This document shows, piece after piece, positions 1 to 64,000 of a stretch of DNA of 64,000 bases (positions within the stretch are counted from its first letter, which is position 1; each line of letters starts with the position of its first letter). The stretch spans positions 1-64,000 of the forward strand of contig NZ_JANFNH010000024.1 in the NCBI RefSeq assembly GCF_024436055.1, written 5' to 3'. The position numbers and the translations under genes were made by a program. The DNA comes from Streptantibioticus rubrisoli (GTDB lineage: Bacteria; Actinomycetota; Actinomycetes; Streptomycetales; Streptomycetaceae). The notes under the pieces are model-generated. The model saw nothing but the letters and a program-made list of their open reading frames with translations. It ran no database searches and was not told the origin of the DNA.

Positions 1-40
1 CCGCGCGCCAAGCAGGGCGGGCGAAGTCCGCCGCGCTCCG

Positions 41-148
41 GAGGGGGCGCGGGGCTGTGTTCATGTGCGGCTCCGCCGCGTGGGCGCGACCAGCCACCAC
101 GGCGCCGCGGACGATCGACGGCACATCGCCGCACTCCCAGCGGGACGC
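41..148 (-). repeat. Dispersed intergenic repeat, copy A
   Basis: Positions 50-108 are an exact 59-bp inverted match to 5825-5883, and similarity continues to about 120 with one early mismatch. A more diverged relative lies at 61650-61742. The conserved kernel includes CGCGACCAGCCACCACGGCG. It is noncoding and follows no visible gene end. The remaining bases of 1-192 show no gene. Confidence 0.8.
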
Positions 149-192
149 GTAGCGCCACCGGCGCCTGCTGGCCACTGGTAATTGACGTACCG

Positions 193-954
193 TCAGAAAC
201 CGCGTCGGTGGCCGCCGTCCACGGGGACCATGATGCCGGTCAGATAGGACGCGGCAGGCGACAGCAGGAACGCCGCGGTCTTGCCGAACTCCTCCGGAGT
301 GCCGTAGCGGCGCAGCGGAATCGACGCGCTGTGCCGGGCGCGGGCGGCCTGCGGGTCACCGTCGAGCGCGTCCAGTTCCCGTACCCGGTCGGTGTCGATC
401 CGGGCCGGGAGCAGCCCCAGGACCCGGATGCCGCGCGGCCCCAGCTCGTCGGCCATGGTCTTGGCCACGCCCGCCAGCCCCGGCCGCAGCCCGTTGGAGA
501 CCACCAGGCCCGGGATCGGCTCGTGCACCGAGCCGGACAGCACGAAGCCGATGACCCCGCCGGAGCCCAGTTCGGCCGCGGCGGTCCGGGCGATGCGTAC
601 CGCGCCCAGGAAGACCGTCTCGAACGCCGCCCGCCACTGGTCGTCGTCGATCGCGGTGGCCGGGCCGGCGGGCGGTCCGCCGACGCTGACCAGCACCCCG
701 TCGAAGCGGCCGAAGCGCTCGCGGGCGGCGTTGATCAGCCGCTGCGGGCCGTCCGGGTCGGCGTTGTCCGCGACCACGCCGAACGCCCGCCGCTTGCCGC
801 CGAGCGCTTCGACGGCCGCGTCGACCGACTCCTCCTTGCGCCCACTGACCACCACCCTGGCACCGTCGGCGACCAACTCGCGGGCGACGGCGAAGCCCAG
901 CCCCCGGGTGGCACCGGTGAGCACGTACACCCTGTCCTTGAGCCCGAGATCCAT
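193..954 (-). CDS. Atypical short-chain dehydrogenase/reductase (SDR)
   Basis: A 253-aa Rossmann-fold SDR. The N-terminal nucleotide-binding motif TGATRGLG is at residues 13-20 and the C-terminal PVDGG motif is present. The catalytic tetrad is degenerate: Ser140 is in place, but the position 13 residues later, normally Tyr, is Ser153, and the usual Lys is Arg157 (VVSNGLRPG). It resembles the 3-oxoacyl-ACP-reductase-like SDR subgroup with non-canonical active sites, so it may bind NAD(P) without classical SDR catalysis. The ATG start has no strong Shine-Dalgarno sequence. It stands alone, 59 nt downstream of the SURF1 gene on the same strand. Substrate unknown. Confidence 0.85.
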   Translation of the reverse strand: MDLGLKDRVYVLTGATRGLGFAVARELVADGARVVVSGRKEESVDAAVEALGGKRRAFGVVADNADPDGPQRLINAARERFGRFDGVLVSVGGPPAGPATAIDDDQWRAAFETVFLGAVRIARTAAAELGSGGVIGFVLSGSVHEPIPGLVVSNGLRPGLAGVAKTMADELGPRGIRVLGLLPARIDTDRVRELDALDGDPQAARARHSASIPLRRYGTPEEFGKTAAFLLSPAASYLTGIMVPVDGGHRRGF

Positions 955-1013
955 GGCGTCATTGGACCATGCGGGGCGCGCTCGAAAGGCGGTGGGGCGC
1001 CGCCCTGCCGGGG

Positions 1014-1847
1014 TCAGGCCCGCGCGGACGCCTCAGCGGGTTCGGCCGCGGCCCGCTCCGCCTCCGCCCGGGCCCTGCGCTGGTCCCTGACCTCGCGGCG
1101 CACCAGGATGAACCAGCCCACCGGGACCATGACCACGAACAGCCACCACTGCCAGGCGTAGGCCAGGTGCGGCGGGCTGTACCAGCCGCCGCTGTCACCG
1201 GGCGTCGGGGCCGGGACCGGCTCGGGCTGGTCACCGGACGGCTTGGGGGAGGTGCCGGTCAGCTCAAGGTAGCCACCGAGCAGTGGCTCGGTGACGGATC
1301 CGGCCAGCTTCGAGCTGTTGATCAGCATGATCTGCCGGGCGGGCAGCCCGGCCTTGTCGCGGATGCTGGTGCTGGCGGTGGTCTCGTCCGGCCGGATCCG
1401 GCCGGTGGCCGTGATCTCGCCGGACGGGGTGCTCGGGACCGGCGGGAACGAGACGCCGTCACCGTACTGCGGGGCGGCGATCCAGCCGCGGTTGACCAGT
1501 ACGGCCTTGCCGTCGGCCATGATCAGCGGGGTGACCAGGTAGTACCCGATGGTGGAACCGTCAGCCGAGGTGCGGTGCCGGACCACGACCTGGTGCGCCG
1601 GATCGTAGTGCCCGGTGGCCGTCACCTTGCGGAAGTTGTCCCGCGAGGGCACCTGGGCGCCCGGCGCGGTGAGCTTCTCCACGGGGACCGCGGGAGCGTT
1701 CAGGCTGCGGGCGATCTCGGAGTTCTGCCGGGCCTGGCTCTCGTGCCGGTGCATCTGCCACAGGCCCAGCTCCACCATGGTGGGCATCAGGACCAGGCCG
1801 ACGAGGGTGAGGATCACCCATTGTCTTGACAGCAGGAAGCGGTACAC
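1014..1847 (-). CDS. SURF1-family cytochrome oxidase assembly protein
   Basis: SURF1-family membrane protein, expected to help cytochrome c oxidase assembly or heme a insertion. An N-terminal transmembrane helix (VILTLVGLVLMPTMVELG) is followed by the GLWQMHRH signature, a large extracytoplasmic domain with the VNRGWI motif, and a second helix near the C terminus (WQWWLFVVMVPVGWFILV). The start is uncertain. GTG at 1847 gives MYRFLLSRQW, the usual streptomycete N terminus; an ATG at 1862 adds five residues but lies in the loop of a 13-bp hairpin (1845-1877). The C-terminal tail is Ala/Glu/Arg-rich. Confidence 0.88.
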   Translation of the reverse strand: MYRFLLSRQWVILTLVGLVLMPTMVELGLWQMHRHESQARQNSEIARSLNAPAVPVEKLTAPGAQVPSRDNFRKVTATGHYDPAHQVVVRHRTSADGSTIGYYLVTPLIMADGKAVLVNRGWIAAPQYGDGVSFPPVPSTPSGEITATGRIRPDETTASTSIRDKAGLPARQIMLINSSKLAGSVTEPLLGGYLELTGTSPKPSGDQPEPVPAPTPGDSGGWYSPPHLAYAWQWWLFVVMVPVGWFILVRREVRDQRRARAEAERAAAEPAEASARA

Positions 1848-1877
1848 CCCACGACGGTACATCTCCGTCGTGGGGTG
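1845..1877 (-). terminator. 13-bp hairpin over the SURF1 start region
   Basis: Perfect stem CACCCCACGACGG / CCGTCGTGGGGTG with a 7-nt loop. It follows the stop of the upstream Zn-ribbon gene (1890) and spans the start of SURF1. It may terminate the upstream transcript, or it may sequester the SURF1 initiation region in mRNA. Confidence 0.6.
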
Positions 1878-1889
1878 ATCACCGTGGGG

Positions 1890-2141
1890 TCACGCCGTGG
1901 GGGCGCCGACCCGGTCGACGATGCCCTGGACCCCTTCGGCCTTGGCGCAGTGCGCGCTGCAGAACTGGCGGCCGTCAGCCTCGACGCCATGGCCGACGAC
2001 CTGCACCCTGCAGTGCTCGCAGATCGGCGCCATACGGTGGATGGCGCACTCGAAGCAGTCGAAGACGTGCACCGCGCCACCCTGTGCGTGCACCTCGAAC
2101 GTCATGGAGTACTCGTTACCGCAGACCTCGCAATGTCCCAT
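1890..2141 (-). CDS. Small Cys-rich Zn-ribbon-like protein
   Basis: An 83-aa protein with three Cys pairs that look like zinc-ribbon knuckles: CEVC near residue 4, CFEC near residue 30 and CEHC near residue 41, plus CSAHC near residue 65. No transmembrane segment or signal peptide is seen. It resembles the small metal-binding proteins common in actinobacteria, and I do not recognise a specific function. The ATG start has only a weak ribosome site. It lies just upstream of SURF1 on the same strand; a strong hairpin separates the two. Confidence 0.75.
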   Translation of the reverse strand: MGHCEVCGNEYSMTFEVHAQGGAVHVFDCFECAIHRMAPICEHCRVQVVGHGVEADGRQFCSAHCAKAEGVQGIVDRVGAPTA

Positions 2142-2226
2142 GCGGCCAGAGTGCGGGCGCCGCGCCGCCCGGACAACGCTGCGGCTGGCGGGTCGTGGCG
2201 ACTCCGCCCGTACGGCCTATCCGCCG

Positions 2227-3213
2227 TCACCCCTCGGCCCGGGCCACGTCCTCCAGCAGCTCCCGGAACCGTGCCTCGTCCACCACCGGGGTGCCGAACC
2301 GCCGGGCGTTGACCACCTTTCCGGCGGGGGAGCCGGGGTCGTTGGTGACCAGCAGGGAGGTGAGCCGGGAGACGCTGGACGCCACATGCAGCCCGGCTTC
2401 GGTGGCCCGGTCCTCCAACAGCTCGCGGTCCACGGTCGTATCACCCGAGAAGGCGACCCGCATGCCCTGTATCAGCGGCCCATCAGGCAGCAGACGGCCC
2501 GGGTTGGGGTACGGGCACGGCGGTCGCTTGCGTGAGTGCCGCCAACTGGTCGGCGGATAACCGGCCGAGCGCAGCGGCCCGCCGGTCGGCGACCACTCGG
2601 TGAGCGGGCGGCAGGCGTGCAGCGGCAGCGGTAGCCCGCTGGCCGCCGCCAGGTGCAGGCTCGGCCGGAACGCCTCGGCCAGCACCCGGGCGTCATCGAG
2701 GGCGTGGTGCGCCCGCTGCTGCACCACCCCGTAGTGCGCGGCCAGGGACTCCAACCGGTGGTTGGGCAACGGCAGTCGCAACTGCTTGGAGAGCATGATG
2801 GTGCACAACCGCTGCTCGACCGGGGCCCGGTGGTCGGCGCGGGCGTACTCGCGGGCCAGCATCGACCAGTCGAAGACGGCGTTGTGGGCGACCAGCACCC
2901 GGCCGGAGAGCCGCTCGGCCAGTTCGTCGGCGATGTCCCGGAACAGCGGGGCGTCGGCGAGCACCTCGCTGGTCAGTCCGTGGATCCACACCGGCCCGGG
3001 ATCGCGCTGCGGGTTGACCGGCGAGTACCAGTGGTCCTGCACCTCGCCCTGCGCGTCCAGCCGGTAGACGGCCGCCGACACTATCCGGTCGTCCCGGCCC
3101 AGCCCGGTGGTCTCCACGTCCACCACCGCGTAGCCCTGCGGGTAGGCGGTCGGCCACGGGGAGGGGGGCTCGGTCGCGGCCGTGCGGTCCGTTTGGTTCT
3201 CCAGCATGGTCAT
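2227..3213 (-). CDS. DEDDh-type 3'-5' exonuclease with C-terminal BRCT domain
   Basis: A 328-aa protein related to the DNA polymerase III epsilon exonuclease. Exonuclease motifs are visible: ExoI VVDVETTG (about 31-38), ExoII HNAVFDWSML (about 109-118) and ExoIII HHALDDAR (about 168-175), giving the DEDDh catalytic set. Residues about 249-325 resemble a BRCT domain (MRVAFSGD...LLVTND...VVDEARF). Such stand-alone proteins are thought to act in DNA repair rather than as the replicative proofreader. ATG codons at 3213 and 3207 are both possible; a TATCCT element at 3216-3221 would favour a leaderless message starting near 3207. Confidence 0.88.
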   Translation of the reverse strand: MTMLENQTDRTAATEPPSPWPTAYPQGYAVVDVETTGLGRDDRIVSAAVYRLDAQGEVQDHWYSPVNPQRDPGPVWIHGLTSEVLADAPLFRDIADELAERLSGRVLVAHNAVFDWSMLAREYARADHRAPVEQRLCTIMLSKQLRLPLPNHRLESLAAHYGVVQQRAHHALDDARVLAEAFRPSLHLAAASGLPLPLHACRPLTEWSPTGGPLRSAGYPPTSWRHSRKRPPCPYPNPGRLLPDGPLIQGMRVAFSGDTTVDRELLEDRATEAGLHVASSVSRLTSLLVTNDPGSPAGKVVNARRFGTPVVDEARFRELLEDVARAEG

Positions 3214-3374
3214 TGAGGATAGGGGGCGGCACTGACAGTGACGGACGGGTGCACCGCCAGGGGTGAATGGCGCTCAGTTTCCTTGCGGGGGTGAGCGGTG
3301 GGCCGGACGGGAATGCCCGGGGCGCCGGGCGGCGTTGGACAGCCGGTAACACCGGTAGAGATTGAGGACCACCC

Positions 3375-4418
3375 ATGCGCGCCACCGTCATCCATGCCCC
3401 GAACGACATACGCGTGGAGGAGGTGCCCGACCCCGTCATCAAGGAACCGGGCGACGCCGTGGTGCGCGTGCTGCGCGCCTGCATCTGCGGCAGCGACCTG
3501 TGGGCGTACCGGGGTGAGACCGCGCGGGAGCCCGGGCAGCGAACAGGCCATGAATTCCTGGGAGTTGTGGAGGAGACCGGCTCGCACGTCTCCGGACTGC
3601 GGGCGGGAGACCTGGTCGTCGCGCCCTTCGTCTGGTCCGACGGCTCCTGCGACTACTGCGCCGAGGGTTTGACCACCTCGTGCCCGGCCGGCGGCTTCTG
3701 GGGCGCCCCGGGCTCGGACGGCGGCCAGGGCGAGTACGTCCGGGTGCCGTTCGCCGACGCGACCCTCGTCGCCCTGCCCTCGGACGCGGTCGGCGACGAC
3801 CGGCTGCTGGCCGCGCTGCTCACCCTCTCCGACGTGCTCGGCACCGGCCACCACGCGGCGGTCGGTGCGGGCGTGCGGCCCGGCGCCACCGTGGCGGTGG
3901 TCGGTGACGGCGCCGTCGGGCTGTGCGGTGTGGTGGCGGCGAAGCGGCTCGGCGCGGAGCGCATCATCGCGCTCGGCCGCCACCAGGACCGCACCGACCT
4001 GGCCAGGAGGTTCGGCGCCACCGACGTGGTCGCCGAGCGCGGCGAGGCGGCCGTCGAGGCGGTGCGCGAACTGACCGGCGGCCAGGGCGCCCACTCGGTG
4101 ATCGAGGCGGTCGGCACCGAGCAGTCGATGCGCACCGCCGTCGGCATCGCCCGGGACGGCGGCGCGATCGGCTACGTCGGCGTACCGCACGGCAGCGGCA
4201 CCGGGCTTGACCTCGGCGTGATGTTCGGGCGGAACATCGCGCTGCGCGGTGGCGTCGCCCCGGTGCGCACGTACATCGCGGAGCTGCTCCCCGACGTGCT
4301 GAGCGGCGCGATCGATCCGTCGCCCGTCTTCGACCTCACCGTCGACCTGGACGGCGTCCCGTCCGGCTACCGCGCGATGGACGAGCGCACCGCGCTGAAG
4401 GTCCTGGTGCGGCCCTGA
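3375..4418 (+). CDS. Zinc-dependent medium-chain alcohol dehydrogenase
   Basis: A 347-aa MDR-family dehydrogenase. The N-terminal GroES-like domain carries the catalytic-zinc Cys (CICGSDLW, near 36-43) and the TGHEFLG motif (near 57-63). A structural-zinc lobe is reduced (CDYC...C near 93-104). The Rossmann segment VAVVGDGAVGLC lies near 176. The substrate cannot be read from sequence; related proteins act on alcohols, polyols or glutathione-linked aldehydes. ATG follows GAGGA at a normal distance. A small inverted repeat CCGGT-AAC-ACCGG at 3343-3355, 20 nt before the start, could be an operator. It is transcribed divergently from the exonuclease gene. Confidence 0.9.
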   Translation: MRATVIHAPNDIRVEEVPDPVIKEPGDAVVRVLRACICGSDLWAYRGETAREPGQRTGHEFLGVVEETGSHVSGLRAGDLVVAPFVWSDGSCDYCAEGLTTSCPAGGFWGAPGSDGGQGEYVRVPFADATLVALPSDAVGDDRLLAALLTLSDVLGTGHHAAVGAGVRPGATVAVVGDGAVGLCGVVAAKRLGAERIIALGRHQDRTDLARRFGATDVVAERGEAAVEAVRELTGGQGAHSVIEAVGTEQSMRTAVGIARDGGAIGYVGVPHGSGTGLDLGVMFGRNIALRGGVAPVRTYIAELLPDVLSGAIDPSPVFDLTVDLDGVPSGYRAMDERTALKVLVRP

Positions 4419-4792
4419 GCTACCGGATGCCGCGCAGCGTCTCGATGCTCAGCAGCGGTATGACCACCCGCGGCCCGTACCACCTGCCGGATACCGGCGG
4501 TACGGGTCTGCGGGGCGCGGCCGGGGGCACGGGAGCGGCCAGCCGGACGGTTCCGTACGGTCGTTTGTCCGGCCCTGGCGGTGGGGTGCTCGGCGACGCG
4601 CTCACGCCGTGTAGAACGAACCGGAGCGTTACCGGTACCGGCCTGTCACTCGCGCTGTCGCGGCACCGCTGAGCTGGGCACCACCACCGTTTCAACAAAC
4701 TGTTGCAATCGGCTGGTGGTCGCGTACCCTGACCGACGATCTAGGCTTGATAGCCACGGGCGCACCGAGTGCCCAGGAGGGGAGGCGTCACC
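4419..4792. other. Intergenic region between alcohol dehydrogenase and moaA
   Basis: No convincing gene in these 374 bases; the small open frames here are GC-driven. The right part holds a promoter for moaA and a short inverted repeat CAACA-AAC-TGTTG at 4693-4705. I looked for a molybdenum-cofactor riboswitch and recognised none. Confidence 0.6.
4703..4730 (+). promoter_or_regulatory. Candidate moaA promoter
   Basis: TTGCAA (4703-4708), 16-bp spacer, TACCCT (4725-4730). It resembles an HrdB-type promoter about 60 nt before the moaA start. The inverted repeat CAACA-AAC-TGTTG overlaps the -35 element, so a repressor could act here. Confidence 0.45.
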
Positions 4793-5782
4793 GTGCTGCT
4801 CGACACCTACGGCCGGGTCGCCACCGACCTGCGGGTCTCGCTCACCGACCGGTGCAACCTCCGCTGTACGTACTGCATGCCGGAAGAGGGCCTGCAGTGG
4901 CTGGCCAAGCCCGAACTGCTCACCGACGACGAGATCGTCCGGCTGGTCCGGCTCGCGGTCACCGAACTCGGCGTCACCGAGGTCCGCTTCACCGGTGGCG
5001 AACCGCTGCTGCGGCCCGGCCTCGTCGGCATCGTGGAGCGCTGCGCCGCCCTCGAACCGCGCCCCCGGCTCTCCCTCACCACCAACGGCATCGGCCTGGC
5101 CAGAACCGCCCGGGCGCTGCGTGACGCGGGCCTGGACCGGGTCAACGTCTCACTGGACACCCTGCGGCCCGAGGTCTTCCAGCGGCTCACCCGGCGCAAC
5201 CGGCACGAGGACGTCATCGCCGGGATGGCTGCCGCACACGACGTCGGCCTCACCCCAGTGAAGATCAACAGCGTGCTGATGCGCGACCTCAACGACGACG
5301 AGGCGCCCGCCCTGCTCGACTGGGCCATACGGCACGACTACGAACTGCGCTTCATAGAACAGATGCCGCTCGACCCCCAACACGGCTGGCAGCGCGCCAA
5401 CATGGTGACCGCCGAGGAGATCCTGCGGCAGCTGACCGCGCACTTCACCCTGACCCCCGAGGAGTCCTCGGTCCGCGGCTCCGCGCCCGCCGAACGCTGG
5501 CTGGTCAACGGCGGCCCGGCCAAGGTCGGCGTGATCGCCTCCGTCACCCGGCCGTTCTGCCGCGCCTGCGACCGCACCCGGCTCACCGCGGACGGCCAGG
5601 TGCGCAACTGCCTGTTCGCCCGCGAGGAAACCGATCTGCGCACCGCACTGCGCTCAGGCGAGCCGGACGAGCGCATCGCCGAACTGTGGCGCGCCGCGAT
5701 GTGGGGCAAGAAAGCGGGCTCCGGCCTGGACGACCCGTCCTTCCTCCAGCCGCAGCGCCCGATGTCCGCGATCGGCGGCTGA
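4793..5782 (+). CDS. moaA: GTP 3',8-cyclase MoaA (molybdenum cofactor biosynthesis)
   Basis: A 329-aa radical-SAM enzyme that rearranges GTP in the first step of molybdopterin synthesis. The N-terminal cluster motif CNLRCTYC binds the SAM [4Fe-4S] cluster, and FTGGEPLL follows. The C-terminal cluster ligands are visible as FCRACDRTRL...NCLF (C-x2-C-x13-C). The protein ends in Gly-Gly, as required for activity in the family. GTG at 4793 is preferred over the upstream GTG at 4769 because AGGAGGGGAGG (4775-4785) sits 7 nt before it. No other moa gene is adjacent. Confidence 0.95.
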   Translation: MLLDTYGRVATDLRVSLTDRCNLRCTYCMPEEGLQWLAKPELLTDDEIVRLVRLAVTELGVTEVRFTGGEPLLRPGLVGIVERCAALEPRPRLSLTTNGIGLARTARALRDAGLDRVNVSLDTLRPEVFQRLTRRNRHEDVIAGMAAAHDVGLTPVKINSVLMRDLNDDEAPALLDWAIRHDYELRFIEQMPLDPQHGWQRANMVTAEEILRQLTAHFTLTPEESSVRGSAPAERWLVNGGPAKVGVIASVTRPFCRACDRTRLTADGQVRNCLFAREETDLRTALRSGEPDERIAELWRAAMWGKKAGSGLDDPSFLQPQRPMSAIGG

Positions 5783-5899
5783 GCGCTCCGCTGGGGGGTG
5801 CGACGATTTTGCCCTCGATCGTCTGCGGCGCCGTGGTGGCTGGTCGCGCCCACGCGGCGGAGCCGCACATGAACACAGCCCCGAGCCCCTTCAGGGCGC
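5783..5899 (+). repeat. Dispersed intergenic repeat, copy B
   Basis: Begins right after the moaA stop. Positions 5825-5883 are the exact reverse complement of 50-108. It ends with the ...CCCCTTCAGGGCG block also found in copy C at 61650-61742, and its CGCTCCGCTGGGG left end is shared with copy C as well. Confidence 0.8.
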
Positions 5900-5931
5900 T
5901 AGCGAACCGGAGCGGGGGCGGCACCCGCCGG

Positions 5932-6159
5932 TCAGGATTCGCGAGAGAAGTCCCAGTCCCCGAGCTTGACCACGTCCTTGAGGAAGCCGCGCATCCCCAG
6001 GAACGACGACAGGTGCTCGCGGTGCTCCTCACACGCCAGCCAGGTCTTGCGCCGCTCGGGCGTATGGACCTTCGGGTTGTTCCAGGCGATCACCCACACC
6101 GCCGCCGCCCGGCAACCCTTGGCCGAACAGATCGGCGTCTCGGCCGCGACGTGCTCCAT
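5932..6159 (-). CDS. Small conserved protein with CxxxxC and CEEHREH motifs
   Basis: A 75-aa protein with one Cys pair (CSAKGC, residues 11-16) and a CEEH motif (43-46), suggesting a small metal-binding fold. It is Trp-rich (VWVIAWNN) and has no membrane segment. It resembles small hypothetical proteins found next to moaA in streptomycetes; function unknown. The ATG at 6159 is chosen because the frame upstream is low-quality sequence running through a terminator hairpin. Confidence 0.7.
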   Translation of the reverse strand: MEHVAAETPICSAKGCRAAAVWVIAWNNPKVHTPERRKTWLACEEHREHLSSFLGMRGFLKDVVKLGDWDFSRES

Positions 6160-6236
6160 GGTCTTCTTCGAACCCTCAACGCTCGGTGAACCCACCGCGA
6201 ACCCTTGCGTGTTCGCTGGAAAGGCCGGAAAAGAGA

Positions 6237-6274
6237 CGACGCCGGGCAGCCACGGGGGGAGCCGCCCGGCGTCG
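6237..6274 (-). terminator. Rho-independent terminator after the DUF3099 gene
   Basis: 11-bp stem CGACGCCGGGC / GCCCGGCGTCG. Read on the minus strand it is followed by TCTCTTTTCC, so it can terminate leftward transcripts from 6396-6782. Confidence 0.75.
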
Positions 6275-6395
6275 GTCCGTCGCTCCGACGGGGGATGCGG
6301 AGCGCCTACGAAGTATGTCACGCACCCACCCCGCCATGGCACCGGAACGACGTGATTGATCTGAGCTTTTCTTGAGCTTCCGGCAAGCGCGCAGG

Positions 6396-6782
6396 TCAGC
6401 TCGCCCGCTCGCGCCGGGGCTCCTCCCCGGCTTCCGCCCCGGCCGCTGGCTCGGCCTTCTCCGGGGTCCTCGGGTCCGGCGCCGGGCCCCGGTCCAGCAT
6501 CGGACGCGGCGGATGCGACAGGTACGTGGACGGCAGCGACGGGGTGTTCTCCCGTCCCGCATTGGCGATAACCACCGCGATATACGGCAGTACGCCCCCC
6601 AGGACCAGCGCGATCGCCGCCAGCACCGTCTGTACGTGCCACAGGCAGATGGCGAGCAGGAAGCAGACCGTGCGGATCGACATCGAGATCACATAGCGGC
6701 GCTGCCGCCCTTTCACGTCCTCGGTCAGCCCGGCTCGAGCCCCCGTGATCCGGTAGACCCCGGCACTGCTGTGGTTCCGCAT
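6396..6782 (-). CDS. DUF3099-family small membrane protein
   Basis: A 128-aa protein with two transmembrane helices (about residues 31-48 and 50-73, near VCFLLAICLW and AAIALVLGGVLPYIAVV). A basic stretch precedes them (GRQRRY) and a Pro/Glu-rich acidic tail follows. This matches actinobacterial DUF3099 proteins of unknown role. The ATG at 6782 (MRNHSSAGVYRIT) is preferred to an upstream start because the preceding sequence lacks conservation-like features. A terminator follows at 6237-6274. Confidence 0.75.
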   Translation of the reverse strand: MRNHSSAGVYRITGARAGLTEDVKGRQRRYVISMSIRTVCFLLAICLWHVQTVLAAIALVLGGVLPYIAVVIANAGRENTPSLPSTYLSHPPRPMLDRGPAPDPRTPEKAEPAAGAEAGEEPRRERAS

Positions 6783-6966
6783 CACGTTCCACCACCTGTT
6801 GGATATGCCGGAACCTCCCCTGTCCGGACACTTCACACGTTACGCCGCGGCTGCGCTCGCTACGAGACCGGGGCTGACCCGTTCGGGGCGTGTGAGCTGC
6901 GCCGAACGGACGACCCGAGGCCCTGGCGGGAAGACCAGCCGGGCCGGGCCGTCCGTCCACCCGGCG

Positions 6967-8361
6967 TCACACCCCGGGGCTGACCGAGCTCATGTTGAAG
7001 TCAGGGACCCGCAGCGCCGGGGCCGCCGTGCGGGGGAAGTAGTCGCCCCACTCCCGCGGCAGGGTGCGCTCGGTGCGCCCGGCCTCCGTCGCCCGGCCCA
7101 GCACGTCCACCGGGGACTCGTTGAAGCGGAAGTTGTTCACCGCCGCGGTGACCTCGCCGTTCTCCACCAGGTAGACACCGTCCCTGGTCAGCCCGGTCAG
7201 CAGCAGCGTCGCCGGATCCACCTCGCGGATGTACCACAGGCAGGTCAGCAGCAGCCCCCGCTTGGTGCTGGCCACCAACTCGTCCAGCGACTTGCCGCCA
7301 CCGGCGTCCAGCACCAGGTTGTCCACCGCCGGGGCCACCGGCAGACCGGTCAGCCGTGCCGCGTGCCGGGTGGCGATCAGCCGGTCCAGCACCCCGTCGC
7401 GCACCCACTCGGTGCGCTCCAGCGGCAGCCCGTTGTCGAAGACCGACGCCTCGTCACCCGAGGCGTGCGCCAGGACGAACGGCGCCGCCTCAAGACCGGG
7501 CTCGCGCGGATCGCTGTAGAGGCTCACCGGCAGTTCGGTGAGCTTCTCGCCAACCCGCGTACCGCCGCCCGGCCGACTGAAGACCGTACGGCCCTCGGCC
7601 GCGTCCCGGGCGCCCGAGGACCACAGCTGGTAGACGAACAGATCGGCCACCGCGCTCGGCGGCAGCAGCGTCTCGTACCGGCCGGCTGGCAGCTCCACCC
7701 TGCGGCCCGCCCACTCCAGCCGCCGAGCGAGACCCGCGTCCATCGCCAGCGGGTCGACGTCCGCGAAGTCACGGGTGGCCGCCCCCGACCAGGCCGAACG
7801 GGTGCCGTCCGGGGACTTGGCGTTCAGCTCCAGCGTGCCGGTCGGCTGGTCGTGGCGCAGCCGCAGGCCGGTCGAGCTGCCCAGATAGCTGGAGACCATC
7901 GAGTGGTACGCGAAGCCGTACAGCTCACGGCCGCCCGCCCGGGCCGCGGCGAACGACTCGCCCAGCGCGGGCGCGAACGCCGCGAACACCTCCGGGGAGG
8001 TCTCGGTAGGCGCCTCGGTGAAGTCGGCCGCCACCGCGCCCGCGCCGACCAGCGGCTGTGCGTCCTCCGCCGGGCCCGCCTCGCGCGCCGCCGCCTCCGC
8101 CGCGCGCACCAGCGGCTCCAACTCCCGTGCGGTGACCGCCGATCGGGACACCACTCCGGAGGCGGTGCCCCGCGCACCGTCCACGGTGGCGATCACGGTA
8201 AGGGTGCGGCCGCGGGTCACGCCGTTGGTGGTGAGCGCGTTGCGCGCCCAGCGCAGGTTGGCGCTCGACTCCTCGTCAGCGATGACCACACAGCCGTCGG
8301 CCCTGGACAACTCCAGGGCCCGCTCGACGATCTCGTGCGGAGCGGTCTGCCGGACGCTCAT
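6967..8361 (-). CDS. TldE/PmbA-family protein, inactive partner of TldD
   Basis: A 464-aa member of the modulator-of-DNA-gyrase family. It lacks the HExxxH metal motif, as expected for the TldE partner of a TldD/TldE heterodimeric metalloprotease that trims peptides such as modified toxins. The C-terminal family core (LVLDAGGGKSLDELV, LTGLTRDGVYLVENGE) is clear. Its ATG overlaps the TldD stop by four bases (ATGA), so the two are translationally coupled. The natural substrate in actinobacteria is not evident here. Confidence 0.9.
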   Translation of the reverse strand: MSVRQTAPHEIVERALELSRADGCVVIADEESSANLRWARNALTTNGVTRGRTLTVIATVDGARGTASGVVSRSAVTARELEPLVRAAEAAAREAGPAEDAQPLVGAGAVAADFTEAPTETSPEVFAAFAPALGESFAAARAGGRELYGFAYHSMVSSYLGSSTGLRLRHDQPTGTLELNAKSPDGTRSAWSGAATRDFADVDPLAMDAGLARRLEWAGRRVELPAGRYETLLPPSAVADLFVYQLWSSGARDAAEGRTVFSRPGGGTRVGEKLTELPVSLYSDPREPGLEAAPFVLAHASGDEASVFDNGLPLERTEWVRDGVLDRLIATRHAARLTGLPVAPAVDNLVLDAGGGKSLDELVASTKRGLLLTCLWYIREVDPATLLLTGLTRDGVYLVENGEVTAAVNNFRFNESPVDVLGRATEAGRTERTLPREWGDYFPRTAAPALRVPDFNMSSVSPGV

Positions 8362-9887
8362 CGCCCTGCCTCCTGCGCGGTGTTGAGGATGGTGACGCCA
8401 CGGAACAGCGCCGAAGGACAGCCATGGCTGACCGACGCGACCTGGCCGGGCTGCGCCTTACCGCAGTTGACCGCGCCGCCCAGCACATACGTCTGCGGGC
8501 CGCCGACCGCTTCCAACGCGCCCCAGAAGTCGGTGGTGGTCGCCTGATAGGCGAAGTCCTTCACCTGACCGGCGAGTTGGCCGTTCTTGATGCGAAACGC
8601 CCGCTGTGCGGTGAATTGAAAGTTGTATCGCTGCTGGTCGATGGACCACGACCGGTCGCCCACCAGGTACAGCCCCCGCTCCACCTGGCCGATCAGCTCC
8701 CGCGTCGACGGCCCGCCCTCCGCCGGGCGCAGTGAGACGTTCGCCATCCGCTGCACCGGCACATGGGAGGGGGAGTCGGCGTGCGCGCAGCCGTTGGAGC
8801 GCTCGAAGCCGCACCGTTTGGCGATCCGCCGGTCCATCTGGTAGCCGACCAGCACACCGTCCCTGACCAGGTCCCAGGACTGCGCGGCCACGCCCTCGTC
8901 GTCGTACCCGATGGTGGCCAGGCCGTGCTCCGCCGTGCGGTCCCCGGTCACGTTCATGACCTCGGAGCCGTACTTCAGCGTGCCCAACTGGTCGAAGGTG
9001 GCGAACGAGGTGCCCGCGTACGCCGCCTCGTAGCCCAGCGCGCGGTCCAGTTCGGTGGCGTGCCCGATCGACTCGTGGATCGTCAGCCACAGGTTGGACG
9101 GGTCGATGACCAGGTCGTACGTCCCGGCCTCGACGCTGGGGGCGCGCATCTTCTCGGCCAGCAGCGCGGGCATCGCGGCGAGTTCGGCGTCCCAGTCCCA
9201 GCCGGTGCCGGTCAGGTACTCCCAGCCGCGGCCCACCGGCGGCGCCAGGGTGCGCATCGAGTCGAACTCACCGGAGCGCTCGTCCACCGCGACGGCCGTC
9301 AACTCCGGGTGCAGCCGCACCCGTTGCTGGGTGGTCGTGGTGCCCGCGGTGTCCGCGTAGAACTTGTTCTCCTGGACGGTCAGCAGTGCGGCGTCCGCGT
9401 GCGAGACGCCCTCGGCGGCCAGCAGCCGACCGCTCCACTCGGCCAGCAGCTCGACCTTCTCCTTGTCCGGTACGTGGAACGGGTTCACCTCGTACGACGA
9501 CACCCACGTACGGTCGGCGTGCACCGGCTCGGCGGCCAGCTCCACCCTGTCCTGCGCGCCGGAACCGGCCGCCGCGGTGACCTTCGCGGACAGCTTGGCC
9601 ATCGCCACCGCCTGGCCAGCCACCCGGGCCGCCGCGTCCATCGTCAGCTCCACGCCGGAGGCGAAACCCCACGCCCCGCCGTGCACCACCCGGACCGCGT
9701 ACCCGGTGTCCGTGGTGTCCGAGGTGCCGGACAGCCGGGCGTCGCGCAGCCGCCAGGAGGCCTCCCGCACCCGCTCGAACCGGAAGTCGGCGTGCTCCGC
9801 GCCCAGCGCCCGGGCGCGCGCCAGCGCCGCGTCCGCCAACGCCCGTAGCGGCAGCGCCAGAAACGACTCGTCGATCTCCTGGGGCAT
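8358..9887 (-). CDS. TldD-family metalloprotease
   Basis: A 509-aa zinc protease subunit carrying HESIGHATELD, the HExxxH catalytic motif of TldD. It should form a heterodimer with the downstream TldE-like protein and cleave unfolded peptides inside a closed cavity. The ATG at 9887 (MPQEIDESF) follows AGGGGGAG at good spacing; a longer in-frame extension upstream is unlikely. It is first in a two-gene operon and divergent from fabG-fabI, with a 200-bp shared control region. Confidence 0.92.
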   Translation of the reverse strand: MPQEIDESFLALPLRALADAALARARALGAEHADFRFERVREASWRLRDARLSGTSDTTDTGYAVRVVHGGAWGFASGVELTMDAAARVAGQAVAMAKLSAKVTAAAGSGAQDRVELAAEPVHADRTWVSSYEVNPFHVPDKEKVELLAEWSGRLLAAEGVSHADAALLTVQENKFYADTAGTTTTQQRVRLHPELTAVAVDERSGEFDSMRTLAPPVGRGWEYLTGTGWDWDAELAAMPALLAEKMRAPSVEAGTYDLVIDPSNLWLTIHESIGHATELDRALGYEAAYAGTSFATFDQLGTLKYGSEVMNVTGDRTAEHGLATIGYDDEGVAAQSWDLVRDGVLVGYQMDRRIAKRCGFERSNGCAHADSPSHVPVQRMANVSLRPAEGGPSTRELIGQVERGLYLVGDRSWSIDQQRYNFQFTAQRAFRIKNGQLAGQVKDFAYQATTTDFWGALEAVGGPQTYVLGGAVNCGKAQPGQVASVSHGCPSALFRGVTILNTAQEAGR

Positions 9888-10023
9888 GACGGCTCCCCCT
9901 TCCCATGAGGCCTTCCTGTGTCGTGTTCGCAGTGAATCACGCCGCTGTGACAATCGGCTGGCGCCGGGACTTATGTAGGGATCCGACAGCGACGGCCGCC
10001 AGCCCCTGTGGGAGGCCGATTCT

Positions 10024-10050
10024 CCGCGGCCGACCCGCGGCCGATAGGTT
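10024..10050 (+). promoter_or_regulatory. Tandem 11-bp repeat at a candidate fabG promoter
   Basis: CCGCGGCCGAC (10024-10034) is followed directly by CCGCGGCCGAT (10035-10045), which runs into TAGGTT (10045-10050), a plausible -10 box 37 nt before the fabG start. Each unit contains CCGCGG and CGGCCG palindromes. A regulator of fatty-acid genes may bind here; the proposal rests on position only. Confidence 0.4.
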
Positions 10051-10087
10051 TCATAGCGCACAGACGACTAAACGAAAGGGTGGGCCG

Positions 10088-10807
10088 TTGAGCCGCTCGG
10101 TTCTCGTCACCGGAGGCAATCGGGGCATCGGCCTCGCCATCGCCCGTGCCTTCGCGCAGGCAGGAGACAAGGTCGCCATCACCTACCGGACCGGCGAGCC
10201 ACCGGCCGTCCTCAGCGAGCTGGGCGTCCTCGCGGTGCGGTGCGACATCACCGATCCCGAGCAGGTCGAGCAGGCCTACAAGGAAGTCGAGGACAAGCAG
10301 GGCGCGGTCGAGGTGCTGGTGGCCAACGCCGGTGTCACCCGTGACCAGTTGCTGCTGCGGATGTCCGAGGAGGACTTCACCTCCGTCGTCGACACCAACC
10401 TCACCGGTACCTTCCGGGTCGTCAAGCGTGCCGCGCGCGGGATGCTGCGCGCCCGCAAGGGCCGCATCGTGCTGGTCTCCTCCGTGGTCGGACTGCTCGG
10501 TTCCGCGGGCCAGGCCAACTACGCCGCCTCCAAGGCCGCCCTGGTCGGCTTCGGCCGTTCCCTCGCCCGCGAGCTGGGCTCCCGGAACATCACCGTCAAT
10601 GTCGTCGCCCCCGGCTTCGTCGACACCGACATGACCCGGGCGCTCTCCGACGAGCAGCGGGCGGCCATCCTCGGCGGGGTCCCGCTGGGCCGGTACGCAC
10701 AGCCCGAGGAGATCGCCTCCACTGTGCGCTTCCTGTCCTCCGAGGACGCCGCGTACATCACCGGAGCCGTCGTGCCTGTCGACGGCGGATTGGGCATGGG
10801 TCACTGA
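10088..10807 (+). CDS. fabG: 3-oxoacyl-[acyl-carrier-protein] reductase
   Basis: A 239-aa NADPH-dependent SDR that reduces 3-oxoacyl-ACP in fatty-acid elongation. It has the TGGNRGIG nucleotide-binding motif, ANAGVTRD, a catalytic Ser in VSSVVG, and YAASKAAL with the catalytic Tyr and Lys. The C-terminal GAVVPVDGG is typical of FabG. The start is TTG at 10088 preceded by AAAGGGTGG; upstream in-frame codons give no family similarity. It lies 5 nt upstream of fabI, so the two reductive steps of the cycle are co-expressed, as in mycobacterial mabA-inhA. Confidence 0.93.
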   Translation: MSRSVLVTGGNRGIGLAIARAFAQAGDKVAITYRTGEPPAVLSELGVLAVRCDITDPEQVEQAYKEVEDKQGAVEVLVANAGVTRDQLLLRMSEEDFTSVVDTNLTGTFRVVKRAARGMLRARKGRIVLVSSVVGLLGSAGQANYAASKAALVGFGRSLARELGSRNITVNVVAPGFVDTDMTRALSDEQRAAILGGVPLGRYAQPEEIASTVRFLSSEDAAYITGAVVPVDGGLGMGH

Positions 10808-10812
10808 TCGAT

Positions 10813-11583
10813 ATGAGTGGAATCCTCGCTGGCAAGCGCGTCCTGGTCACGGGTGTCCTGACCGAGTCCTCGATCGCCTTCCAGGCGGCGAAAGTGGCAC
10901 AGGAGGAGGGCGCCGAGGTCATCCTCACCGGCTTCGGCCGGCTCTCCCTGGTGGAGCGGATCGCCAAGCGGCTGCCCAAGCCCGCCCCGGTGATCGAGCT
11001 GGACGTGACCAACCAGGAGCACCTCGACGGCCTCGCCGACAAGGTGCGTGAACACCTTGGTGAGGGCGTCGGCCTGGACGGCATCGTGCACTCCATCGCC
11101 TTCGGCCCGCAGGGCGCCTTCAACTTCCTTGAGGCGACCTGGGAGGACGTCTCCACCGCCGTGCACGTCTCGGCGTACTCCCTGAAGTCGCTGACCATGG
11201 CCTGCCTGCCGCTGATGCCGCGCGGCGGCTCGGTCGTCGGCCTCACCTTCGACGCGCAGATCGCCTGGCCGAAGTACGACTGGATGGGCGTGGCCAAGGC
11301 GGCCCTGGAGTCCACCAACCGCTACCTGGCGCGTGACCTGGGCGCGAAGAACGTGCGCTGCAACCTGATCTCCGCGGGCCCGATCAAGTCGATGGCCGCC
11401 AAGTCCATCCCGGGCTTCGAGGAGCTGGCGGACGTGTGGAACCACCGTGCCCCGATCGGCTGGGACCTGACCGACCCGGAGCCCGCGGGCCGCGGTGTCG
11501 TCGGTCTGCTGTCGGACTTCTTCCCCAAGACCACCGGCGAGATCGTGCACGTCGACGGCGGCGTGCACATGATGGGCGCCTGA
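10813..11583 (+). CDS. fabI: Enoyl-[acyl-carrier-protein] reductase (NADH)
   Basis: A 256-aa FabI/InhA-type reductase catalysing the last step of each elongation cycle. The divergent SDR signature is present: GVLTESSIAF in the nucleotide-binding region and the Y-x6-K pair in YDWMGVAK. A GPIKSMAAKSIPGF substrate-loop segment follows. Spacing from fabG is 5 nt and a strong terminator lies 18 nt after the stop. This is the family targeted by isoniazid/triclosan-type inhibitors in other bacteria. Confidence 0.95.
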   Translation: MSGILAGKRVLVTGVLTESSIAFQAAKVAQEEGAEVILTGFGRLSLVERIAKRLPKPAPVIELDVTNQEHLDGLADKVREHLGEGVGLDGIVHSIAFGPQGAFNFLEATWEDVSTAVHVSAYSLKSLTMACLPLMPRGGSVVGLTFDAQIAWPKYDWMGVAKAALESTNRYLARDLGAKNVRCNLISAGPIKSMAAKSIPGFEELADVWNHRAPIGWDLTDPEPAGRGVVGLLSDFFPKTTGEIVHVDGGVHMMGA

Positions 11584-11601
11584 CACCGACGCTTCACCCT
11601 C

Positions 11602-11634
11602 AGCCCCGGTTCCGCCTTCGGGCGGGCCGGGGCT
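11602..11634 (+). terminator. Terminator after fabI
   Basis: Hairpin AGCCCCGG-tt-CCGCC / GGCGG-g-CCGGGGCT with a short TTCG-type loop, directly downstream of fabG-fabI. It also faces the end of the GntR-family gene and may act in both directions. Confidence 0.8.
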
Positions 11635-11658
11635 CTCGTCGTGCCCGCGGTGTGTCGT

Positions 11659-12345
11659 TCAGCCGCCGTGGCGGTAGCCCTGGGTGCGGCAGCCCAGGGG
11701 GTAGGCGCCCGCCTGGGCCGCGGCCCGTTCGCCGTCTCCGGCGCGGATCGCCTCGACCAGGGCGCCGTGCTCCACGTAGTTCTCCGGGCGCAGTTCCTCG
11801 CCGACGTCGGCCCTGATCAGGTCGCGCAGCACCTGGCCGAGGTCGGCGTACATCTCGGTGAGCACCTCGTTGTGTGCCGAGGCCACCACCGCCAGGTGCA
11901 GTGCGGCGTCGGCGTCCACGAACGCCTCGCTGTGGCCGGACTGCCACGCCCGCTCCCGGCGGTCCAGCGCTTTGTCCAACTGCGACAGATCGCGTTGGGT
12001 ACGGCGCCGCGCGGCGAGCCGGGCGGCCGCCGCCTCCAGCACGCCGCGGACCTCGGCGAGTTGGTCCCGGTCGGCGTCGGCGAAGCGGCGCTGCATCACC
12101 CCGGCCAGCTCGCTGGTGGCCAGCACATACGTGCCGGAACCCTGCCGGATGTCCAGCAGCCCGTTGTGCGCCAGCGCGCGCACCGCCTCGCGGACGGTGT
12201 TGCGGGCGACGCCGAGTTGCTCGACCAGTTCGGGCTCGGTGGGGATGCGGGAGCCGACCGGCCATTCACCGGAGGTGATCTGCGTCCGCAGCTGGGCGAT
12301 CACCAGGTCGACCAGGGCGGAACGCCGGGGCGTGGTCAGCGGCAT
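11659..12345 (-). CDS. GntR-family regulator, FadR (FCD) subfamily
   Basis: A 228-aa regulator. The N-terminal winged helix (about 8-75) includes PTEPELVEQLGVARNTVREAVRAL and the wing IRQGSGTYV. An all-helical FCD ligand domain follows, with the metal-binding-type D-x3-H pattern (DADAALHLAVV). The ATG is preceded by GAGGAGAG. It is divergent from the CynX-family transporter, and the 81-bp gap contains a perfect inverted repeat, so it very likely controls that transporter and itself. The ligand is unknown. Confidence 0.9.
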   Translation of the reverse strand: MPLTTPRRSALVDLVIAQLRTQITSGEWPVGSRIPTEPELVEQLGVARNTVREAVRALAHNGLLDIRQGSGTYVLATSELAGVMQRRFADADRDQLAEVRGVLEAAAARLAARRRTQRDLSQLDKALDRRERAWQSGHSEAFVDADAALHLAVVASAHNEVLTEMYADLGQVLRDLIRADVGEELRPENYVEHGALVEAIRAGDGERAAAQAGAYPLGCRTQGYRHGG

Positions 12346-12389
12346 GACTCTCCTCGCGCGGCTCGCGGACACGGAGCCGGGGAAACCAG

Positions 12390-12420
12390 TGGACAGGCAA
12401 TCATCCAATGATTCTATGAT
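12390..12420 (+). promoter_or_regulatory. Leaderless promoter and operator for the CynX-type transporter
   Basis: TGGACA (12390-12395) and TATGAT (12415-12420) resemble -35 and -10 boxes. Transcription would start at or next to the ATG at 12427, giving a leaderless mRNA. The inverted repeat AATCAT-CCA-ATGATT (12399-12413) fills the spacer, an ideal repressor position for the adjacent GntR regulator. Confidence 0.6.
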
Positions 12421-12426
12421 GGTCCC

Positions 12427-13704
12427 ATGCGTGATGACGAGACCCTGACCCGAGAACGACGGGAAGCGGCGGTGGCCGTCGGCAGACCGGCGGTCGGCGA
12501 GCCCCTGGCCACCTGGACGCGGCGACTCGTGGTCATCGGCATGATCGCCGCCGCGCTCAACCTGCGACCGGCGATCGCCAGCCTCGGCGCCCTGCTGGAG
12601 GAGGTCCGCGGCGGCCTGCACATGAGCGGCACCGTCGCCGGACTGCTCACCTCGGTGCCCGCCTTGTGCTTCGCCGTCTTCGGCGTCGCCGCGCCACGGC
12701 TCGCCCGCCGCTTCGGGCCCGGCGCGGTGGTGTGCGCCGGGATGGCGGCCATCACCGCCGGGCTGCTGCTGCGGCCGCTGGCCGGAGGGACACCCGCGTT
12801 CCTCGCCGCCAGCGCCCTCGGGCTGGCGGGCATCGCGGTGGGCAACGTGCTGATGCCGGTCATCGTCAAGCAGTACTTCCCGGACCGCATCGGCCAGATG
12901 ACCGGTCTGTACTCCATGGCGCTCGCGCTCGGCACCGCGATAGCCGCGGCGGTCACCGTCCCCATCACCCATACCCTGGGCGGCAGTTGGCGCCTCGGCC
13001 TGGGCGTATGGGCGGCGTTCGCGGCGATCGCCGTCCTGCCCTGGCTCGCACTGGTCCGCGACCGGTCGAGCGGCGTCCCGGCCAGCGCGACGCCCGCACC
13101 GCGGGCCCAGGCGATACGCATCACCCGCAGTCCCACCGCCTGGGCGCTCGCCTGCTACTTCGGACTGCAGGCCACCGGTGCCTACATCACCATGGGCTGG
13201 TTGCCGCAGATCTTCCGTGACGCCGGGGTCTCGGCGAGCACGGCGGGGGTGCTGCTCGCCGTCACCATGGTCATGGGCGTGCCGCTGTCCTTCGTGCTGC
13301 CCGCGGTCGCCGGGCGGATGCGGCACCAGGGCGGGCTGGTGGTGGTCCTGGCCGCGTTCGGACTGGTGGGGTACGCGGGGTTGTGGCTCGCCCCGGGGGC
13401 GGCGCCGCTGGCCTGGGCACTGATGCTCGGGGTGGCGAACTGCGCCTTCCCGCTGGCGCTCACCATGATCGGCATGCGGTCGCGCAGCGGCCCCGGGGTG
13501 GTGCGGCTGTCGGCCTTCGCGCAGAGCGTCGGCTATCTGCTCTCGATACCCGGGCCGATCCTGGTCGGCACGCTCTACCAGCGGTCCGGCGGCTGGGGGC
13601 TGCCCATCGCGTTGATGGCCGGGCTCATGGTGCCGCAGATCATCGCGGGCCTGTTCGCCGGGCGCGGCCGTCACATAGAGGACGAGGCGCGAGCGGACGG
13701 CTGA
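12427..13704 (+). CDS. MFS transporter, CynX/NimT family
   Basis: A 425-aa major-facilitator protein with about 12 predicted transmembrane helices. It has the MIAAALNLRPAIASLG motif near the first helix and a central cytoplasmic loop near residues 215-235. CynX/NimT proteins transport cyanate, 2-nitroimidazole or other small compounds; substrate here unknown. It is probably translated from a leaderless transcript and controlled by the divergent GntR regulator. A 40-aa membrane peptide gene follows 58 nt later. Confidence 0.9.
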   Translation: MRDDETLTRERREAAVAVGRPAVGEPLATWTRRLVVIGMIAAALNLRPAIASLGALLEEVRGGLHMSGTVAGLLTSVPALCFAVFGVAAPRLARRFGPGAVVCAGMAAITAGLLLRPLAGGTPAFLAASALGLAGIAVGNVLMPVIVKQYFPDRIGQMTGLYSMALALGTAIAAAVTVPITHTLGGSWRLGLGVWAAFAAIAVLPWLALVRDRSSGVPASATPAPRAQAIRITRSPTAWALACYFGLQATGAYITMGWLPQIFRDAGVSASTAGVLLAVTMVMGVPLSFVLPAVAGRMRHQGGLVVVLAAFGLVGYAGLWLAPGAAPLAWALMLGVANCAFPLALTMIGMRSRSGPGVVRLSAFAQSVGYLLSIPGPILVGTLYQRSGGWGLPIALMAGLMVPQIIAGLFAGRGRHIEDEARADG

Positions 13705-13762
13705 CACCCCGCCGCGGGACCCGTGCCACGGGCGGCCAGGAAGTGGTGCGACACTTGGCCGC

Positions 13763-13885
13763 ATGCCAGTGCTCGAACCGAATCCTCCGCAGCCGCAGAA
13801 GAAGCTCCTGCTGGTCCTCGGCCTGATGCTCGGGGTGCCCGCCGTCGTCGCCGTGATCGCTTCCATCGCCGCCAACTACGGATGA
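13763..13885 (+). CDS. 40-aa transporter-associated membrane peptide
   Basis: A 40-residue protein: an N-terminal Pro/Gln-rich segment (MPVLEPNPPQPQKK) and one transmembrane helix (LLLVLGLMLGVPAVVAVIASIAA). It follows the MFS gene and matches my memory of the small transporter-associated family named SGM_5486 in streptomycetes. It probably has a role with the transporter, by position only. Confidence 0.7.
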   Translation: MPVLEPNPPQPQKKLLLVLGLMLGVPAVVAVIASIAANYG

Positions 13886-14086
13886 CCGGCGCCCCCGACC
13901 GCCCGGGTCAGGGGCCGGGGTGGGGCTGTCCCCACCTCCCCTAGGGGGTCAGGGTCAGGGTCAACTGGGTGGGCTGCCTGATGGGTTGGGCCGCCGCGGC
14001 TGCGTAACGTCGTCAGTGCACCGGGCGGAGCGCGCGGTGCGCACAGATAGCGAGCACTACGCCACGCGACCCGGGAGGCGGTTTCC

Positions 14087-14314
14087 ATGGCGGCCATCCA
14101 TACCCAGCCGAGGTCAGCGCGTCCACGCGCCAGCCGGGTGGCGACGAGACTGCCGTGGTGGGCGGTGGCCCTGCCCGCCATCGCCTTCGCCGGGCTGCTG
14201 GCCCTGGTCGCCGACCCAGCGCACGCCGCCTCAGCGGTGCCCGCGCAGCCGTTGGAAGAGCTGCTTGGGCGGCTCGCCGACCTGCTGCCGCGACTGCTGT
14301 CGCACCTGTTCTGA
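14087..14314 (+). CDS. Small secreted or membrane protein of unknown function
   Basis: A 75-aa protein with a basic N terminus, a hydrophobic segment (WWAVALPAIAFAGLLALVA, about 24-42) and a possible signal-peptidase site after AHA (about 45-47). The tail is an amphipathic Leu-rich helix (LEELLGRLADLLPRLLSHLF). GGGAGG lies a suitable distance before the ATG. Unrecognised; the short Leu-rich end could associate with membranes. It precedes sixA by 50 nt. Confidence 0.6.
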   Translation: MAAIHTQPRSARPRASRVATRLPWWAVALPAIAFAGLLALVADPAHAASAVPAQPLEELLGRLADLLPRLLSHLF

Positions 14315-14364
14315 CCGTACGCACTCCCGCGCCCGACGCCGAGATTTCTGCGAAGCTGATGGGC

Positions 14365-14883
14365 ATGAGCGACGCAACGCCCCGAAGGATCATTCTCCTC
14401 CGGCACGCCAAGGCCGACTGGCCCGACGTGCCCGACCGGGACCGGCCGCTCGCCGAACGCGGACGCAAGGAAGCGCCCGCCGCCGGAGTGTGGCTTGCCG
14501 GAACGCGCATCATGCCCGATCTCACCCTCTGCTCACCGGTGGTCCGTACCCGCGAGACCTGGAAGCTGGTCGCGCACGAACTGCCCCAACGCCCCAAGAC
14601 CGTCTACGAGGAGCGGCTCTACGAGGCCAGCCTCGGCGAACTCATCGCGGTGATCAACGAGACCCCCGAAGAGATCGTCGACCTGATGCTGGTGGGGCAC
14701 AACCCCGGGATGCACGCGCTCGCCGACGCCCTCGCGGGCACGGTGGAGGGGGACGCGCTGACACGGATGAGCAGAACCGGCTTCCCGACCTCGGCGATCG
14801 CCGTGCTGACCTTCACCGGATCGTGGAAGTCCGTGGAGCACGGCGTCGGGCGCCTGGTGGAGTTCTGGGCCCCGCGGCCCTGA
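14365..14883 (+). CDS. SixA-type phosphohistidine phosphatase
   Basis: A 172-aa histidine phosphatase of the phosphoglycerate-mutase-like superfamily. The catalytic LLRHAKADW (RHG/RHA motif) is at residues about 12-20, with the second His in LVGHNPG. SixA proteins dephosphorylate phosphohistidine on signalling or phosphotransfer proteins. ATG at 14365 or 14359 are both possible; neither has a strong ribosome site. A bidirectional terminator follows before convergent serB. Confidence 0.88.
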   Translation: MSDATPRRIILLRHAKADWPDVPDRDRPLAERGRKEAPAAGVWLAGTRIMPDLTLCSPVVRTRETWKLVAHELPQRPKTVYEERLYEASLGELIAVINETPEEIVDLMLVGHNPGMHALADALAGTVEGDALTRMSRTGFPTSAIAVLTFTGSWKSVEHGVGRLVEFWAPRP

Positions 14884-14889
14884 GAGCGT

Positions 14890-14941
14890 CCCGGACTCCG
14901 CCAGCCCCGGACTCCGCCAGCCCCGGACTCCACCAGCCCCA
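14890..14941. repeat. Three short tandem repeats downstream of sixA
   Basis: The 17-bp unit CCGGACTCCGCCAGCCC occurs three times in a row (the third with CACC for CGCC) in the 3' noncoding region after the sixA stop. No function is evident. Confidence 0.7.
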
Positions 14942-15017
14942 GACGACTCCGTGAGCCGGGGAGCTGAGGGCTCTGGGCTCGGCGAAGCCGGGATGTTCGG
15001 CGAGCCTGAGATGTGAG

Positions 15018-15053
15018 GAGTGCGCCTCCCCGCGCTGGGCCGGGGGCGCACTC
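15018..15053. terminator. Terminator between sixA and serB
   Basis: Stem GAGTGCGCCTCCCC / GGGGGCGCACTC around a GC-rich loop, located between convergent gene ends and so able to act for both. Confidence 0.75.
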
Positions 15054-15076
15054 GGTTGTGTGGCCGGGGGGCGGGG

Positions 15077-16345
15077 CTACGCCTCGATGTGCAGGTCGGC
15101 GGCCTCGATCTCCTCGCGGGTGATGCCCAGCAGGTACAGCACCGTGTCCAGGAACGGCACGTTGACCGCGGTGTCGGCGGCCTGCCGGACCACCGGCTTG
15201 GCGTTGAAGGCGACCCCGAGGCCCGCTGCGTTGAGCATGTCGAGATCATTGGCGCCATCGCCGACCGCCACCGTCTGAGCAAGCGGAACGCCTGCCTCCG
15301 CCGCGAAGCGGCGCAGCAGCCGGGCCTTGCCCGCCCGGTCCACCACCTCGCCGGTCACCCGGCCGGTGAGCTTGCCGTCCACGATCTCCAGGGTGTTCGC
15401 GGCGGCGAAGTCAAGGCCGAGCCGCTCCTTGAGCTCGTCGGTGACCTGGGTGAAGCCGCCGGAGACGATGCCGACCTGGTAGCCGAGCCGCTTGAGGGTA
15501 CGGATGAGCGTACGGGCGCCCGGGGTCAGCCGTACCTCGGCGCGGACCTTGTCCACCACCGAGGCGTCCAGGCCCTCCAGCAGCGCCACCCGGGCGTGCA
15601 GTGACTCGGTGAAGTCGAGTTCCCCGCGCATCGCGGCGGCCGTCACCTCGGCGACCTTCTCCTCACAGCCCGCGTGGGCGGCGAAGAGTTCGATCACCTC
15701 GTCCTGGATGACGGTGGAGTCCACGTCCATCACGATCAGCCGCTGCGCCCTGCGGTGCAGACCGGACGCGACCACGGCCACGTCCACACCGCGGTGCGCC
15801 GCCTCCAGCGCGAGCGCCGTGCGCAGCTCGTCGGTGGGCGCGCCGGAGACCGTCAACTCCACGGCGGTCACCGGGTACTTGGCGAGTCGGAAGATACGGT
15901 CGATGTTGCCCCCGACCTCGGTGATCCTGGCCGCTATGGCGGCCGCGGACTCCGCGGTCAGCGGGTGGCCGAGCACGGTCACGTGCGAACGGCCCGCCGC
16001 GCGGGGGCGGTTGTCGCCGATGCCCGAGATGATCTCGGCCTGCATCTTGATCGATTCGGCCCAACTGTGCACGGTGGCGCGGAGGTCGCCCTCCGTACCC
16101 GGGCCGCCGGTGGGCGCGGTGATCAGTACGCAGAGCACTATGCGGCCTCGGGTGACCACCTGCTCGATGTCGATGACGTCCACGCCGAAGGCGGCGAGGG
16201 TGTCGAACAGGCCGGCGGTGATGCCGGGGCGGTCCTTGCCGAAGATCTTGACCAGGAGAGTCGGACCGGTCTCATGCGCGGCCGCCGCGCTCGCGGCGGA
16301 AGTGACCGGAGCGGCGGGGGCAGGTTTGGGCTGCGAGTCATCCAT
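15077..16345 (-). CDS. serB: Phosphoserine phosphatase
   Basis: A 422-aa enzyme that dephosphorylates phosphoserine in the last step of serine synthesis. An Ala/Pro-rich N terminus is followed by an ACT-type regulatory region (FGKDRPGITAGLFD onward, to about 200). The C-terminal HAD domain has VMDVDSTVIQDEV with the nucleophile Asp, a Ser/Thr motif around IVSGGF, and GDGANDLDML. The ATG at 16345 is taken in preference to an earlier in-frame start because the upstream region is low-complexity. The ACT region suggests feedback control by an amino acid. Confidence 0.93.
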   Translation of the reverse strand: MDDSQPKPAPAAPVTSAASAAAAHETGPTLLVKIFGKDRPGITAGLFDTLAAFGVDVIDIEQVVTRGRIVLCVLITAPTGGPGTEGDLRATVHSWAESIKMQAEIISGIGDNRPRAAGRSHVTVLGHPLTAESAAAIAARITEVGGNIDRIFRLAKYPVTAVELTVSGAPTDELRTALALEAAHRGVDVAVVASGLHRRAQRLIVMDVDSTVIQDEVIELFAAHAGCEEKVAEVTAAAMRGELDFTESLHARVALLEGLDASVVDKVRAEVRLTPGARTLIRTLKRLGYQVGIVSGGFTQVTDELKERLGLDFAAANTLEIVDGKLTGRVTGEVVDRAGKARLLRRFAAEAGVPLAQTVAVGDGANDLDMLNAAGLGVAFNAKPVVRQAADTAVNVPFLDTVLYLLGITREEIEAADLHIEA

Positions 16346-16526
16346 GGTGTGACCACCGTATCCGGCGGGGGCGCGGGGGCTCGCGTTTGGGGGTTGCGAG
16401 GCGGGTTCGCTCGCGCTGGCGTGTGGGGGGTTTGCCCACCCGCCCACCCGTGTGCCGGCGCCGTCGGCGGCGCTGTCGCCGTCGTCGGCGGCGGGCCGCG
16501 GTGCGGGAAGACGGGCTAGGTGTCGC

Positions 16527-16982
16527 CTAGGTGGGCGAACCGGCGCTGTAGCGGCGCAGCAGTGGCGAGAGCACCAGCACGGACTTGGTGCGCTCGACGA
16601 AGGGTTCGCCAGCGATGCGCTCCAGGACGCGCTCGAAGTGGCGTACGTCGGAGGCGTAGATCTGCACCAGGGCGTCCGCCTCGCCGGTGACGGTGGAGGC
16701 CGCCGCCACCTCCGGGTAGCGGGTCAGGCCGCGCCGGATGTCCTCGGGCGAGGTGTTGTGGCGGCAGTAGATCTCGACGAACGCCTCGGTCTCCCAGCCG
16801 AGCGCCGCCGGGTCGACCCGTACCGTGAAGCCGGTGATGGCGCCCGCCGCCAGCAGCCGGTCCACCCGGCGCTTGACCGCGGGGGCGGACAGGCCGACTT
16901 CGGCGCCGATGTCGGCGTAGGAGCGGCGGGCGTCCTCGGCGAGGGCGTGCACGATGCGTTCGTCGAGATCGTTCAGTCGCAA
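16527..16982 (-). CDS. Lrp/AsnC-family regulator
   Basis: A 151-aa regulator with an N-terminal helix-turn-helix (LNDLDERIVHALAEDARRSYADIG...SAPAVKRRVDRL) and a C-terminal RAM/ACT-like effector domain. The start is TTG at 16982; it begins 10 nt after the permease stop, so translation is probably coupled. Pairing with an amino-acid permease suggests feast/famine control of transport in response to an amino acid. A 14-bp AT-rich palindrome upstream of the permease is a candidate binding site. Confidence 0.88.
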   Translation of the reverse strand: MRLNDLDERIVHALAEDARRSYADIGAEVGLSAPAVKRRVDRLLAAGAITGFTVRVDPAALGWETEAFVEIYCRHNTSPEDIRRGLTRYPEVAAASTVTGEADALVQIYASDVRHFERVLERIAGEPFVERTKSVLVLSPLLRRYSAGSPT

Positions 16983-16992
16983 GGCGGGTGGT

Positions 16993-18399
16993 TCACTTCT
17001 CTGCTCGGGCGGGGGCCTCTCGGGCCAGCTGGGAGCGGCGCATGCCGTACGCGAAGTACAGCACGATTCCGACGATCATCCAGCCACCGAAGTACTCCCA
17101 GGTGATCTTTTCGAAGCTACCCATCATCCACAGGCACAGCACGAAGCCGATCGCCGGGGTGACCGGTGAGAAGGCCACCTTGAAGCTGCGCGGCATGTCG
17201 GGGCGCGTCCTGCGCAGCACGATGACGGCCGCGTTGACCAGCGCGAAGGCGAAGAGCGTGCCGATGCTGGTGGCGTCGGCCAGCGCGCCCAGCGGGACCA
17301 CGGCGGCCAGCACACCGCAGAACAGCGAGACGATCACGGTGTTGGCGACCGGAATGCCGGACTTCGGGCTGACCCTCGCGAACAGCTTGGGCACCAGCCC
17401 GTCCCGGGACATCGAGAACAGGATCCGGGTCTGGCCGTACATCACGGTCAGCACCACGCTGGCGATGGCGATGACGGCGCCCGCGGCCAGCAGTACGGAC
17501 CAGAAGCTCTGGCCGGTGACGTCCTTCATGATCTGGGCGAGGGCGGCGTCGGCGTTCGCGAAGTTCTTCCACGGCATGGCGCCCACCGCCACCAGCGCGA
17601 CCAGGCAGTACAGCGCGGTGACGATCAGCAGCGAGAGCATGATCGCCCGCGGCAGGTCCCGCTTGGGGTTCTTGGCCTCCTCGCCCGCGGTGGAGGCGGC
17701 GTCGAAGCCGATGTAGGAGAAGAACAGCGAGGCGCCCGCGGCGCTGACACCACCGAGGCCGAGCGGCATGAACGGCTTGTAGTTACCGGCGCGGATACCG
17801 GTGAACGCCACGGCGCAGAAGAGGATCAGCGAGGCGATCTTCACCACGACCATGATGGTGTTGGCCCGGGCGCTCTCCTTGGCGCCGCCCAGCAGGAAGC
17901 CCATGGCCAGCAGCACCACGAGCAGCGCGGGGATGTTCAGATAGCCGCCCTGGCCCGGCGGGTTGGCCATCCAGCCGGGAATGGTGAGCCCGATGGTGCC
18001 GCTGAGCAGCTCGTTGAGGTACTGCCCCCAGCCCACCGCGACTGCGGCGACCGACACGCCGTATTCAAGGATCAGACACCAGCCGCAGATCCAGGCGATC
18101 AGCTCGCCCATCGTCGCGTAGGCGTAGGAGTACGAGGAGCCGGAGACCGGGATGGTGCCGGCCAGCTCGGCGTAGGACAGCGCGGAGAACAGCGCGGTCA
18201 GACCGGCGATGACGAAGGAGACCACCACGGCGGGACCGGCCTTGGGCACCGCCTCGCCGAGCACCACGAAGATGCCGGTGCCCAGGGTGGCACCGATGCT
18301 GATCATGGTGAGCTGCCACATGCTCAGCGAGCGCTTGAGCTGACCGCCCTCGCCCTGGCCGCCCTCGGCGACCAGTCGCTCCACCGGCTTGCGACGCAT
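16993..18399 (-). CDS. Amino-acid permease (APC superfamily)
   Basis: A 468-aa permease with about 12 transmembrane helices. The first helix has the consensus substrate-binding break GATLGTGIFV. EYGVSVAAVAVGWGQYLNELL and IGFDAASTAGEEAKNP are typical of cationic-amino-acid-type APC transporters. The start is uncertain: ATG at 18399 gives MRRKPVERLVAEGG; longer versions would begin in Pro/Arg-rich sequence. It precedes an Lrp-type regulator gene by 10 nt. Confidence 0.9.
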   Translation of the reverse strand: MRRKPVERLVAEGGQGEGGQLKRSLSMWQLTMISIGATLGTGIFVVLGEAVPKAGPAVVVSFVIAGLTALFSALSYAELAGTIPVSGSSYSYAYATMGELIAWICGWCLILEYGVSVAAVAVGWGQYLNELLSGTIGLTIPGWMANPPGQGGYLNIPALLVVLLAMGFLLGGAKESARANTIMVVVKIASLILFCAVAFTGIRAGNYKPFMPLGLGGVSAAGASLFFSYIGFDAASTAGEEAKNPKRDLPRAIMLSLLIVTALYCLVALVAVGAMPWKNFANADAALAQIMKDVTGQSFWSVLLAAGAVIAIASVVLTVMYGQTRILFSMSRDGLVPKLFARVSPKSGIPVANTVIVSLFCGVLAAVVPLGALADATSIGTLFAFALVNAAVIVLRRTRPDMPRSFKVAFSPVTPAIGFVLCLWMMGSFEKITWEYFGGWMIVGIVLYFAYGMRRSQLAREAPARAEK

Positions 18400-18677
18400 C
18401 ACGGCGGCACCGAGGCCGGACGGCCGTCCGGCTGGAGGCGGTCCGGCGTCGGTCGTCCGGGCAGGGGCTATCGGCGTCGTGCCGGGTTCCACCACGTGGG
18501 CTCCATCATCGTCAGCGGCTCTGGGCGGCGGCGACCCGCGCGGCCGACCAGGCGAAGGGCATGCCGATGACAGGCATGCCCTCGATCGAGGGGGACCGCC
18601 GAGCCGGGGGTCCCCGCTGCTCCACGTACGGCCCACGACTCTAGGAGCCCGGGCGCTGTGTCCATAATGCGTGACCA

Positions 18678-18691
18678 TTGCATATATGCAA
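18678..18691. promoter_or_regulatory. Perfect AT-rich palindrome, candidate Lrp/AsnC site
   Basis: TTGCATATATGCAA is a perfect 14-bp palindrome in otherwise GC-rich DNA, followed by A7. It lies about 280 bp upstream of the permease start. AsnC/Lrp proteins commonly bind AT-rich palindromes, and the adjacent operon encodes one. Confidence 0.5.
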
Positions 18692-18782
18692 AAAAACGTT
18701 GCGCCTGACCCGGGGTGGCCGCATGATCGTTAGCCGCTTTCGGCTGTTCGTTGCGCTCGGGTGTTTTGCGGCATATAGCCAA

Positions 18783-18822
18783 GGCCCCGTACGGCCCGCC
18801 GAGCGGCGGTCCGTACGGGGCC
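18783..18822 (-). terminator. Terminator after guaB1
   Basis: Perfect long stem GGCCCCGTACGGCCCGCC / GGCGGTCCGTACGGGGCC (one G-T pair) with loop GAGC, 20 nt past the guaB1 stop. Confidence 0.85.
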
Positions 18823-18841
18823 TGCTGCCGATGTGGTGCGA

Positions 18842-21392
<2,551 letters not shown>

Positions 21393-21481
21393 GTCGCGAC
21401 TGAACCGAGGCTGAACCGAGGCCGACCCACCACCGCACCCGCCGGGGAGACCCCCGCACCCCTTCGAGGAGCTGACCGCCC

Positions 21482-22063
21482 GTGGGATTCCTTGACACCC
21501 TGCTCGGCCGCAGCAAGCCGGTCAAGCCCGATCTCGACCAGTTGTTCGGACTTCCGTCGGCCGCCGTGACGCTGGCCGCGGCCGCCGGGTTCACCCCGAC
21601 CGGCGAGGGGTCGGTGTGCTTCGCCGCCGTCGAGGGCGGTGCCTTCGCCCAGTTGAAGCAGGAGGTGCAGGGCCTGCTGGACGCCGGCGCCAAGGAGGAC
21701 GGCGGGCTTCCGGTGGAGTTCAGCCGGGACTCCTACGGCTACACCTGGCTGCTCTCCCGGCACTCGCCGGACGATGTGACGGGCCTGGTCACCGATCTGC
21801 ACGCGGTCAACTCGGTGCTGGAGGGCGGCGGGTTCGGCCCGCAACTGCTGTGCTCGCTGGTCGGCTTCCGGGACACCGAGGGGCGTTCGCTGGCGCTGGT
21901 CTACCTCTACAAGCGCGGTACGTTCTACCCGTTCGCGCCGCGCGGCGGCGAACGGCGGGACAACGCGCTGGAGTTGCAGGTCAAGGCGATGATCGCGAAC
22001 GACCTTCGGGTCGAGGAGGACCTCAGCCGCTGGTTCCCGGTGTGGGGTGCGCCGGGGCTGTGA
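21482..22063 (+). CDS. pspAB: PspA-associated protein PspAB
   Basis: A 193-aa cytosolic protein starting MGFLDTLLGRSKPVKPDLDQLF, the hallmark of PspAB proteins, which co-occur with PspA-type envelope-stress genes and often with htpX. No membrane segment or catalytic motif is evident. The start is GTG at 21482 after GAGGAG. Its last 41 bases overlap the end of the convergent barstar gene. A role in membrane-stress response is inferred from family and neighbour. Confidence 0.85.
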   Translation: MGFLDTLLGRSKPVKPDLDQLFGLPSAAVTLAAAAGFTPTGEGSVCFAAVEGGAFAQLKQEVQGLLDAGAKEDGGLPVEFSRDSYGYTWLLSRHSPDDVTGLVTDLHAVNSVLEGGGFGPQLLCSLVGFRDTEGRSLALVYLYKRGTFYPFAPRGGERRDNALELQVKAMIANDLRVEEDLSRWFPVWGAPGL

Positions 22064-22481
22064 GCTCCGGTTCGACCAGCACCGCCAGGAACTGGGTGTC
22101 CGTCTTCGCCCAGTAGTCGGCGGCGTCGCCGAGGACGCCGAGCGCGGTGCGCCAGTCTTCCGGCGCGGCCGCCGCGTAGCCGTGCCAGCCGGTGACCACC
22201 AGTACGCGGCCGCCGTCGGCGGGTAGTACGTCCGGGTCGGTCAGGCAGTCGTACAGCGCGTCCCAGTTGGCGCCGAACCAGTCCGGCAGCTTCAGCGCGG
22301 CGGCGCAGCGCGCCATGAACCCGGCCTTGTCCGCTACTCCCTGGAGTTCCACGGAGTACGCCCGGCGACCGGTCCGCTCGGCGGCGGCCAGCAGGTCGGC
22401 GGTGGGGCGGTCCTGGCTCCAGTGAACGACTCCGGTGCGGGCCAACAGAGTTGACAGCTCCTCAGGTACGGGCGTGGTCAA
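22023..22481 (-). CDS. Barstar-family ribonuclease inhibitor
   Basis: A 152-aa barstar-like protein. The core signature is WFGANWDALYDCLTD, and YSVELQGVADKAGFMARCAAAL precedes it. Barstar blocks barnase-type RNases by burying the active site. It overlaps the 3' end of the upstream secreted RNase gene by 20 nt, so the producer makes toxin and cytoplasmic immunity from one transcript. A C-terminal 15-residue tail (TAPAHPTPGTSG) is not part of the fold. Confidence 0.92.
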   Translation of the reverse strand: MTTPVPEELSTLLARTGVVHWSQDRPTADLLAAAERTGRRAYSVELQGVADKAGFMARCAAALKLPDWFGANWDALYDCLTDPDVLPADGGRVLVVTGWHGYAAAAPEDWRTALGVLGDAADYWAKTDTQFLAVLVEPELTAPAHPTPGTSG

Positions 22482-22881
22482 CGTCCGTCACCTCCTTGAA
22501 GGTCCGGTAGTGGTCATCGGTGTAGTACGTCTCATGCCCGGCGCCGGTGACGATGCGACGGGCGCCGCGGTCGCGGGCGCCGGGGGTGGGCACGGTGTAC
22601 TCGTGGTAGTAGCCGCGGCGCTCCCGCGGCAGCGCGTTCTCGTAGTTGCCGAACACCACGCCGTCCTTGGGGTACGGGAAGGGGCCTCCGGCGGCGATGA
22701 GTTGGAGGGTGTGCCGTGCCTCTGGAGGCAACTGGCTTGCCGGGATGGTCGGCAGACCGTGCGTTCCGCGGGTTCCGCTCGGGCGCGGGGCGGCCGGGTG
22801 TTTGGCCGCGGTGCAGCCGGCGAGGGCGAGCAGCAGGCAGGCCAGCAGGGCGGGGAGGAATCGCAACGTGCGGCGGCGCAT
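22462..22881 (-). CDS. Secreted barnase-type guanyl-specific ribonuclease
   Basis: A 139-aa precursor. The signal peptide MRRRTLRFLPALLACLLLALAGC ends in a lipobox (LAGC), so it may be a lipoprotein or be released later. The microbial RNase domain has the catalytic triad in barnase order: Glu in YHEYTVPTPG, Arg in RRIVTG, His in DDHYRTF. It cleaves RNA after G in known relatives. The ATG at 22881 is chosen because it begins the signal peptide. It forms a toxin-immunity pair with the downstream barstar gene. Confidence 0.9.
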   Translation of the reverse strand: MRRRTLRFLPALLACLLLALAGCTAAKHPAAPRPSGTRGTHGLPTIPASQLPPEARHTLQLIAAGGPFPYPKDGVVFGNYENALPRERRGYYHEYTVPTPGARDRGARRIVTGAGHETYYTDDHYRTFKEVTDVDHART

Positions 22882-22924
22882 GGGGCGATGCTGCCATAAC
22901 GGGGCGGGCGTTGGAGTTGCGGCG

Positions 22925-22974
22925 GGTTCGGCACCGCCGGGTCTCCGCCATCGTGGCCGGGCGCCACGGCGGCG
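22925..22974 (+). repeat. 50-bp hairpin-forming repeat, copy 1
   Basis: GTTCGGCACCGCCGGGT... matches 23021-23070 at 47 of 50 bases. The 3' half forms a near-perfect stem, CCGCCATCGTGGC / GCCACGGCGGCGG, like a REP-type unit. Confidence 0.75.
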
Positions 22975-23020
22975 GAATTGTTTGGGCGGCAAGCGTCGTG
23001 CGGGCTTGCGACCACGGTGA

Positions 23021-23070
23021 GTTCGGCACCGCCGGGTCCCCGCCATCGTGCCTGGGCGCCACGGCGGCGG
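23021..23070 (+). repeat. 50-bp hairpin-forming repeat, copy 2
   Basis: Direct copy of 22925-22974, 96 bp further on, with three base differences that weaken the stem. Confidence 0.75.
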
Positions 23071-23206
23071 TTCTCGCTCCGGGGCGCCATTTCCTGGGGG
23101 CTCGCCCCCAGATCAACCCCGCCGCGCAGCGGCGAGCAACCAGCGCGGCGTGGCCCGGCGGTGCCGAACCGGGCGCGACCCCGACCGAAGCCTCCGCAGG
23201 AAGGGC

Positions 23207-24244
23207 TCACGCCTCGCCGGGGTCGGCGCGCTCCAGGGCCGGGCGCGGCCCGGGGGACTGGTGGTTGAGCAGATGGTCCGCGGCAGCGGTGTCCGTCACC
23301 AGGCTGGTGACCAGCCCGGACCGCAGCACCGCGCCGACCGCCTGGGCCTTGCGCATCCCTCCGGCGATAGCGACGACTTCGGGCACCCGGCGCAGCCGGT
23401 CCGCGTCCACCGTGATGCAGCGCTCCCGCAGGTCCCGGCCGACCCGGCGGCCGTCCGCGTCGAACAGATGCGAGGACATCTCGGCGGCCACGCCCAGGTC
23501 CGCGTAGTGCTTGCGCTCGGCGTCGGACAGCGCGTCGTACACCGTGGAGACGCGCGGCTCCCAGGAGCCGATGGACACCACGGCGACGGTGACCTTGTCG
23601 AAGTAGCTCATGGCCGCCGCGATACCGGTCTGCTTGCGCAGCGCGGCCGCGGTGGCCGCGTCGGGCAGCACCATGGGCGCGTACATCGGATGCGCCTCGC
23701 CACCGGAGACGGCGGCGGCCCGGCGGACCGCCTCGACCGAGCCGCGCTCCGCGGTACCGGCGTCGTACACGCCGGTCAACTGGACGACCGTGCACGGCGG
23801 CAGCCGGTCGAGCGCGTTGGCCATGGTGATGATGGAGCGCCCCCAGGCCAGGCCCAGCACATCGCCCTCGTTGACCAGTTCACCGAGCAGCCCGGCGGCC
23901 ACCGCCCCGAGGTTCTCCGGGTCGGGGGCGTCGCTGGCCTGCCCCTCCGGCGACTCCACCACGACGGCGTTGCGCAACCCGTACCGGGCGCGCAGTGCGT
24001 CGGAGCGCTCGGCGTCCAGTTCGGCCGGGACGCGGATCTCGATGCGTACCAGATCGCGTTCGAGCGCCGACTCCAGCACCCGGGCGACCTTGAAGCGGCT
24101 GACGCCGAACTCCTCCGCGATCTGGATCTTGGACTTGCCCTCCAGGTAGAAGCGGCGGGCCATCGCCGCCGCCTGCACCATCTCGGCGGGCCCCATGCGG
24201 ACGGATGAGCGGCCAGTGGTCACGTCAGCCTCCCCAGTGCTCAT
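23207..24244 (-). CDS. Sugar-binding transcriptional regulator, SorC/DeoR type
   Basis: A 345-aa regulator. The N-terminal helix-turn-helix includes YLEGKSKIQIAEEFGVSRFKVARVL (about 33-57). The C-terminal sugar-binding domain has LGLAWGRSIITMANAL and VAIAGGMRKAQAV. Members respond to phosphorylated sugars. ATG at 24244 precedes MSTGEADVTTG; a later ATG near residue 17 is also possible. It lies 174 nt downstream of rpe on the same strand, suggesting control of a pentose or sugar-phosphate pathway. Confidence 0.88.
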   Translation of the reverse strand: MSTGEADVTTGRSSVRMGPAEMVQAAAMARRFYLEGKSKIQIAEEFGVSRFKVARVLESALERDLVRIEIRVPAELDAERSDALRARYGLRNAVVVESPEGQASDAPDPENLGAVAAGLLGELVNEGDVLGLAWGRSIITMANALDRLPPCTVVQLTGVYDAGTAERGSVEAVRRAAAVSGGEAHPMYAPMVLPDAATAAALRKQTGIAAAMSYFDKVTVAVVSIGSWEPRVSTVYDALSDAERKHYADLGVAAEMSSHLFDADGRRVGRDLRERCITVDADRLRRVPEVVAIAGGMRKAQAVGAVLRSGLVTSLVTDTAAADHLLNHQSPGPRPALERADPGEA

Positions 24245-24418
24245 TTGATTGCCAACATGCTCATCTTTGCAGATGGCGAGGCGCGGCGCGCCCTCCGGCC
24301 GCCGGGACTTTTCCCGGAATCACGATCTCTTCCGCAATCTACGGGAGTGAGGTGAACGGAACACGGCGCTGGGAGCCGCGACGCCCAGCGGAGTTAACGG
24401 TTCCGTTCCCCCTCGCGT

Positions 24419-25105
24419 TCAGTGGCCGCAGGCCCACGGCGCCGTGGCGAAGGTCGACTCGGCCTTCTCCCGCAGCGCCCGCACCGCCGCCGCCGGATCG
24501 TCCGCCCCGTACACCGCGGAGCCCGCCACGAACACGTCGGCGCCCGCCTCCGCGCACCGCTCGATGGTGGACTCGGACACCCCACCGTCCACCTGGAGCC
24601 ACAGCTCAAGGCCGTGCTTGGCGATCAGCTCCCGGGTCCGGCGGATCTTCGGCAGCATGATGTCCAGGAACGCCTGGCCGCCGAAGCCCGGCTCCACCGT
24701 CATCACCAGCAGCATGTCGAGTTCCGGAAGCAGGTCCTCGTACGGCTCGATCGGCGTGGCGGGCTTGAGCGCCATCGACGCCCTGGCGCCCTTGGCCCGG
24801 ATCTCCCGGGCCAGCCGGACCGGCGCCGCGGCCGCCTCGACGTGGAAGGTCACCGAGCCCGCGCCCGCCTCCACGTACTGCGGCGCCCAGCGGTCCGGGT
24901 CCTCGATCATCAGATGGCAGTCCAGCGGGGTGTCGGTCGCCTTGCGCAGCGATTCCACCACGGGAACACCGAGCGTCAGGTTGGGCACGAAGTGGTTGTC
25001 CATCACGTCGACATGCAGCCAGTCGGCTCCCGCCACGGCCTGCGCCTCGTCGGCGAGCCGGGCGAAGTCGGCGGAAAGGATGCTCGGGTTGATCTGCGCA
25101 CGCAT
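24419..25105 (-). CDS. rpe: Ribulose-phosphate 3-epimerase
   Basis: A 228-aa TIM-barrel enzyme interconverting ribulose 5-phosphate and xylulose 5-phosphate in the pentose phosphate pathway. Family motifs: [23 protein letters not shown] with metal-binding Asp/His, [23 protein letters not shown] and VDGGV. Length is normal. It is last in the def-fmt-rsmB-rpe run, 74 nt after rsmB. Confidence 0.95.
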
Positions 25106-25147
25106 GCGCCCAGTATGGCGCCCCCGGCGCCGGGCCGCTTCGGGCGC

Positions 25148-25198
25148 CCCCCGTCAGCCGGTCCGGCGCAGCGCCCCCGTCAGCCGGTCCGGCGCAGC
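25148..25198. repeat. 25-bp tandem duplication at the end of rsmB
   Basis: CCCCCGTCAGCCGGTCCGGC plus GCAGC occurs at 25148-25172 and 25174-25198, one base apart. The second copy contains the end and stop codon of rsmB, so the first duplicates the gene's 3' tip. Confidence 0.85.
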
Positions 25199-26607
25199 AG
25201 AGCGAGGTACATCGCGTCCGTGCCGTGCAGATGCGGCCACAGCTGGATGTCGGGACCGTCGCCGAGGTGCGGTACGCCGGGCAACAGCGGCCGGGCGTCG
25301 ATCAGTTCGGCGCCCTCCGGTGCCGCGCGCAGTACGTCGTCCACCACGGCCCGGGTCTCGGCGAGGTGCGGTGAGCAGGTCGCGTACCCCACGACGCCGC
25401 CGACCCGCACCGAACGCAGCGCGGTGCGCAGCAACTCCCGCTGCAGCGGCCCGAATCCGGCCACGTCCTCCGGGCGGCGCCGCCACCGGGCCTCGGGGCG
25501 GCGGCGCAGCGCGCCAAGGCCGGTGCACGGCACGTCCATCAGCACCCGGTCGAACACCCCCCGCGGCCACGCCGGTCGGGTGCCGTCGGCGGTGATCACC
25601 TGGTAGGGGCCGGGGTTGCCATCCAGCGCGCGGGCCACCAGCCGGGCGCGGTGCGGCTGCTTCTCGGCGGCCAGCAGTGCCGCGCCGCGCTCCGCGGCGA
25701 GTGCGGCCAGCAGCGCCGCCTTGCCGCCGGGGCCCGCGCAGCCGTCCAGCCAGCGGCGGTCGGGGCCGTCCAGTGGGGCGCCCGCCAGCGCGAGCGCGAC
25801 GAGTTGGCTGCCCTCGTCCTGCACCCCGGCCGCGCCGTCGCGTACCGCGTCCAGTGCCGCCGGGTCGCCGCCGTCGGCGAGCCGGATCGCGTACGGGGAC
25901 CAGCGGCCCGGCTCGCCGTCCGCCCCGGTCTCCTCGGCCAGTTCGGCGGTGGTGCACCGACCCGGCCGGGCGACCAGGGTCACCTCGGGCCGCTCGTTGT
26001 CCGCCGCCAGCAGCTCCTCGATGTCCTCGCGTCCGCCGCCGAGCGCGTCCCACAGCGCGGAGACCACCCACCGGGGGTGCGAGTGCACCACGGCGAGGTG
26101 GTTCTCGGGGTCCTCGTCGTACGGCGGCGCCACCCGGTCCAGCCAGCCGTCGAGATCATCGGCGGCGATCTTGCGCAGCACCGCGTTGACGAACCGGGAA
26201 CGGCCGTCGCCCACCACGTCCCTGGCCAGTTCGACGGTGGCCGAGACCGCGGCGTGCGGCGGGATGCGGGTGCCGAGCAGTTGGTGCGCGCCAAGGCTCA
26301 GCACGTCCAGCACCGGCGGATCCACCTCGCGCAACGGCCGGTCCACACAGGCCGCGATGATCGCGTCGTACGTGCCCTGGCGGCGCAGCGTCCCGTAGAC
26401 CAACTCGGTGGCCAGCGCCGAGTCCCGCCGGTCGAAGCCCGCGGAGCCGCGCTCGGCGTCCCGCAGCATGGCGGGCAGGACGAGGTTGGCGTACGCGTCA
26501 CGCTCGTCCACGGCGCGCAGCACGTCGTAGGCGAGCCTGCGCACCGGATCGGGCCTGGGACGACGGTACGGTGCCTTGCCCTGCGGGCGGCGGGGGCGGG
26601 AGTTCAT
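25180..26607 (-). CDS. rsmB: 16S rRNA (cytosine-5)-methyltransferase RsmB (Fmu/Sun)
   Basis: A 475-aa protein. The N-terminal NusB-like domain (about 20-160; LAYDVLRAVDERDAYANLVL) precedes a SAM-dependent methyltransferase domain. Motif I is WLDGCAGPGGKAALLAAL, motif IV DVPCTGLGALRRRPEARW with one catalytic Cys and motif VI YATCSPHLAETRAVV with the second. Known members methylate C967 of 16S rRNA. It sits between fmt and rpe in a translation-linked gene run. Confidence 0.93.
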   Translation of the reverse strand: MNSRPRRPQGKAPYRRPRPDPVRRLAYDVLRAVDERDAYANLVLPAMLRDAERGSAGFDRRDSALATELVYGTLRRQGTYDAIIAACVDRPLREVDPPVLDVLSLGAHQLLGTRIPPHAAVSATVELARDVVGDGRSRFVNAVLRKIAADDLDGWLDRVAPPYDEDPENHLAVVHSHPRWVVSALWDALGGGREDIEELLAADNERPEVTLVARPGRCTTAELAEETGADGEPGRWSPYAIRLADGGDPAALDAVRDGAAGVQDEGSQLVALALAGAPLDGPDRRWLDGCAGPGGKAALLAALAAERGAALLAAEKQPHRARLVARALDGNPGPYQVITADGTRPAWPRGVFDRVLMDVPCTGLGALRRRPEARWRRRPEDVAGFGPLQRELLRTALRSVRVGGVVGYATCSPHLAETRAVVDDVLRAAPEGAELIDARPLLPGVPHLGDGPDIQLWPHLHGTDAMYLALLRRTG

Positions 26608-26750
26608 ACGGGAAGGTGCTCCGGAATCAGCTGTCTGCGGCCCACCTGTCCGGCGGGCGTCCCCAGCCTACGGCCTGACGGCCATACGAGCAGGCCACAG
26701 GGTCGGCGCCAGCCCGGAAACCGCCCCGCGCCCCCGCACCCGCCGCGGCG

Positions 26751-27692
26751 TCAGGCGTCGAACCGTTCCCCGGAAGCGATCCGGACGCCGCGCGCCCAGT
26801 CGGCGGCGGCCATCCGCTTCTTGCCCTGCGGCCGCACCTCCGTCAGCTCCACCGGATACGAGCCGGTGCCCGCGTACACCGCGGACTTGGTCACCGCCAA
26901 CTCCCCCGGCGCGAGCCGGAGATCGGTGCGGTCCGGCAGCGGTCTCACCGGCGCCGCGAGCTTGAGCCGCTCACCGTGGAACAGGGTCCACGCCCCGGGC
27001 GCGGGCGTGCAGGCCCGGACCACCCGGTCCACCCGCAGCGCGGGCGCGGTCCAGTCGACGCGGGCGTCGTCAACGGTGATCTTCGGGGCCAGCGTGACGC
27101 CCTCGGTGGGCTGCGGCCGGGGCTTCAGCGTGCCGTCCTCGATGCCGTCCATGGTGGCCGCCAGCAGTCCGGCGCCGGAGCGGGCCAGCCGGTCCAGCAG
27201 CGCGCCGCTGGTGTCGTCGGGACGCACCGTCTCGGTGATCACGCCGTAGACCGGGCCGGAGTCCAGCCCCTCCTCGATCTGGAAGGTGGACGCCCCGGTC
27301 ACCTCGTCGCCCGCCAGCACGGCGTGCTGCACCGGGGCCGCGCCGCGCCACGCGGGCAGCAGCGAGAAGTGCAGGTTGACCCAGCCGTGCGCGGGGATGT
27401 CGAGCGCCGCCTTGGGCAGCAGGGCGCCGTACGCCACGACCGGGCAGCAGTCGGGGGCGATCTCCCGCAGCCGGTCGAGGAAGTCCTCGTCGCGCGGCCG
27501 GTTCGGCTTGAGCACCTCGATCCCGGCCTCCTGCGCGCGCTGCGCGACCGGGCTGGCCACCAGCTTGCGGCCGCGGCCCGCGGGGGCGTCGGGCCGGGTG
27601 ACGACGGCGGCCACCTCGTGCCGCTCGGACGCCAGCAGCGCCTCCAGCGCGGGGACGGCGACTTCGGGGGTGCCGGCGAAGACAAGCCTCAT
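26751..27692 (-). CDS. fmt: Methionyl-tRNA formyltransferase
   Basis: A 313-aa enzyme formylating initiator Met-tRNA with 10-formyl-THF. The catalytic domain has [33 protein letters not shown] and the loop around GDEVTGAST; the C-terminal OB-fold is present. AAAGG precedes the ATG. It is 42 nt downstream of def, so formylation and deformylation are encoded together, as in most bacteria. Confidence 0.95.
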
Positions 27693-27734
27693 CGGGGTGC
27701 GGTGCCTTTCGGGGAGGAGCGTGGAACGGGAAGG

Positions 27735-28280
27735 TCAGCGGGCCCGGCCGAACGTGCTGTGCGGGGAGATCCGGACCTGCGGCGCGGGCTCGCCCGCCCA
27801 TTCGGCCTCCCGGATGGCCTTCATCGCCGCCTTGCGCTGCTCGGGGTCGAGCCGGTCGATGAAGATGATGCCGTCGAGGTGGTCGGTCTCGTGCTGGATG
27901 CAGCGGGCGAGCAGTTGGGTGCCCTGGACGGTGACCGGATCGCCGTACATGTTGAAGCCCTTGGCGACCACTCCGTACGCCCGCTTGCAGTCGAACCGCA
28001 GGCCGGGCAGCGACAGACAGCCCTCGGGGCCGTCCTGCTCCTCGTCGGTGAGCGTCAGGTCGGGGTTGACCAGATGCCCGAGTTCGCCGTCCACATGGTA
28101 GGTGAACACCCGCAGGGACACGCCGAGTTGGGGCGCCGCCAGGCCCGCGCCCGGCGCGTCGAGCATGGTGTCGGTGAGGTCCTTGACGAGCGTGCGCAGT
28201 TCCTTGTCGAAGACGGTGACCGGCTGCGCCTTCATGCGCAGCACCGGATCGCCGAAAAGATGGATCGGCATCACGGACAC
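27735..28280 (-). CDS. def: Peptide deformylase
   Basis: A 181-aa metalloenzyme removing N-formyl groups from nascent proteins. The three signature motifs are GAGLAAPQLG, EGCLSLPGL with the metal Cys, and QHETDHLDG with the HExxH zinc/iron site. GTG at 28280 is preferred because GGGAG lies 8 nt upstream; ATG at 28271 is an alternative. First gene of def-fmt-rsmB-rpe. The upstream 240 bp holds two inverted repeats and is shared with a divergent gene. Confidence 0.93.
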   Translation of the reverse strand: MSVMPIHLFGDPVLRMKAQPVTVFDKELRTLVKDLTDTMLDAPGAGLAAPQLGVSLRVFTYHVDGELGHLVNPDLTLTDEEQDGPEGCLSLPGLRFDCKRAYGVVAKGFNMYGDPVTVQGTQLLARCIQHETDHLDGIIFIDRLDPEQRKAAMKAIREAEWAGEPAPQVRISPHSTFGRAR

Positions 28281-28390
28281 AGGGCGGACTCCCGTCGGCG
28301 GGCAACTCAAGCGGCCTCCCAGTCTATGGGCGTCGGCGCACCGGCGGATTCGGGGGCGTACGGAATGACGTGCGCCTCTTCCGTGTCCAC

Positions 28391-28409
28391 TCACGCTCCT
28401 GGAGCGTGA
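28391..28409. promoter_or_regulatory. Perfect 19-bp inverted repeat between def and the divergent gene
   Basis: TCACGCTCC-T-GGAGCGTGA is a perfect 9-1-9 palindrome, 111 bp from both flanking start codons. It may be an operator or a small hairpin. Confidence 0.4.
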
Positions 28410-29027
<618 letters not shown>

Positions 29028-29072
29028 CGACCGACGGCACGCCGCCCCACGACGCCGACACGCCGGGGCGGT

Positions 29073-31211
29073 TCAGCCGATGTCCGGCGGATCCATCCGC
29101 ACCCGAACGGGTTCGAAGTGCTTACGGGCCATCCGCGCCACCTGGGCCGTCTTGAGCGCCGTGGCCAGCGAGCCGCCGCTGCCCGGCGGCACCCGCAGCA
29201 GCATCCGCTCCCACCGCTCGCCGGGCGGCGGGTCCGCCATCCGCCTCGGGCGGCCGGGTGGCGCGACCGGGACCGGAACCGGGCCCAACCGGTCGGTGTC
29301 GTCCGGTAGTTGGGCGTTCTCCAGCAGATCGCTGACCGCCGCCGCGGTGCCGGTCACCGACGCCATCCGGGACACCGGCGGAAAGCCCAGCTCCGCCCGC
29401 TCCGCCAGTTCCCGTACCGCGTACCCGGCCGGGTCCCAGCGCACCAGCGCCTGCACCGGGCGCAGCCCGGGCTCGGCGAGCACCACCACCGTGCCGCCCT
29501 CGGCGGCCGGGCGGACCAGCGCGGCGGCGGTCAGCCAGCGGCGCAGCGCCTCCTCGCCCGCGCGTAGGTCGGGGCGGTTCAGCAGCGCCCAGCCGTCGAG
29601 CAGCAGCGCCGCCGCGTAGCCGCCGTCCGCCACCGGTTCCGCGCCCGGCGTGCAGATGACCAGCGCGGGCTGGTCCGGAACCCGGGCCAGCACCGCGTCC
29701 CGCCCTGAGGTACGCACCGGCACCTTGGGGAAGGCGCGGCCCAACTCGTCGGCGGTGCGCCGGGCGCCGACCACCTGGGCGCGCAGCCGGGTTCCGGCGC
29801 ACTCCCGGCAGTGCCAGGCGGCCTCCGGCCGACCACACCACGCGCAGTGCAGCGCCCCTGACTCGGCCAGCTCCAACGGTCCGGCGCACCGGGCGCAGCG
29901 GGCGGGTTCGCGGCAGCGTTCACAGGCCAGCCGGGGCACATAGCCACGGCGCGGCACCTGCACCAGCACCGGTCCGCGCAGCAGCGCGTCCCGGGTGACC
30001 TGCCAGGCCAGGCTGGGCAGCCGGGCGGCACGCGCCGCCGCGTCCCGCGCCTGGTCCCCGTCGCCGACGGTACGCACCAGTGGCGCGGCGGCGCGCACCT
30101 GCTCCCGGGGTGCGGTGAGCGGCAACGCCCAACGGCTGTCGACGAGTTGGGCGCCCTCGGCGGTCACCGAGAGACCGCCGAGCAGGAAGGCGGCCTGCTC
30201 GTCGGTGGCGCGCAGCAGCAGGACGTCGCGGGCGTGCGGCTGCGGCGCGTGTGGTTCGGCGTGGCTGGAGTCGCCGTCGTCCCACAGCGCGACGAGGCCG
30301 AGGTCGGCCACGGGGGCGAACATCGCGGCGCGGGTGCCGATGACGCCGCGCACCGCGCCCCGGTTGACGGCGAGCCATCGCCGGTACCGCTCCTCGGGGC
30401 CGCTGTCGGCGGTGAGCACGACATGGTGGCCCTCCCCCAGCAGCGCGGTGAGGGCGGCGTCGACCCGGGCCACCGCCCGGCCGTCGGGCAGCACCGCCAG
30501 CGCGCCGCGCCCGGAGGCCAGCGTGGCGGCGAGAGCACGGGCGAGTTCGTCGGGCCAGTGCGGTCCCGGCAACGCGGTCCACACCGCGCGCGGGTTGGCC
30601 CCGGTGGCGAGCGCGTCCAGGAAGCCGGGTCCGGTGGCGTACCGCGCCCAGCTACCGGGGTCGGGCTTCGCGGGCGGTGCGGGCGCTTGCGGAACCGCCC
30701 GGCTCTCCGCGCGGGCGTGCCTGGGCGGCACCGCCAACTGCACCACATCGGCCAGCGCTCCCGCGTACCGGTCGGCCACCGCCCGGCACAGCCGCAGCAG
30801 TTCCGGGCCCAACACCGGTTCCGGGGACAGCACTTGGGCCAACGGCGCGAGCGGTCCGCGGTAGTCGCTCTCGGGGAGCCGGGCCACGACGAACCCGTCG
30901 TGCAGCTCCCCGCCTTCCCGGCGGCCCCTGACCACCCGGGCGCCGAACCGCACCCGGACCCGCACGCCCGGCTGGGCCTGCTCGTCCATCGGCTCGGGCA
31001 CCGAGTAGTCGAAGAACTGGTCGAGGTGGATCAGCCCCTTGTCCACCAGCACCCGGGCCACCGGCAACCCCGACGCCAGCTTCGCCGCGCGCCAGCTACG
31101 CGGCTTGGCCCGCGGCTCCTCGGCCTTGCGCACCGTCTCCCGGATCAGCGCGAGCTGCTCCCCGGCCCCACCCGTCGGGCCCTGCTCCGGGCGCTCGTTC
31201 TCGCTGCTCAC
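29073..31211 (-). CDS. priA: Primosomal protein N'-like PriA lacking helicase motifs
   Basis: A 712-aa PriA homologue. The N-terminal DNA-binding region (VARVLVDKGLIHLDQFFDYSVP) is clear and the eight zinc-binding cysteines are present (CERCREPARCARC...CAWC...CREC). The helicase core is degraded: there is no Walker A GxGKT, and the DEAH box position reads LWDDGDSSHAEPH. This is the usual actinobacterial form, so it probably acts as a replisome-restart adaptor without ATP-driven unwinding. The start is uncertain (GTG 31211 or TTG 31241). Confidence 0.85.
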   Translation of the reverse strand: MSSENERPEQGPTGGAGEQLALIRETVRKAEEPRAKPRSWRAAKLASGLPVARVLVDKGLIHLDQFFDYSVPEPMDEQAQPGVRVRVRFGARVVRGRREGGELHDGFVVARLPESDYRGPLAPLAQVLSPEPVLGPELLRLCRAVADRYAGALADVVQLAVPPRHARAESRAVPQAPAPPAKPDPGSWARYATGPGFLDALATGANPRAVWTALPGPHWPDELARALAATLASGRGALAVLPDGRAVARVDAALTALLGEGHHVVLTADSGPEERYRRWLAVNRGAVRGVIGTRAAMFAPVADLGLVALWDDGDSSHAEPHAPQPHARDVLLLRATDEQAAFLLGGLSVTAEGAQLVDSRWALPLTAPREQVRAAAPLVRTVGDGDQARDAAARAARLPSLAWQVTRDALLRGPVLVQVPRRGYVPRLACERCREPARCARCAGPLELAESGALHCAWCGRPEAAWHCRECAGTRLRAQVVGARRTADELGRAFPKVPVRTSGRDAVLARVPDQPALVICTPGAEPVADGGYAAALLLDGWALLNRPDLRAGEEALRRWLTAAALVRPAAEGGTVVVLAEPGLRPVQALVRWDPAGYAVRELAERAELGFPPVSRMASVTGTAAAVSDLLENAQLPDDTDRLGPVPVPVAPPGRPRRMADPPPGERWERMLLRVPPGSGGSLATALKTAQVARMARKHFEPVRVRMDPPDIG

Positions 31212-31258
31212 GTCCTCATAACTACCAGACGGGTACGACAATGCCCGCCGGACGCGGT

Positions 31259-31289
31259 GCGGCCCCGGACCGCGATGGTCCGGGGCCGC
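31259..31289 (-). terminator. Terminator between metK and priA
   Basis: Perfect 13-bp stem GCGGCCCCGGACC / GGTCCGGGGCCGC with loop GCGAT, 24 nt past the metK stop. It should limit read-through into priA. Confidence 0.85.
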
Positions 31290-31312
31290 GGCGTGGTTCG
31301 GGCGGCGGCTGC

Positions 31313-32521
<1,209 letters not shown>

Positions 32522-32562
32522 ATCGCTCCCTGGGGTTGCAGCGGCTGCTGGCTGATACGGGC

Positions 32563-32591
32563 GGTCCGACCGGGGCTGCGCCCGTCGGACC
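32563..32591 (-). promoter_or_regulatory. Strong hairpin in the metK leader
   Basis: Stem GGTCCGAC / GTCGGACC extended by GGGC / GCCC across a small bulge, 42 nt upstream of the metK start. It could be an attenuator or mRNA-control element; no known SAM riboswitch fold was recognised. Confidence 0.45.
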
Positions 32592-32809
32592 ACCGCCAGT
32601 TTATCGGTCGTGTCGAGGAAATAGGCGCGGTATCCGGATCTTTGTATCCATCGTGACCTGCGACACTCTCCCGAACGCCATGACGATACGCCCCAACGCT
32701 CACCGGACGGGAGAATTCCGGGCGGAGTTGACCGCTCCGCCACAGCACGTTCACCCGTCGGCCCGCCCACCTCGGCGTGGCGCGGCCCACCGGGGCCCCA
32801 CCCAACGCC

Positions 32810-34012
32810 TCACCAGCGCTGGAGCACCAGGTCCCACACCACGTCGGCGAGCGCCTCCTTGGGACCGTACGGCACCGGGGTCCGGGTGCCGTCAGGGGCG
32901 AGCACCACGGCCTCGTTCTGCTCGGAGCCGAAGGTCTTGTGCTCGCCGACCTCGTTGACGACCAGCAGATCGCAACCCTTACGAGTGAGTTTGGCGAGGC
33001 CGTTCGCCAGAACGTCGTCGGTTTCGGCGGCGAAGCCCACCACGACCTGGCCGGGCTTCGGGCGGGCCGCGGACAGCTCGGCGAGGATGTCCGGATTGCG
33101 CACCAGCTCCAGCGGTGCGGGTTCCTCGCCGTCCTTCTTCTTGATCTTGCCCGCGGCGTACCGTGCGGGCCGGAAGTCGGCGACCGCCGCCGCCATCACC
33201 ACCGCGTCGGCGTCGGCCGCGGCCTTGAAGACCGCCTCGTGCAGCTGCTGGGCGGTCTCGACGCGGACCACGTCCGCCCCGGCCGGGTCGGCGAGCCCGG
33301 TGTTGGCGACGACCAGGGTGACCCGCGCGCCGCGGGCCACGGCGGTACGGGCGAGGGCGTAGCCCTGCTTGCCGGAGGAGCGGTTGCCCAGGAAGCGCAC
33401 CGGGTCCAGCGGCTCGCGGGTGCCTCCGGCGCTGATCACCACATGCCGTCCGGCCAGGTCGGCGGCGGCCGCCGCGCCCCGGGCCAGTACCCGCTGGCAG
33501 ACCTCGAAGATCTCGCCGGGCTCGGGCAGCCGCCCCTTGCCGGTGTCCACGCCGGTGAGCCGTCCGACGGCCGGTTCGATCACGACCGCGCCGCGACGGC
33601 GCAGGGTGGCGACGTTCTCCTGGGTGGCGGGGTGCTCCCACATCTCGGTGTGCATGGCGGGGGCGAAGACCACCGGGCAGCGGGCGGTGAGCAGGGTGTT
33701 GGTGAGCAGGTCGTCGGCGAGGCCGTGGGCGGCCTTGGCGAGCATGTCGGCGGTGGCCGGGGCGACCACGACGAGGTCGGCGTGCTGGCCGATCCGTACG
33801 TGCGGGACCTCGCTCACGGCGTCCCAGACGCGGGTGGAGACCGGGTTGCCGGACAGCGCGGCCCAGGTGGCCTCCCCCACGAAGTGCAGCGCCGAGTCGG
33901 TGGGCACCACGCGCACGTCGTGCCCGGACTCGGTCAACCGCCGCAGGAGTTCGCACGCCTTGTACGCGGCGATGCCGCCGCTCACCCCCAGGACGACCTG
34001 TGGCCTGCCCAT
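32810..34012 (-). CDS. coaBC: Bifunctional phosphopantothenoylcysteine decarboxylase/synthetase
   Basis: A 400-aa coenzyme A biosynthesis enzyme. The N-terminal flavoprotein decarboxylase (CoaC) shows GVSGGIAAYKA and PAMHTEMWEHP. The C-terminal synthetase (CoaB) shows ISAGGTREPLDPVRFLGNRSSGKQG and VGFAAET. Together they add cysteine to phosphopantothenate and decarboxylate it. It sits between rpoZ and metK, as usual in streptomycetes. Confidence 0.95.
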   Translation of the reverse strand: MGRPQVVLGVSGGIAAYKACELLRRLTESGHDVRVVPTDSALHFVGEATWAALSGNPVSTRVWDAVSEVPHVRIGQHADLVVVAPATADMLAKAAHGLADDLLTNTLLTARCPVVFAPAMHTEMWEHPATQENVATLRRRGAVVIEPAVGRLTGVDTGKGRLPEPGEIFEVCQRVLARGAAAAADLAGRHVVISAGGTREPLDPVRFLGNRSSGKQGYALARTAVARGARVTLVVANTGLADPAGADVVRVETAQQLHEAVFKAAADADAVVMAAAVADFRPARYAAGKIKKKDGEEPAPLELVRNPDILAELSAARPKPGQVVVGFAAETDDVLANGLAKLTRKGCDLLVVNEVGEHKTFGSEQNEAVVLAPDGTRTPVPYGPKEALADVVWDLVLQRW

Positions 34013-34083
34013 ACACCTCTCCCGGCCGAACGGATACCCGTCTCCATACTGCGCCCGCCGGAGACCCGCCCCGGATCAGACGA

Positions 34084-34112
34084 CAGGCCCGGCAGCTGCG
34101 CCGCCGGGCCTG
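34084..34112 (-). terminator. Terminator between rpoZ and coaBC
   Basis: 10-bp perfect stem CAGGCCCGGC / GCCGGGCCTG with a 9-nt loop, 21 nt past the rpoZ stop. Confidence 0.7.
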
Positions 34113-34133
34113 GTGTCGGTGTTGCCTGTGCTG

Positions 34134-34406
34134 TCAGTGGGCCGGCGTGTCGACGGCCTCGGAGGTCAGCAGACCCGCGTTGATCTCGCGCAGCGCGATC
34201 GACAGCGGCTTCTCGTGCACGTGGGTGTCCACGAGCGGGCCGACGTACTCCAGCAGGCCCTCACCGAGCTGCGAGTAGTACGCGTTGATCTGGCGGGCAC
34301 GCTTGGCCGCGTAGATCACCAGGCTGTACTTCGAGTCGGTGGCTTCGAGCAGCTCGTCGATCGGCGGGTTGATGATGCCCTCGGGCGTGGCGATGGAAGA
34401 GGACAC
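34134..34406 (-). CDS. rpoZ: RNA polymerase omega subunit
   Basis: A 90-aa omega subunit that assists beta' folding and RNA polymerase assembly. The family helix is [26 protein letters not shown], and the C-terminal [15 protein letters not shown] binds the core. The start is GTG at 34406. It follows gmk with a 98-nt gap, the standard gmk-rpoZ order. Confidence 0.95.
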
Positions 34407-34504
34407 TCTCTACCTATCCCTCTTTGTGGTTTAGATCCTCTGGCGGGGACCCTGATGGAGACCTTCTGGAGCGGATCTCGCGAGCCGCCCCAGCTCAGCC
34501 CGGC

Positions 34505-35101
34505 TCAGCGGACCGTCATCAAGGCTAGCAGTTCGCGGACGACGTCCTCGACTGAGGTGTTGACCAGGGTGACGTCGAACTCGGACTCCGCGGCGAGTTC
34601 CACCCGGGCCACGGACAGTCGCCGCTCGATCACCTCGGGCGACTCGGTGCCGCGGCCGGTGAGCCGGCGGACCAGTTCCTCCCAGCTCGGCGGGGCGAGG
34701 AAGACCAGCCGGGCCTCCGGCATGGTCTGCCGGACCTGCCGGGCACCCTGGAGATCGATCTCAAGCAGTACCGGAACACCGGCTTCGAGGTGTTCCAGCA
34801 CGGCCTGGCGCGGGGTCCCGTAGCGGTTGCCCGCGAACTCCGCCCACTCCAGCAGTTCGCCGTTGGCGATCAGCTTGTCGAACTGGTCATCGTCGACGAA
34901 GTGGTACTGCACGCCGTCCCGTTCGCCCGGGCGGGGCTTGCGGGTGGTGACCGAGACCGACAGCCAGACTTCGGGGTGGACCTTGCGCAGGTAGCCGACG
35001 ACCGTGCTCTTGCCGACCCCGGAGGGGCCGGAGAGCACGGTCAGCCGGGGTTGCCTGGCCGGGGGTTCGGGGGTTTCCCCCCGGGGGACCGCATCGCTCA
35101 T
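34505..35101 (-). CDS. gmk: Guanylate kinase
   Basis: A 198-aa kinase phosphorylating GMP to GDP. Walker A is [11 protein letters not shown]; the GMP-binding region has [20 protein letters not shown] and [17 protein letters not shown] Pro-rich N-terminal extension (about 20 residues) is typical of actinobacteria. The ATG at 35101 was chosen; a longer form from 35176 would overlap mihF. Confidence 0.94.
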
Positions 35102-35150
35102 GGAGCGATTATCCCGGTTCCCCGGCCATGCGGAAAACGCCGGTTGAACG

Positions 35151-35474
35151 TCAGGCGCCGGTGCTGCCGAACTCACGCTCCAGAGCGGCGATCTGGTTGG
35201 AGCCGAGACCCCGCACCCGACGGCTCTCGGAGATGCCGAGCCGCTCCATGAGCTGCTTGGCGCGGACCTTGCCCACGCCGGGCAGGGACTCGAGCAGCGC
35301 GGAAACCTTCATCTTGCCGATGACATCGTTCTCCTGCCCCTGCTTGATGACCTCGTGGAGGGAGGCCCCGGAGTGCTTGAGACGATTCTTGACCTCGGCG
35401 CGCTCCCGGCGAGCCGCGGCGGCCTTCTCTAGCGCGGCAGCGCGCTGTTCAGGGGTAAGGGGCGGTAGAGCCAC
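35151..35474 (-). CDS. mihF: Actinobacterial integration host factor (mIHF/sIHF)
   Basis: A 107-aa nucleoid-associated protein, unrelated to the enterobacterial IHF. An N-terminal basic helix ([25 protein letters not shown]) is followed by an H2TH-like fold ([22 protein letters not shown]) that binds DNA. The streptomycete protein condenses DNA and influences development and antibiotic production. GTG at 35474 ([10 protein letters not shown]) follows GAGGTGA. It heads mihF-gmk-rpoZ. Confidence 0.93.
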
Positions 35475-35583
35475 GCCTACGTCACCTCGGATGTAGAACT
35501 GTCGGATACGGACCGGTGAGGAACCTAGTTGCTCCACACCTACAGAGCAACGAGCAACGCGCTTCCTTGCGTTCTCCTGTCGG

Positions 35584-35612
35584 AGACTAGCGGGCGAACC
35601 CGCTCCCGTCAG
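35584..35612 (-). promoter_or_regulatory. Candidate mihF promoter
   Basis: On the minus strand CTGACG, 17-bp spacer, TAGTCT. This is a good sigma-HrdB-like pair and would leave a 5' leader of about 100 nt before the mihF start. Confidence 0.45.
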
Positions 35613-35736
35613 CGAGAACAGGCGAAAAGTCCAGGTCAGACTTGATCTCGCGGTACTTTTCGGGCATATCGGACAGGGCTTGTCTGCCTATGACTGCGTT
35701 GGGTATCCGTGAGGCCACGTTCCGCCCCCTTCGCCC

Positions 35737-36585
35737 TCAGCCGCCCACCACCGTCCGTACCTCGCCGGTGATCCGCTCGGCCGCCGCGCGCAGCGCCGCG
35801 GTGTCCGGCCCGTGCCGCAGCACGTCCCGGCTGACGCTCGGCAGCACGTTGCGCAGCGCGGATCCGAAGACCGCGGGCAGATCCGCGGGGGTCGCGCCCT
35901 GCGCGCCGATGCCGGGGGCGAGCAGCGGCCCGCCGGTGTCGAGGTCGATCCCGGCCTCGGCGACCGTCGCGCCCAGGGTCGCGCCGACGACCGCGCCGAA
36001 CGAGCCCAGCGGCTGCTCGCCCGCGTTCTGCGCGCGCAGATGGCCGAGAACCGTCGCGGCCACCGTGCTGCCGTCCGCGCCGGTCGCCCGCTGCACCTCG
36101 GCGCCCTCCGGGTTCGAGGTGAGCGCCAGCGCGAAGATTCCGGTGCCGGAGGCACGGGCCAGGTCCACCGCGGGGCGCAGCGACCCGAAGCCCAGGTACG
36201 GGCTGACCGTCACCGCGTCGCTGAACAGCGGGCTCGCCGGGTCGAGATAGGTGGCGGCGTACGCGGCCATGGTGGAGCCGATGTCACCGCGCTTGGCGTC
36301 CATCAGCACCAGCGCGCCAGCCGCCCGCGCGTCGGCCACCGTGCGCTCCAGCACCGCGACCCCCCGCGAGCCGAACCGCTCGAAGAACGCGGACTGCGGC
36401 TTGAGCACCGCCACCCGGTCGGCCAGCGCCTCCACCGCGGTCCGGCAGAAGCGCTCCAGGCCCGCCGGGTCGTCGGCCAGGCCCCACGCCTCCAGCAGGG
36501 AGGCGTGCGGGTCGATCCCCACGCACAGCGGGCCACGGGTGTCCATGGCGCGCCGCAGCCGGGCGCCGAACGGTTCGAGGGTCAT
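35737..36585 (-). CDS. pyrF: Orotidine 5'-phosphate decarboxylase
   Basis: A 282-aa type-2 OMP decarboxylase, the last step to UMP. The catalytic [11 protein letters not shown] provides the Lys and Asp pair; [13 protein letters not shown] and [15 protein letters not shown] bind substrate. The ATG overlaps the pyrD stop by 4 nt. Last gene of the pyrimidine operon. Confidence 0.95.
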
Positions 36586-37691
36586 TCGGACTGCTCCTTG
36601 ACGTCGGCGCCGACAGCGGCGGCGAGGGTGGGGTACGGACTGGCCTTGAGGCGTTCGGCCAGTCCCTTGTGGATCGCCCGGCACCAGAAGGGGCCCTGGT
36701 AGATGAAGGCGCTGTAGCCCTGGACCAGCGAGGCGCCCGCCAGGATCCGCTCCCAGGCGTCGTCCGCGGTCTCGATGCCCCCGACGCCGACCAGCGTGAT
36801 CCGGTCGCCGACCCGCGCGTAGAGCCTGCGCAGCACCTCAAGCGAGCGGGCCTTGAGCGGCGCGCCGGACAGCCCGCCCGCGCCGATGGCCTCGACGGTC
36901 GCCGAGTCGGTCTTCAGCCCTTCCCGGCCGATCGTGGTGTTGGTGGCGATGATGCCGTCCAGGCCGAGTTCGACCGCGAGGTCGGCGACCGCGTCGATGT
37001 CCTCGTCCGCCAGGTCGGGTGCGATCTTCACCAGCAGCGGTACCCGCCGGTCGGTGACGGTGCGGTCGGCGGCCTGGCGCACCGCGCTGAGCAGCGGGCG
37101 CAGGTGCTCGACGGCCTGCAGGTCGCGCAGTCCGGGGGTGTTGGGCGAGGAGACGTTGACCACGAGGTAGTCGGCGTACCGGGCCAGCCGCTCGGTGGAC
37201 GTCACGTAGTCGGCGACGGCCTCCGCCTCGGGGACGACCTTGGTCTTGCCGATGTTGACGCCGAGCACCGGCTTGAAGACCGCCTTGCGGGCGGCCAGCC
37301 GGGCGGCGACGGCGGCCGAGCCGTCGTTGTTGAAACCCATCCGGTTGATCAGGGCGCGGTCCTTGACCAGCCGGAACAGCCGCTTCTTGGGGTTGCCGGG
37401 CTGCGGCTGGGCGGTGACGGTGCCGATCTCGACGTGGTCGAAGCCGAGCATCGCCATGCCGTCGATGCCGGTCGCGTTCTTGTCGAACCCGGCGGCGAGC
37501 CCGAACGGCCCGTGCATCCGCCTGCCGAACACCTCGGTGCGCAACTGCGGGTGGCGCGGCGCGAGCGCGGCGGCGACGAACGTACGGAGCACCGGGATCC
37601 GCGCTACGCCGCGGATCCAGCCGAAGGCCAGATGGTGCGCCCGCTCCGGGTCGAGCCGGGTGAAGAAGAGTCTGAAGAACAGGGGGTACAT
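36582..37691 (-). CDS. pyrD: Dihydroorotate dehydrogenase (quinone), class 2
   Basis: A 369-aa membrane-associated flavoenzyme oxidising dihydroorotate. The N-terminal hydrophobic helix region ([20 protein letters not shown]) is the class 2 membrane anchor. [15 protein letters not shown] carries the catalytic Ser; LLVKIAPDL and LVGVGGI bind FMN. A strong terminator lies between carB and this gene, so its expression may partly depend on read-through or its own promoter. Confidence 0.95.
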
Positions 37692-37760
37692 GGGAGCGGG
37701 CCTTCTGCGGTTGGGCAACTGCGGCCGGTGGGGCGGGAGTTGGAGGTTGCGGCTGCGCGT

Positions 37761-37812
37761 GCCGGGGTTGTGCCCCCGTGCCGCGAGGACGGCACGGGGG
37801 CACGACCCCGGC
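37761..37812 (-). terminator. Very strong hairpin between carB and pyrD
   Basis: 22-bp nearly perfect stem GCCGGGGTTGTGCCCCCGTG / CACGGGGGCACGACCCCGGC with an 8-nt loop. It divides the pyr operon into pyrR-carB and pyrD-pyrF parts. Confidence 0.8.
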
Positions 37813-37818
37813 GTTCGG

Positions 37819-41122
<3,304 letters not shown>

Positions 41123-41130
<8 letters not shown>

Positions 41131-42262
41131 GCTGGCCCTCCATCAGGGAGACGAAGCGGTCGAACAGGTAGGCGGCGTCGTGCGGACCTGCGGCTGCTTC
41201 GGGGTGGTACTGGACGCTGAACGCGGGGGTGTCGAGGCACTCCAGGCCCTCGACGACATCGTCGTTGAGGCACACGTGGGAGACCCTCACCCGCCCGTAC
41301 GGGGTCTCGGAGTCGCGGTCGAGCGGCGCGTCCACGGCGAAGCCGTGGTTGTGCGCGGTCACCTCGACCTTGCCGGTGGAACGGTCCTGCACCGGCTGGT
41401 TGATGCCGCGGTGACCGTACTTGAGCTTGTACGTGCCGAAGCCGAGCGCCCGGCCGAGGATCTGGTTGCCGAAGCAGATGCCGAAGAACGGCGTACCGCG
41501 CTCCAACACGCCCCGCAGTACGGTCATCTGGTGGTCGGCGGTGGCCGGGTCACCCGGGCCGTTGGAGAAGAACACGCCGTCCGGGCGCACCGCGTAGATG
41601 TCGTCGAGCGTGGCGGTGGCGGGCAGTACGTGCACCTCGATGCCGCGTTCGGCCATCCGCTGCGGGGTCATCGCCTTGATGCCGAGGTCGACGGCGGCGA
41701 CGGTGAGCTTCCTGGTGCCGACCGCCGGGATGACGTACGGCTCGGTGGTGGCCACCTCGGCGGCCAGGTCGGCGCCCTTCATCTGCGGGGACGCCTGCAC
41801 CTTGGCCAGCAGAACCGCTTCGTCGGCGATCGCCTGGCCGGAGAAGATGCCGACCCGCATCGCGCCGCGCTCACGCAGGTGCCGGGTGAGCGCGCGGGTG
41901 TCGATGCCGCTGATGCCGACCACGCCCTGGGCGGTCAGTTCCTCGTCGAGGGAGCGCTGGGCGCGCCAGTTGGAGGAGACCCGGGCCGGGTCGCGGACCA
42001 CATAGCCGGAGACCCAGATGCGCTTGGACTCCGGGTCCTCGTCGTTGACGCCGGTGTTGCCCACGTGCGGCGCGGTCATGACCACGACCTGGCGGTGGTA
42101 CGAGGGGTCGGTCAGCGTCTCCTGGTAGCCGGTCATGCCGGTGGAGAACACCGCCTCACCGAAGGTCTCCCCCACCGCCCCGTAGGCACGGCCGCGGAAG
42201 GTGCGGCCGTCCTCCAGGACGAGTACGGCGGGGATCCGGTCTCCCCTGGTGGAGGTGGTCAT
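41123..42262 (-). CDS. carA: Carbamoyl-phosphate synthase small subunit
   Basis: A 379-aa glutaminase subunit that supplies ammonia to CarB. The class I amidotransferase domain has the catalytic Cys in [15 protein letters not shown] and the His-Glu pair in [11 protein letters not shown]. The N-terminal CarA domain ([16 protein letters not shown]) is intact. ATG at 42262 follows AAGGAAGG and overlaps the upstream gene stop by 4 nt. Confidence 0.96.
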
Positions 42263-42945
42263 CGTGCGCCTTCCTTGCTCGTGTTCAGGTTGCTCAGTGC
42301 GGTGACCCACGCGGGGTGCTCGGCGGGGTGCTCGGAGCGGAAGCCGGAGTCGATCAGCCGGTCGCCGTGCTGCCAGGTGATCACCAGCAGCCCTCCGTCG
42401 GGGACGACCTTGCCCGCGATGCCCTTGTCCAGCCGGGCGCCGCGCAGCGCCTCGGCCGGGATGAAGAAGTCGGCGGCGGCCGGTCGGCGTACCGCCACGC
42501 CCTGCTCGGTGAGGGTCAGCTCGACCAGGCTGCGGGTGCCCAGGCCGCGCGCGGCGATCCGGTCCAGCCAGTCACCGGCGGTGGTGCTGGCGTGGTAGCG
42601 GCCGGACATGGTCAGCAGCGGCGGCTCGCCGCCTCCGTTGAGGGTGGTGGTGGGCGACGGGTGGGCCAGCAGCGGCGGCTCGCCGCCTCCGTTGAGGGTG
42701 GTGGTGGGCGACGGGTGGGCCAGCAGCGGCGGCTCGCCGCCTTCGCCGAGGTCGGCCGGGATCGTCGGCAGCTCGGGCAGGTCCGACTGGCGGGCGGCCC
42801 GCTTGTGCCAGGCGCGCCACATCAGCCAGTAGACGAGGGCGATGAGGGCCAGCAGCGCGAGGACCCACAGCAGCCGGTCGCCGAGGTCGGTGACCTGCGC
42901 GGAGTGCTTGTCAGCGGCCTGCGTTACGTACGTTGTCGCGTTCAC
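42259..42945 (-). CDS. Membrane-anchored PH-like-domain protein of the pyr operon with in-frame repeats
   Basis: A 228-aa protein with one transmembrane helix (about 25-41) and a C-terminal PH-like domain (about 112-215). An equivalent gene sits between pyrC and carA in mycobacteria and corynebacteria; function unknown. Here residues about 68-111 are two full and one partial copies of an 18-residue unit ([18 protein letters not shown]). This linker insertion is DNA-repeat derived and shares a 30-bp core with an array inside the ATPase gene near 60.3 kb. The start is GTG, overlapping the pyrC stop by 4 nt. Confidence 0.85.
42613..42739. repeat. 54-bp-period intragenic repeat, locus 1
   Basis: Two full 54-bp units (42632-42685, 42686-42739) and a preceding 19-bp partial. 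Each unit begins with 30 bases, CCTCCGTTGAGGGTGGTGGT plus GGGCGACGGG, identical to locus 2. The variable part contains the palindrome GGCGGC-tc-GCCGCC. The array length keeps the reading frame. Confidence 0.9.
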
Positions 42946-44234
42946 GTGAGCTTCCCGTCCATGACCGTCGCCTTGCCCCGCAGGAAGGTGGCGGTCACCT
43001 GACCCGGCAGCTGAAGCCCCTGGTACGGGGTGTTGCGGCTGCGGGAGGCGAAGCCGGCGGGGTTCACCACACCACGGTATGCCGGATCGACCAGCGTGAG
43101 GTTGGCGGGCTCACCGGCGGCGATCGGCCGGCCGTGGCCGTCGAGGCGTCCGATGGCCGCCGGGCGGAACGACATCCGGTCGGCGACCTGGGCCCAGTCC
43201 AGCAGTCCGGTGTCGACCATCGTGTGCTGGACGACGGACAGCGCGGTCTCCAGGCCGATCATGCCCATGGCGGCGGCGGACCACTCGCAGTCCTTGTCCT
43301 CGTGCGGGTGCGGGGCGTGGTCGGTGGCGACGCAGTCGATCGTCCCGTCCGCCAGTGCCTCGCGCAGCGCCATCACGTCGGCCTCGGTGCGCAGCGGCGG
43401 GTTCACCTTGTAGACCGGGTTGTACGAGCGCACCAACTCGTCGGTGAGCAGCAGGTGGTGCGGGGTGACCTCGGCGGTGACCTGCCAGCCCTTGGACTTC
43501 GCCCAGCGCACCAGCTCCACCGAACCGGCGGTGGACAGGTGGCAGATGTGCACCCGGGAGCCGACGTGCGCGGCGAGCAGCACGTCACGGGCGATGATCG
43601 ACTCCTCGGCGACCGCGGGCCAGCCGCGCAGGCCGAGTTCGGCGGAGACGGTGCCCTCGTTCATCTGGGCGCCCTCGGTGAGCCGGGGTTCCTGCGCGTG
43701 CTGGGCGATGACGCCGTCGAAGGCCTTCACGTACTCCAGGGCGCGCCGCATGATCACGGCGTCGTCCACGCACTTGCCGTCGTCGGAGAAGACCCGCACC
43801 CCCGCCGCGGAGTCGTGCATCGCGCCCAGTTCGGCGAGCTTCTTGCCCTCAAGGCCGACGGTGACCGCGCCGACCGGCTGTACGTCGCAGTAGCCGGACT
43901 CCCTGCCGAGCCGCCAGACCTGCTCCACCACACCGGCGGTGTCGGCCACCGGGAAGGTGTTGGCCATGGCGTGCACGGCGGTGTAGCCGCCGACGGCGGC
44001 GGCGCGGGTGCCGGTCAGCACCGTCTCGGAGTCCTCACGGCCGGGCTCGCGCAGATGGGTGTGCAGGTCGACCAGGCCCGGCAGCAGCACCTTGCCGTCC
44101 GCCTCGACGACGGTGGCGCCGTCCGCGGCCAGCCCGCTGCCGACGGCTGCGATGGTCTCGCCGTCGATCAGCACGTCCTGCGGTTCGCCGCCGAGTACCT
44201 TCGCGCCGCGGATCAGGGTCTTGCTGGTCGTCAC
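42942..44234 (-). CDS. pyrC: Dihydroorotase
   Basis: A 430-aa amidohydrolase cyclising carbamoyl-aspartate. The metal site HTHLREPG is near residue 60 and DHAPH near 308. This is the class I type. Overlaps pyrB by 4 nt (ATGA) and the downstream PH-like gene by 4 nt. Confidence 0.96.
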
Positions 44235-45244
44235 TTGTTCTCCTCGGTGCGGTTCTCGGACAGGGCTGGCTCGTTGCCGCCGAGCAGCAGGTAGAGCACG
44301 GCCATCCGGACGCTCACGCCATTGCCGACCTGCTCGACGGCGGTGCAGCGCTCGGAGTCGGCCACCTCGGCGGTGATCTCCATGCCGCGGTTCATCGGGC
44401 CGGGGTGCATCACGATGGCGTGCCCCGGCAGCGCGGCCATGCGTGTGGCGTCCAGCCCGTAGCGGCGGGCGTACTCGCGCTCGGTGGGGAAGAACGCGGC
44501 GTTCATCCGCTCGTTCTGCACCCGCAGCATCATCACGGCGTCGGACTTGGCGAGCACGGAGTCGAGGTCGTAGCTGACCTCGCAGGGCCAGGTCTCCACC
44601 CCGATCGGCAGCAGGGTGGGCGGCGCGACCAGGGTGACCTCGGCCCCCAGTGTGTTGAGCAGGTGGACGTTGGACCGGGCGACCCGGCTGTGCAGCACGT
44701 CGCCGACGATGGTGATCCGGCGTCCGGCGAGGTCGCGTCCGGTGCCGTCGCCGGGGCCCTTGTGGTGGGTGGGGCCGCCGTCGGGGGCGCCGGCGAGGTG
44801 GCGGCGCATGGTGAAGGCGTCCAGCAGGGCCTGGGTGGGGTGCTCATGGGTGCCGTCGCCCGCGTTGACCACCGAGCCGTTGATCCAGCCGGAGGTGGCC
44901 AGGCGGTGCGGGGCGCCGGAGGCGTGGTGCCGGATGACGACGGCGTCGGCGCCCATCGCCTCCAGGGTGAGCGCGGTGTCCTTCAGCGACTCGCCCTTGG
45001 AGACCGAGGAGCCCTTGGCGGAGAAGTTGATGACGTCCGCCGAGAGCCGTTTGGCGGCGGCTTCGAAGGAGATCCGGGTGCGGGTGGAGTCCTCGAAGAA
45101 GAGGTTGACGACGGTACGGCCGCGCAGCGTGGGCAGCTTCTTGATCGGGCGGTTGGCGACGCGGGCCATCTCCTCCGCGGTGTCGAGGATCAGTAGCGCG
45201 TCGTCACGGGTGAGGTCGGCGGCCGAGATGAGGTGGCGCTTCAT
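44231..45244 (-). CDS. pyrB: Aspartate carbamoyltransferase, catalytic chain
   Basis: A 337-aa enzyme joining carbamoyl phosphate and aspartate. Carbamoyl-phosphate site [13 protein letters not shown] (about 53-65), [10 protein letters not shown] and [12 protein letters not shown] are present. There is no pyrI nearby, as in other PyrR-regulated operons. The ATG at 45244 follows GGAG; a GTG at 45253 has no ribosome site. Confidence 0.96.
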
Positions 45245-45339
45245 CGGGTTCACTCCGGAATGTACGGATATGCGGCAGGGCTGCGGGGCGCGCGGGCCCG
45301 GCGGTACGGGTGCGTCCGGGCGCGGCGGCGGGTGTGCCC

Positions 45340-45909
45340 TTATTCGTCGTGCGAGCCGGGCTTGACGCCCAGCAGAACGCAGTCCCGGCCGTCGTTCTCG
45401 GCCAGCTGGACCTTGACGGTCTCGCGGAGCGAGGTCGGCAGGTTCTTGCCCACGTAGTCGGCGCGGATCGGCAGCTGGCGGTGGCCGCGGTCGACCAGCA
45501 CGGCGAGCTGCACGGCGCGCGGGCGGCCGATGTCGTTGAGCGCGTCGAGGGCCGCGCGGATGGTGCGGCCGGAGAACAGCACGTCGTCGACGAGGACGAC
45601 CAGGCGCCCGTCGATGCCGTCGCCCGGGATGTCGGTGCGGGCGAGCGCGCGGGCCGGGCCGAGCCGCAGGTCGTCGCGGTACATGGTGATGTCGAGGGCG
45701 CCGACCGGCGTCTTGCGGCCGGTGATCTCGGCGAGCTTGTCGGCGAGCCTGCGGGCGAGGAAGACCCCGCGGGTCGGGATGCCGAGCAGCACCACGTCGT
45801 CGGCGCCCTTGGCGCGCTCGACGATCTCGTGGGCGATACGGGTGAGCACCCGTGCGATGTCCGGCGCTTCCAGGACTGGGCGCACCGGTGTGGAGCGGTC
45901 GTCGACCAT
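45340..45909 (-). CDS. pyrR: Bifunctional pyr operon regulator / uracil phosphoribosyltransferase
   Basis: A 189-aa PRTase-fold regulator. The PRPP motif is [21 protein letters not shown]. PyrR binds pyr mRNA in the presence of UMP and also makes UMP from uracil. ATG follows AAGGAGG, which lies directly next to a PyrR-binding-loop motif, so translational autorepression is likely, as shown for Mycobacterium smegmatis. First gene of the pyr operon. Confidence 0.95.
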
Positions 45910-45920
45910 GGGTCGTGAGA

Positions 45921-45946
45921 CCTCCTTCCCCGCCTCACGGGACGGG
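45921..45946 (-). promoter_or_regulatory. PyrR-binding loop next to the pyrR ribosome site
   Basis: The minus-strand RNA reads CCCGUCCCGUGAGGCGGG (45946-45929), matching the PyrR core UCCNGNGAGG exactly and closing a CCCG/CGGG stem. The Shine-Dalgarno AAGGAGG follows within two bases. PyrR binding would block ribosome access. Confidence 0.75.
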
Positions 45947-46030
45947 CATTAAAGGACGTCAGAGGTACGCAGTAACCGTACCAGGCCTGGGCGGGCGACC
46001 TTTTCCGGGGGTCAACCGGAACTGTTCCGC

Positions 46031-46060
46031 TTGACGAAGCCAAATTACGCTGCGTAACCT
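46031..46060 (+). promoter_or_regulatory. bldD promoter
   Basis: TTGACG (46031-46036), 18-bp spacer, TAACCT (46055-46060). The -10 box is covered by overlapping palindromes, consistent with autorepression. Confidence 0.6.
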
Positions 46061-46073
46061 CACAGTGAGTTAC
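46045..46073. promoter_or_regulatory. Overlapping palindromes at the bldD promoter
   Basis: TTACGC-T-GCGTAA (46045-46057) overlaps GTAACCTCACAGTGAGTTAC (46054-46073), whose core CTCAC-A-GTGAG is perfect. BldD of S. coelicolor represses its own promoter, so this is the likely BldD-(c-di-GMP) site. Confidence 0.6.
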
Positions 46074-46096
46074 CAAGTGTCCATCCGGGGAGCCTT

Positions 46097-46597
46097 ATGT
46101 CCAGCGATTACGCCAAACAGCTCGGAGCGAAACTCCGGGCGATCCGCACGCAGCAGGGACTCTCCCTCCACGGCGTTGAGGAGAAGTCCCAGGGCCGCTG
46201 GAAGGCCGTCGTCGTCGGCTCCTACGAGCGTGGCGACCGTGCGGTGACCGTGCAGCGGCTTGCCGAGCTGGCCGACTTCTACGGGGTCCCGGTGCAGGAG
46301 CTGCTGCCCGGCAGCGCGCCCGGTGGCGCCGCTGAGCCGCCGCCGAAGCTCGTACTCGACCTTGAGCGGCTGGCCCAGGTGCCCTCCGAGAAGGCGGGTC
46401 CGCTCCAGCGGTACGCCGCGACCATCCAGAGCCAGCGCGGCGACTACAACGGCAAGGTGCTCTCGATCCGCCAGGACGACCTGCGCACCCTCGCCGTCAT
46501 CTACGACCAGTCGCCCTCGGTGCTCACCGAGCAACTGATCGGCTGGGGCGTACTGGACGCCGACGCGCGTCGGGCGGTGCAACCCGAGGAGGGCTGA
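46097..46597 (+). CDS. bldD: Developmental master repressor BldD
   Basis: A 166-aa regulator that holds sporulation genes off when bound to tetrameric c-di-GMP. The N-terminal XRE-type helix-turn-helix (AKQLGAKLRAIRTQQGLSLHGVEE) is DNA-binding. The C-terminal domain holds the c-di-GMP signature as RQDD (RQDDL), near residue 125. GGGGAG precedes the ATG. Palindromes overlap its promoter. A terminator follows. Confidence 0.96.
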   Translation: MSSDYAKQLGAKLRAIRTQQGLSLHGVEEKSQGRWKAVVVGSYERGDRAVTVQRLAELADFYGVPVQELLPGSAPGGAAEPPPKLVLDLERLAQVPSEKAGPLQRYAATIQSQRGDYNGKVLSIRQDDLRTLAVIYDQSPSVLTEQLIGWGVLDADARRAVQPEEG

Positions 46598-46657
46598 GCC
46601 CCACCGGTGCTATCCGGCACCTGTGGTGCAGAAACGTCCCACTGAGCACAGCAGTAC

Positions 46658-46692
46658 AGAAGGCCCGGAACAGTGAGTGTTCCGGGCCTTCT
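46658..46692. terminator. Bidirectional terminator between bldD and nusB
   Basis: Perfect 15-bp stem AGAAGGCCCGGAACA / TGTTCCGGGCCTTCT with loop GTGAG, between convergent genes. Confidence 0.88.
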
Positions 46693-46708
46693 CGGTTCGT
46701 TCAACGCG

Positions 46709-47137
46709 TCACTGGATGCGGAGCGTCGGCTTGAGATCCTTCAGCCGGGCCAGCAGACCGTTGACGAAGGACGGCGACTCGTCGGTGGAGAACTCCTTGA
46801 CGAGCTGCACCGCCTCGTCCAGCACGACCGCGTCCGGGATCTCGTCCTCCCAGAGCAGCTCGTACGCGCCGAGCCGCAGCACATTGCGGTCCACGGCGGG
46901 CATCCGGTCCATGGTCCAGCCCACCGCGTAGGTGGCGATCAGCTCGTCGACCCGGGCCGCGTGGTCCTGGTACCCCTCGACGAGCCGCATCGTGTACTCG
47001 GTGACCGGCGGCTGCCGGTCGTCGGTCCGGGCGAGCCGGATCCAGTCCGCCATGACGGTCTTGGGCGCGGCACCGCGCTGGTCCGCCTCGAAGAGGATCT
47101 GGAAAGCGCGCTTTCGGGCCTTCGTACGGGCAGCCAC
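46709..47137 (-). CDS. nusB: Transcription antitermination factor NusB
   Basis: A 142-aa all-helical protein that joins NusE in rRNA antitermination complexes. Motifs KRAFQILFEADQRG and VLRLGAYELLWEDEIPDAVVLDEAVQLVKEF are typical. GTG at 47137 begins two bases after the efp stop, so the two are coupled. Confidence 0.95.
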   Translation of the reverse strand: MAARTKARKRAFQILFEADQRGAAPKTVMADWIRLARTDDRQPPVTEYTMRLVEGYQDHAARVDELIATYAVGWTMDRMPAVDRNVLRLGAYELLWEDEIPDAVVLDEAVQLVKEFSTDESPSFVNGLLARLKDLKPTLRIQ

Positions 47138-47139
47138 GG

Positions 47140-47706
47140 TTAGCTGTTCACCCGGCCGAGGTAGTCACCCGAGCGGGTGTCGACCTTGATCTTCTCACCG
47201 GTGGTGATGAACAGCGGGACCTGGATCTCGTAGTCGGTCTCCAGGGTGGCGGGCTTGGTGCCGCCGGTGGAACGGTCGCCCTGCACGCCGGGCTCGGTGT
47301 GCTTGACGGTCAGCTCGACGGCGGCCGGAAGCTCGACGTAGAGGACCTCGCCCTCATGCTGGGCGACGGTGGCCTCGAAGCCTTCGAGCAGGAAGTTGGC
47401 GGCGTCACCGACCGACTTGCGGTCGACGTGCAGCTGGTCGTAGGTGTCCATGTCCATGAAGACGAAGTACTCGCCGTCCATGTACGAGAACTGCATCGTG
47501 CGCTTGTCGACGGTGGCCGTCTCGACCTTCACGCCGGCGTTGAAGGTCTTGTCGACGACCTTGCCGGAGAGCACGTTCTTGAGCTTGGTACGGACGAAGG
47601 CAGGGCCCTTGCCCGGCTTGACGTGCTGGAACTCGACGACGGACCAGAGCTGGTCGCCGTCGAGCTTGAGCACCATGCCGTTCTTGAGGTCGTTCGTGGT
47701 GGCCAC
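47140..47706 (-). CDS. efp: Elongation factor P, PGKGP subfamily
   Basis: A 188-aa factor that rescues ribosomes stalled at polyproline. The domain I loop reads [13 protein letters not shown]; the Lys at the loop tip is in the palindromic KPGKGPA context known from actinobacterial EF-P, which works without Lys modification. No poxA/earP/ymfI-type modification gene is nearby, in line with that. GTG start with AGGAG upstream. Confidence 0.95.
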
Positions 47707-47755
47707 GGTCGCGGAATCTCCTGAGAGTGCTGCATCGGAAACCAGAAAGCGCCCG

Positions 47756-48862
47756 CTACAAGGCGAGCAGTTCCTTGGTCGTGATGGTGAGTAGCTCGGG
47801 CCCGCCGTCCGCCGTGGGGCGTACGACGAGTGTGTCGTCGATCCGGACACCGCCCCGGTCCGGGAAGTGGACCCCCGGTTCGACGGTGACCGGCACACAA
47901 GCGTCCAGTTTACCCATGGCTGCGGGGGTGAGCCGAGGGTCCTCGTCGATTTCGAGTCCCACGCCGTGTCCGGTCCACGATCCGGCGGCCTCGCCATGGC
48001 CCGCCCGCTCCAGCACCCGCCGCGCCGCGAGGTCCACCTCCCGGCAGGCGGCGCCCGGTGCCAGGGCCTCGCGGCCGGCGCGCTGGGCGTCGAACACCAC
48101 GTCGTACAGGTCGATCTGCCAGTTCGCGGGCGCGGCGCCGATGACGAAGGTTCGGCCGACCTCGCAGCGGTAGCCGCGGTAGCAGGCGCCGAGGCAGACG
48201 GTGAGGAAGTCGCCCTCCTCGACCCGGCGGTCGGTGGGGCGGTGCCGGGCGGCGCCGGAGTGCGGGCCGGTGCCGACGTAGGTGGGGAACGCGGGGCCGT
48301 CCGCGCCGTGGTCGGCGAGCCTGCGCTCCAGTTCCAGTGCGAGATGCCGCTCGGTGCGGCCGACCAGGATGGACTCCAGCAGCTCGCCCAGCGCCTGGTC
48401 GGTGATCTCGGCGGCGATCCGCAGACAGGCGATCTCCTCCTCGTCCTTGACCAGCCGCAGCTGCTCGACGGCCTGGCTCAGGTCGAGCAGGCGCAGGCCC
48501 GGCGCGACCGAGGCGATGGCCCGGTGCCGGGCGACGGTCAGATGGTGCTCCTCCACCGCCAGGCTGTCGGCGCCCAGGCCCGGAGCGAGGTCCGCCGCGG
48601 CCACCGCGGGGTCGCCGTCCGGCGCGGGCAGCGTCACCCGGCGCAGGTCGTCCGGCGGGGTGCCCTCGCCCGGCTCCCCGTACGCCCGGCGGCGGTGCAC
48701 CAGCACGTCCTCCGCCGGCGCCAGCATCAGTACGGCGCCGGACGGAGCCCAACCGGTCAGATAGCGGATGTTGGCGGGTCGGGAAACCAGCGCCGCGGCG
48801 GATCCGGCCGCCGCGCACCGCTCCCGTAGCCGCATCCGGCGGGCGGCGTGCACCTCGGACAT
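47756..48862 (-). CDS. M24 aminopeptidase-P-like protein with altered metal site
   Basis: A 368-aa pita-bread-fold protein. An N-terminal creatinase-type domain (about 1-135) precedes the M24 domain. Metal-ligand positions by alignment to the motif are Cys223 (normally Asp), Glu234 (Asp), His299 (His), Glu328 (Glu) and Asp342 (Glu), and HE becomes DE in LEIDEDP. The intact fold and 11-residue spacing suggest conservation. It may be a non-peptidase or use another metal. It lies 49 nt upstream of efp. Confidence 0.85.
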
Positions 48863-48997
48863 GTGCCGAGCGTACGCAACACTCGCCGTTCGGACCTCCG
48901 GACCACGTCCGGACGGGTCCCACCCGGGACCCGACCGAGGCCCGAAGGGGCCCGCGGCTCGCCGTCCCGGCCCGGGAAGGCGCACCGAACGCTCAAT

Positions 48998-49774
48998 CTA
49001 ACGGCCGGTGAGGGTGCGGGTGACCACCCGGTCCAGCGCCTGCGCCGTGCTCGGAACGTCCAGCTGGGAGTTGTCGATGATGGGCAGGCCCGACCCGTAC
49101 CAACCCGCCATGCGGCCGTGGATGCGGGCCACCTCCTCGTCGGAGAGGCGGCGGTTGCCGGTGCGCTCCGCGTTGCGGGCCAGGACGACCTCCAGGCCCG
49201 GCAGCAGCACCACCGGCAGCAGCCCCGGCCCGACGTGGCGTTTCCAGCCACCGAGGCCGACCACCGGCCGGTCCGGGAAGACCGCGTCGTCGATGATGCA
49301 GGAGATGCCGTTGGCCAGGAAGTTACGGGCGGAGAACCCGCAGGTCCGCCGGGCGAGCCGGTACTGCGCCTCGGAGTGCTCGTTCCAGCCGGACTGGGGA
49401 TCGGCGAACCCGGACCGCACCCACTCCCGCACGTCGTCCAGGCTGATGTGCGCGGTGGCCGCACCCCGGTGGTCGGCCCAGTACCGCGCGACGGTGGTCT
49501 TCCCCGCCCCCGCCGGACCGATGAGCAGCACCGCCACCGGCGCGTACGAGGGGGCCGACGGCAGCGCCATGGCGGCCGGAGGCAGCGGGAAGTGCCCGGT
49601 GGTGGCCGCCGGAGCAGGGCCGGGGACCGCGCCCGGCGGTGCGGGCCACGGCGGGGGCACGGGCGGCTCCTGGGGCACCGGTCCCGGACCGGGCCGTCCC
49701 TGCGGGGCCGGGGGGATCCAGCCAGCGGCACCCCCGTGAGGCGGTGGCAGCGGCACCCCCACAGCATGCTGCAT
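48998..49774 (-). CDS. P-loop ATPase/kinase with Pro-rich N terminus
   Basis: A 258-aa protein. Residues 1-75 are Pro/Ala/Gly-rich and probably disordered. Walker A is IGPAGAGKTTVARYW (about 85-99), followed by ISLDDVREWVRSGFADPQ and a Walker-B-like SCIIDDAVFPD. This is typical of zeta-toxin- or kinase-like small P-loop proteins (AAA_33). Target unknown. It lies 135 nt upstream of the M24-like gene. Confidence 0.75.
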   Translation of the reverse strand: MQHAVGVPLPPPHGGAAGWIPPAPQGRPGPGPVPQEPPVPPPWPAPPGAVPGPAPAATTGHFPLPPAAMALPSAPSYAPVAVLLIGPAGAGKTTVARYWADHRGAATAHISLDDVREWVRSGFADPQSGWNEHSEAQYRLARRTCGFSARNFLANGISCIIDDAVFPDRPVVGLGGWKRHVGPGLLPVVLLPGLEVVLARNAERTGNRRLSDEEVARIHGRMAGWYGSGLPIIDNSQLDVPSTAQALDRVVTRTLTGR

Positions 49775-49918
49775 ATCGGCGCACTCCGTCTCGTGCCGAT
49801 CGGAACTGTGTCAGACCGGCGCGATGACCGGTCCGACACCGAACCGTACCGCCCCTGGCCGTAGTTGTGTGAACGACCAGCGGACGGCCAAGGTGCCCGG
49901 AGCAGGTCGGGAACCCGT

Positions 49919-51958
<2,040 letters not shown>

Positions 51959-51962
<4 letters not shown>

Positions 51963-53143
51963 CGGATCGCCAGATTCTCGAGGTACCCGGTCACGTTGCG
52001 GCGGGTTTCGGCCACCGAGTCGCCGCCGAACTTCTCGGCGACGGCGTCCGCCAGTACCAGCGCGACCATGGCCTCGGCCACGATCCCCGCGGCGGGCACC
52101 GCGCAGACATCGGACCGCTGGTGGTGCGCCTGGGCGGCCTCACCGGTGCTGACGTCCACCGTGGCCAGCGCCCGCGGAACGGTGGCGATCGGCTTCATCG
52201 CGGCGCGCACCCGCAGCAGTTCACCGGTGGTGAGCCCACCCTCCGTGCCGCCGGAGCGGCCCGAGGCGCGCCGGATTCCGTCCTCGGTGGGCAGGATCTC
52301 GTCGTGCGCCTTCGAGCCGGGCACCCGGGCCAACTCGAAGCCGTCGCCGACCTCCACGCCCTTGATGGCCTGGATGCCCATCAGCGCGGCGGCCAGCCGG
52401 GCGTCCAGGCGGCGGTCCCAGTGAACGTGCGACCCCAGGCCCACCGGCACGCCGTAGGCCAGGACCTCGACCACACCGCCGAGAGTATCGCCGTCCTTGT
52501 GGGCCTGGTCGATCTCGGCCACCATCGCCTCGCTGGCGGCGGCGTCCAGGCAGCGCACCGGGTCGGCGTCCAGCCGCTCGACGTCGGCGGGCTTGGGGTA
52601 GACGCCGTACGGCGCCTTGGCGGCGCCCAACTCCACGACGTGCGAGACGATCTCGATGCCGGTGGTCTCCTTCAGGTACGACCGGGCCACCGTGCCCAGC
52701 GCCACGCGGGCCGCGGTCTCCCGTGCCGAGGCCCGCTCCAGCACCGGACGGGCCTCGTCGAAGCCGTACTTCTGCATGCCCGCCAGATCGGCGTGGCCCG
52801 GGCGCGGCCTGGTCAGCGGGGCGTTGCGGGCCAGTTCGGCGAGCTCGGCCGGGTCGACCGGGTCGGCCGCCATGACCTTCTCCCACTTGGGCCACTCGGT
52901 GTTCCCCACCATGATCGCCACCGGCGAGCCGAGGGTGAGGCCGTGCCGCACGCCGCCGAGGAACGTGACCTCGTCCCGCTCGAACTTCATCCGGGCGCCG
53001 CGGCCGTACCCCAGCCGCCGGCGGGCCAGGGCGTCCGCCACCATCTCCGTCGTCACCGGCACCCCCGCAGGCAGCCCCTCCAGTGTCGCCACCAGGGCTG
53101 GACCGTGCGACTCCCCCGCCGTCAACCAGCGCAACCTACTCAA
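51959..53143 (-). CDS. aroC: Chorismate synthase
   Basis: A 394-aa FMN-dependent enzyme making chorismate from EPSP. N terminus [20 protein letters not shown] and central RPGHADLAG and [10 protein letters not shown] motifs are typical. Start TTG at 53143 after GAGAGGGA. EPSP synthase (aroA) is not in this cluster. Confidence 0.96.
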
Positions 53144-53272
53144 CGGTGTTCCCTCTCTCCTGTGCCCGCCGGAAGTCTCGAACCGCGAACGTCCTCGGAT
53201 CCGATCCTCCCACGGGACACCGACAAGCCGGGCACCAGTCCGTTGACCGGACACCGCTGAACGGGCACCGCC

Positions 53273-54124
53273 TCAGCGTGCGGCGAGCGCCGCCTCCCCG
53301 GCCGCCCGCATCGCCGCGAGGGGTGCCGGACTGCGGCCGGTCATCAGCTCGACCTGGAGCACGGCCTGGTGCACCAGCAGGTCAAGACCGCCCACCACCG
53401 CGCCGCCGCGTTCCGCCCAGGCCGCGGCCAGCGGCGTCGGCCACGGCTCGTAGAGCACGTCGAACAGCGCGCCGGGCTGCTCCGGCACCTGGGCGGCGAG
53501 CGCGTCGGTGGCTCCCGCGGGGGTGGTGGCGATCACCAGTGGGGCGGTGAAGGCGTCCGCCGCGTCCGACCAGTCCCGGGTGCGCACGGCCACGCCGAGT
53601 CGCTCCCCCCACTGCCGCATCTCGGCGGCCCGCGCCTCGCTGCGCACATACGCGGTGACCTCGGCCGAGCAGATCCCGGCGAGCGCGGCCAGCGCGGAGG
53701 AGGCGGTGGCTCCGGCGCCCAGGATCGCCGCGGAGTCGACCTGGCCCACACCGCGTTCCGCAAGGGCGGCGACCATGCCGGGAATGTCGGTGTTCTCCCC
53801 GGCGCGCCGCCCGTCCTCGGTGAAGACCACGGTGTTGACGGCCTCCACGGAGGCCGCGGTGTCGCTGATCTCGTCCAGCAGCGGAATCACCGCGCGCTTG
53901 AGCGGCATGGTCAGCGACAGCCCGGCCCAGGGCTTCTCGTCGTCCGCGATGGAGGCGAGGAATCCGGGCAGGGCCGCCTCGTCCACCTCATGCCGTCCGT
54001 ACTCCCAGCCCTCAAGCCCCAGGGCCTGGTACGCGGCACGGTGCAGCACCGGGGAGAGCGAGTGGGCGATGGGCGATCCGAGGACCGCCGCGCGGTGGGG
54101 CCGAGCCGCCCTTGCCGAGTTCAT
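53273..54124 (-). CDS. aroE: Shikimate dehydrogenase
   Basis: A 283-aa NADPH enzyme. The shikimate site is SPIAHSLSPVLHRAAY (about 18-33) and LSLTMPLKRAVIPL with the catalytic Lys. The Rossmann motif AAILGAGATASSALAAL follows. ATG overlaps the mltG stop by one base (TGATG). Confidence 0.94.
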   Translation of the reverse strand: MNSARAARPHRAAVLGSPIAHSLSPVLHRAAYQALGLEGWEYGRHEVDEAALPGFLASIADDEKPWAGLSLTMPLKRAVIPLLDEISDTAASVEAVNTVVFTEDGRRAGENTDIPGMVAALAERGVGQVDSAAILGAGATASSALAALAGICSAEVTAYVRSEARAAEMRQWGERLGVAVRTRDWSDAADAFTAPLVIATTPAGATDALAAQVPEQPGALFDVLYEPWPTPLAAAWAERGGAVVGGLDLLVHQAVLQVELMTGRSPAPLAAMRAAGEAALAAR

Positions 54125-55770
54125 CAACCGCCGTGCTCCCGCTGGTACTTGTTGAATTCCGCGACGTTGCGCTGGTGCTCCGCGTAGTCGTTGGTGAACC
54201 GGGTGTCCCCCGGCTTGACGGTGACAAAGTACAGCCAGTTGCCGTCGGCCGGGTGGAGCGCGGCGTCGATCGCCAGGTGGCCGGGGTTGTCGATCGGCCC
54301 GGGCGGCAGGCCCTTGTGCAGATAGGTGTTGTACGGCGAGTTGAACTTGGTGTCGCTGTTGGTGGTGTTCAGCGTGGAGCGGCCCTTGGCGTAGTTGATC
54401 GTGGAGTCGAAGCCCAACGCCATGTTCTGGTCGAGGCGGTTGTAGATCACCCGTGAGACCTTGTAGAAGTCCTGCCGTTCCTGGGCCTCGGCCTGGATCA
54501 GGCTGGCGATGATGATGACCTCGTACGGTGTCTTGCCCACCTTGGCGGCCTGGGCTTCGAGGTCGTCCTTGCCGTACTCCGCCTCGGCCTGCTGGACCAT
54601 CTGCTTGAGGAAGTCCACGGGTTTGGTGGACTTGCCGATGCTGTAGCGCATCGGGAACAGGAAGCCCTCGGGGTTGCCGTTCGCGTAGGACGGCAGTCCC
54701 AGGTCGGCGCCCTTGGCGGCGTTCTCCGTGGTGCCGGACGGCAGGCCGAGCTTCTGGTCGATGGCCTGGTAGATCCGGGTGGCGCGCGAGCCCTCGGGGA
54801 TGATCAGCGCGTTCTGGCTGCTGGGGTTGAGCATCATGGCGACCGCGGCGGCGGCCGACATCTCCTTGTGCAGCATGTAGACGCCGCCCTGGAGGGGCTT
54901 GCCGCCCGCCGCCTTGGTGAAGGCGTCGACGCTCTTGACGACGTCGTTCCGCTTGAGGATGTTGCCCATCTGGGCGAGCGTCGCGCCGTTGGGGATCACC
55001 ACCTGCACGTCGCCCGTTCCGTCCCCGGAGAAGTCGGGCGCGGCGGCGAAGTGCCGTTGCCAGTACCAGTACCCGCCGTAGCCGACGCCTCCGACGAGCC
55101 CGACGAGCACCAACAGCGCGACCAGGACGGCGCAGCCGCTGCGCTTCTTCTTGCCCTTGCGCGTGTTGCGCTCGTCGTCCGGCTCGTCCTCGTACTCGTC
55201 GTCATCGTCGTCGTTGGCGACGAAGCGCTCGCGTTCGTCTTCCTGGTAGTCCGCGAGCGAGGTGCCGGTGAAGAACGGATGCCGCTCGGGCTCCTCGGCC
55301 TCCTCGTGGAACGCGGCCCATTCCGCGGTCTGTTCGGGTTCGGACTGCGGGGCGGGCTGCTGGGGTACGTATCCGCCGTGGCCGTAGGGGTCGGCCTGGG
55401 CTGGCGGCTGGCCATACGTTTCAGCAACGCCCACCGCGTATCCGTCGTGGGTGGGCACCGTGTGCTGCCCCGACCAGTCGTACTGCTGCTGGCCATCCCA
55501 GTGCGGCTGCTGCGGGTACTGCTGGCCCCCCGCGTAGTGCGGGTCGGCGTACCCCGGATCCGCGTACTGCTGGCCGGGGTACGGCGCCTGCGGGTACTGC
55601 TGCTGGCCCGGGTAGTGCTGGGCGTCCGGATACGGCTGCTGCGGTACCGGGTTGCCGTACTGGTCCCAGCCGCCGTGCCCGGTCTGACCACGGTCCCACC
55701 CCTGGTCCCCGTAGAGGGGGTCGTCGGGGTGCCACGGTTCGGGACCGGGGCTTCGGCCGTAGTCGGTCAT
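54124..55770 (-). CDS. mltG: Endolytic murein transglycosylase MltG
   Basis: A 548-aa cell-wall enzyme that sets glycan strand length. Residues 1-200 are Gln/Tyr/Pro/Asp-rich cytoplasmic sequence with (Y)PGQQ(Q)Y-type repeats and an acidic run. One transmembrane helix (about 212-236) precedes the extracellular YceG domain. The catalytic-region motif reads IIIASLIQAEAQERQ; STINYAKGRSTLNTTNSDTKF and LPPGPIDNPG are typical. AGGAG is next to the ATG. Confidence 0.93.
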   Translation of the reverse strand: MTDYGRSPGPEPWHPDDPLYGDQGWDRGQTGHGGWDQYGNPVPQQPYPDAQHYPGQQQYPQAPYPGQQYADPGYADPHYAGGQQYPQQPHWDGQQQYDWSGQHTVPTHDGYAVGVAETYGQPPAQADPYGHGGYVPQQPAPQSEPEQTAEWAAFHEEAEEPERHPFFTGTSLADYQEDERERFVANDDDDDEYEDEPDDERNTRKGKKKRSGCAVLVALLVLVGLVGGVGYGGYWYWQRHFAAAPDFSGDGTGDVQVVIPNGATLAQMGNILKRNDVVKSVDAFTKAAGGKPLQGGVYMLHKEMSAAAAVAMMLNPSSQNALIIPEGSRATRIYQAIDQKLGLPSGTTENAAKGADLGLPSYANGNPEGFLFPMRYSIGKSTKPVDFLKQMVQQAEAEYGKDDLEAQAAKVGKTPYEVIIIASLIQAEAQERQDFYKVSRVIYNRLDQNMALGFDSTINYAKGRSTLNTTNSDTKFNSPYNTYLHKGLPPGPIDNPGHLAIDAALHPADGNWLYFVTVKPGDTRFTNDYAEHQRNVAEFNKYQREHGG

Positions 55771-55855
55771 GTGTCTCCTGAATCGCGAGGCGGCACGTGG
55801 CTGGCGCTCGTGGCGCTGGCCGCGTGCTCCGGCGCGGAACGTTACCGTATCGCGA

Positions 55856-56320
55856 TCAGATGACCACTTCGACGGTCTCGCCGGGCGGCCTGCCGGAGAC
55901 CCGCTCGGTCTCCAACGCGCTCTGCAGGATGACCACCGCGGCGGCCTGGTCCACAACTGAGCGGCCCTTCTTGGCCTTTACCCCGGAGGCCCGAAGGCCA
56001 TGGGTGGCGGTGACGGTCGACATCCGCTCGTCCACCAGCCGGACCGGCACGGGTGTGATGATTTTCGCAAACTCGGTTGCGAAACCACGGGCCTTGGCCG
56101 CCGCCGGGCCCTCGCCCCCGCTGAGGGAGCGAGGCAGCCCGATGACGACCTCGATGGGCTCGTACTCCTCGACGATGGCCGCGATGCGGCGGCGGGCCGC
56201 CTGCACGTCGCGGCCGGGAACGGTCTCCACGGGTGTGGCGATCAGCCCGTCGGGGTCGCATGAGGCGACCCCGATCCGGGCGTCCCCGACATCGACGGCG
56301 ATCCGCCTGCCGCGTCGCAT
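55856..56320 (-). CDS. ruvX: Holliday-junction-resolvase-like protein RuvX/YqgF
   Basis: A 154-aa RNase-H-fold protein implicated in pre-16S rRNA 5' maturation. RIAVDVGDARIGVASCDPDG has the first catalytic Asp; VVIGLPRSLSGGEGPAA and VRLVDERMSTVTA have further acidic residues. GGAGGAAG precedes the ATG. The standard alaS-ruvX-mltG order is kept. Confidence 0.92.
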   Translation of the reverse strand: MRRGRRIAVDVGDARIGVASCDPDGLIATPVETVPGRDVQAARRRIAAIVEEYEPIEVVIGLPRSLSGGEGPAAAKARGFATEFAKIITPVPVRLVDERMSTVTATHGLRASGVKAKKGRSVVDQAAAVVILQSALETERVSGRPPGETVEVVI

Positions 56321-56344
56321 CGTCTCTTCCTCCGTCAGTCCGGC

Positions 56345-59014
56345 TCAGGCCTGCTCGGCGACCAGTCGGCGCACCGCCTCGATGGCCTCGCCGACGGCCT
56401 GCGGGTTCTGGCCGCCGCCCTGGGCGATGTCCGGCTTGCCGCCGCCTCCGCCGCCGAGGGTCTTGGCGGCCGCCCGCACCAACTCACCGGCCTTGACGCC
56501 GCGTTCGCGGGCCGCCTCGTTGGTGGCGATGACGGTCAGCGGGCGGCCGTTGGCGACGGTGAACAGCGCCACGACGGCCGGGCGGCCGCCGGTGATCCGC
56601 TGCCGTACGTCCAGGACCAGCTTGCGCAGGTCGTCGGCGCCGGTTCCGTCCGGGACGGTGCCGGTGACCAGGGCGATGCCCTTGACGTCCTCGGCGCCCT
56701 GGGCGAGCCCGGCCGCGGCTTGGAGCACCTTCTCGGCGCGGTACTTCTCGATCTCCTTCTCGGCCTCGCGCAGCTTGCTGAGCATGCCGGAGATCCTGTC
56801 GGGCAGTTCCTCCGGTCGGCCCTTGACCAGCTCGGTGAGCTGGGAGACCACGGTGTGCTCACGGGCCAGGAACTTGTAGGCGTCGGCGCCCACCAGCGCC
56901 TCGACCCGGCGCACCCCGGAGCCGATGGACGACTCGCCGAGCAGCTTGACCAGTCCGAGCTGGGCGGTGTTGTGCACATGGGTGCCGCCGCACAGCTCCT
57001 TGGAGAAGTCGCCGATGGTGACCACGCGCACCCGCTCGCCGTACTTCTCGCCGAACTCGGCGATGGCGCCCTGCTTCTTGGCCTCGGCCATGCTCATCAC
57101 CTCGGCGGTGACGTCGAGTTCACGGGCGAGCACCTCGTTGATCTTCTGCTCGACGTCGCTCAGCACGGTACCGGGGACCGCGGCCGGCGAGCCGAAGTCG
57201 AAGCGGAAGCGGCCCGGGGAGTTCTCCGAACCGGCCTGGGCGGCGGTCGGGCCCAGGGCGTCGCGCAGCGCCTGGTGGGTGAGGTGGGTGGCGCTGTGGG
57301 CGCGGGCGATGGCCCGGCGGCGGGTCAGGTCGATGGCGGCGTAGGCACCGGCACCGACGGTCACCTCGCCGACCTGGACGACGCCCTTGTGCACCGAGAC
57401 GCCCAGTACCGGCTGCTGGACGTCGCGCACCTCGACCACCGCGCCGGAGTCCAGCCGGATCCGGCCGGTGTCGGCGAGCTGGCCGCCGCCCTCGGCGTAG
57501 AACGGAGTGCGGTCCAGGACGACCTCGACCTCGTCGCCCTCCACCGCGGCGGGCGACGGGATGCCGTCGACCAGCAGGCCGACGACCGTGGCCTCGCCCT
57601 CGTAGTCGGTGTAGCCGGTGAACACGGTGCTGCCGGAGGTGTCGGCCACCTCGCGGTAGGCGGACAGGTCGGCGTGGCCGGTCTTCTTGGCCTTGGCGTC
57701 GGCCTTGGCGCGCTCCCGCTGCTCCTTCATCAGGCGGCGGAAGCCCTCCTCGTCCACGGAAAGGCCCTGCTCGGCGGCCATCTCCAGGGTGAGGTCGATG
57801 GGGAAGCCCCAGGTGTCGTGGAGCAGGAACGCCTTGTCGCCGGGGAGCACGCTGCCGCCCGCGGCCTTGGTCTCGGTGACCGCGGTGTCGAGGATGTTGG
57901 TGCCCGCCTTGAGCGTCTTGAGGAAGGCGTTCTCCTCGGCGAGGGCGACGGTCTCGATGCGCTTGCGGTCCTCGGCCAGCTCCGGGTACTGCGGGCTCAT
58001 GGCCTTGATCACGGTGTCGACCAGCTCACCGACGGTGGGCTGCACGGCGCCGAGCAACCGCATGTTGCGGATGGCGCGCCGCATGATGCGGCGCAGCACG
58101 TAGCCGCGGCCCTCGTTGCCGGGGGTGACACCGTCGCCGATGAGCATCACCGAGGTGCGGATGTGGTCGGCCACGACGCGCAGCGACACGTCGGAGCTGT
58201 GTGCGGCGCCGTAGTGGACTCCGGTCAGCTCGGTAGCCTTGTCGATGATCATGCGCGAGGTGTCGATCTCGTACATGTTCTGCACGCCCTGCAGGATCAT
58301 CGCCAGGCGTTCCAGGCCGAGGCCTGTGTCGATGTTCTTGTTGGGCAGGTCGCCGAGGATCGGGAAGTCCTCCTTGCCGGAGCCCTCGCCTCGCTCGTAC
58401 TGCATGAAGACCAGGTTCCAGATCTCCACGTACCGCTCGTCGTTGACGGCCGGGCCGCCCTCGACGCCGAACTCCGGGCCGCGGTCGTAGTTGATCTCGG
58501 AGCAGGGGCCGCAGGGGCCGGGCACGCCCATGGACCAGAAGTTCGGTCCCATGCCAAGGCGCTGGATGCGCTCGGCAGGAACGCCGATCACCTCACGCCA
58601 GATGCGCTCGGCCTCGTCGTCCTCCTGGTAGACGGTGATCCAGAGCTTCTCCGGCTCCAGTCCGTAGCCGCCGTCCTCCTGGGAGGTGGTGAGCAGCTCC
58701 CAGGCGAGCTTGATGGCGCCTTCCTTGAAGTAGTCGCCGAAGGAGAAGTTGCCGCACATCTGGAAGAACGTGCCGTGCCGGGTGGTCTTGCCGACCTCTT
58801 CGATGTCCGGGGTGCGCACACACTTCTGCACGCTGGTGGCGCGCGGGAAGGGCGGCTTGACCTCACCGAGGAAGTACGGCTTGAACGGGACCATGCCCGC
58901 GGGGACGAGCAGCAGCGTCGGGTCGTCCGCGATGAGCGACGCGGACGGCACGACCGTGTGCCCGCGCTCCTCGAAGAAGCGCAGCCAGCGCCTGCGGATT
59001 TCTGCCGACTCCAT
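56345..59014 (-). CDS. alaS: Alanyl-tRNA synthetase
   Basis: An 889-aa class II synthetase. Aminoacylation domain (about 1-260; [41 protein letters not shown]-like motif 2), editing domain with zinc ligands [11 protein letters not shown] and CGGTHVHNT, and a DHHA1 C-terminal domain (about 760-889). ATG at 59014 follows GAAGG. It shares one base with the stop of the upstream DUF6167 gene. Confidence 0.97.
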
Positions 59015-59340
59015 CAGTGGCCTTCTTTCTGCTCGTACACGGGGCGCGTCTGCGGCATGCGGGCGTCCCGCTGGTAGGCGATCTCCGGGCGTTGCCCGGG
59101 GAGTTCTGCGTGCGGGGCGTCCAGCCCCAGTAGGTTGTTCAGCTCCGATTCGCGCTCGGACATTCCGGCGCGGACGTCCTTGGCGAACTGCCGTGCCCGG
59201 CCGCCGAGTTCGAGGGCCTTGTCCGTCGCGGTCGCGGCCAGGCCCTCGGGAGTGAGGCGGCGGGCGGCCCGATGGACCTTGTTGGTCGCCCACACCCCGG
59301 CGGTGAGTCCGGTGACGAACCAGAACAGGCGGCGGAACAT
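59014..59340 (-). CDS. DUF6167-family small membrane protein
   Basis: A 108-aa protein with one N-terminal transmembrane helix ([17 protein letters not shown]), a basic/Ala-rich helix and a hydrophilic tail. It resembles DUF6167 proteins found just before alaS in streptomycetes. Function unknown. The ATG begins 6 nt after the DUF948 gene stop. Confidence 0.82.
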
Positions 59341-59346
59341 CTGGTA

Positions 59347-59808
59347 TCAGCCCTTCCCTCGGGTGCGGCGCGACCCGCGGCGGCCCGCCGGGATCGCGGC
59401 GCCGACGATCACGTTGCCGCGCGCGGTGTCCTTGCGGGACCGCTTGCCGCCGTCTTCCTCGCGCCCTCGCAGGCCGACGGCGCGGCGAACTCCGTAGCCG
59501 AACGCGGCGACCTTCACCAGCGGCCCGCCGAAGGTGGTGGCGACCGTGGAGGACAGCGCCGAGGCGTTGGCGGTGACCTCCTGGACGTCGGCGGTGATGG
59601 TGTCCACCCGGTCGAGCTGGGTGTGCGCGGAGCGCACCGCCGCGGTGGCCTCGCCGAGCAGCGGGACGGCCTGTTCAGTGACGTCGGCGACCAGCCGGGT
59701 GGCCTGCTTCAGCGTCTGTGCCAGCCTAACCAGCACAACGGCGAGGAAGGACACCAGGATCGCCCAGAAGACGGCCACGATGAGGCCGGCCACCTCTCCA
59801 CCGGACAC
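59347..59808 (-). CDS. DUF948-domain membrane protein
   Basis: A 153-aa protein: N-terminal helix [22 protein letters not shown], then a heptad-rich segment ([25 protein letters not shown]...) characteristic of DUF948, and a basic Arg/Lys-rich tail. GTG at 59808 follows AAAGGAG; the longer frame is not supported. First gene of the DUF948-DUF6167-alaS run. Confidence 0.83.
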
Positions 59809-60089
59809 TGCTCCGCGCTCCTTTGGTTCACGTCGGTCGGCAGCCGCTCGCAGCGGGCGGGGCGGGACGGTCCGGGAGGTCGGATGGGTTCCGGGGTCAC
59901 ACCTGGCACGGTCCGCCGTGCTCGGGCGGCAGGGTACCGACCCTACCGCGCCAGGGTCGGCTGTTCGTACCGCATTCCCGCTGGGCGGGCGCGTCGCGAA
60001 CACCGGATTCCCTGCGGTCATCGAACCCGGCTGGCGACCCACAGCTGGAATTGCACGCTCCGCTCTCATCCCAGTACGCTCCGTGCCCC

Positions 60090-61649
60090 ATGCAGCACGG
60101 TGCCCCGTTCGGTGATCCCGCTGACGACGCTTTCCCCTTCGGTTCCTTCGGCCTGCCCGCCGAGTCGGACCGGCTGGTGGGCCGCGAGGCCGAACTCCTG
60201 GCGCTGCGGGGCCTGTTGGACCGGTCCCGACTGGTGACGGTGACGGGGACCGGCGGGGTCGGCAAGACCCGGCTGGCACTCACCGCCGCAGGGGCGGCAG
60301 CGGCTGATGGAGCCTCGGTTGAGGGCGGTGGCGGGCGACGGGAGAACAGCGCAGCGGCCCGCAGGGCCTCCGTGGCGGGCGGTGGCGGGCGACGGGAGAA
60401 CAGCGCAGCGGCCCGCAGGGCCTCCGTTGAGGGTGGTGGTGGGCGACGGGAGAACAGCGCAGCGGCCCGCAGGGCCTCCGTGGAGGGTGGTGGTGGGCGA
60501 CGGGTGGGCGCGCAGGATCGGTTCTGCGATGGCGTGCGGTTGGTGGAGCTGTCCACGGTCCGGGACGGCCGGATCGTGGAGTACGCGGTGCTGGAGGCGC
60601 TCGCGGTCACCGACCGCTCCGGCCGCCCGGCGCTGGCGGTTCTGGCCGAGCACCTCGCCGACCGTGAGCTGCTGCTGGTGCTCGACGGCTGCGAGTACCT
60701 GGTCGCCGAGTGCGCGGCACTCGCCGACGAGTTGCTGCGCCGCGCGCCGGGGTTGCGGATCCTGGCCACCGCGCGCCGCCCGCTGGGCGTCGAGGGCGAG
60801 TCCATACTGCCGCTCGGCCCGCTGGAGCCGGGCGAGGCGGTACGGCTGTTCACGCGGCGGGCGGCGGTCGCACCGCCGTTCGCGCTCACCGGTGCCGACC
60901 GGGCGGCGGTCGACGAACTGTGCCGTCTGCTGGACGGCCTGCCGCTCGCCCTGGAACTGGCCGCGGCACGGCTGCGGACGCTGCCCGTGGAGCGGATCGC
61001 GGACCGGCTCGCCGAGCGGTTCCGGCTGCTGGCGGGCGGGGAACGCACGGCGCTGCGCACGGCGATCGGCTGGAGCCATGAGCTGTGCACCCCGGCGCAG
61101 CGGCTGCTGTGGGCCCGACTGTCGGTCTTCGCCGGGGAGTTCGACCTGGACGCGGTGGAGTACGTGTGCGCTGGCTCGGGGCTGCCCGCGGAGCAGGTAC
61201 GGGAGACGGTGGCGGAGCTGGTGGCGTACTCCGTGGTCGTCCGGCACGGTGAGCGCCATCGGATGCCGGAAGCGGTACGGGAGTACGGCGCCGGGTGGCT
61301 GGAGGTACTGGGTGACACCGAGCGGCTGCGGCGGCGGCACCGGGACTGGTACCTGGGCCTGGCCACCTCCTGTGAGCTGGACTGGTCCGGGCCCGGGCGG
61401 GCGGAGGCGGCGGCACGGATCGCCCGCAACCTGCGGAATCTGCGGCTCGCCCTGGGGTACGCCCTGGAGCGGGCGGCCGACCCGCACATCGGCCAGTACC
61501 TGGCGGGCAGCCTCTCCTTTTACTGGATCGCCCGCGGCCTCCTGCCGGAGGGACGGTTCTGGCTGGACCGCGCCCTGGCCCAGCCGGGCACCAACGAGGA
61601 GGCCCGCACGAAGGCTCTGCGGGCACTCGCAGCCCTCAACGCGGCGTAG
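60090..61649 (+). CDS. STAND-type P-loop ATPase with in-frame repeat insertion
   Basis: A 519-aa NB-ARC-like ATPase, related to AfsR/LuxR-type regulators. Walker A is GTGGVGKT (53-60), Walker B LLLVLDGC, and a GLPLALELAAAR motif is present. No DNA-binding domain is seen at either end, and the C-terminal repeats are short. Right after the Walker A helix, residues about 75-143 are three full and one partial copies of an 18-residue unit ([18 protein letters not shown]) encoded by 54-bp DNA repeats. The start lacks a ribosome site. Its target is unknown. Confidence 0.82.
   Translation: MQHGAPFGDPADDAFPFGSFGLPAESDRLVGREAELLALRGLLDRSRLVTVTGTGGVGKTRLALTAAGAAAADGASVEGGGGRRENSAAARRASVAGGGGRRENSAAARRASVEGGGGRRENSAAARRASVEGGGGRRVGAQDRFCDGVRLVELSTVRDGRIVEYAVLEALAVTDRSGRPALAVLAEHLADRELLLVLDGCEYLVAECAALADELLRRAPGLRILATARRPLGVEGESILPLGPLEPGEAVRLFTRRAAVAPPFALTGADRAAVDELCRLLDGLPLALELAAARLRTLPVERIADRLAERFRLLAGGERTALRTAIGWSHELCTPAQRLLWARLSVFAGEFDLDAVEYVCAGSGLPAEQVRETVAELVAYSVVVRHGERHRMPEAVREYGAGWLEVLGDTERLRRRHRDWYLGLATSCELDWSGPGRAEAAARIARNLRNLRLALGYALERAADPHIGQYLAGSLSFYWIARGLLPEGRFWLDRALAQPGTNEEARTKALRALAALNAA
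60313..60510. repeat. 54-bp-period intragenic repeat, locus 2
   Basis: Units at 60313-60366, 60367-60420, 60421-60474 and a partial from 60475. Unit 3 shares its first 30 bases exactly with locus 1; the partial fourth also shares the following TGGGC. The variable half holds the palindrome GGCCC-GCA-GGGCC. Confidence 0.9.
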
Positions 61650-61742
61650 GCGCTCCGCTGGGGGTGGTGCGGCGATGTGCCGTCGCTCGTGTGCGGCACC
61701 ATCGTCGCTGGTCGCGCAGTTCCCCGCGCCCCTTCAGGGCGA
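61650..61742 (+). repeat. Dispersed intergenic repeat, copy C
   Basis: Begins at the ATPase stop with GCGCTCCGCTGGGG and ends with CCCCTTCAGGGCG, like copy B, but its middle is diverged. It includes GCTGGTCGCGCAGTTCCCCG, the widespread streptomycete form. Confidence 0.7.
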
Positions 61743-61828
61743 AGGCAAGGCGTCCGTCCGCGCACGGAGCCCCAGGGCCCATCGCGGGTCCAGACCCCAA
61801 ACCCCAAGCCCACCAAGGGGGTCAGGGC

Positions 61829-61958
61829 GCAGCCCCGGAAACAGGGCCCGGGACGCAGCCCCAGAAAGGGGGCCGGGGGCGCAGCCCCAGAAACAGGGCC
61901 CGGGACGCAGCCCCAGAAAGGGGGCCGGGGGCGCAGCCCCTGAAACGGGCCCGGGGGC
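61829..61958. repeat. Five tandem 26-bp repeats upstream of the rpsD 3' end
   Basis: Units of the type GCAGCCCCAGAAACAGGGCC + CGGGAC alternate with a GGGGGCCGGGGGC-ending variant, five full copies. Each unit can fold on itself (GGGCC/GGCCC-type). The region between 61743 and 61998 holds no gene. Confidence 0.88.
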
Positions 61959-61998
61959 GGAGCCCCCGGGGGAACCGGGTTGCCCAGATGACCGTAGG

Positions 61999-62610
61999 TC
62001 AGCGGGCGTAGTACTCGACGACCAACTGCTCGTCGCAGACCACCGGAATCTCACGGCGGTTCGGGTCGCGGTCCAGGCGGAAGGCCAGCGCGTCCAGGTT
62101 GACCTCCAGGTACTTGGGGGTCTCACCGTCGGCCGCCCAGCCGCCCTCGCGGGCCACCAGGAACGGGGTCTTGGCGCGTGAGCGCTCCCGCACCCGCACC
62201 ACGTCGTCCGGGCGGACCCGGAAGGAGGGACGGTCCACCTTGCGACCGTTCACCTCGATGTGACCGTGCACCACCATCTGGCGGGCCTGGTAGATCGTGC
62301 GGGCGAGCCCGGCCCGCAGCACGAGCGCGTCAAGGCGCCGCTCCAGCTCGATGATCAGCGCGTCACCGGTCTTGCCCTCGACCTTGCGGGCACGGTCGTA
62401 GGCGCGCCGCATCTGCGTCTCGCTGATGTCGTACTGGGCGCGCAGCCGCTGCTTCTCCAGCAGCCGAACCTTGTAGTCACTGCTCTGCTTGCGGCCGCGA
62501 CCGTGCTGTCCCGGCGGGTAGGGGCGCGCCTCGAAGTACTTCACGGCCTTCGGGGTCAGCGCTATGCCGAGCGCGCGGGACTTCTTGACCTTGGGACGCG
62601 ACTGGTTCAC
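61999..62610 (-). CDS. rpsD: 30S ribosomal protein S4 (zinc-free type)
   Basis: A 203-aa primary 16S rRNA-binding protein. The S4 RNA-binding domain [27 protein letters not shown] is clear. The N terminus lacks the four-Cys zinc knuckle found in many S4 proteins, so this is the C-minus form. GTG start at 62610 after GGAGG. It is divergent from the iron-box-controlled gene, so the iron box lies in its 5' region too. Confidence 0.95.
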
Positions 62611-62632
62611 GTTCTCCAGACCTCCATGTAAG

Positions 62633-62651
62633 TTAGGTGAGGCTTACCTTA
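62633..62651. promoter_or_regulatory. Iron box (DmdR/IdeR-type operator)
   Basis: TTAGGTGAGGCTTACCTTA matches the actinobacterial iron-box consensus (TTAGGTTAGGCTAACCTAA-type) at about 16 of 19 positions. It lies 14 nt before the DUF2470 start and 22 nt before rpsD. Confidence 0.75.
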
Positions 62652-62665
62652 GCTGAGGAGATCGC

Positions 62666-63481
62666 ATGAATCGACCCGGGAACCCCATGCCGCCCAGCGC
62701 GGAGCACACCACAGCGGTGGCCGGTGAGGGGCATAGTCAGCCGCGTCCCGAAGAGGAAAACGCGCTCACGATGCCGACGGCAGCGGAGCGCCTGCGAACT
62801 CTCGTCGAGGGTAACTCGTCGGCCCTGCTCGTCATTCCCGGCCTGGACGGCGCCGATCCGCTGGACATGGTGCCGTCCGAGCGCACGGTGACCGAGGAAG
62901 GCGACGTCGTCCTGTGCCTGCCGCCCAACTCCCCCGCGGTGCGCGCCGCCACGCACGCCGAGGCGGACGAGCTCAGCGCTGTGCTGGAGATCACGGATGT
63001 CGCCCCGGTCGCGGTCGCCCACCGGGTCCGGGCCCGCGCCTGGGTGGCCGGCTGGCTCACCCCGCTCCGCGACGGACGCCCGGCACGGCTACGGCTTGAG
63101 GTCGGCGAGGCGGCGGTGGAGGACCTGTGGGGCGCGGACCCGGTCGAGCCGGACGAGTTCGCCGCCGCTCTGCCCGATCCGTTCGCCGCCCAGGAGGCCG
63201 AACTGCTCCAGCACCTCGCCGCCGCGCACGGCGGCCAACTCGACTGGTTGTGCGCGTTGGTCAGCGGGCGGGACGGACGCTGCGCGGCACCGGGCGGCGC
63301 GGTCCCGGTGGCGCTCGACCGGTTCGGACTGCGGGTGCGGTTCGGCGGGGACGGCCACGTCTTCGACGCGCGCTTCGACTTCCCCACGCCGGTGGCCGAC
63401 CACGGTGAACTGCGGCGCACGATGCACGCGTTGTTCGACAGCGCACGGGACGCCGCCGGACAGCCGCGGGGCGAGGAGTAG
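62666..63481 (+). CDS. DUF2470-domain protein under an iron box
   Basis: A 271-aa protein. The N-terminal region (about 36-180) resembles a pyridoxamine-oxidase-type split barrel; the C-terminal DUF2470 domain (about 185-265; LLQHLAAAHGGQLDWLCALVSG) is found in HugZ-type heme-utilisation proteins. GAGGAG is next to the ATG. An iron box 14 nt upstream suggests derepression in low iron, and so a role in heme or iron use. Confidence 0.85.
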   Translation: MNRPGNPMPPSAEHTTAVAGEGHSQPRPEEENALTMPTAAERLRTLVEGNSSALLVIPGLDGADPLDMVPSERTVTEEGDVVLCLPPNSPAVRAATHAEADELSAVLEITDVAPVAVAHRVRARAWVAGWLTPLRDGRPARLRLEVGEAAVEDLWGADPVEPDEFAAALPDPFAAQEAELLQHLAAAHGGQLDWLCALVSGRDGRCAAPGGAVPVALDRFGLRVRFGGDGHVFDARFDFPTPVADHGELRRTMHALFDSARDAAGQPRGEE

Positions 63482-63491
63482 TGTGCCGATC

Positions 63492-63791
63492 ATGTTTGTC
63501 GTCGAACTGACCTACACCGCACCGCTGGACCGCGTCGACGCCGCGCTCGCCGACCACGTCGCCTGGCTGGACAAGCAGTACGCCGATGGCGTCGTCATCG
63601 CCTCGGGCCGCAAGCAGCCCCGGGACGGCGGCGTGCTGATCGCGGTGGCGCCGGACCGGGCCACCGTCGAAGCACTGGTCGCCACCGACCCGTTCGCCAT
63701 CGCGGGCGTCGCCGACTACCGGATCACCGAGTTCATCGCCACCAAGACCGCACCCGCCCTGGAGCGGTACCGGCAGCAACTCCCGTCCTGA
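63492..63791 (+). CDS. YciI-family protein
   Basis: A 99-aa YciI-like protein of unknown reaction. The dimeric alpha-beta barrel fold shows MFVVELTYTAPLDRVDAALADHVAWLD, a conserved His and Asp pair, and DPFAIAGVADYRITEF. GTG at 63483 is possible too (GAGGAG 4 nt before). Likely co-transcribed with the DUF2470 gene. Confidence 0.88.
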   Translation: MFVVELTYTAPLDRVDAALADHVAWLDKQYADGVVIASGRKQPRDGGVLIAVAPDRATVEALVATDPFAIAGVADYRITEFIATKTAPALERYRQQLPS

Positions 63792-63801
63792 TCCGGGTCA
63801 T

Positions 63802-64000
63802 TCACTCCCCCGACAGCCTGCCCCGGACCCGGTCCAGCACATCCGCGTACCGCGCCTCCGCGCCGTAACGCGTGGGCTCGTAGTAGCGCCTGCCGTGCAC
63901 CTCGTCCGGGGCGTACTGCTGGGCGGCGATGGCGCCCGGCAGGTCGTGCGGATACTGGTAGCCCTCGCCGTGGCCGAGCTTGCCCGCGCCCTTGTAGTGG
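63802..64000 (-). CDS. rarA: Replication-associated recombination protein RarA (3' end, partial)
   Basis: The last 65 residues, running off the right edge. HYKGAGKLGHGEGYQYPHDL and QQYAPDE match the C-terminal domain of the RarA/MgsA AAA+ ATPase, which acts at stalled replication forks. The stop is TGA at 63804-63802. The ATPase domain lies beyond this window. Confidence 0.9.
   Translation of the reverse strand, partial: HYKGAGKLGHGEGYQYPHDLPGAIAAQQYAPDEVHGRRYYEPTRYGAEARYADVLDRVRGRLSGE

Follow-up and report, generated by a model that had tools for sequence, protein, structure and literature searches.

An efp-linked M24 family protein of Streptantibioticus rubrisoli is predicted to be a pseudopeptidase that arose once in the Streptomycetaceae

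Here we describe a gene of Streptantibioticus rubrisoli, located in the 64,000-nucleotide stretch of contig NZ_JANFNH010000024.1 that was analysed (the window), whose product has the domains of an Xaa-Pro peptidase of the M24 family and, as judged from the residues at its metal-binding and catalytic positions, very probably lacks Xaa-Pro peptidase activity. We consider it moderately probable that the conversion of this efp-linked, M24B-type protein into a pseudopeptidase happened a single time, on the stem of most Streptomycetaceae, and that the protein has since been kept in a folded, noncatalytic form. The original prediction of a pseudopeptidase next to efp, made from the letters of the window, is supported: active-site histidines and a metal ligand have been lost in 15 genera, this loss has one origin, and the protein is under purifying selection.

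Table 1. Features of the M24-efp region, in window coordinates
Feature	Position	Strand	Details
M24-like pseudopeptidase gene (predicted)	47756..48862	minus	368 aa; ATG at 48862; last sense codon ends 47759; stop 47758-47756
C223, metal position 1 (canonical Asp)	48194..48196	minus	clade A: C 103, R 16, G 5, S 3, A 1, N 1 (n=129)
E234, metal position 2 (canonical Asp)	48161..48163	minus	clade A: E 122, Q 5, A 1, R 1 (n=129)
H299, metal position 3	47966..47968	minus	His in 128/129 clade A, 13/20 clade B
E328, metal position 4	47879..47881	minus	Glu in 129/129 clade A; clade B Gly 18, Ala 2 (n=20)
D342, metal position 5 (canonical Glu)	47837..47839	minus	Asp in 127/129 clade A; Glu in 20/20 clade B
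R206, catalytic His position	48245..48247	minus	clade A mostly G, R, A; His 2/129
D306, HE-motif His position	47945..47947	minus	clade A: D 103, G 17, E 5, H 3, Q 1
efp	47140..47706	minus	188 aa; GTG start 47706; loop KPGKGPAF; EFP_N, EFP, Elong-fact-P_C
TAAACT, -10-like TANNNT element, candidate efp promoter	47907..47912	minus	within M24 gene; ends 200 nt before efp start
GACAC, WhiA-type pentamer	47832..47836	minus	inside M24 gene, ~125 nt before efp; also codons of Asp343-Thr344
P-loop kinase, proline-rich N-terminal tail	48998..49774	minus	AAA_33 39 bits, Zeta_toxin 25 bits, both over cut-off
TGHFPLPP, conserved linear motif in kinase tail	49577..49600	minus	

RESULTS

The window protein has M24B domains and a noncanonical active site

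The window protein matches the Pfam profile Peptidase_M24 at 180.1 bits (cut-off, 23), which places it in the M24 fold family, and Creatinase_N at 64.8 bits (cut-off, 22), and the order of the two domains, Creatinase_N followed by M24, is that of the M24B prolidases and aminopeptidases P. Its closest solved structures are Xaa-Pro dipeptidases (1pv9_A at an E value of 4.3e-47), and it scored below every curated cut-off among the 14 NCBIfam equivalogs listed (PepQ and others), the best score being 172.1 bits versus 630. An alignment with 1pv9_A sets C223, E234, H299, E328, and D342 opposite D, D, H, E, and E at residues 209, 220, 284, 313, and 327 of that chain, which we take to be its metal ligands; the open-licence literature that was searched gave no residue numbers for prolidase ligands. 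The original prediction had listed this set of Cys, Glu, His, Glu, and Asp in place of Asp, Asp, His, Glu, and Glu, with correct spacing, and the alignment bears it out. That reading missed further losses, which the alignments place at R206, S295, and D306, where canonical orthologues show His, and in the N-terminal motif, where H56, R57, and A60 replace the canonical T, D, and Y. S41 and R59 are present, yet they are not conserved within the clade described below (R59 is found in 7 of 129 clade A rows). Sequencing error as the source of the metal-position set was ruled out because two loci of the same genus, L002 and L003, carry the identical set. An AlphaFold2 model of the protein, for which the input alignment (A1) consisted of the window and 37 of 80 loci, was poor (mean pLDDT, 58.2; pTM, 0.53).

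As a separate observation, an antisense open frame of 320 aa runs opposite the M24 gene (window positions 47867 to 48829, plus strand), and L279 has a frame of the same size; this frame is likely a by-product of GC-rich codon use.

The active site was lost on one branch

M24 matches were found in 246 loci, which were oriented by tblastn, and 228 distinct rows were aligned after 8 duplicates or pieces (L142, L143, L203, L054, L027, L198, L199, and L249) and 10 identical proteins had been left out. The aligned rows consist of 62 canonical efp-linked rows, 129 rows of clade A, to which the window protein belongs, 20 rows of clade B, one further row (L141), and 16 paralogues. The canonical pattern at eight checked positions, H/D/D/H/H/E/R/E, occurs in all 62 efp-linked canonical rows, a group defined by this very pattern, although among the efp-linked rows from outside the family there are no exceptions to it. 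The same pattern is kept by 16 of 16 paralogues, including one (L134) in the window's own genome. It is complete in all 55 rows from outside the Streptomycetaceae and in the 7 in-family rows from genera g2 and g5, which represent all seven genomes of those genera in the family search. The expectation that related genomes often have an Xaa-Pro peptidase at this place thus holds for these rows; yet 120 of 246 class genomes gave no M24 match at 1e-45, so the gene is not universal (the class sample consisted of 48 of 104 matched genomes outside the family). An alignment of efp-linked M24 proteins in the Streptomycetaceae had been proposed as a check, and the canonical pattern is absent from all 150 rows that represent the remaining 15 genera of the family; the window protein is not a single-species oddity.

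In a tree over 45 rows, the 27 rows with lost active sites, which we call dead, form one clade (support, 100/100), and a second tree of 84 rows, 51 of them dead, again gives a dead clade with an SH-aLRT value of 100. In the trees, the sister of the dead clade is the canonical group of g2 and g5. Judged from these topologies, the catalytic loss has a single origin, on the stem of most Streptomycetaceae. A canonical set in sister species had been named beforehand as evidence against a pseudopeptidase; such a set exists at the level of sister genera only, where it shows when the loss took place and does not contradict it.

Catalytic histidines persist in a few rows: in clade A, His is found at position 206 in 2 of 129 rows and at position 306 in 3 of 129 (L045 has both), and in clade B it is found at position 295 in 6 of 20. 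Both dead clades retain 46 positions at which a single residue makes up at least 95% of the canonical set, and new residues, e.g., R112, E152, and G203, are conserved across the two. The most divergent dead copy, L141/L262 of genus g15, has a long in-frame insertion between the second and third metal positions and a Gln at the fifth.

Loss of the two-metal site in both clades leaves a one-metal site plausible in clade A only

By alignment, the two-metal site is gone in both clade A and clade B. In clade B, position 1 is A, S, or V, and the residues at the other positions are given below and in Table 1. A two-metal peptidase is very unlikely on these residues because metal position 1 drifts in clade A, and the same variation among C, R, G, S, A, and N led us to reject the suggestion of the original prediction that the site might use a different metal, at least for a site of two metals. 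In prolidases, the ligand at position 1 is exclusive to one metal, and the ligands at positions 2 to 5 hold the other. The residues thus make a single-metal site plausible in clade A only, where E-H-E-D is kept, and the protein could be a one-metal variant enzyme or a metal-holding protein, in which position 1 is free and E234, H299, E328, and D342, with their reciprocal Asp/Glu swap, hold a single metal that might serve a new chemistry or a structural role. The constancy of these four positions (122, 128, 129, and 127 of 129 clade A rows, respectively) versus the drifting position 1 favors such a site; however, the active-site histidines are gone, five rows have Gln at position 234, and the quartet could equally form a hydrogen-bond network. 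Moreover, clade B no longer has the ligands at position 4 (18 Gly and 2 Ala among 20 rows) and position 2 (15 Ser, 3 Ala, and 2 Cys), and hence the site is not needed across the whole family. We regard this one-metal alternative as unlikely.

The gene is retained under purifying selection

An orthologue at an E value of 1e-60 or better is present in 294 of 297 family genomes, with residues read only in the aligned rows. The three genomes without M24 (G046, G202, and G252) also gave no EF-P match at 1e-20. The contig of G252 stops 734 nt past aroB, in G046 the distance from aroB to a contig end is 662 nt, and no aroB orthologue was found in G202, which is 88% complete; gene loss in these three genomes was rejected in favor of probable assembly gaps. 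The median pairwise dN/dS values, which are rough since they are Nei-Gojobori counts in GC-rich genes, are 0.23 for clade A (6,758 pairs), 0.30 for clade B (51 pairs), and 0.17 for the canonical rows (46 pairs). By region, clade A has values of 0.40 (residues 1 to 130), 0.16 (131 to 320), and 0.08 (321 to 368); the corresponding values are 0.65, 0.45, and 0.20 for canonical rows and 0.57, 0.45, and 0.20 for clade B, which include distant pairs and are not closely comparable with those of clade A. The protein thus combines an active site whose residues are gone with purifying selection, as expected from sequence for a pseudopeptidase.

The M24 frame is split or stopped in single genomes, namely, G095, G243, and G085, and in the last of these efp is split too. 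In loci L261 (G095) and L263 (G243), the M24 copy is broken over three frames next to an intact efp, which may be real decay or an assembly error.

The 3' part of the M24 gene is a candidate efp promoter region

The position of the gene directly upstream of efp, as originally described, was confirmed: the GTG start of efp lies 49 nt past the M24 stop codon. Of the 246 loci, 229 have EF-P downstream in the same orientation at a distance of no more than 600 nt; among them are L199 and L203, which make up the split G095 copy and overlap by the simple measure used. The others comprise the 16 paralogues plus L168, in which the distance is 603 nt.

A TANNNT element resembling a -10 box is found in the eight-codon stretch around codons 317 to 319 in 207 of 212 efp-linked loci versus none of 12 paralogues tested (of 16), against a background of 2.8 to 3.6% per 24-nt window; the pattern is post hoc, having been picked out afterwards through synonymous conservation. 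It is present in 129/129 clade A, 20/20 clade B, 1/1 L141, 7/7 canonical in-family, and 50/55 canonical outside-family rows, and the exact form GGTANNCT occurs in 127, 19, 1, 7, and 34 of them, respectively. Nearly all clade A rows (128 of 129) have AAA as codon 318, and AAA occurs at any other position in at most 3 rows. In clade A, dS is 0.17 over residues 321 to 368 versus 0.52 to 0.63 elsewhere, a roughly threefold drop; the dip is smaller in clade B (0.33 versus 0.43 to 0.61) and absent from the canonical rows (0.52 versus 0.48 to 0.51). No clear -35 element was seen with the TANNNT element, a sigma-70 scan gave 0 sites, and a terminator scan gave 1 match versus 0.9 expected. The GACAC pentamer in the same region, read as a WhiA site, is indistinguishable from plain Asp-Thr codons. 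In the part of the WhiA study that bears on this gene, a ChIP-seq table contains S. venezuelae efp at a distance of 191 (PMC3781837), and a passage on the HrdB regulon of S. coelicolor names SCO1491 (EF-P) within it (PMC6344877).

These features suggest that the 3' part of the M24 gene is likely the promoter region of efp and helps to lock the two genes together; such an embedded promoter would help explain why they stay neighbors. The element probably predates the loss of catalysis. The TANNNT counts, the dS dip in clade A that the canonical rows do not have, and the WhiA ChIP entry also favor the idea that the gene is preserved chiefly for its DNA, with the 3' part serving as the efp promoter, and that the protein no longer matters. 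However, the element is confined to the last fifth of the gene, and residues 131 to 320 are under selection in clade A at a dN/dS of 0.16. It is also shared by the canonical homologues, and therefore it does not explain the catalytic loss. We give this idea a low probability.

Improbable, too, is a role as the regulatory partner subunit of an active M24 paralogue or of EF-P itself. M24B enzymes are dimers, canonical paralogues coexist with the dead copy, and the linkage to efp is constant, all of which would suit such a role; however, the paralogues read are 29 to 37% identical and not linked to efp, and EF-P has no clear change that coincides with the loss of M24 catalysis, its loop being alike in clade A and many canonical rows. 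Finally, a pseudogene in slow decay, to which the split or stopped frames in G095 and G243 and a dN/dS above that of the canonical rows could point, is largely refuted by the selection data and very improbable, given a match kept in 294 of 297 family genomes, a dN/dS far under 1, and new residues (e.g., R112, E152, and G203) that are conserved in clades A and B alike.

A P-loop kinase with a proline-rich tail accompanies the dead M24 genes

Directly upstream of the M24 gene lies a gene for a P-loop kinase with 27 Pro among its first 76 residues. Among loci with at least 1 kb of upstream sequence, this kinase is present in the M24 upstream flank in 112 of 115 clade A loci, 9 of 19 clade B loci, and 1 of 1 for L141, and it is absent from that flank in the canonical loci (0/7 in family and 0/54 outside the family). 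Whole-genome searches at 1e-6 found it in all 14 genomes of the dead clade that were searched, in none of the 7 canonical in-family genomes, and in none of 6 other members of the order, and there was one weak match (35%, 1.8e-9) in five class members. At 1e-40, it was found in 287 of 297 family genomes, the ten without it being the seven canonical ones, G046, G202, and G297; at 1e-15, it was found in 40 of 394 class genomes, all within g1 and g10. Among the genomes searched, the kinase is confined to the dead-M24 lineage. In genus g14, it lies about 5 to 12 kb from the M24 gene on the same contig in six of seven genomes and on another contig in G015. G297 (locus L279) has a dead M24 gene and efp, but the 5 kb upstream contain other genes and the genome gave no match to the kinase; this is evidence against an obligate link between kinase and M24, although the assembly consists of 560 contigs. 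The kinase and the dead M24 coincide through one event on one branch, which may be chance; it suggests a partnership.

The motif TG[HQ]xx[LM], mostly TGH[VFI][PQ]LPPG, occurs in 116 of 123 tails of at least 60 residues, a pattern that was widened after the tails had been inspected (an earlier, narrower pattern matched 79 of 146 tails); shuffled tails contain it in a mean of 0.3 and at most 2 cases. The tails were read from the last in-frame stop, and some may include untranslated codons. An AlphaFold2 model of the kinase domain, with the window and 17 loci in the input alignment (A2), was poor (mean pLDDT, 47.8; pTM, 0.48).

DISCUSSION

The efp-linked orthologues outside the dead clade are of the M24B prolidase/aminopeptidase P kind, and the window protein resembles such enzymes (1pv9, 5cnx YpdF, and 5cdl) in its Creatinase_N-M24 order and its glycine framework. 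It differs from them in that metal ligand 1 and the active-site histidines are missing and Asp and Glu are swapped at positions 2 and 5. Creatinase is a metal-free M24 hydrolase, which works without a two-metal site and retains the catalytic His. The window protein is not of the creatinase type, as the catalytic His position is mostly G, R, or A in clade A. The N-terminal domain of Spt16 has an aminopeptidase-P-like fold that is thought to be without peptidase function. The same is thought of the APP-related domain of PID-5, according to the portion of the report that describes it (PMC10377022). Both are domains of larger eukaryotic proteins, in contrast to the stand-alone, bacterial window protein. 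Ebp1/PA2G4, of which an excerpt of the cited paper states that two of the five metal residues are retained, is likewise an M24 protein that has lost metal ligands and is noncatalytic (PMC11266112), a state that for the window protein is predicted; it differs in being eukaryotic, in belonging to the methionine-aminopeptidase branch, and in having no efp neighbor.

The M24 pseudopeptidases that we found in print are eukaryotic (Ebp1), as is Spt16, and the case described here is bacterial and kept through most of the family that holds the main antibiotic producers. SCO1492 and SCO1493 are presumably the S. coelicolor locus tags of the M24 gene and the kinase gene, and the open-licence literature contained no mention of either. 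Going by titles and the starts of abstracts among the matches listed, that literature describes neither the M24 protein as a pseudopeptidase nor an efp promoter inside its gene.

For the noncatalytic protein that we favor, the events could have been as follows. On the stem of most Streptomycetaceae, the Xaa-Pro peptidase active site would have been lost once, and the M24 protein that was retained would act as a noncatalytic binder. Its old Xaa-Pro pocket might read the proline-rich kinase tail without cutting it, and the efp promoter in the 3' part of the gene would lock M24 and efp as neighbors. We tentatively propose that the protein works by binding, likely of a proline-rich peptide, and that its likeliest partner is the kinase tail with the TGHxPLPP-like motif, as the distribution of kinase and motif would allow. 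Binding of proline-containing substrates without cleavage had been suggested in the original prediction, and the kinase tail supplies a candidate ligand for it. Against a pure binder, four of the five ligand positions are strongly conserved in clade A, which binding does not require, and some rows retain His at a catalytic position. More speculative still is the possibility that the M24 reader, by binding the TGHxPLPP-like tail, controls the kinase, while EF-P, whose promoter would lie inside the gene of the reader, is needed for translation of the tail, so that, in Streptomyces-type bacteria, the three neighboring genes would form one proline-centered regulatory unit.

The kinase tail is a concrete candidate partner, and the origin on one branch, together with the canonical sister genera, offers a before-and-after pair for the change from enzyme to binder. 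A caution that follows from the gene arrangement is that a promoter lying inside the gene upstream may be what maintains synteny with efp.

In the same block of the window, bldD is located at positions 46097 to 46597 on the plus strand, convergent to nusB (BldD-like_C, 130 bits), and a published synteny analysis, in the section dealing with these genes, places bldD together with nusB and efp (PMC13118837).

Follow-up and report, generated by a model that had tools for sequence, protein, structure and literature searches.

The window, the stretch of 64,000 nucleotides of Streptantibioticus rubrisoli that was analysed here, carries two tandem arrays of a repeat of about 54 bp, each inside a protein-coding gene, together with a possible remnant of a further unit. 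The genes and repeat units are listed below, with the bit scores of covariance model R1, which was built from 102 units of many genomes.

42259 to 42945, minus strand: coding sequence of a protein of 228 aa with a TM segment and a PH domain, between pyrC and carA, host of the antisense array (open reading frame; Pfam bPH_11, E 9.5e-45).
42610 to 42667, plus strand: repeat unit 1 of the second array (R1, 61 bits).
42668 to 42721, plus strand: repeat unit 2 of the second array (R1, 54.5 bits).
42722 to 42742, plus strand: the hairpin segment CAGCAGCGGCGGCTCGCCGCC for the third time, with no core (sequence; alignment).
60090 to 61649, plus strand: coding sequence of a STAND/AAA-type ATPase of 519 aa, array host (open reading frame; lacks the C-terminal part of its orthologue).
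60292 to 60344, plus strand: repeat unit 1 of the ATPase array, hairpin degenerate (R1, 47.2 bits).
60346 to 60398, plus strand: repeat unit 2 of the ATPase array (R1, 49 bits).
60400 to 60452, plus strand: repeat unit 3 of the ATPase array, containing the 30-bp core identical to the array at 42.6 kb (R1, 65.4 bits).
60454 to 60510, plus strand: repeat unit 4 of the ATPase array (R1, 73.8 bits).
61641 to 61669, plus strand: possible remnant of a further unit, hairpin and start of the core (R1, 17.2 bits, E 0.0044, weak).

The covariance model resolved the ATPase array into four head-to-tail units (60292-60510) and the array of the PH-domain gene into two (42610-42721), and all six units had E values of at most 2.7e-12. 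Tandem Repeats Finder returned a period of 54 for both, with 3.6 copies and 94% matches at 60312-60504, and 2.4 copies and 100% matches at 42613-42742. The results confirmed an earlier note on this DNA, which had placed the ATPase array in frame after the Walker A helix; it lies directly 3' of that helix, in the P-loop domain. The note had also described an invaded ATPase, and the gene is indeed of STAND type, but it is truncated and not demonstrably a working ATPase. Its Pfam AAA_16 match (E 6.6e-5) is under the curated cut-off, and the open frame of the orthologue in genome G001 is 679 aa long and runs beyond the stop of the window gene, which ends about 160 residues before the end of that orthologue. 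The close match in G002 covers part of the protein and has an internal stop, and the orthologue looks broken in one sister species. The TAG stop of the window gene (61647-61649) lies inside the possible remnant unit, which matched R1 at model positions 11-39 only; this weak match suggests that a broken repeat unit supplies the stop codon. At the array site the G001 orthologue is empty and reads AAASGSQDRF. Insertion may have been tolerated because the gene is truncated and its orthologue apparently broken in one sister species. As the window gene may be decaying, the insert beside Walker A tells little about a working ATPase. Another tandem repeat (61825-61966, 26/52 bp, GGGCGCAGCCCCAGAAAC...), by sequence unrelated to the 54-bp family, lies between the truncated gene and rpsD.

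In the PH-domain gene the repeat is carried on the strand opposite to the gene. Most of the family, G001 and G002 included, have no insert in this gene. G017 and three Streptomyces genomes have single inserts in the linker that holds the array; these occupy two different positions and are presumably independent. In the alignment, the hairpin segment CAGCAGCGGCGGCTCGCCGCC is present once in the empty G002 allele, and the 19-base target segment occurs once in G002 and three times in the window's genome. A hairpin segment that is already there in the empty allele does not suit a simple picture in which a whole unit inserts. This site suggested that only the core is inserted, into a hairpin already in place; as a general rule that was rejected, since at sites such as C53 and those in the Nocardiopsis genes the empty allele lacks a hairpin. 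The same linker carries a different palindromic insert, CCTCCCAGCCGCCAGGCTGGGGGAG, at locus L207 (G022), and therefore seems permissive for small elements.

That both genes hold one repeat family, on opposite strands relative to the gene, agrees with the earlier note and was borne out by the covariance model and by the identity of a 30-mer. The copies at 42632-42661 and 42686-42715 are identical to 60421-60450 and differ by one mismatch from 60475-60504, while shuffles of the window gave 0 matches. The GC palindromes had been read correctly (GGCGGC-TC-GCCGCC at 42.6 kb, GGCCC-GCA-GGGCC in the ATPase gene), but they do not end the unit; each stands at the 5' side of a core.

Around the core, positions from about -31 to +30 exceeded background in 167 loci. 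The unit, of about 54 bp, consists of a purine-rich leader, CAGYGG or similar, a hairpin, TCCG, the near-invariant core TTGAGGGYGGTGGYGGGCGACGGG 3' of the hairpin, and YGGGC; when the ends were compared by eye on alignments, the leader was purine-rich and the tail GGGYGGGC. The hairpin has a stem of 4-6 bp with a GNA or GNNA loop. Watson-Crick stems of at least 5 bp were present in 65% of 241 units, compared with 7% of shuffled segments, and the 241 units contained 51 different stem sequences. All five modelled stem pairs vary on both sides, with 102 double-change cells versus 36 +/- 4 after shuffling. On an alignment that was not structure-fitted, the covariation score was 0.537; shuffles scored 0.167 +/- 0.019 and a slid helix no more than 0.150. 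The sequences are related, and the shuffles therefore give no strict probability. Of 175 triloops 142 were GNA, and of 18 tetraloops 17 were GNNA. DNA mini-hairpins of exceptional stability follow a published rule, a GNA or GNNA loop on a G-C stem (PMC4686876), and the units have this form, with two or more G-C pairs closing the loop. The GNA triloop class fits DNA rather than RNA.

The core follows the pattern GGG-N-GG-N-GG-N-GGG, in which G is conserved and N varies. In a relaxed set of 133 units, whose search pattern left core positions 7 and 13 free (C or T), the G positions were kept at about 98% and the three positions between tracts at 74, 88 and 48%. Judged from the sequences, such conservation is what a G-quadruplex with one-base loops would permit. 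A second stem within the core, CCGT/ACGG, showed no covariation at its variable positions by inspection of alignment A1 and was omitted from the model. Folding of the whole unit as DNA, in a calculation without G-quadruplexes, was no better than for shuffles. No Rfam family matched at E<=1, and the core sequence was not found in the literature searched, which included few subscription journals; the repeat is thus not described in the sources searched, and an older description may exist.

The genome-wide search for the core that the note had proposed revealed further copies. In the 7.26-Mb genome there are 39 cores with up to three mismatches (reversed control, 0) and 72 model matches at 44 loci (E<=1e-4), including a third array on the same contig at 83.9-84.1 kb, beyond the window. 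Two congeners had 21 and 64 short-core matches, and in a second genus of the family two genomes had 22 and 25; the remaining members of the family mostly had few or none. Among the GTDB matches listed, the exact core was found in Streptomyces, Streptantibioticus, Kitasatospora, Nocardiopsis, Amycolatopsis, Glycomyces and Allosalinactinospora. At E<=1e-3, 66 of 297 genomes of the class had a match, many by a single weak one, and matches at E<1e-8 were confined to families f1, f19 and f6. One Nocardiopsis genome contained 84 matches, and 24 and dozens were counted elsewhere. Outside arrays the copies are mostly single, they lie both between and inside genes, and their core is near-invariant across orders. 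Three contigs of the window's genome terminate inside arrays (C33 at its start, C91 and C40 at their ends); C33 and C91, which have a linker in common, may be adjacent. As short-read assembly breaks off at these repeats, copy numbers are lower bounds. At five loci of Nocardiopsis algeriensis (L083, L087, L088, L136 and L141) the unit is surrounded by further repeated sequence, GGCGCCCGAACAAGGG... and ...AAGCGAAGCGGAGGCCC, and may be part of a composite with a second palindromic repeat.

Empty sites in sister species, which the note had advised looking for, are present at both window arrays. Orthologous sequence was available for 19 other loci, and for eight of them (C53, C20, C6, two in C23, C21:84 kb, C42 and C60) one or both of two congeners clearly have an empty site; several others occur in each of the three species in a partly decayed state, and older copies decay in the same way as the sequence around them. 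The purK gene carries a single in-frame copy (L014, C23:13.4 kb of the window's genome, G000), and its G002 orthologue is empty. In two genes of Nocardiopsis genome G316, a single copy brought a net gain of exactly 54 bp each, and the 5' flanks are 97-98% identical to the nearest empty relative. A few bases were replaced at both sites, the junctions show no clean target duplication, and at some junctions sequence looks replaced, not cleanly joined. A target-site duplication of constant length was not seen in empty/filled pairs: the PH site has 19 nt, the other comparisons 0-8 nt or none. Unit number changes too: C38 has two units in G000 and one in relatives, and at one coding site sister species of Nocardiopsis differ, with 4 units (L365 in G346), 1 (L324 in G316) and 0 (L331 in G348). 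The latter site is a good natural series for expansion studies.

Such imprecise junctions and asymmetric ends, without inverted repeats or constant target duplication, would also be left by a short transcript that was reverse transcribed and then inserted. The triloop class suits DNA, however, and we regard an RNA-mediated route as improbable.

A functional site, such as a regulatory RNA, a protein-binding site or a translation-control hairpin, could instead have been placed repeatedly by selection. The covarying stem and the core near-invariant across orders would suit this, and so would the mreD/mrdA junction, where nine genomes from several genera have the element directly 5' of the mrdA start (L021, L101, L138, L118, L159, L316, L054, L294 and L289). 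In some Streptomyces the ATG start of mrdA falls within the hairpin stem (ATGGGC-GCA-GCCCAT), with a possible effect on translation. But the presence of the element is patchy over the 297 genomes, many of the 66 positives resting on a single weak match, orthologous sites are empty and older copies decay like their surroundings. In addition, copies lie on both strands of coding genes, no Rfam family corresponds to them and GNA triloops suit DNA, not RNA. Repeated placement by selection is accordingly rated as unlikely, though less so than the RNA-mediated route.

Genes outside the window were called from open frames and GC3, a test which the ATPase array itself failed by 0.01 in GC3. In the three congeneric genomes it placed 10 loci inside genes: in G000 four are sense and three antisense, and the three in G001 and G002 are antisense. 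The repeat is read in at least four frames, one resulting peptide being RRPPPPSTE, and each in-gene copy adds about 18 amino acids in any frame. The earlier note had held that a fixed 54-bp period keeps the frames open. The period is not fixed: spacings ranged from 47 to 57 bp in 57 arrays, 54 being the commonest (40/101). The frames are nevertheless kept, since in genes all 16 spacings were multiples of three, versus 52 of 75 elsewhere (Fisher p = 0.009). At least four frames together with spacings of three exclude selection for one peptide and show frame filtering after insertion. Convergent protein sequence, selected as a Gly-rich or Ser/Ala-rich loop, would predict the in-frame inserts in loops and linkers; it is refuted by the frame data, as the same nucleotides give at least four unrelated peptides and also lie between genes, and its probability is close to nil.

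Spread of the repeat at the DNA level, as the note had argued, is well supported by these sequence comparisons because of the many copies (39 near-exact cores, 72 model matches), the empty orthologous sites in sister species and the at least four frames with spacings of three. None of the outcomes that the note had named as refuting it occurred; there are further copies, empty orthologues and at least four unrelated peptides.

How the arrays grow is a separate question. Unit length in arrays is tightly bounded (47-57 bp), and the linker before the second unit reached a match of at least 80% to the 5' flank of the same array in 23% of arrays, compared with 0.1% of random pairs. Local slippage is probably how arrays grow, with partial to moderate support, because the flank match is limited to 23% and part of the flank may belong to the element. 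Replication strand showed no bias (38 of 87 on the leading strand in two Nocardiopsis genomes, with topology and terminus assumed), and a lagging-strand mechanism is therefore not supported. CEB1 is a G-quadruplex minisatellite, whose unit is a G-tract motif and whose copy number changes. The 54-bp unit is similar in its G tracts and variable copy number, but is also dispersed as single copies. One could ask whether the family is a minisatellite only, that is, unstable tandem repeats of local origin dispersed by ordinary recombination or gene movement. Its array period of 47-57 bp and the differing unit number between relatives are consistent with this. The same core in many single copies in unrelated genes, the empty sites with 54-bp net insertion and the loci without common flanking homology argue against it, and we give this explanation little credence.

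The family was then compared with known small repeats. The palindromic elements of Rickettsia (RPEs) are short and non-autonomous, and occur both in intergenic DNA and as in-frame parts of unrelated protein genes (PMC2229807). The same is seen here, where one DNA sequence stands in frame in unrelated protein genes, apparently by DNA-level spread, and the note's comparison holds in principle. It does not extend to size, ends, structure or taxon: RPEs, known from Rickettsia, are largely palindromic, of 105-146 bp and with terminal inverted repeats, whereas the units of about 54 bp have no such palindromic form and are asymmetric, with an internal hairpin of 4-6 bp and a G-tract core, in head-to-tail arrays in actinomycetes. 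Bacterial MITEs (Correia, ERIC, RUP, YPAL) are likewise non-autonomous, dispersed and sometimes fused to reading frames (PMC2229807), features shared by the 54-bp family. The latter is half their size or less, has no terminal inverted repeats (ends compared by eye on alignments) or consistent target-site duplication, and has no longer parent in its flanks; over 206 loci with 1.5 kb on each side, flanks were alike only if the loci were orthologous. PARCELs are palindromic tandem repeats of DNA in coding sequence, spread between taxa (PMC2996958). They conserve a protein motif of 25 residues, while the 54-bp family conserves DNA, not peptide.

REPs and REPINs are also small hairpins with compensatory changes, in dispersed copies and clusters (PMC3116915), and the hairpin could be a REP that owes its mobility to a REP-associated tyrosine (Y1) transposase. 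However, the Y1 transposase is absent in the window's genome and in 7 of 11 other rich genomes (G001, G002, G009, G272 with 84 copies, G119, G246 and G147), the units are direct, head to tail, with no inverted doublets, and copies also lie inside genes. An origin of this kind is largely refuted and appears very unlikely.

MIRUs are actinobacterial repeats of about 50-100 bp, dispersed and tandem, with variable unit number. Some 54-bp copies lie, like MIRUs, at overlapping ATGA stop/start codons, but many are inside genes. A MIRU-like DTGA target was rejected, as this context was not enriched overall (11 of 223 loci upstream vs 6.9 expected). DTGA, with overlapping stop/start codons, was observed on both sides at six loci (L035, L048, L050, L068, L071 and L291); flanking by DTGA is a property of MIRUs and is not general in the 54-bp family. 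In kind, then, the family resembles RPEs, REPINs, MITEs and MIRUs, and for each of them at least one defining feature that was looked for is missing.

The explanation that we favour, and hold to be somewhat better than evenly probable, is local expansion of a tiny non-autonomous mobile repeat of about 54 bp, dispersed in Streptomycetaceae, Nocardiopsis, Amycolatopsis and a few other actinomycetes and inserted in either orientation. A candidate trans-acting machinery would insert single copies, probably on single-stranded DNA, recognising a single-stranded structure made of the hairpin and the G-tract core. Action on single-stranded DNA is suggested because the GNA/GNNA loops obey the rule for stable DNA hairpins and the G tracts of the core are kept while the bases between them vary. 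Arrays would follow later, when the folded G-rich strand slips back in replication and the segment is recopied. In genes, only inserts of a multiple of three would survive, in loops, in linkers or in genes of little importance, of which the truncated STAND gene may be an example. Several results count against this explanation: no mobilising enzyme was found, terminal inverted repeats are absent, target duplication is inconsistent and some junctions look replaced. The lack of strand bias, the unremarkable folding of the whole unit as DNA, the flank match in only 23% of arrays and the hairpin segment in the empty PH allele count against it as well. More tentatively, and with clearly lower probability, the family could represent a new class of mobile DNA of about 54 bp, recognised by a single-stranded mini-hairpin and G-tract structure of fixed fold but free stem sequence, moved by no known type of transposase, without inverted repeats or target duplication, and seeding arrays that become new protein segments in any frame.

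Small repeats that invade genes in frame have been known mainly from Rickettsia, and they are now seen in free-living, antibiotic-producing actinomycetes of several orders, with the successive steps (empty site, one copy, array) visible in sister species. The family explains some odd inserts in conserved proteins (purK, the PH-domain protein), as well as the insert that recurs where mreD meets mrdA and the breaking of contigs in draft assemblies. It provides a natural setting in which to test how tiny DNA without its own transposase spreads, whether structure rather than sequence is recognised, and how new protein loops arise from selfish DNA.
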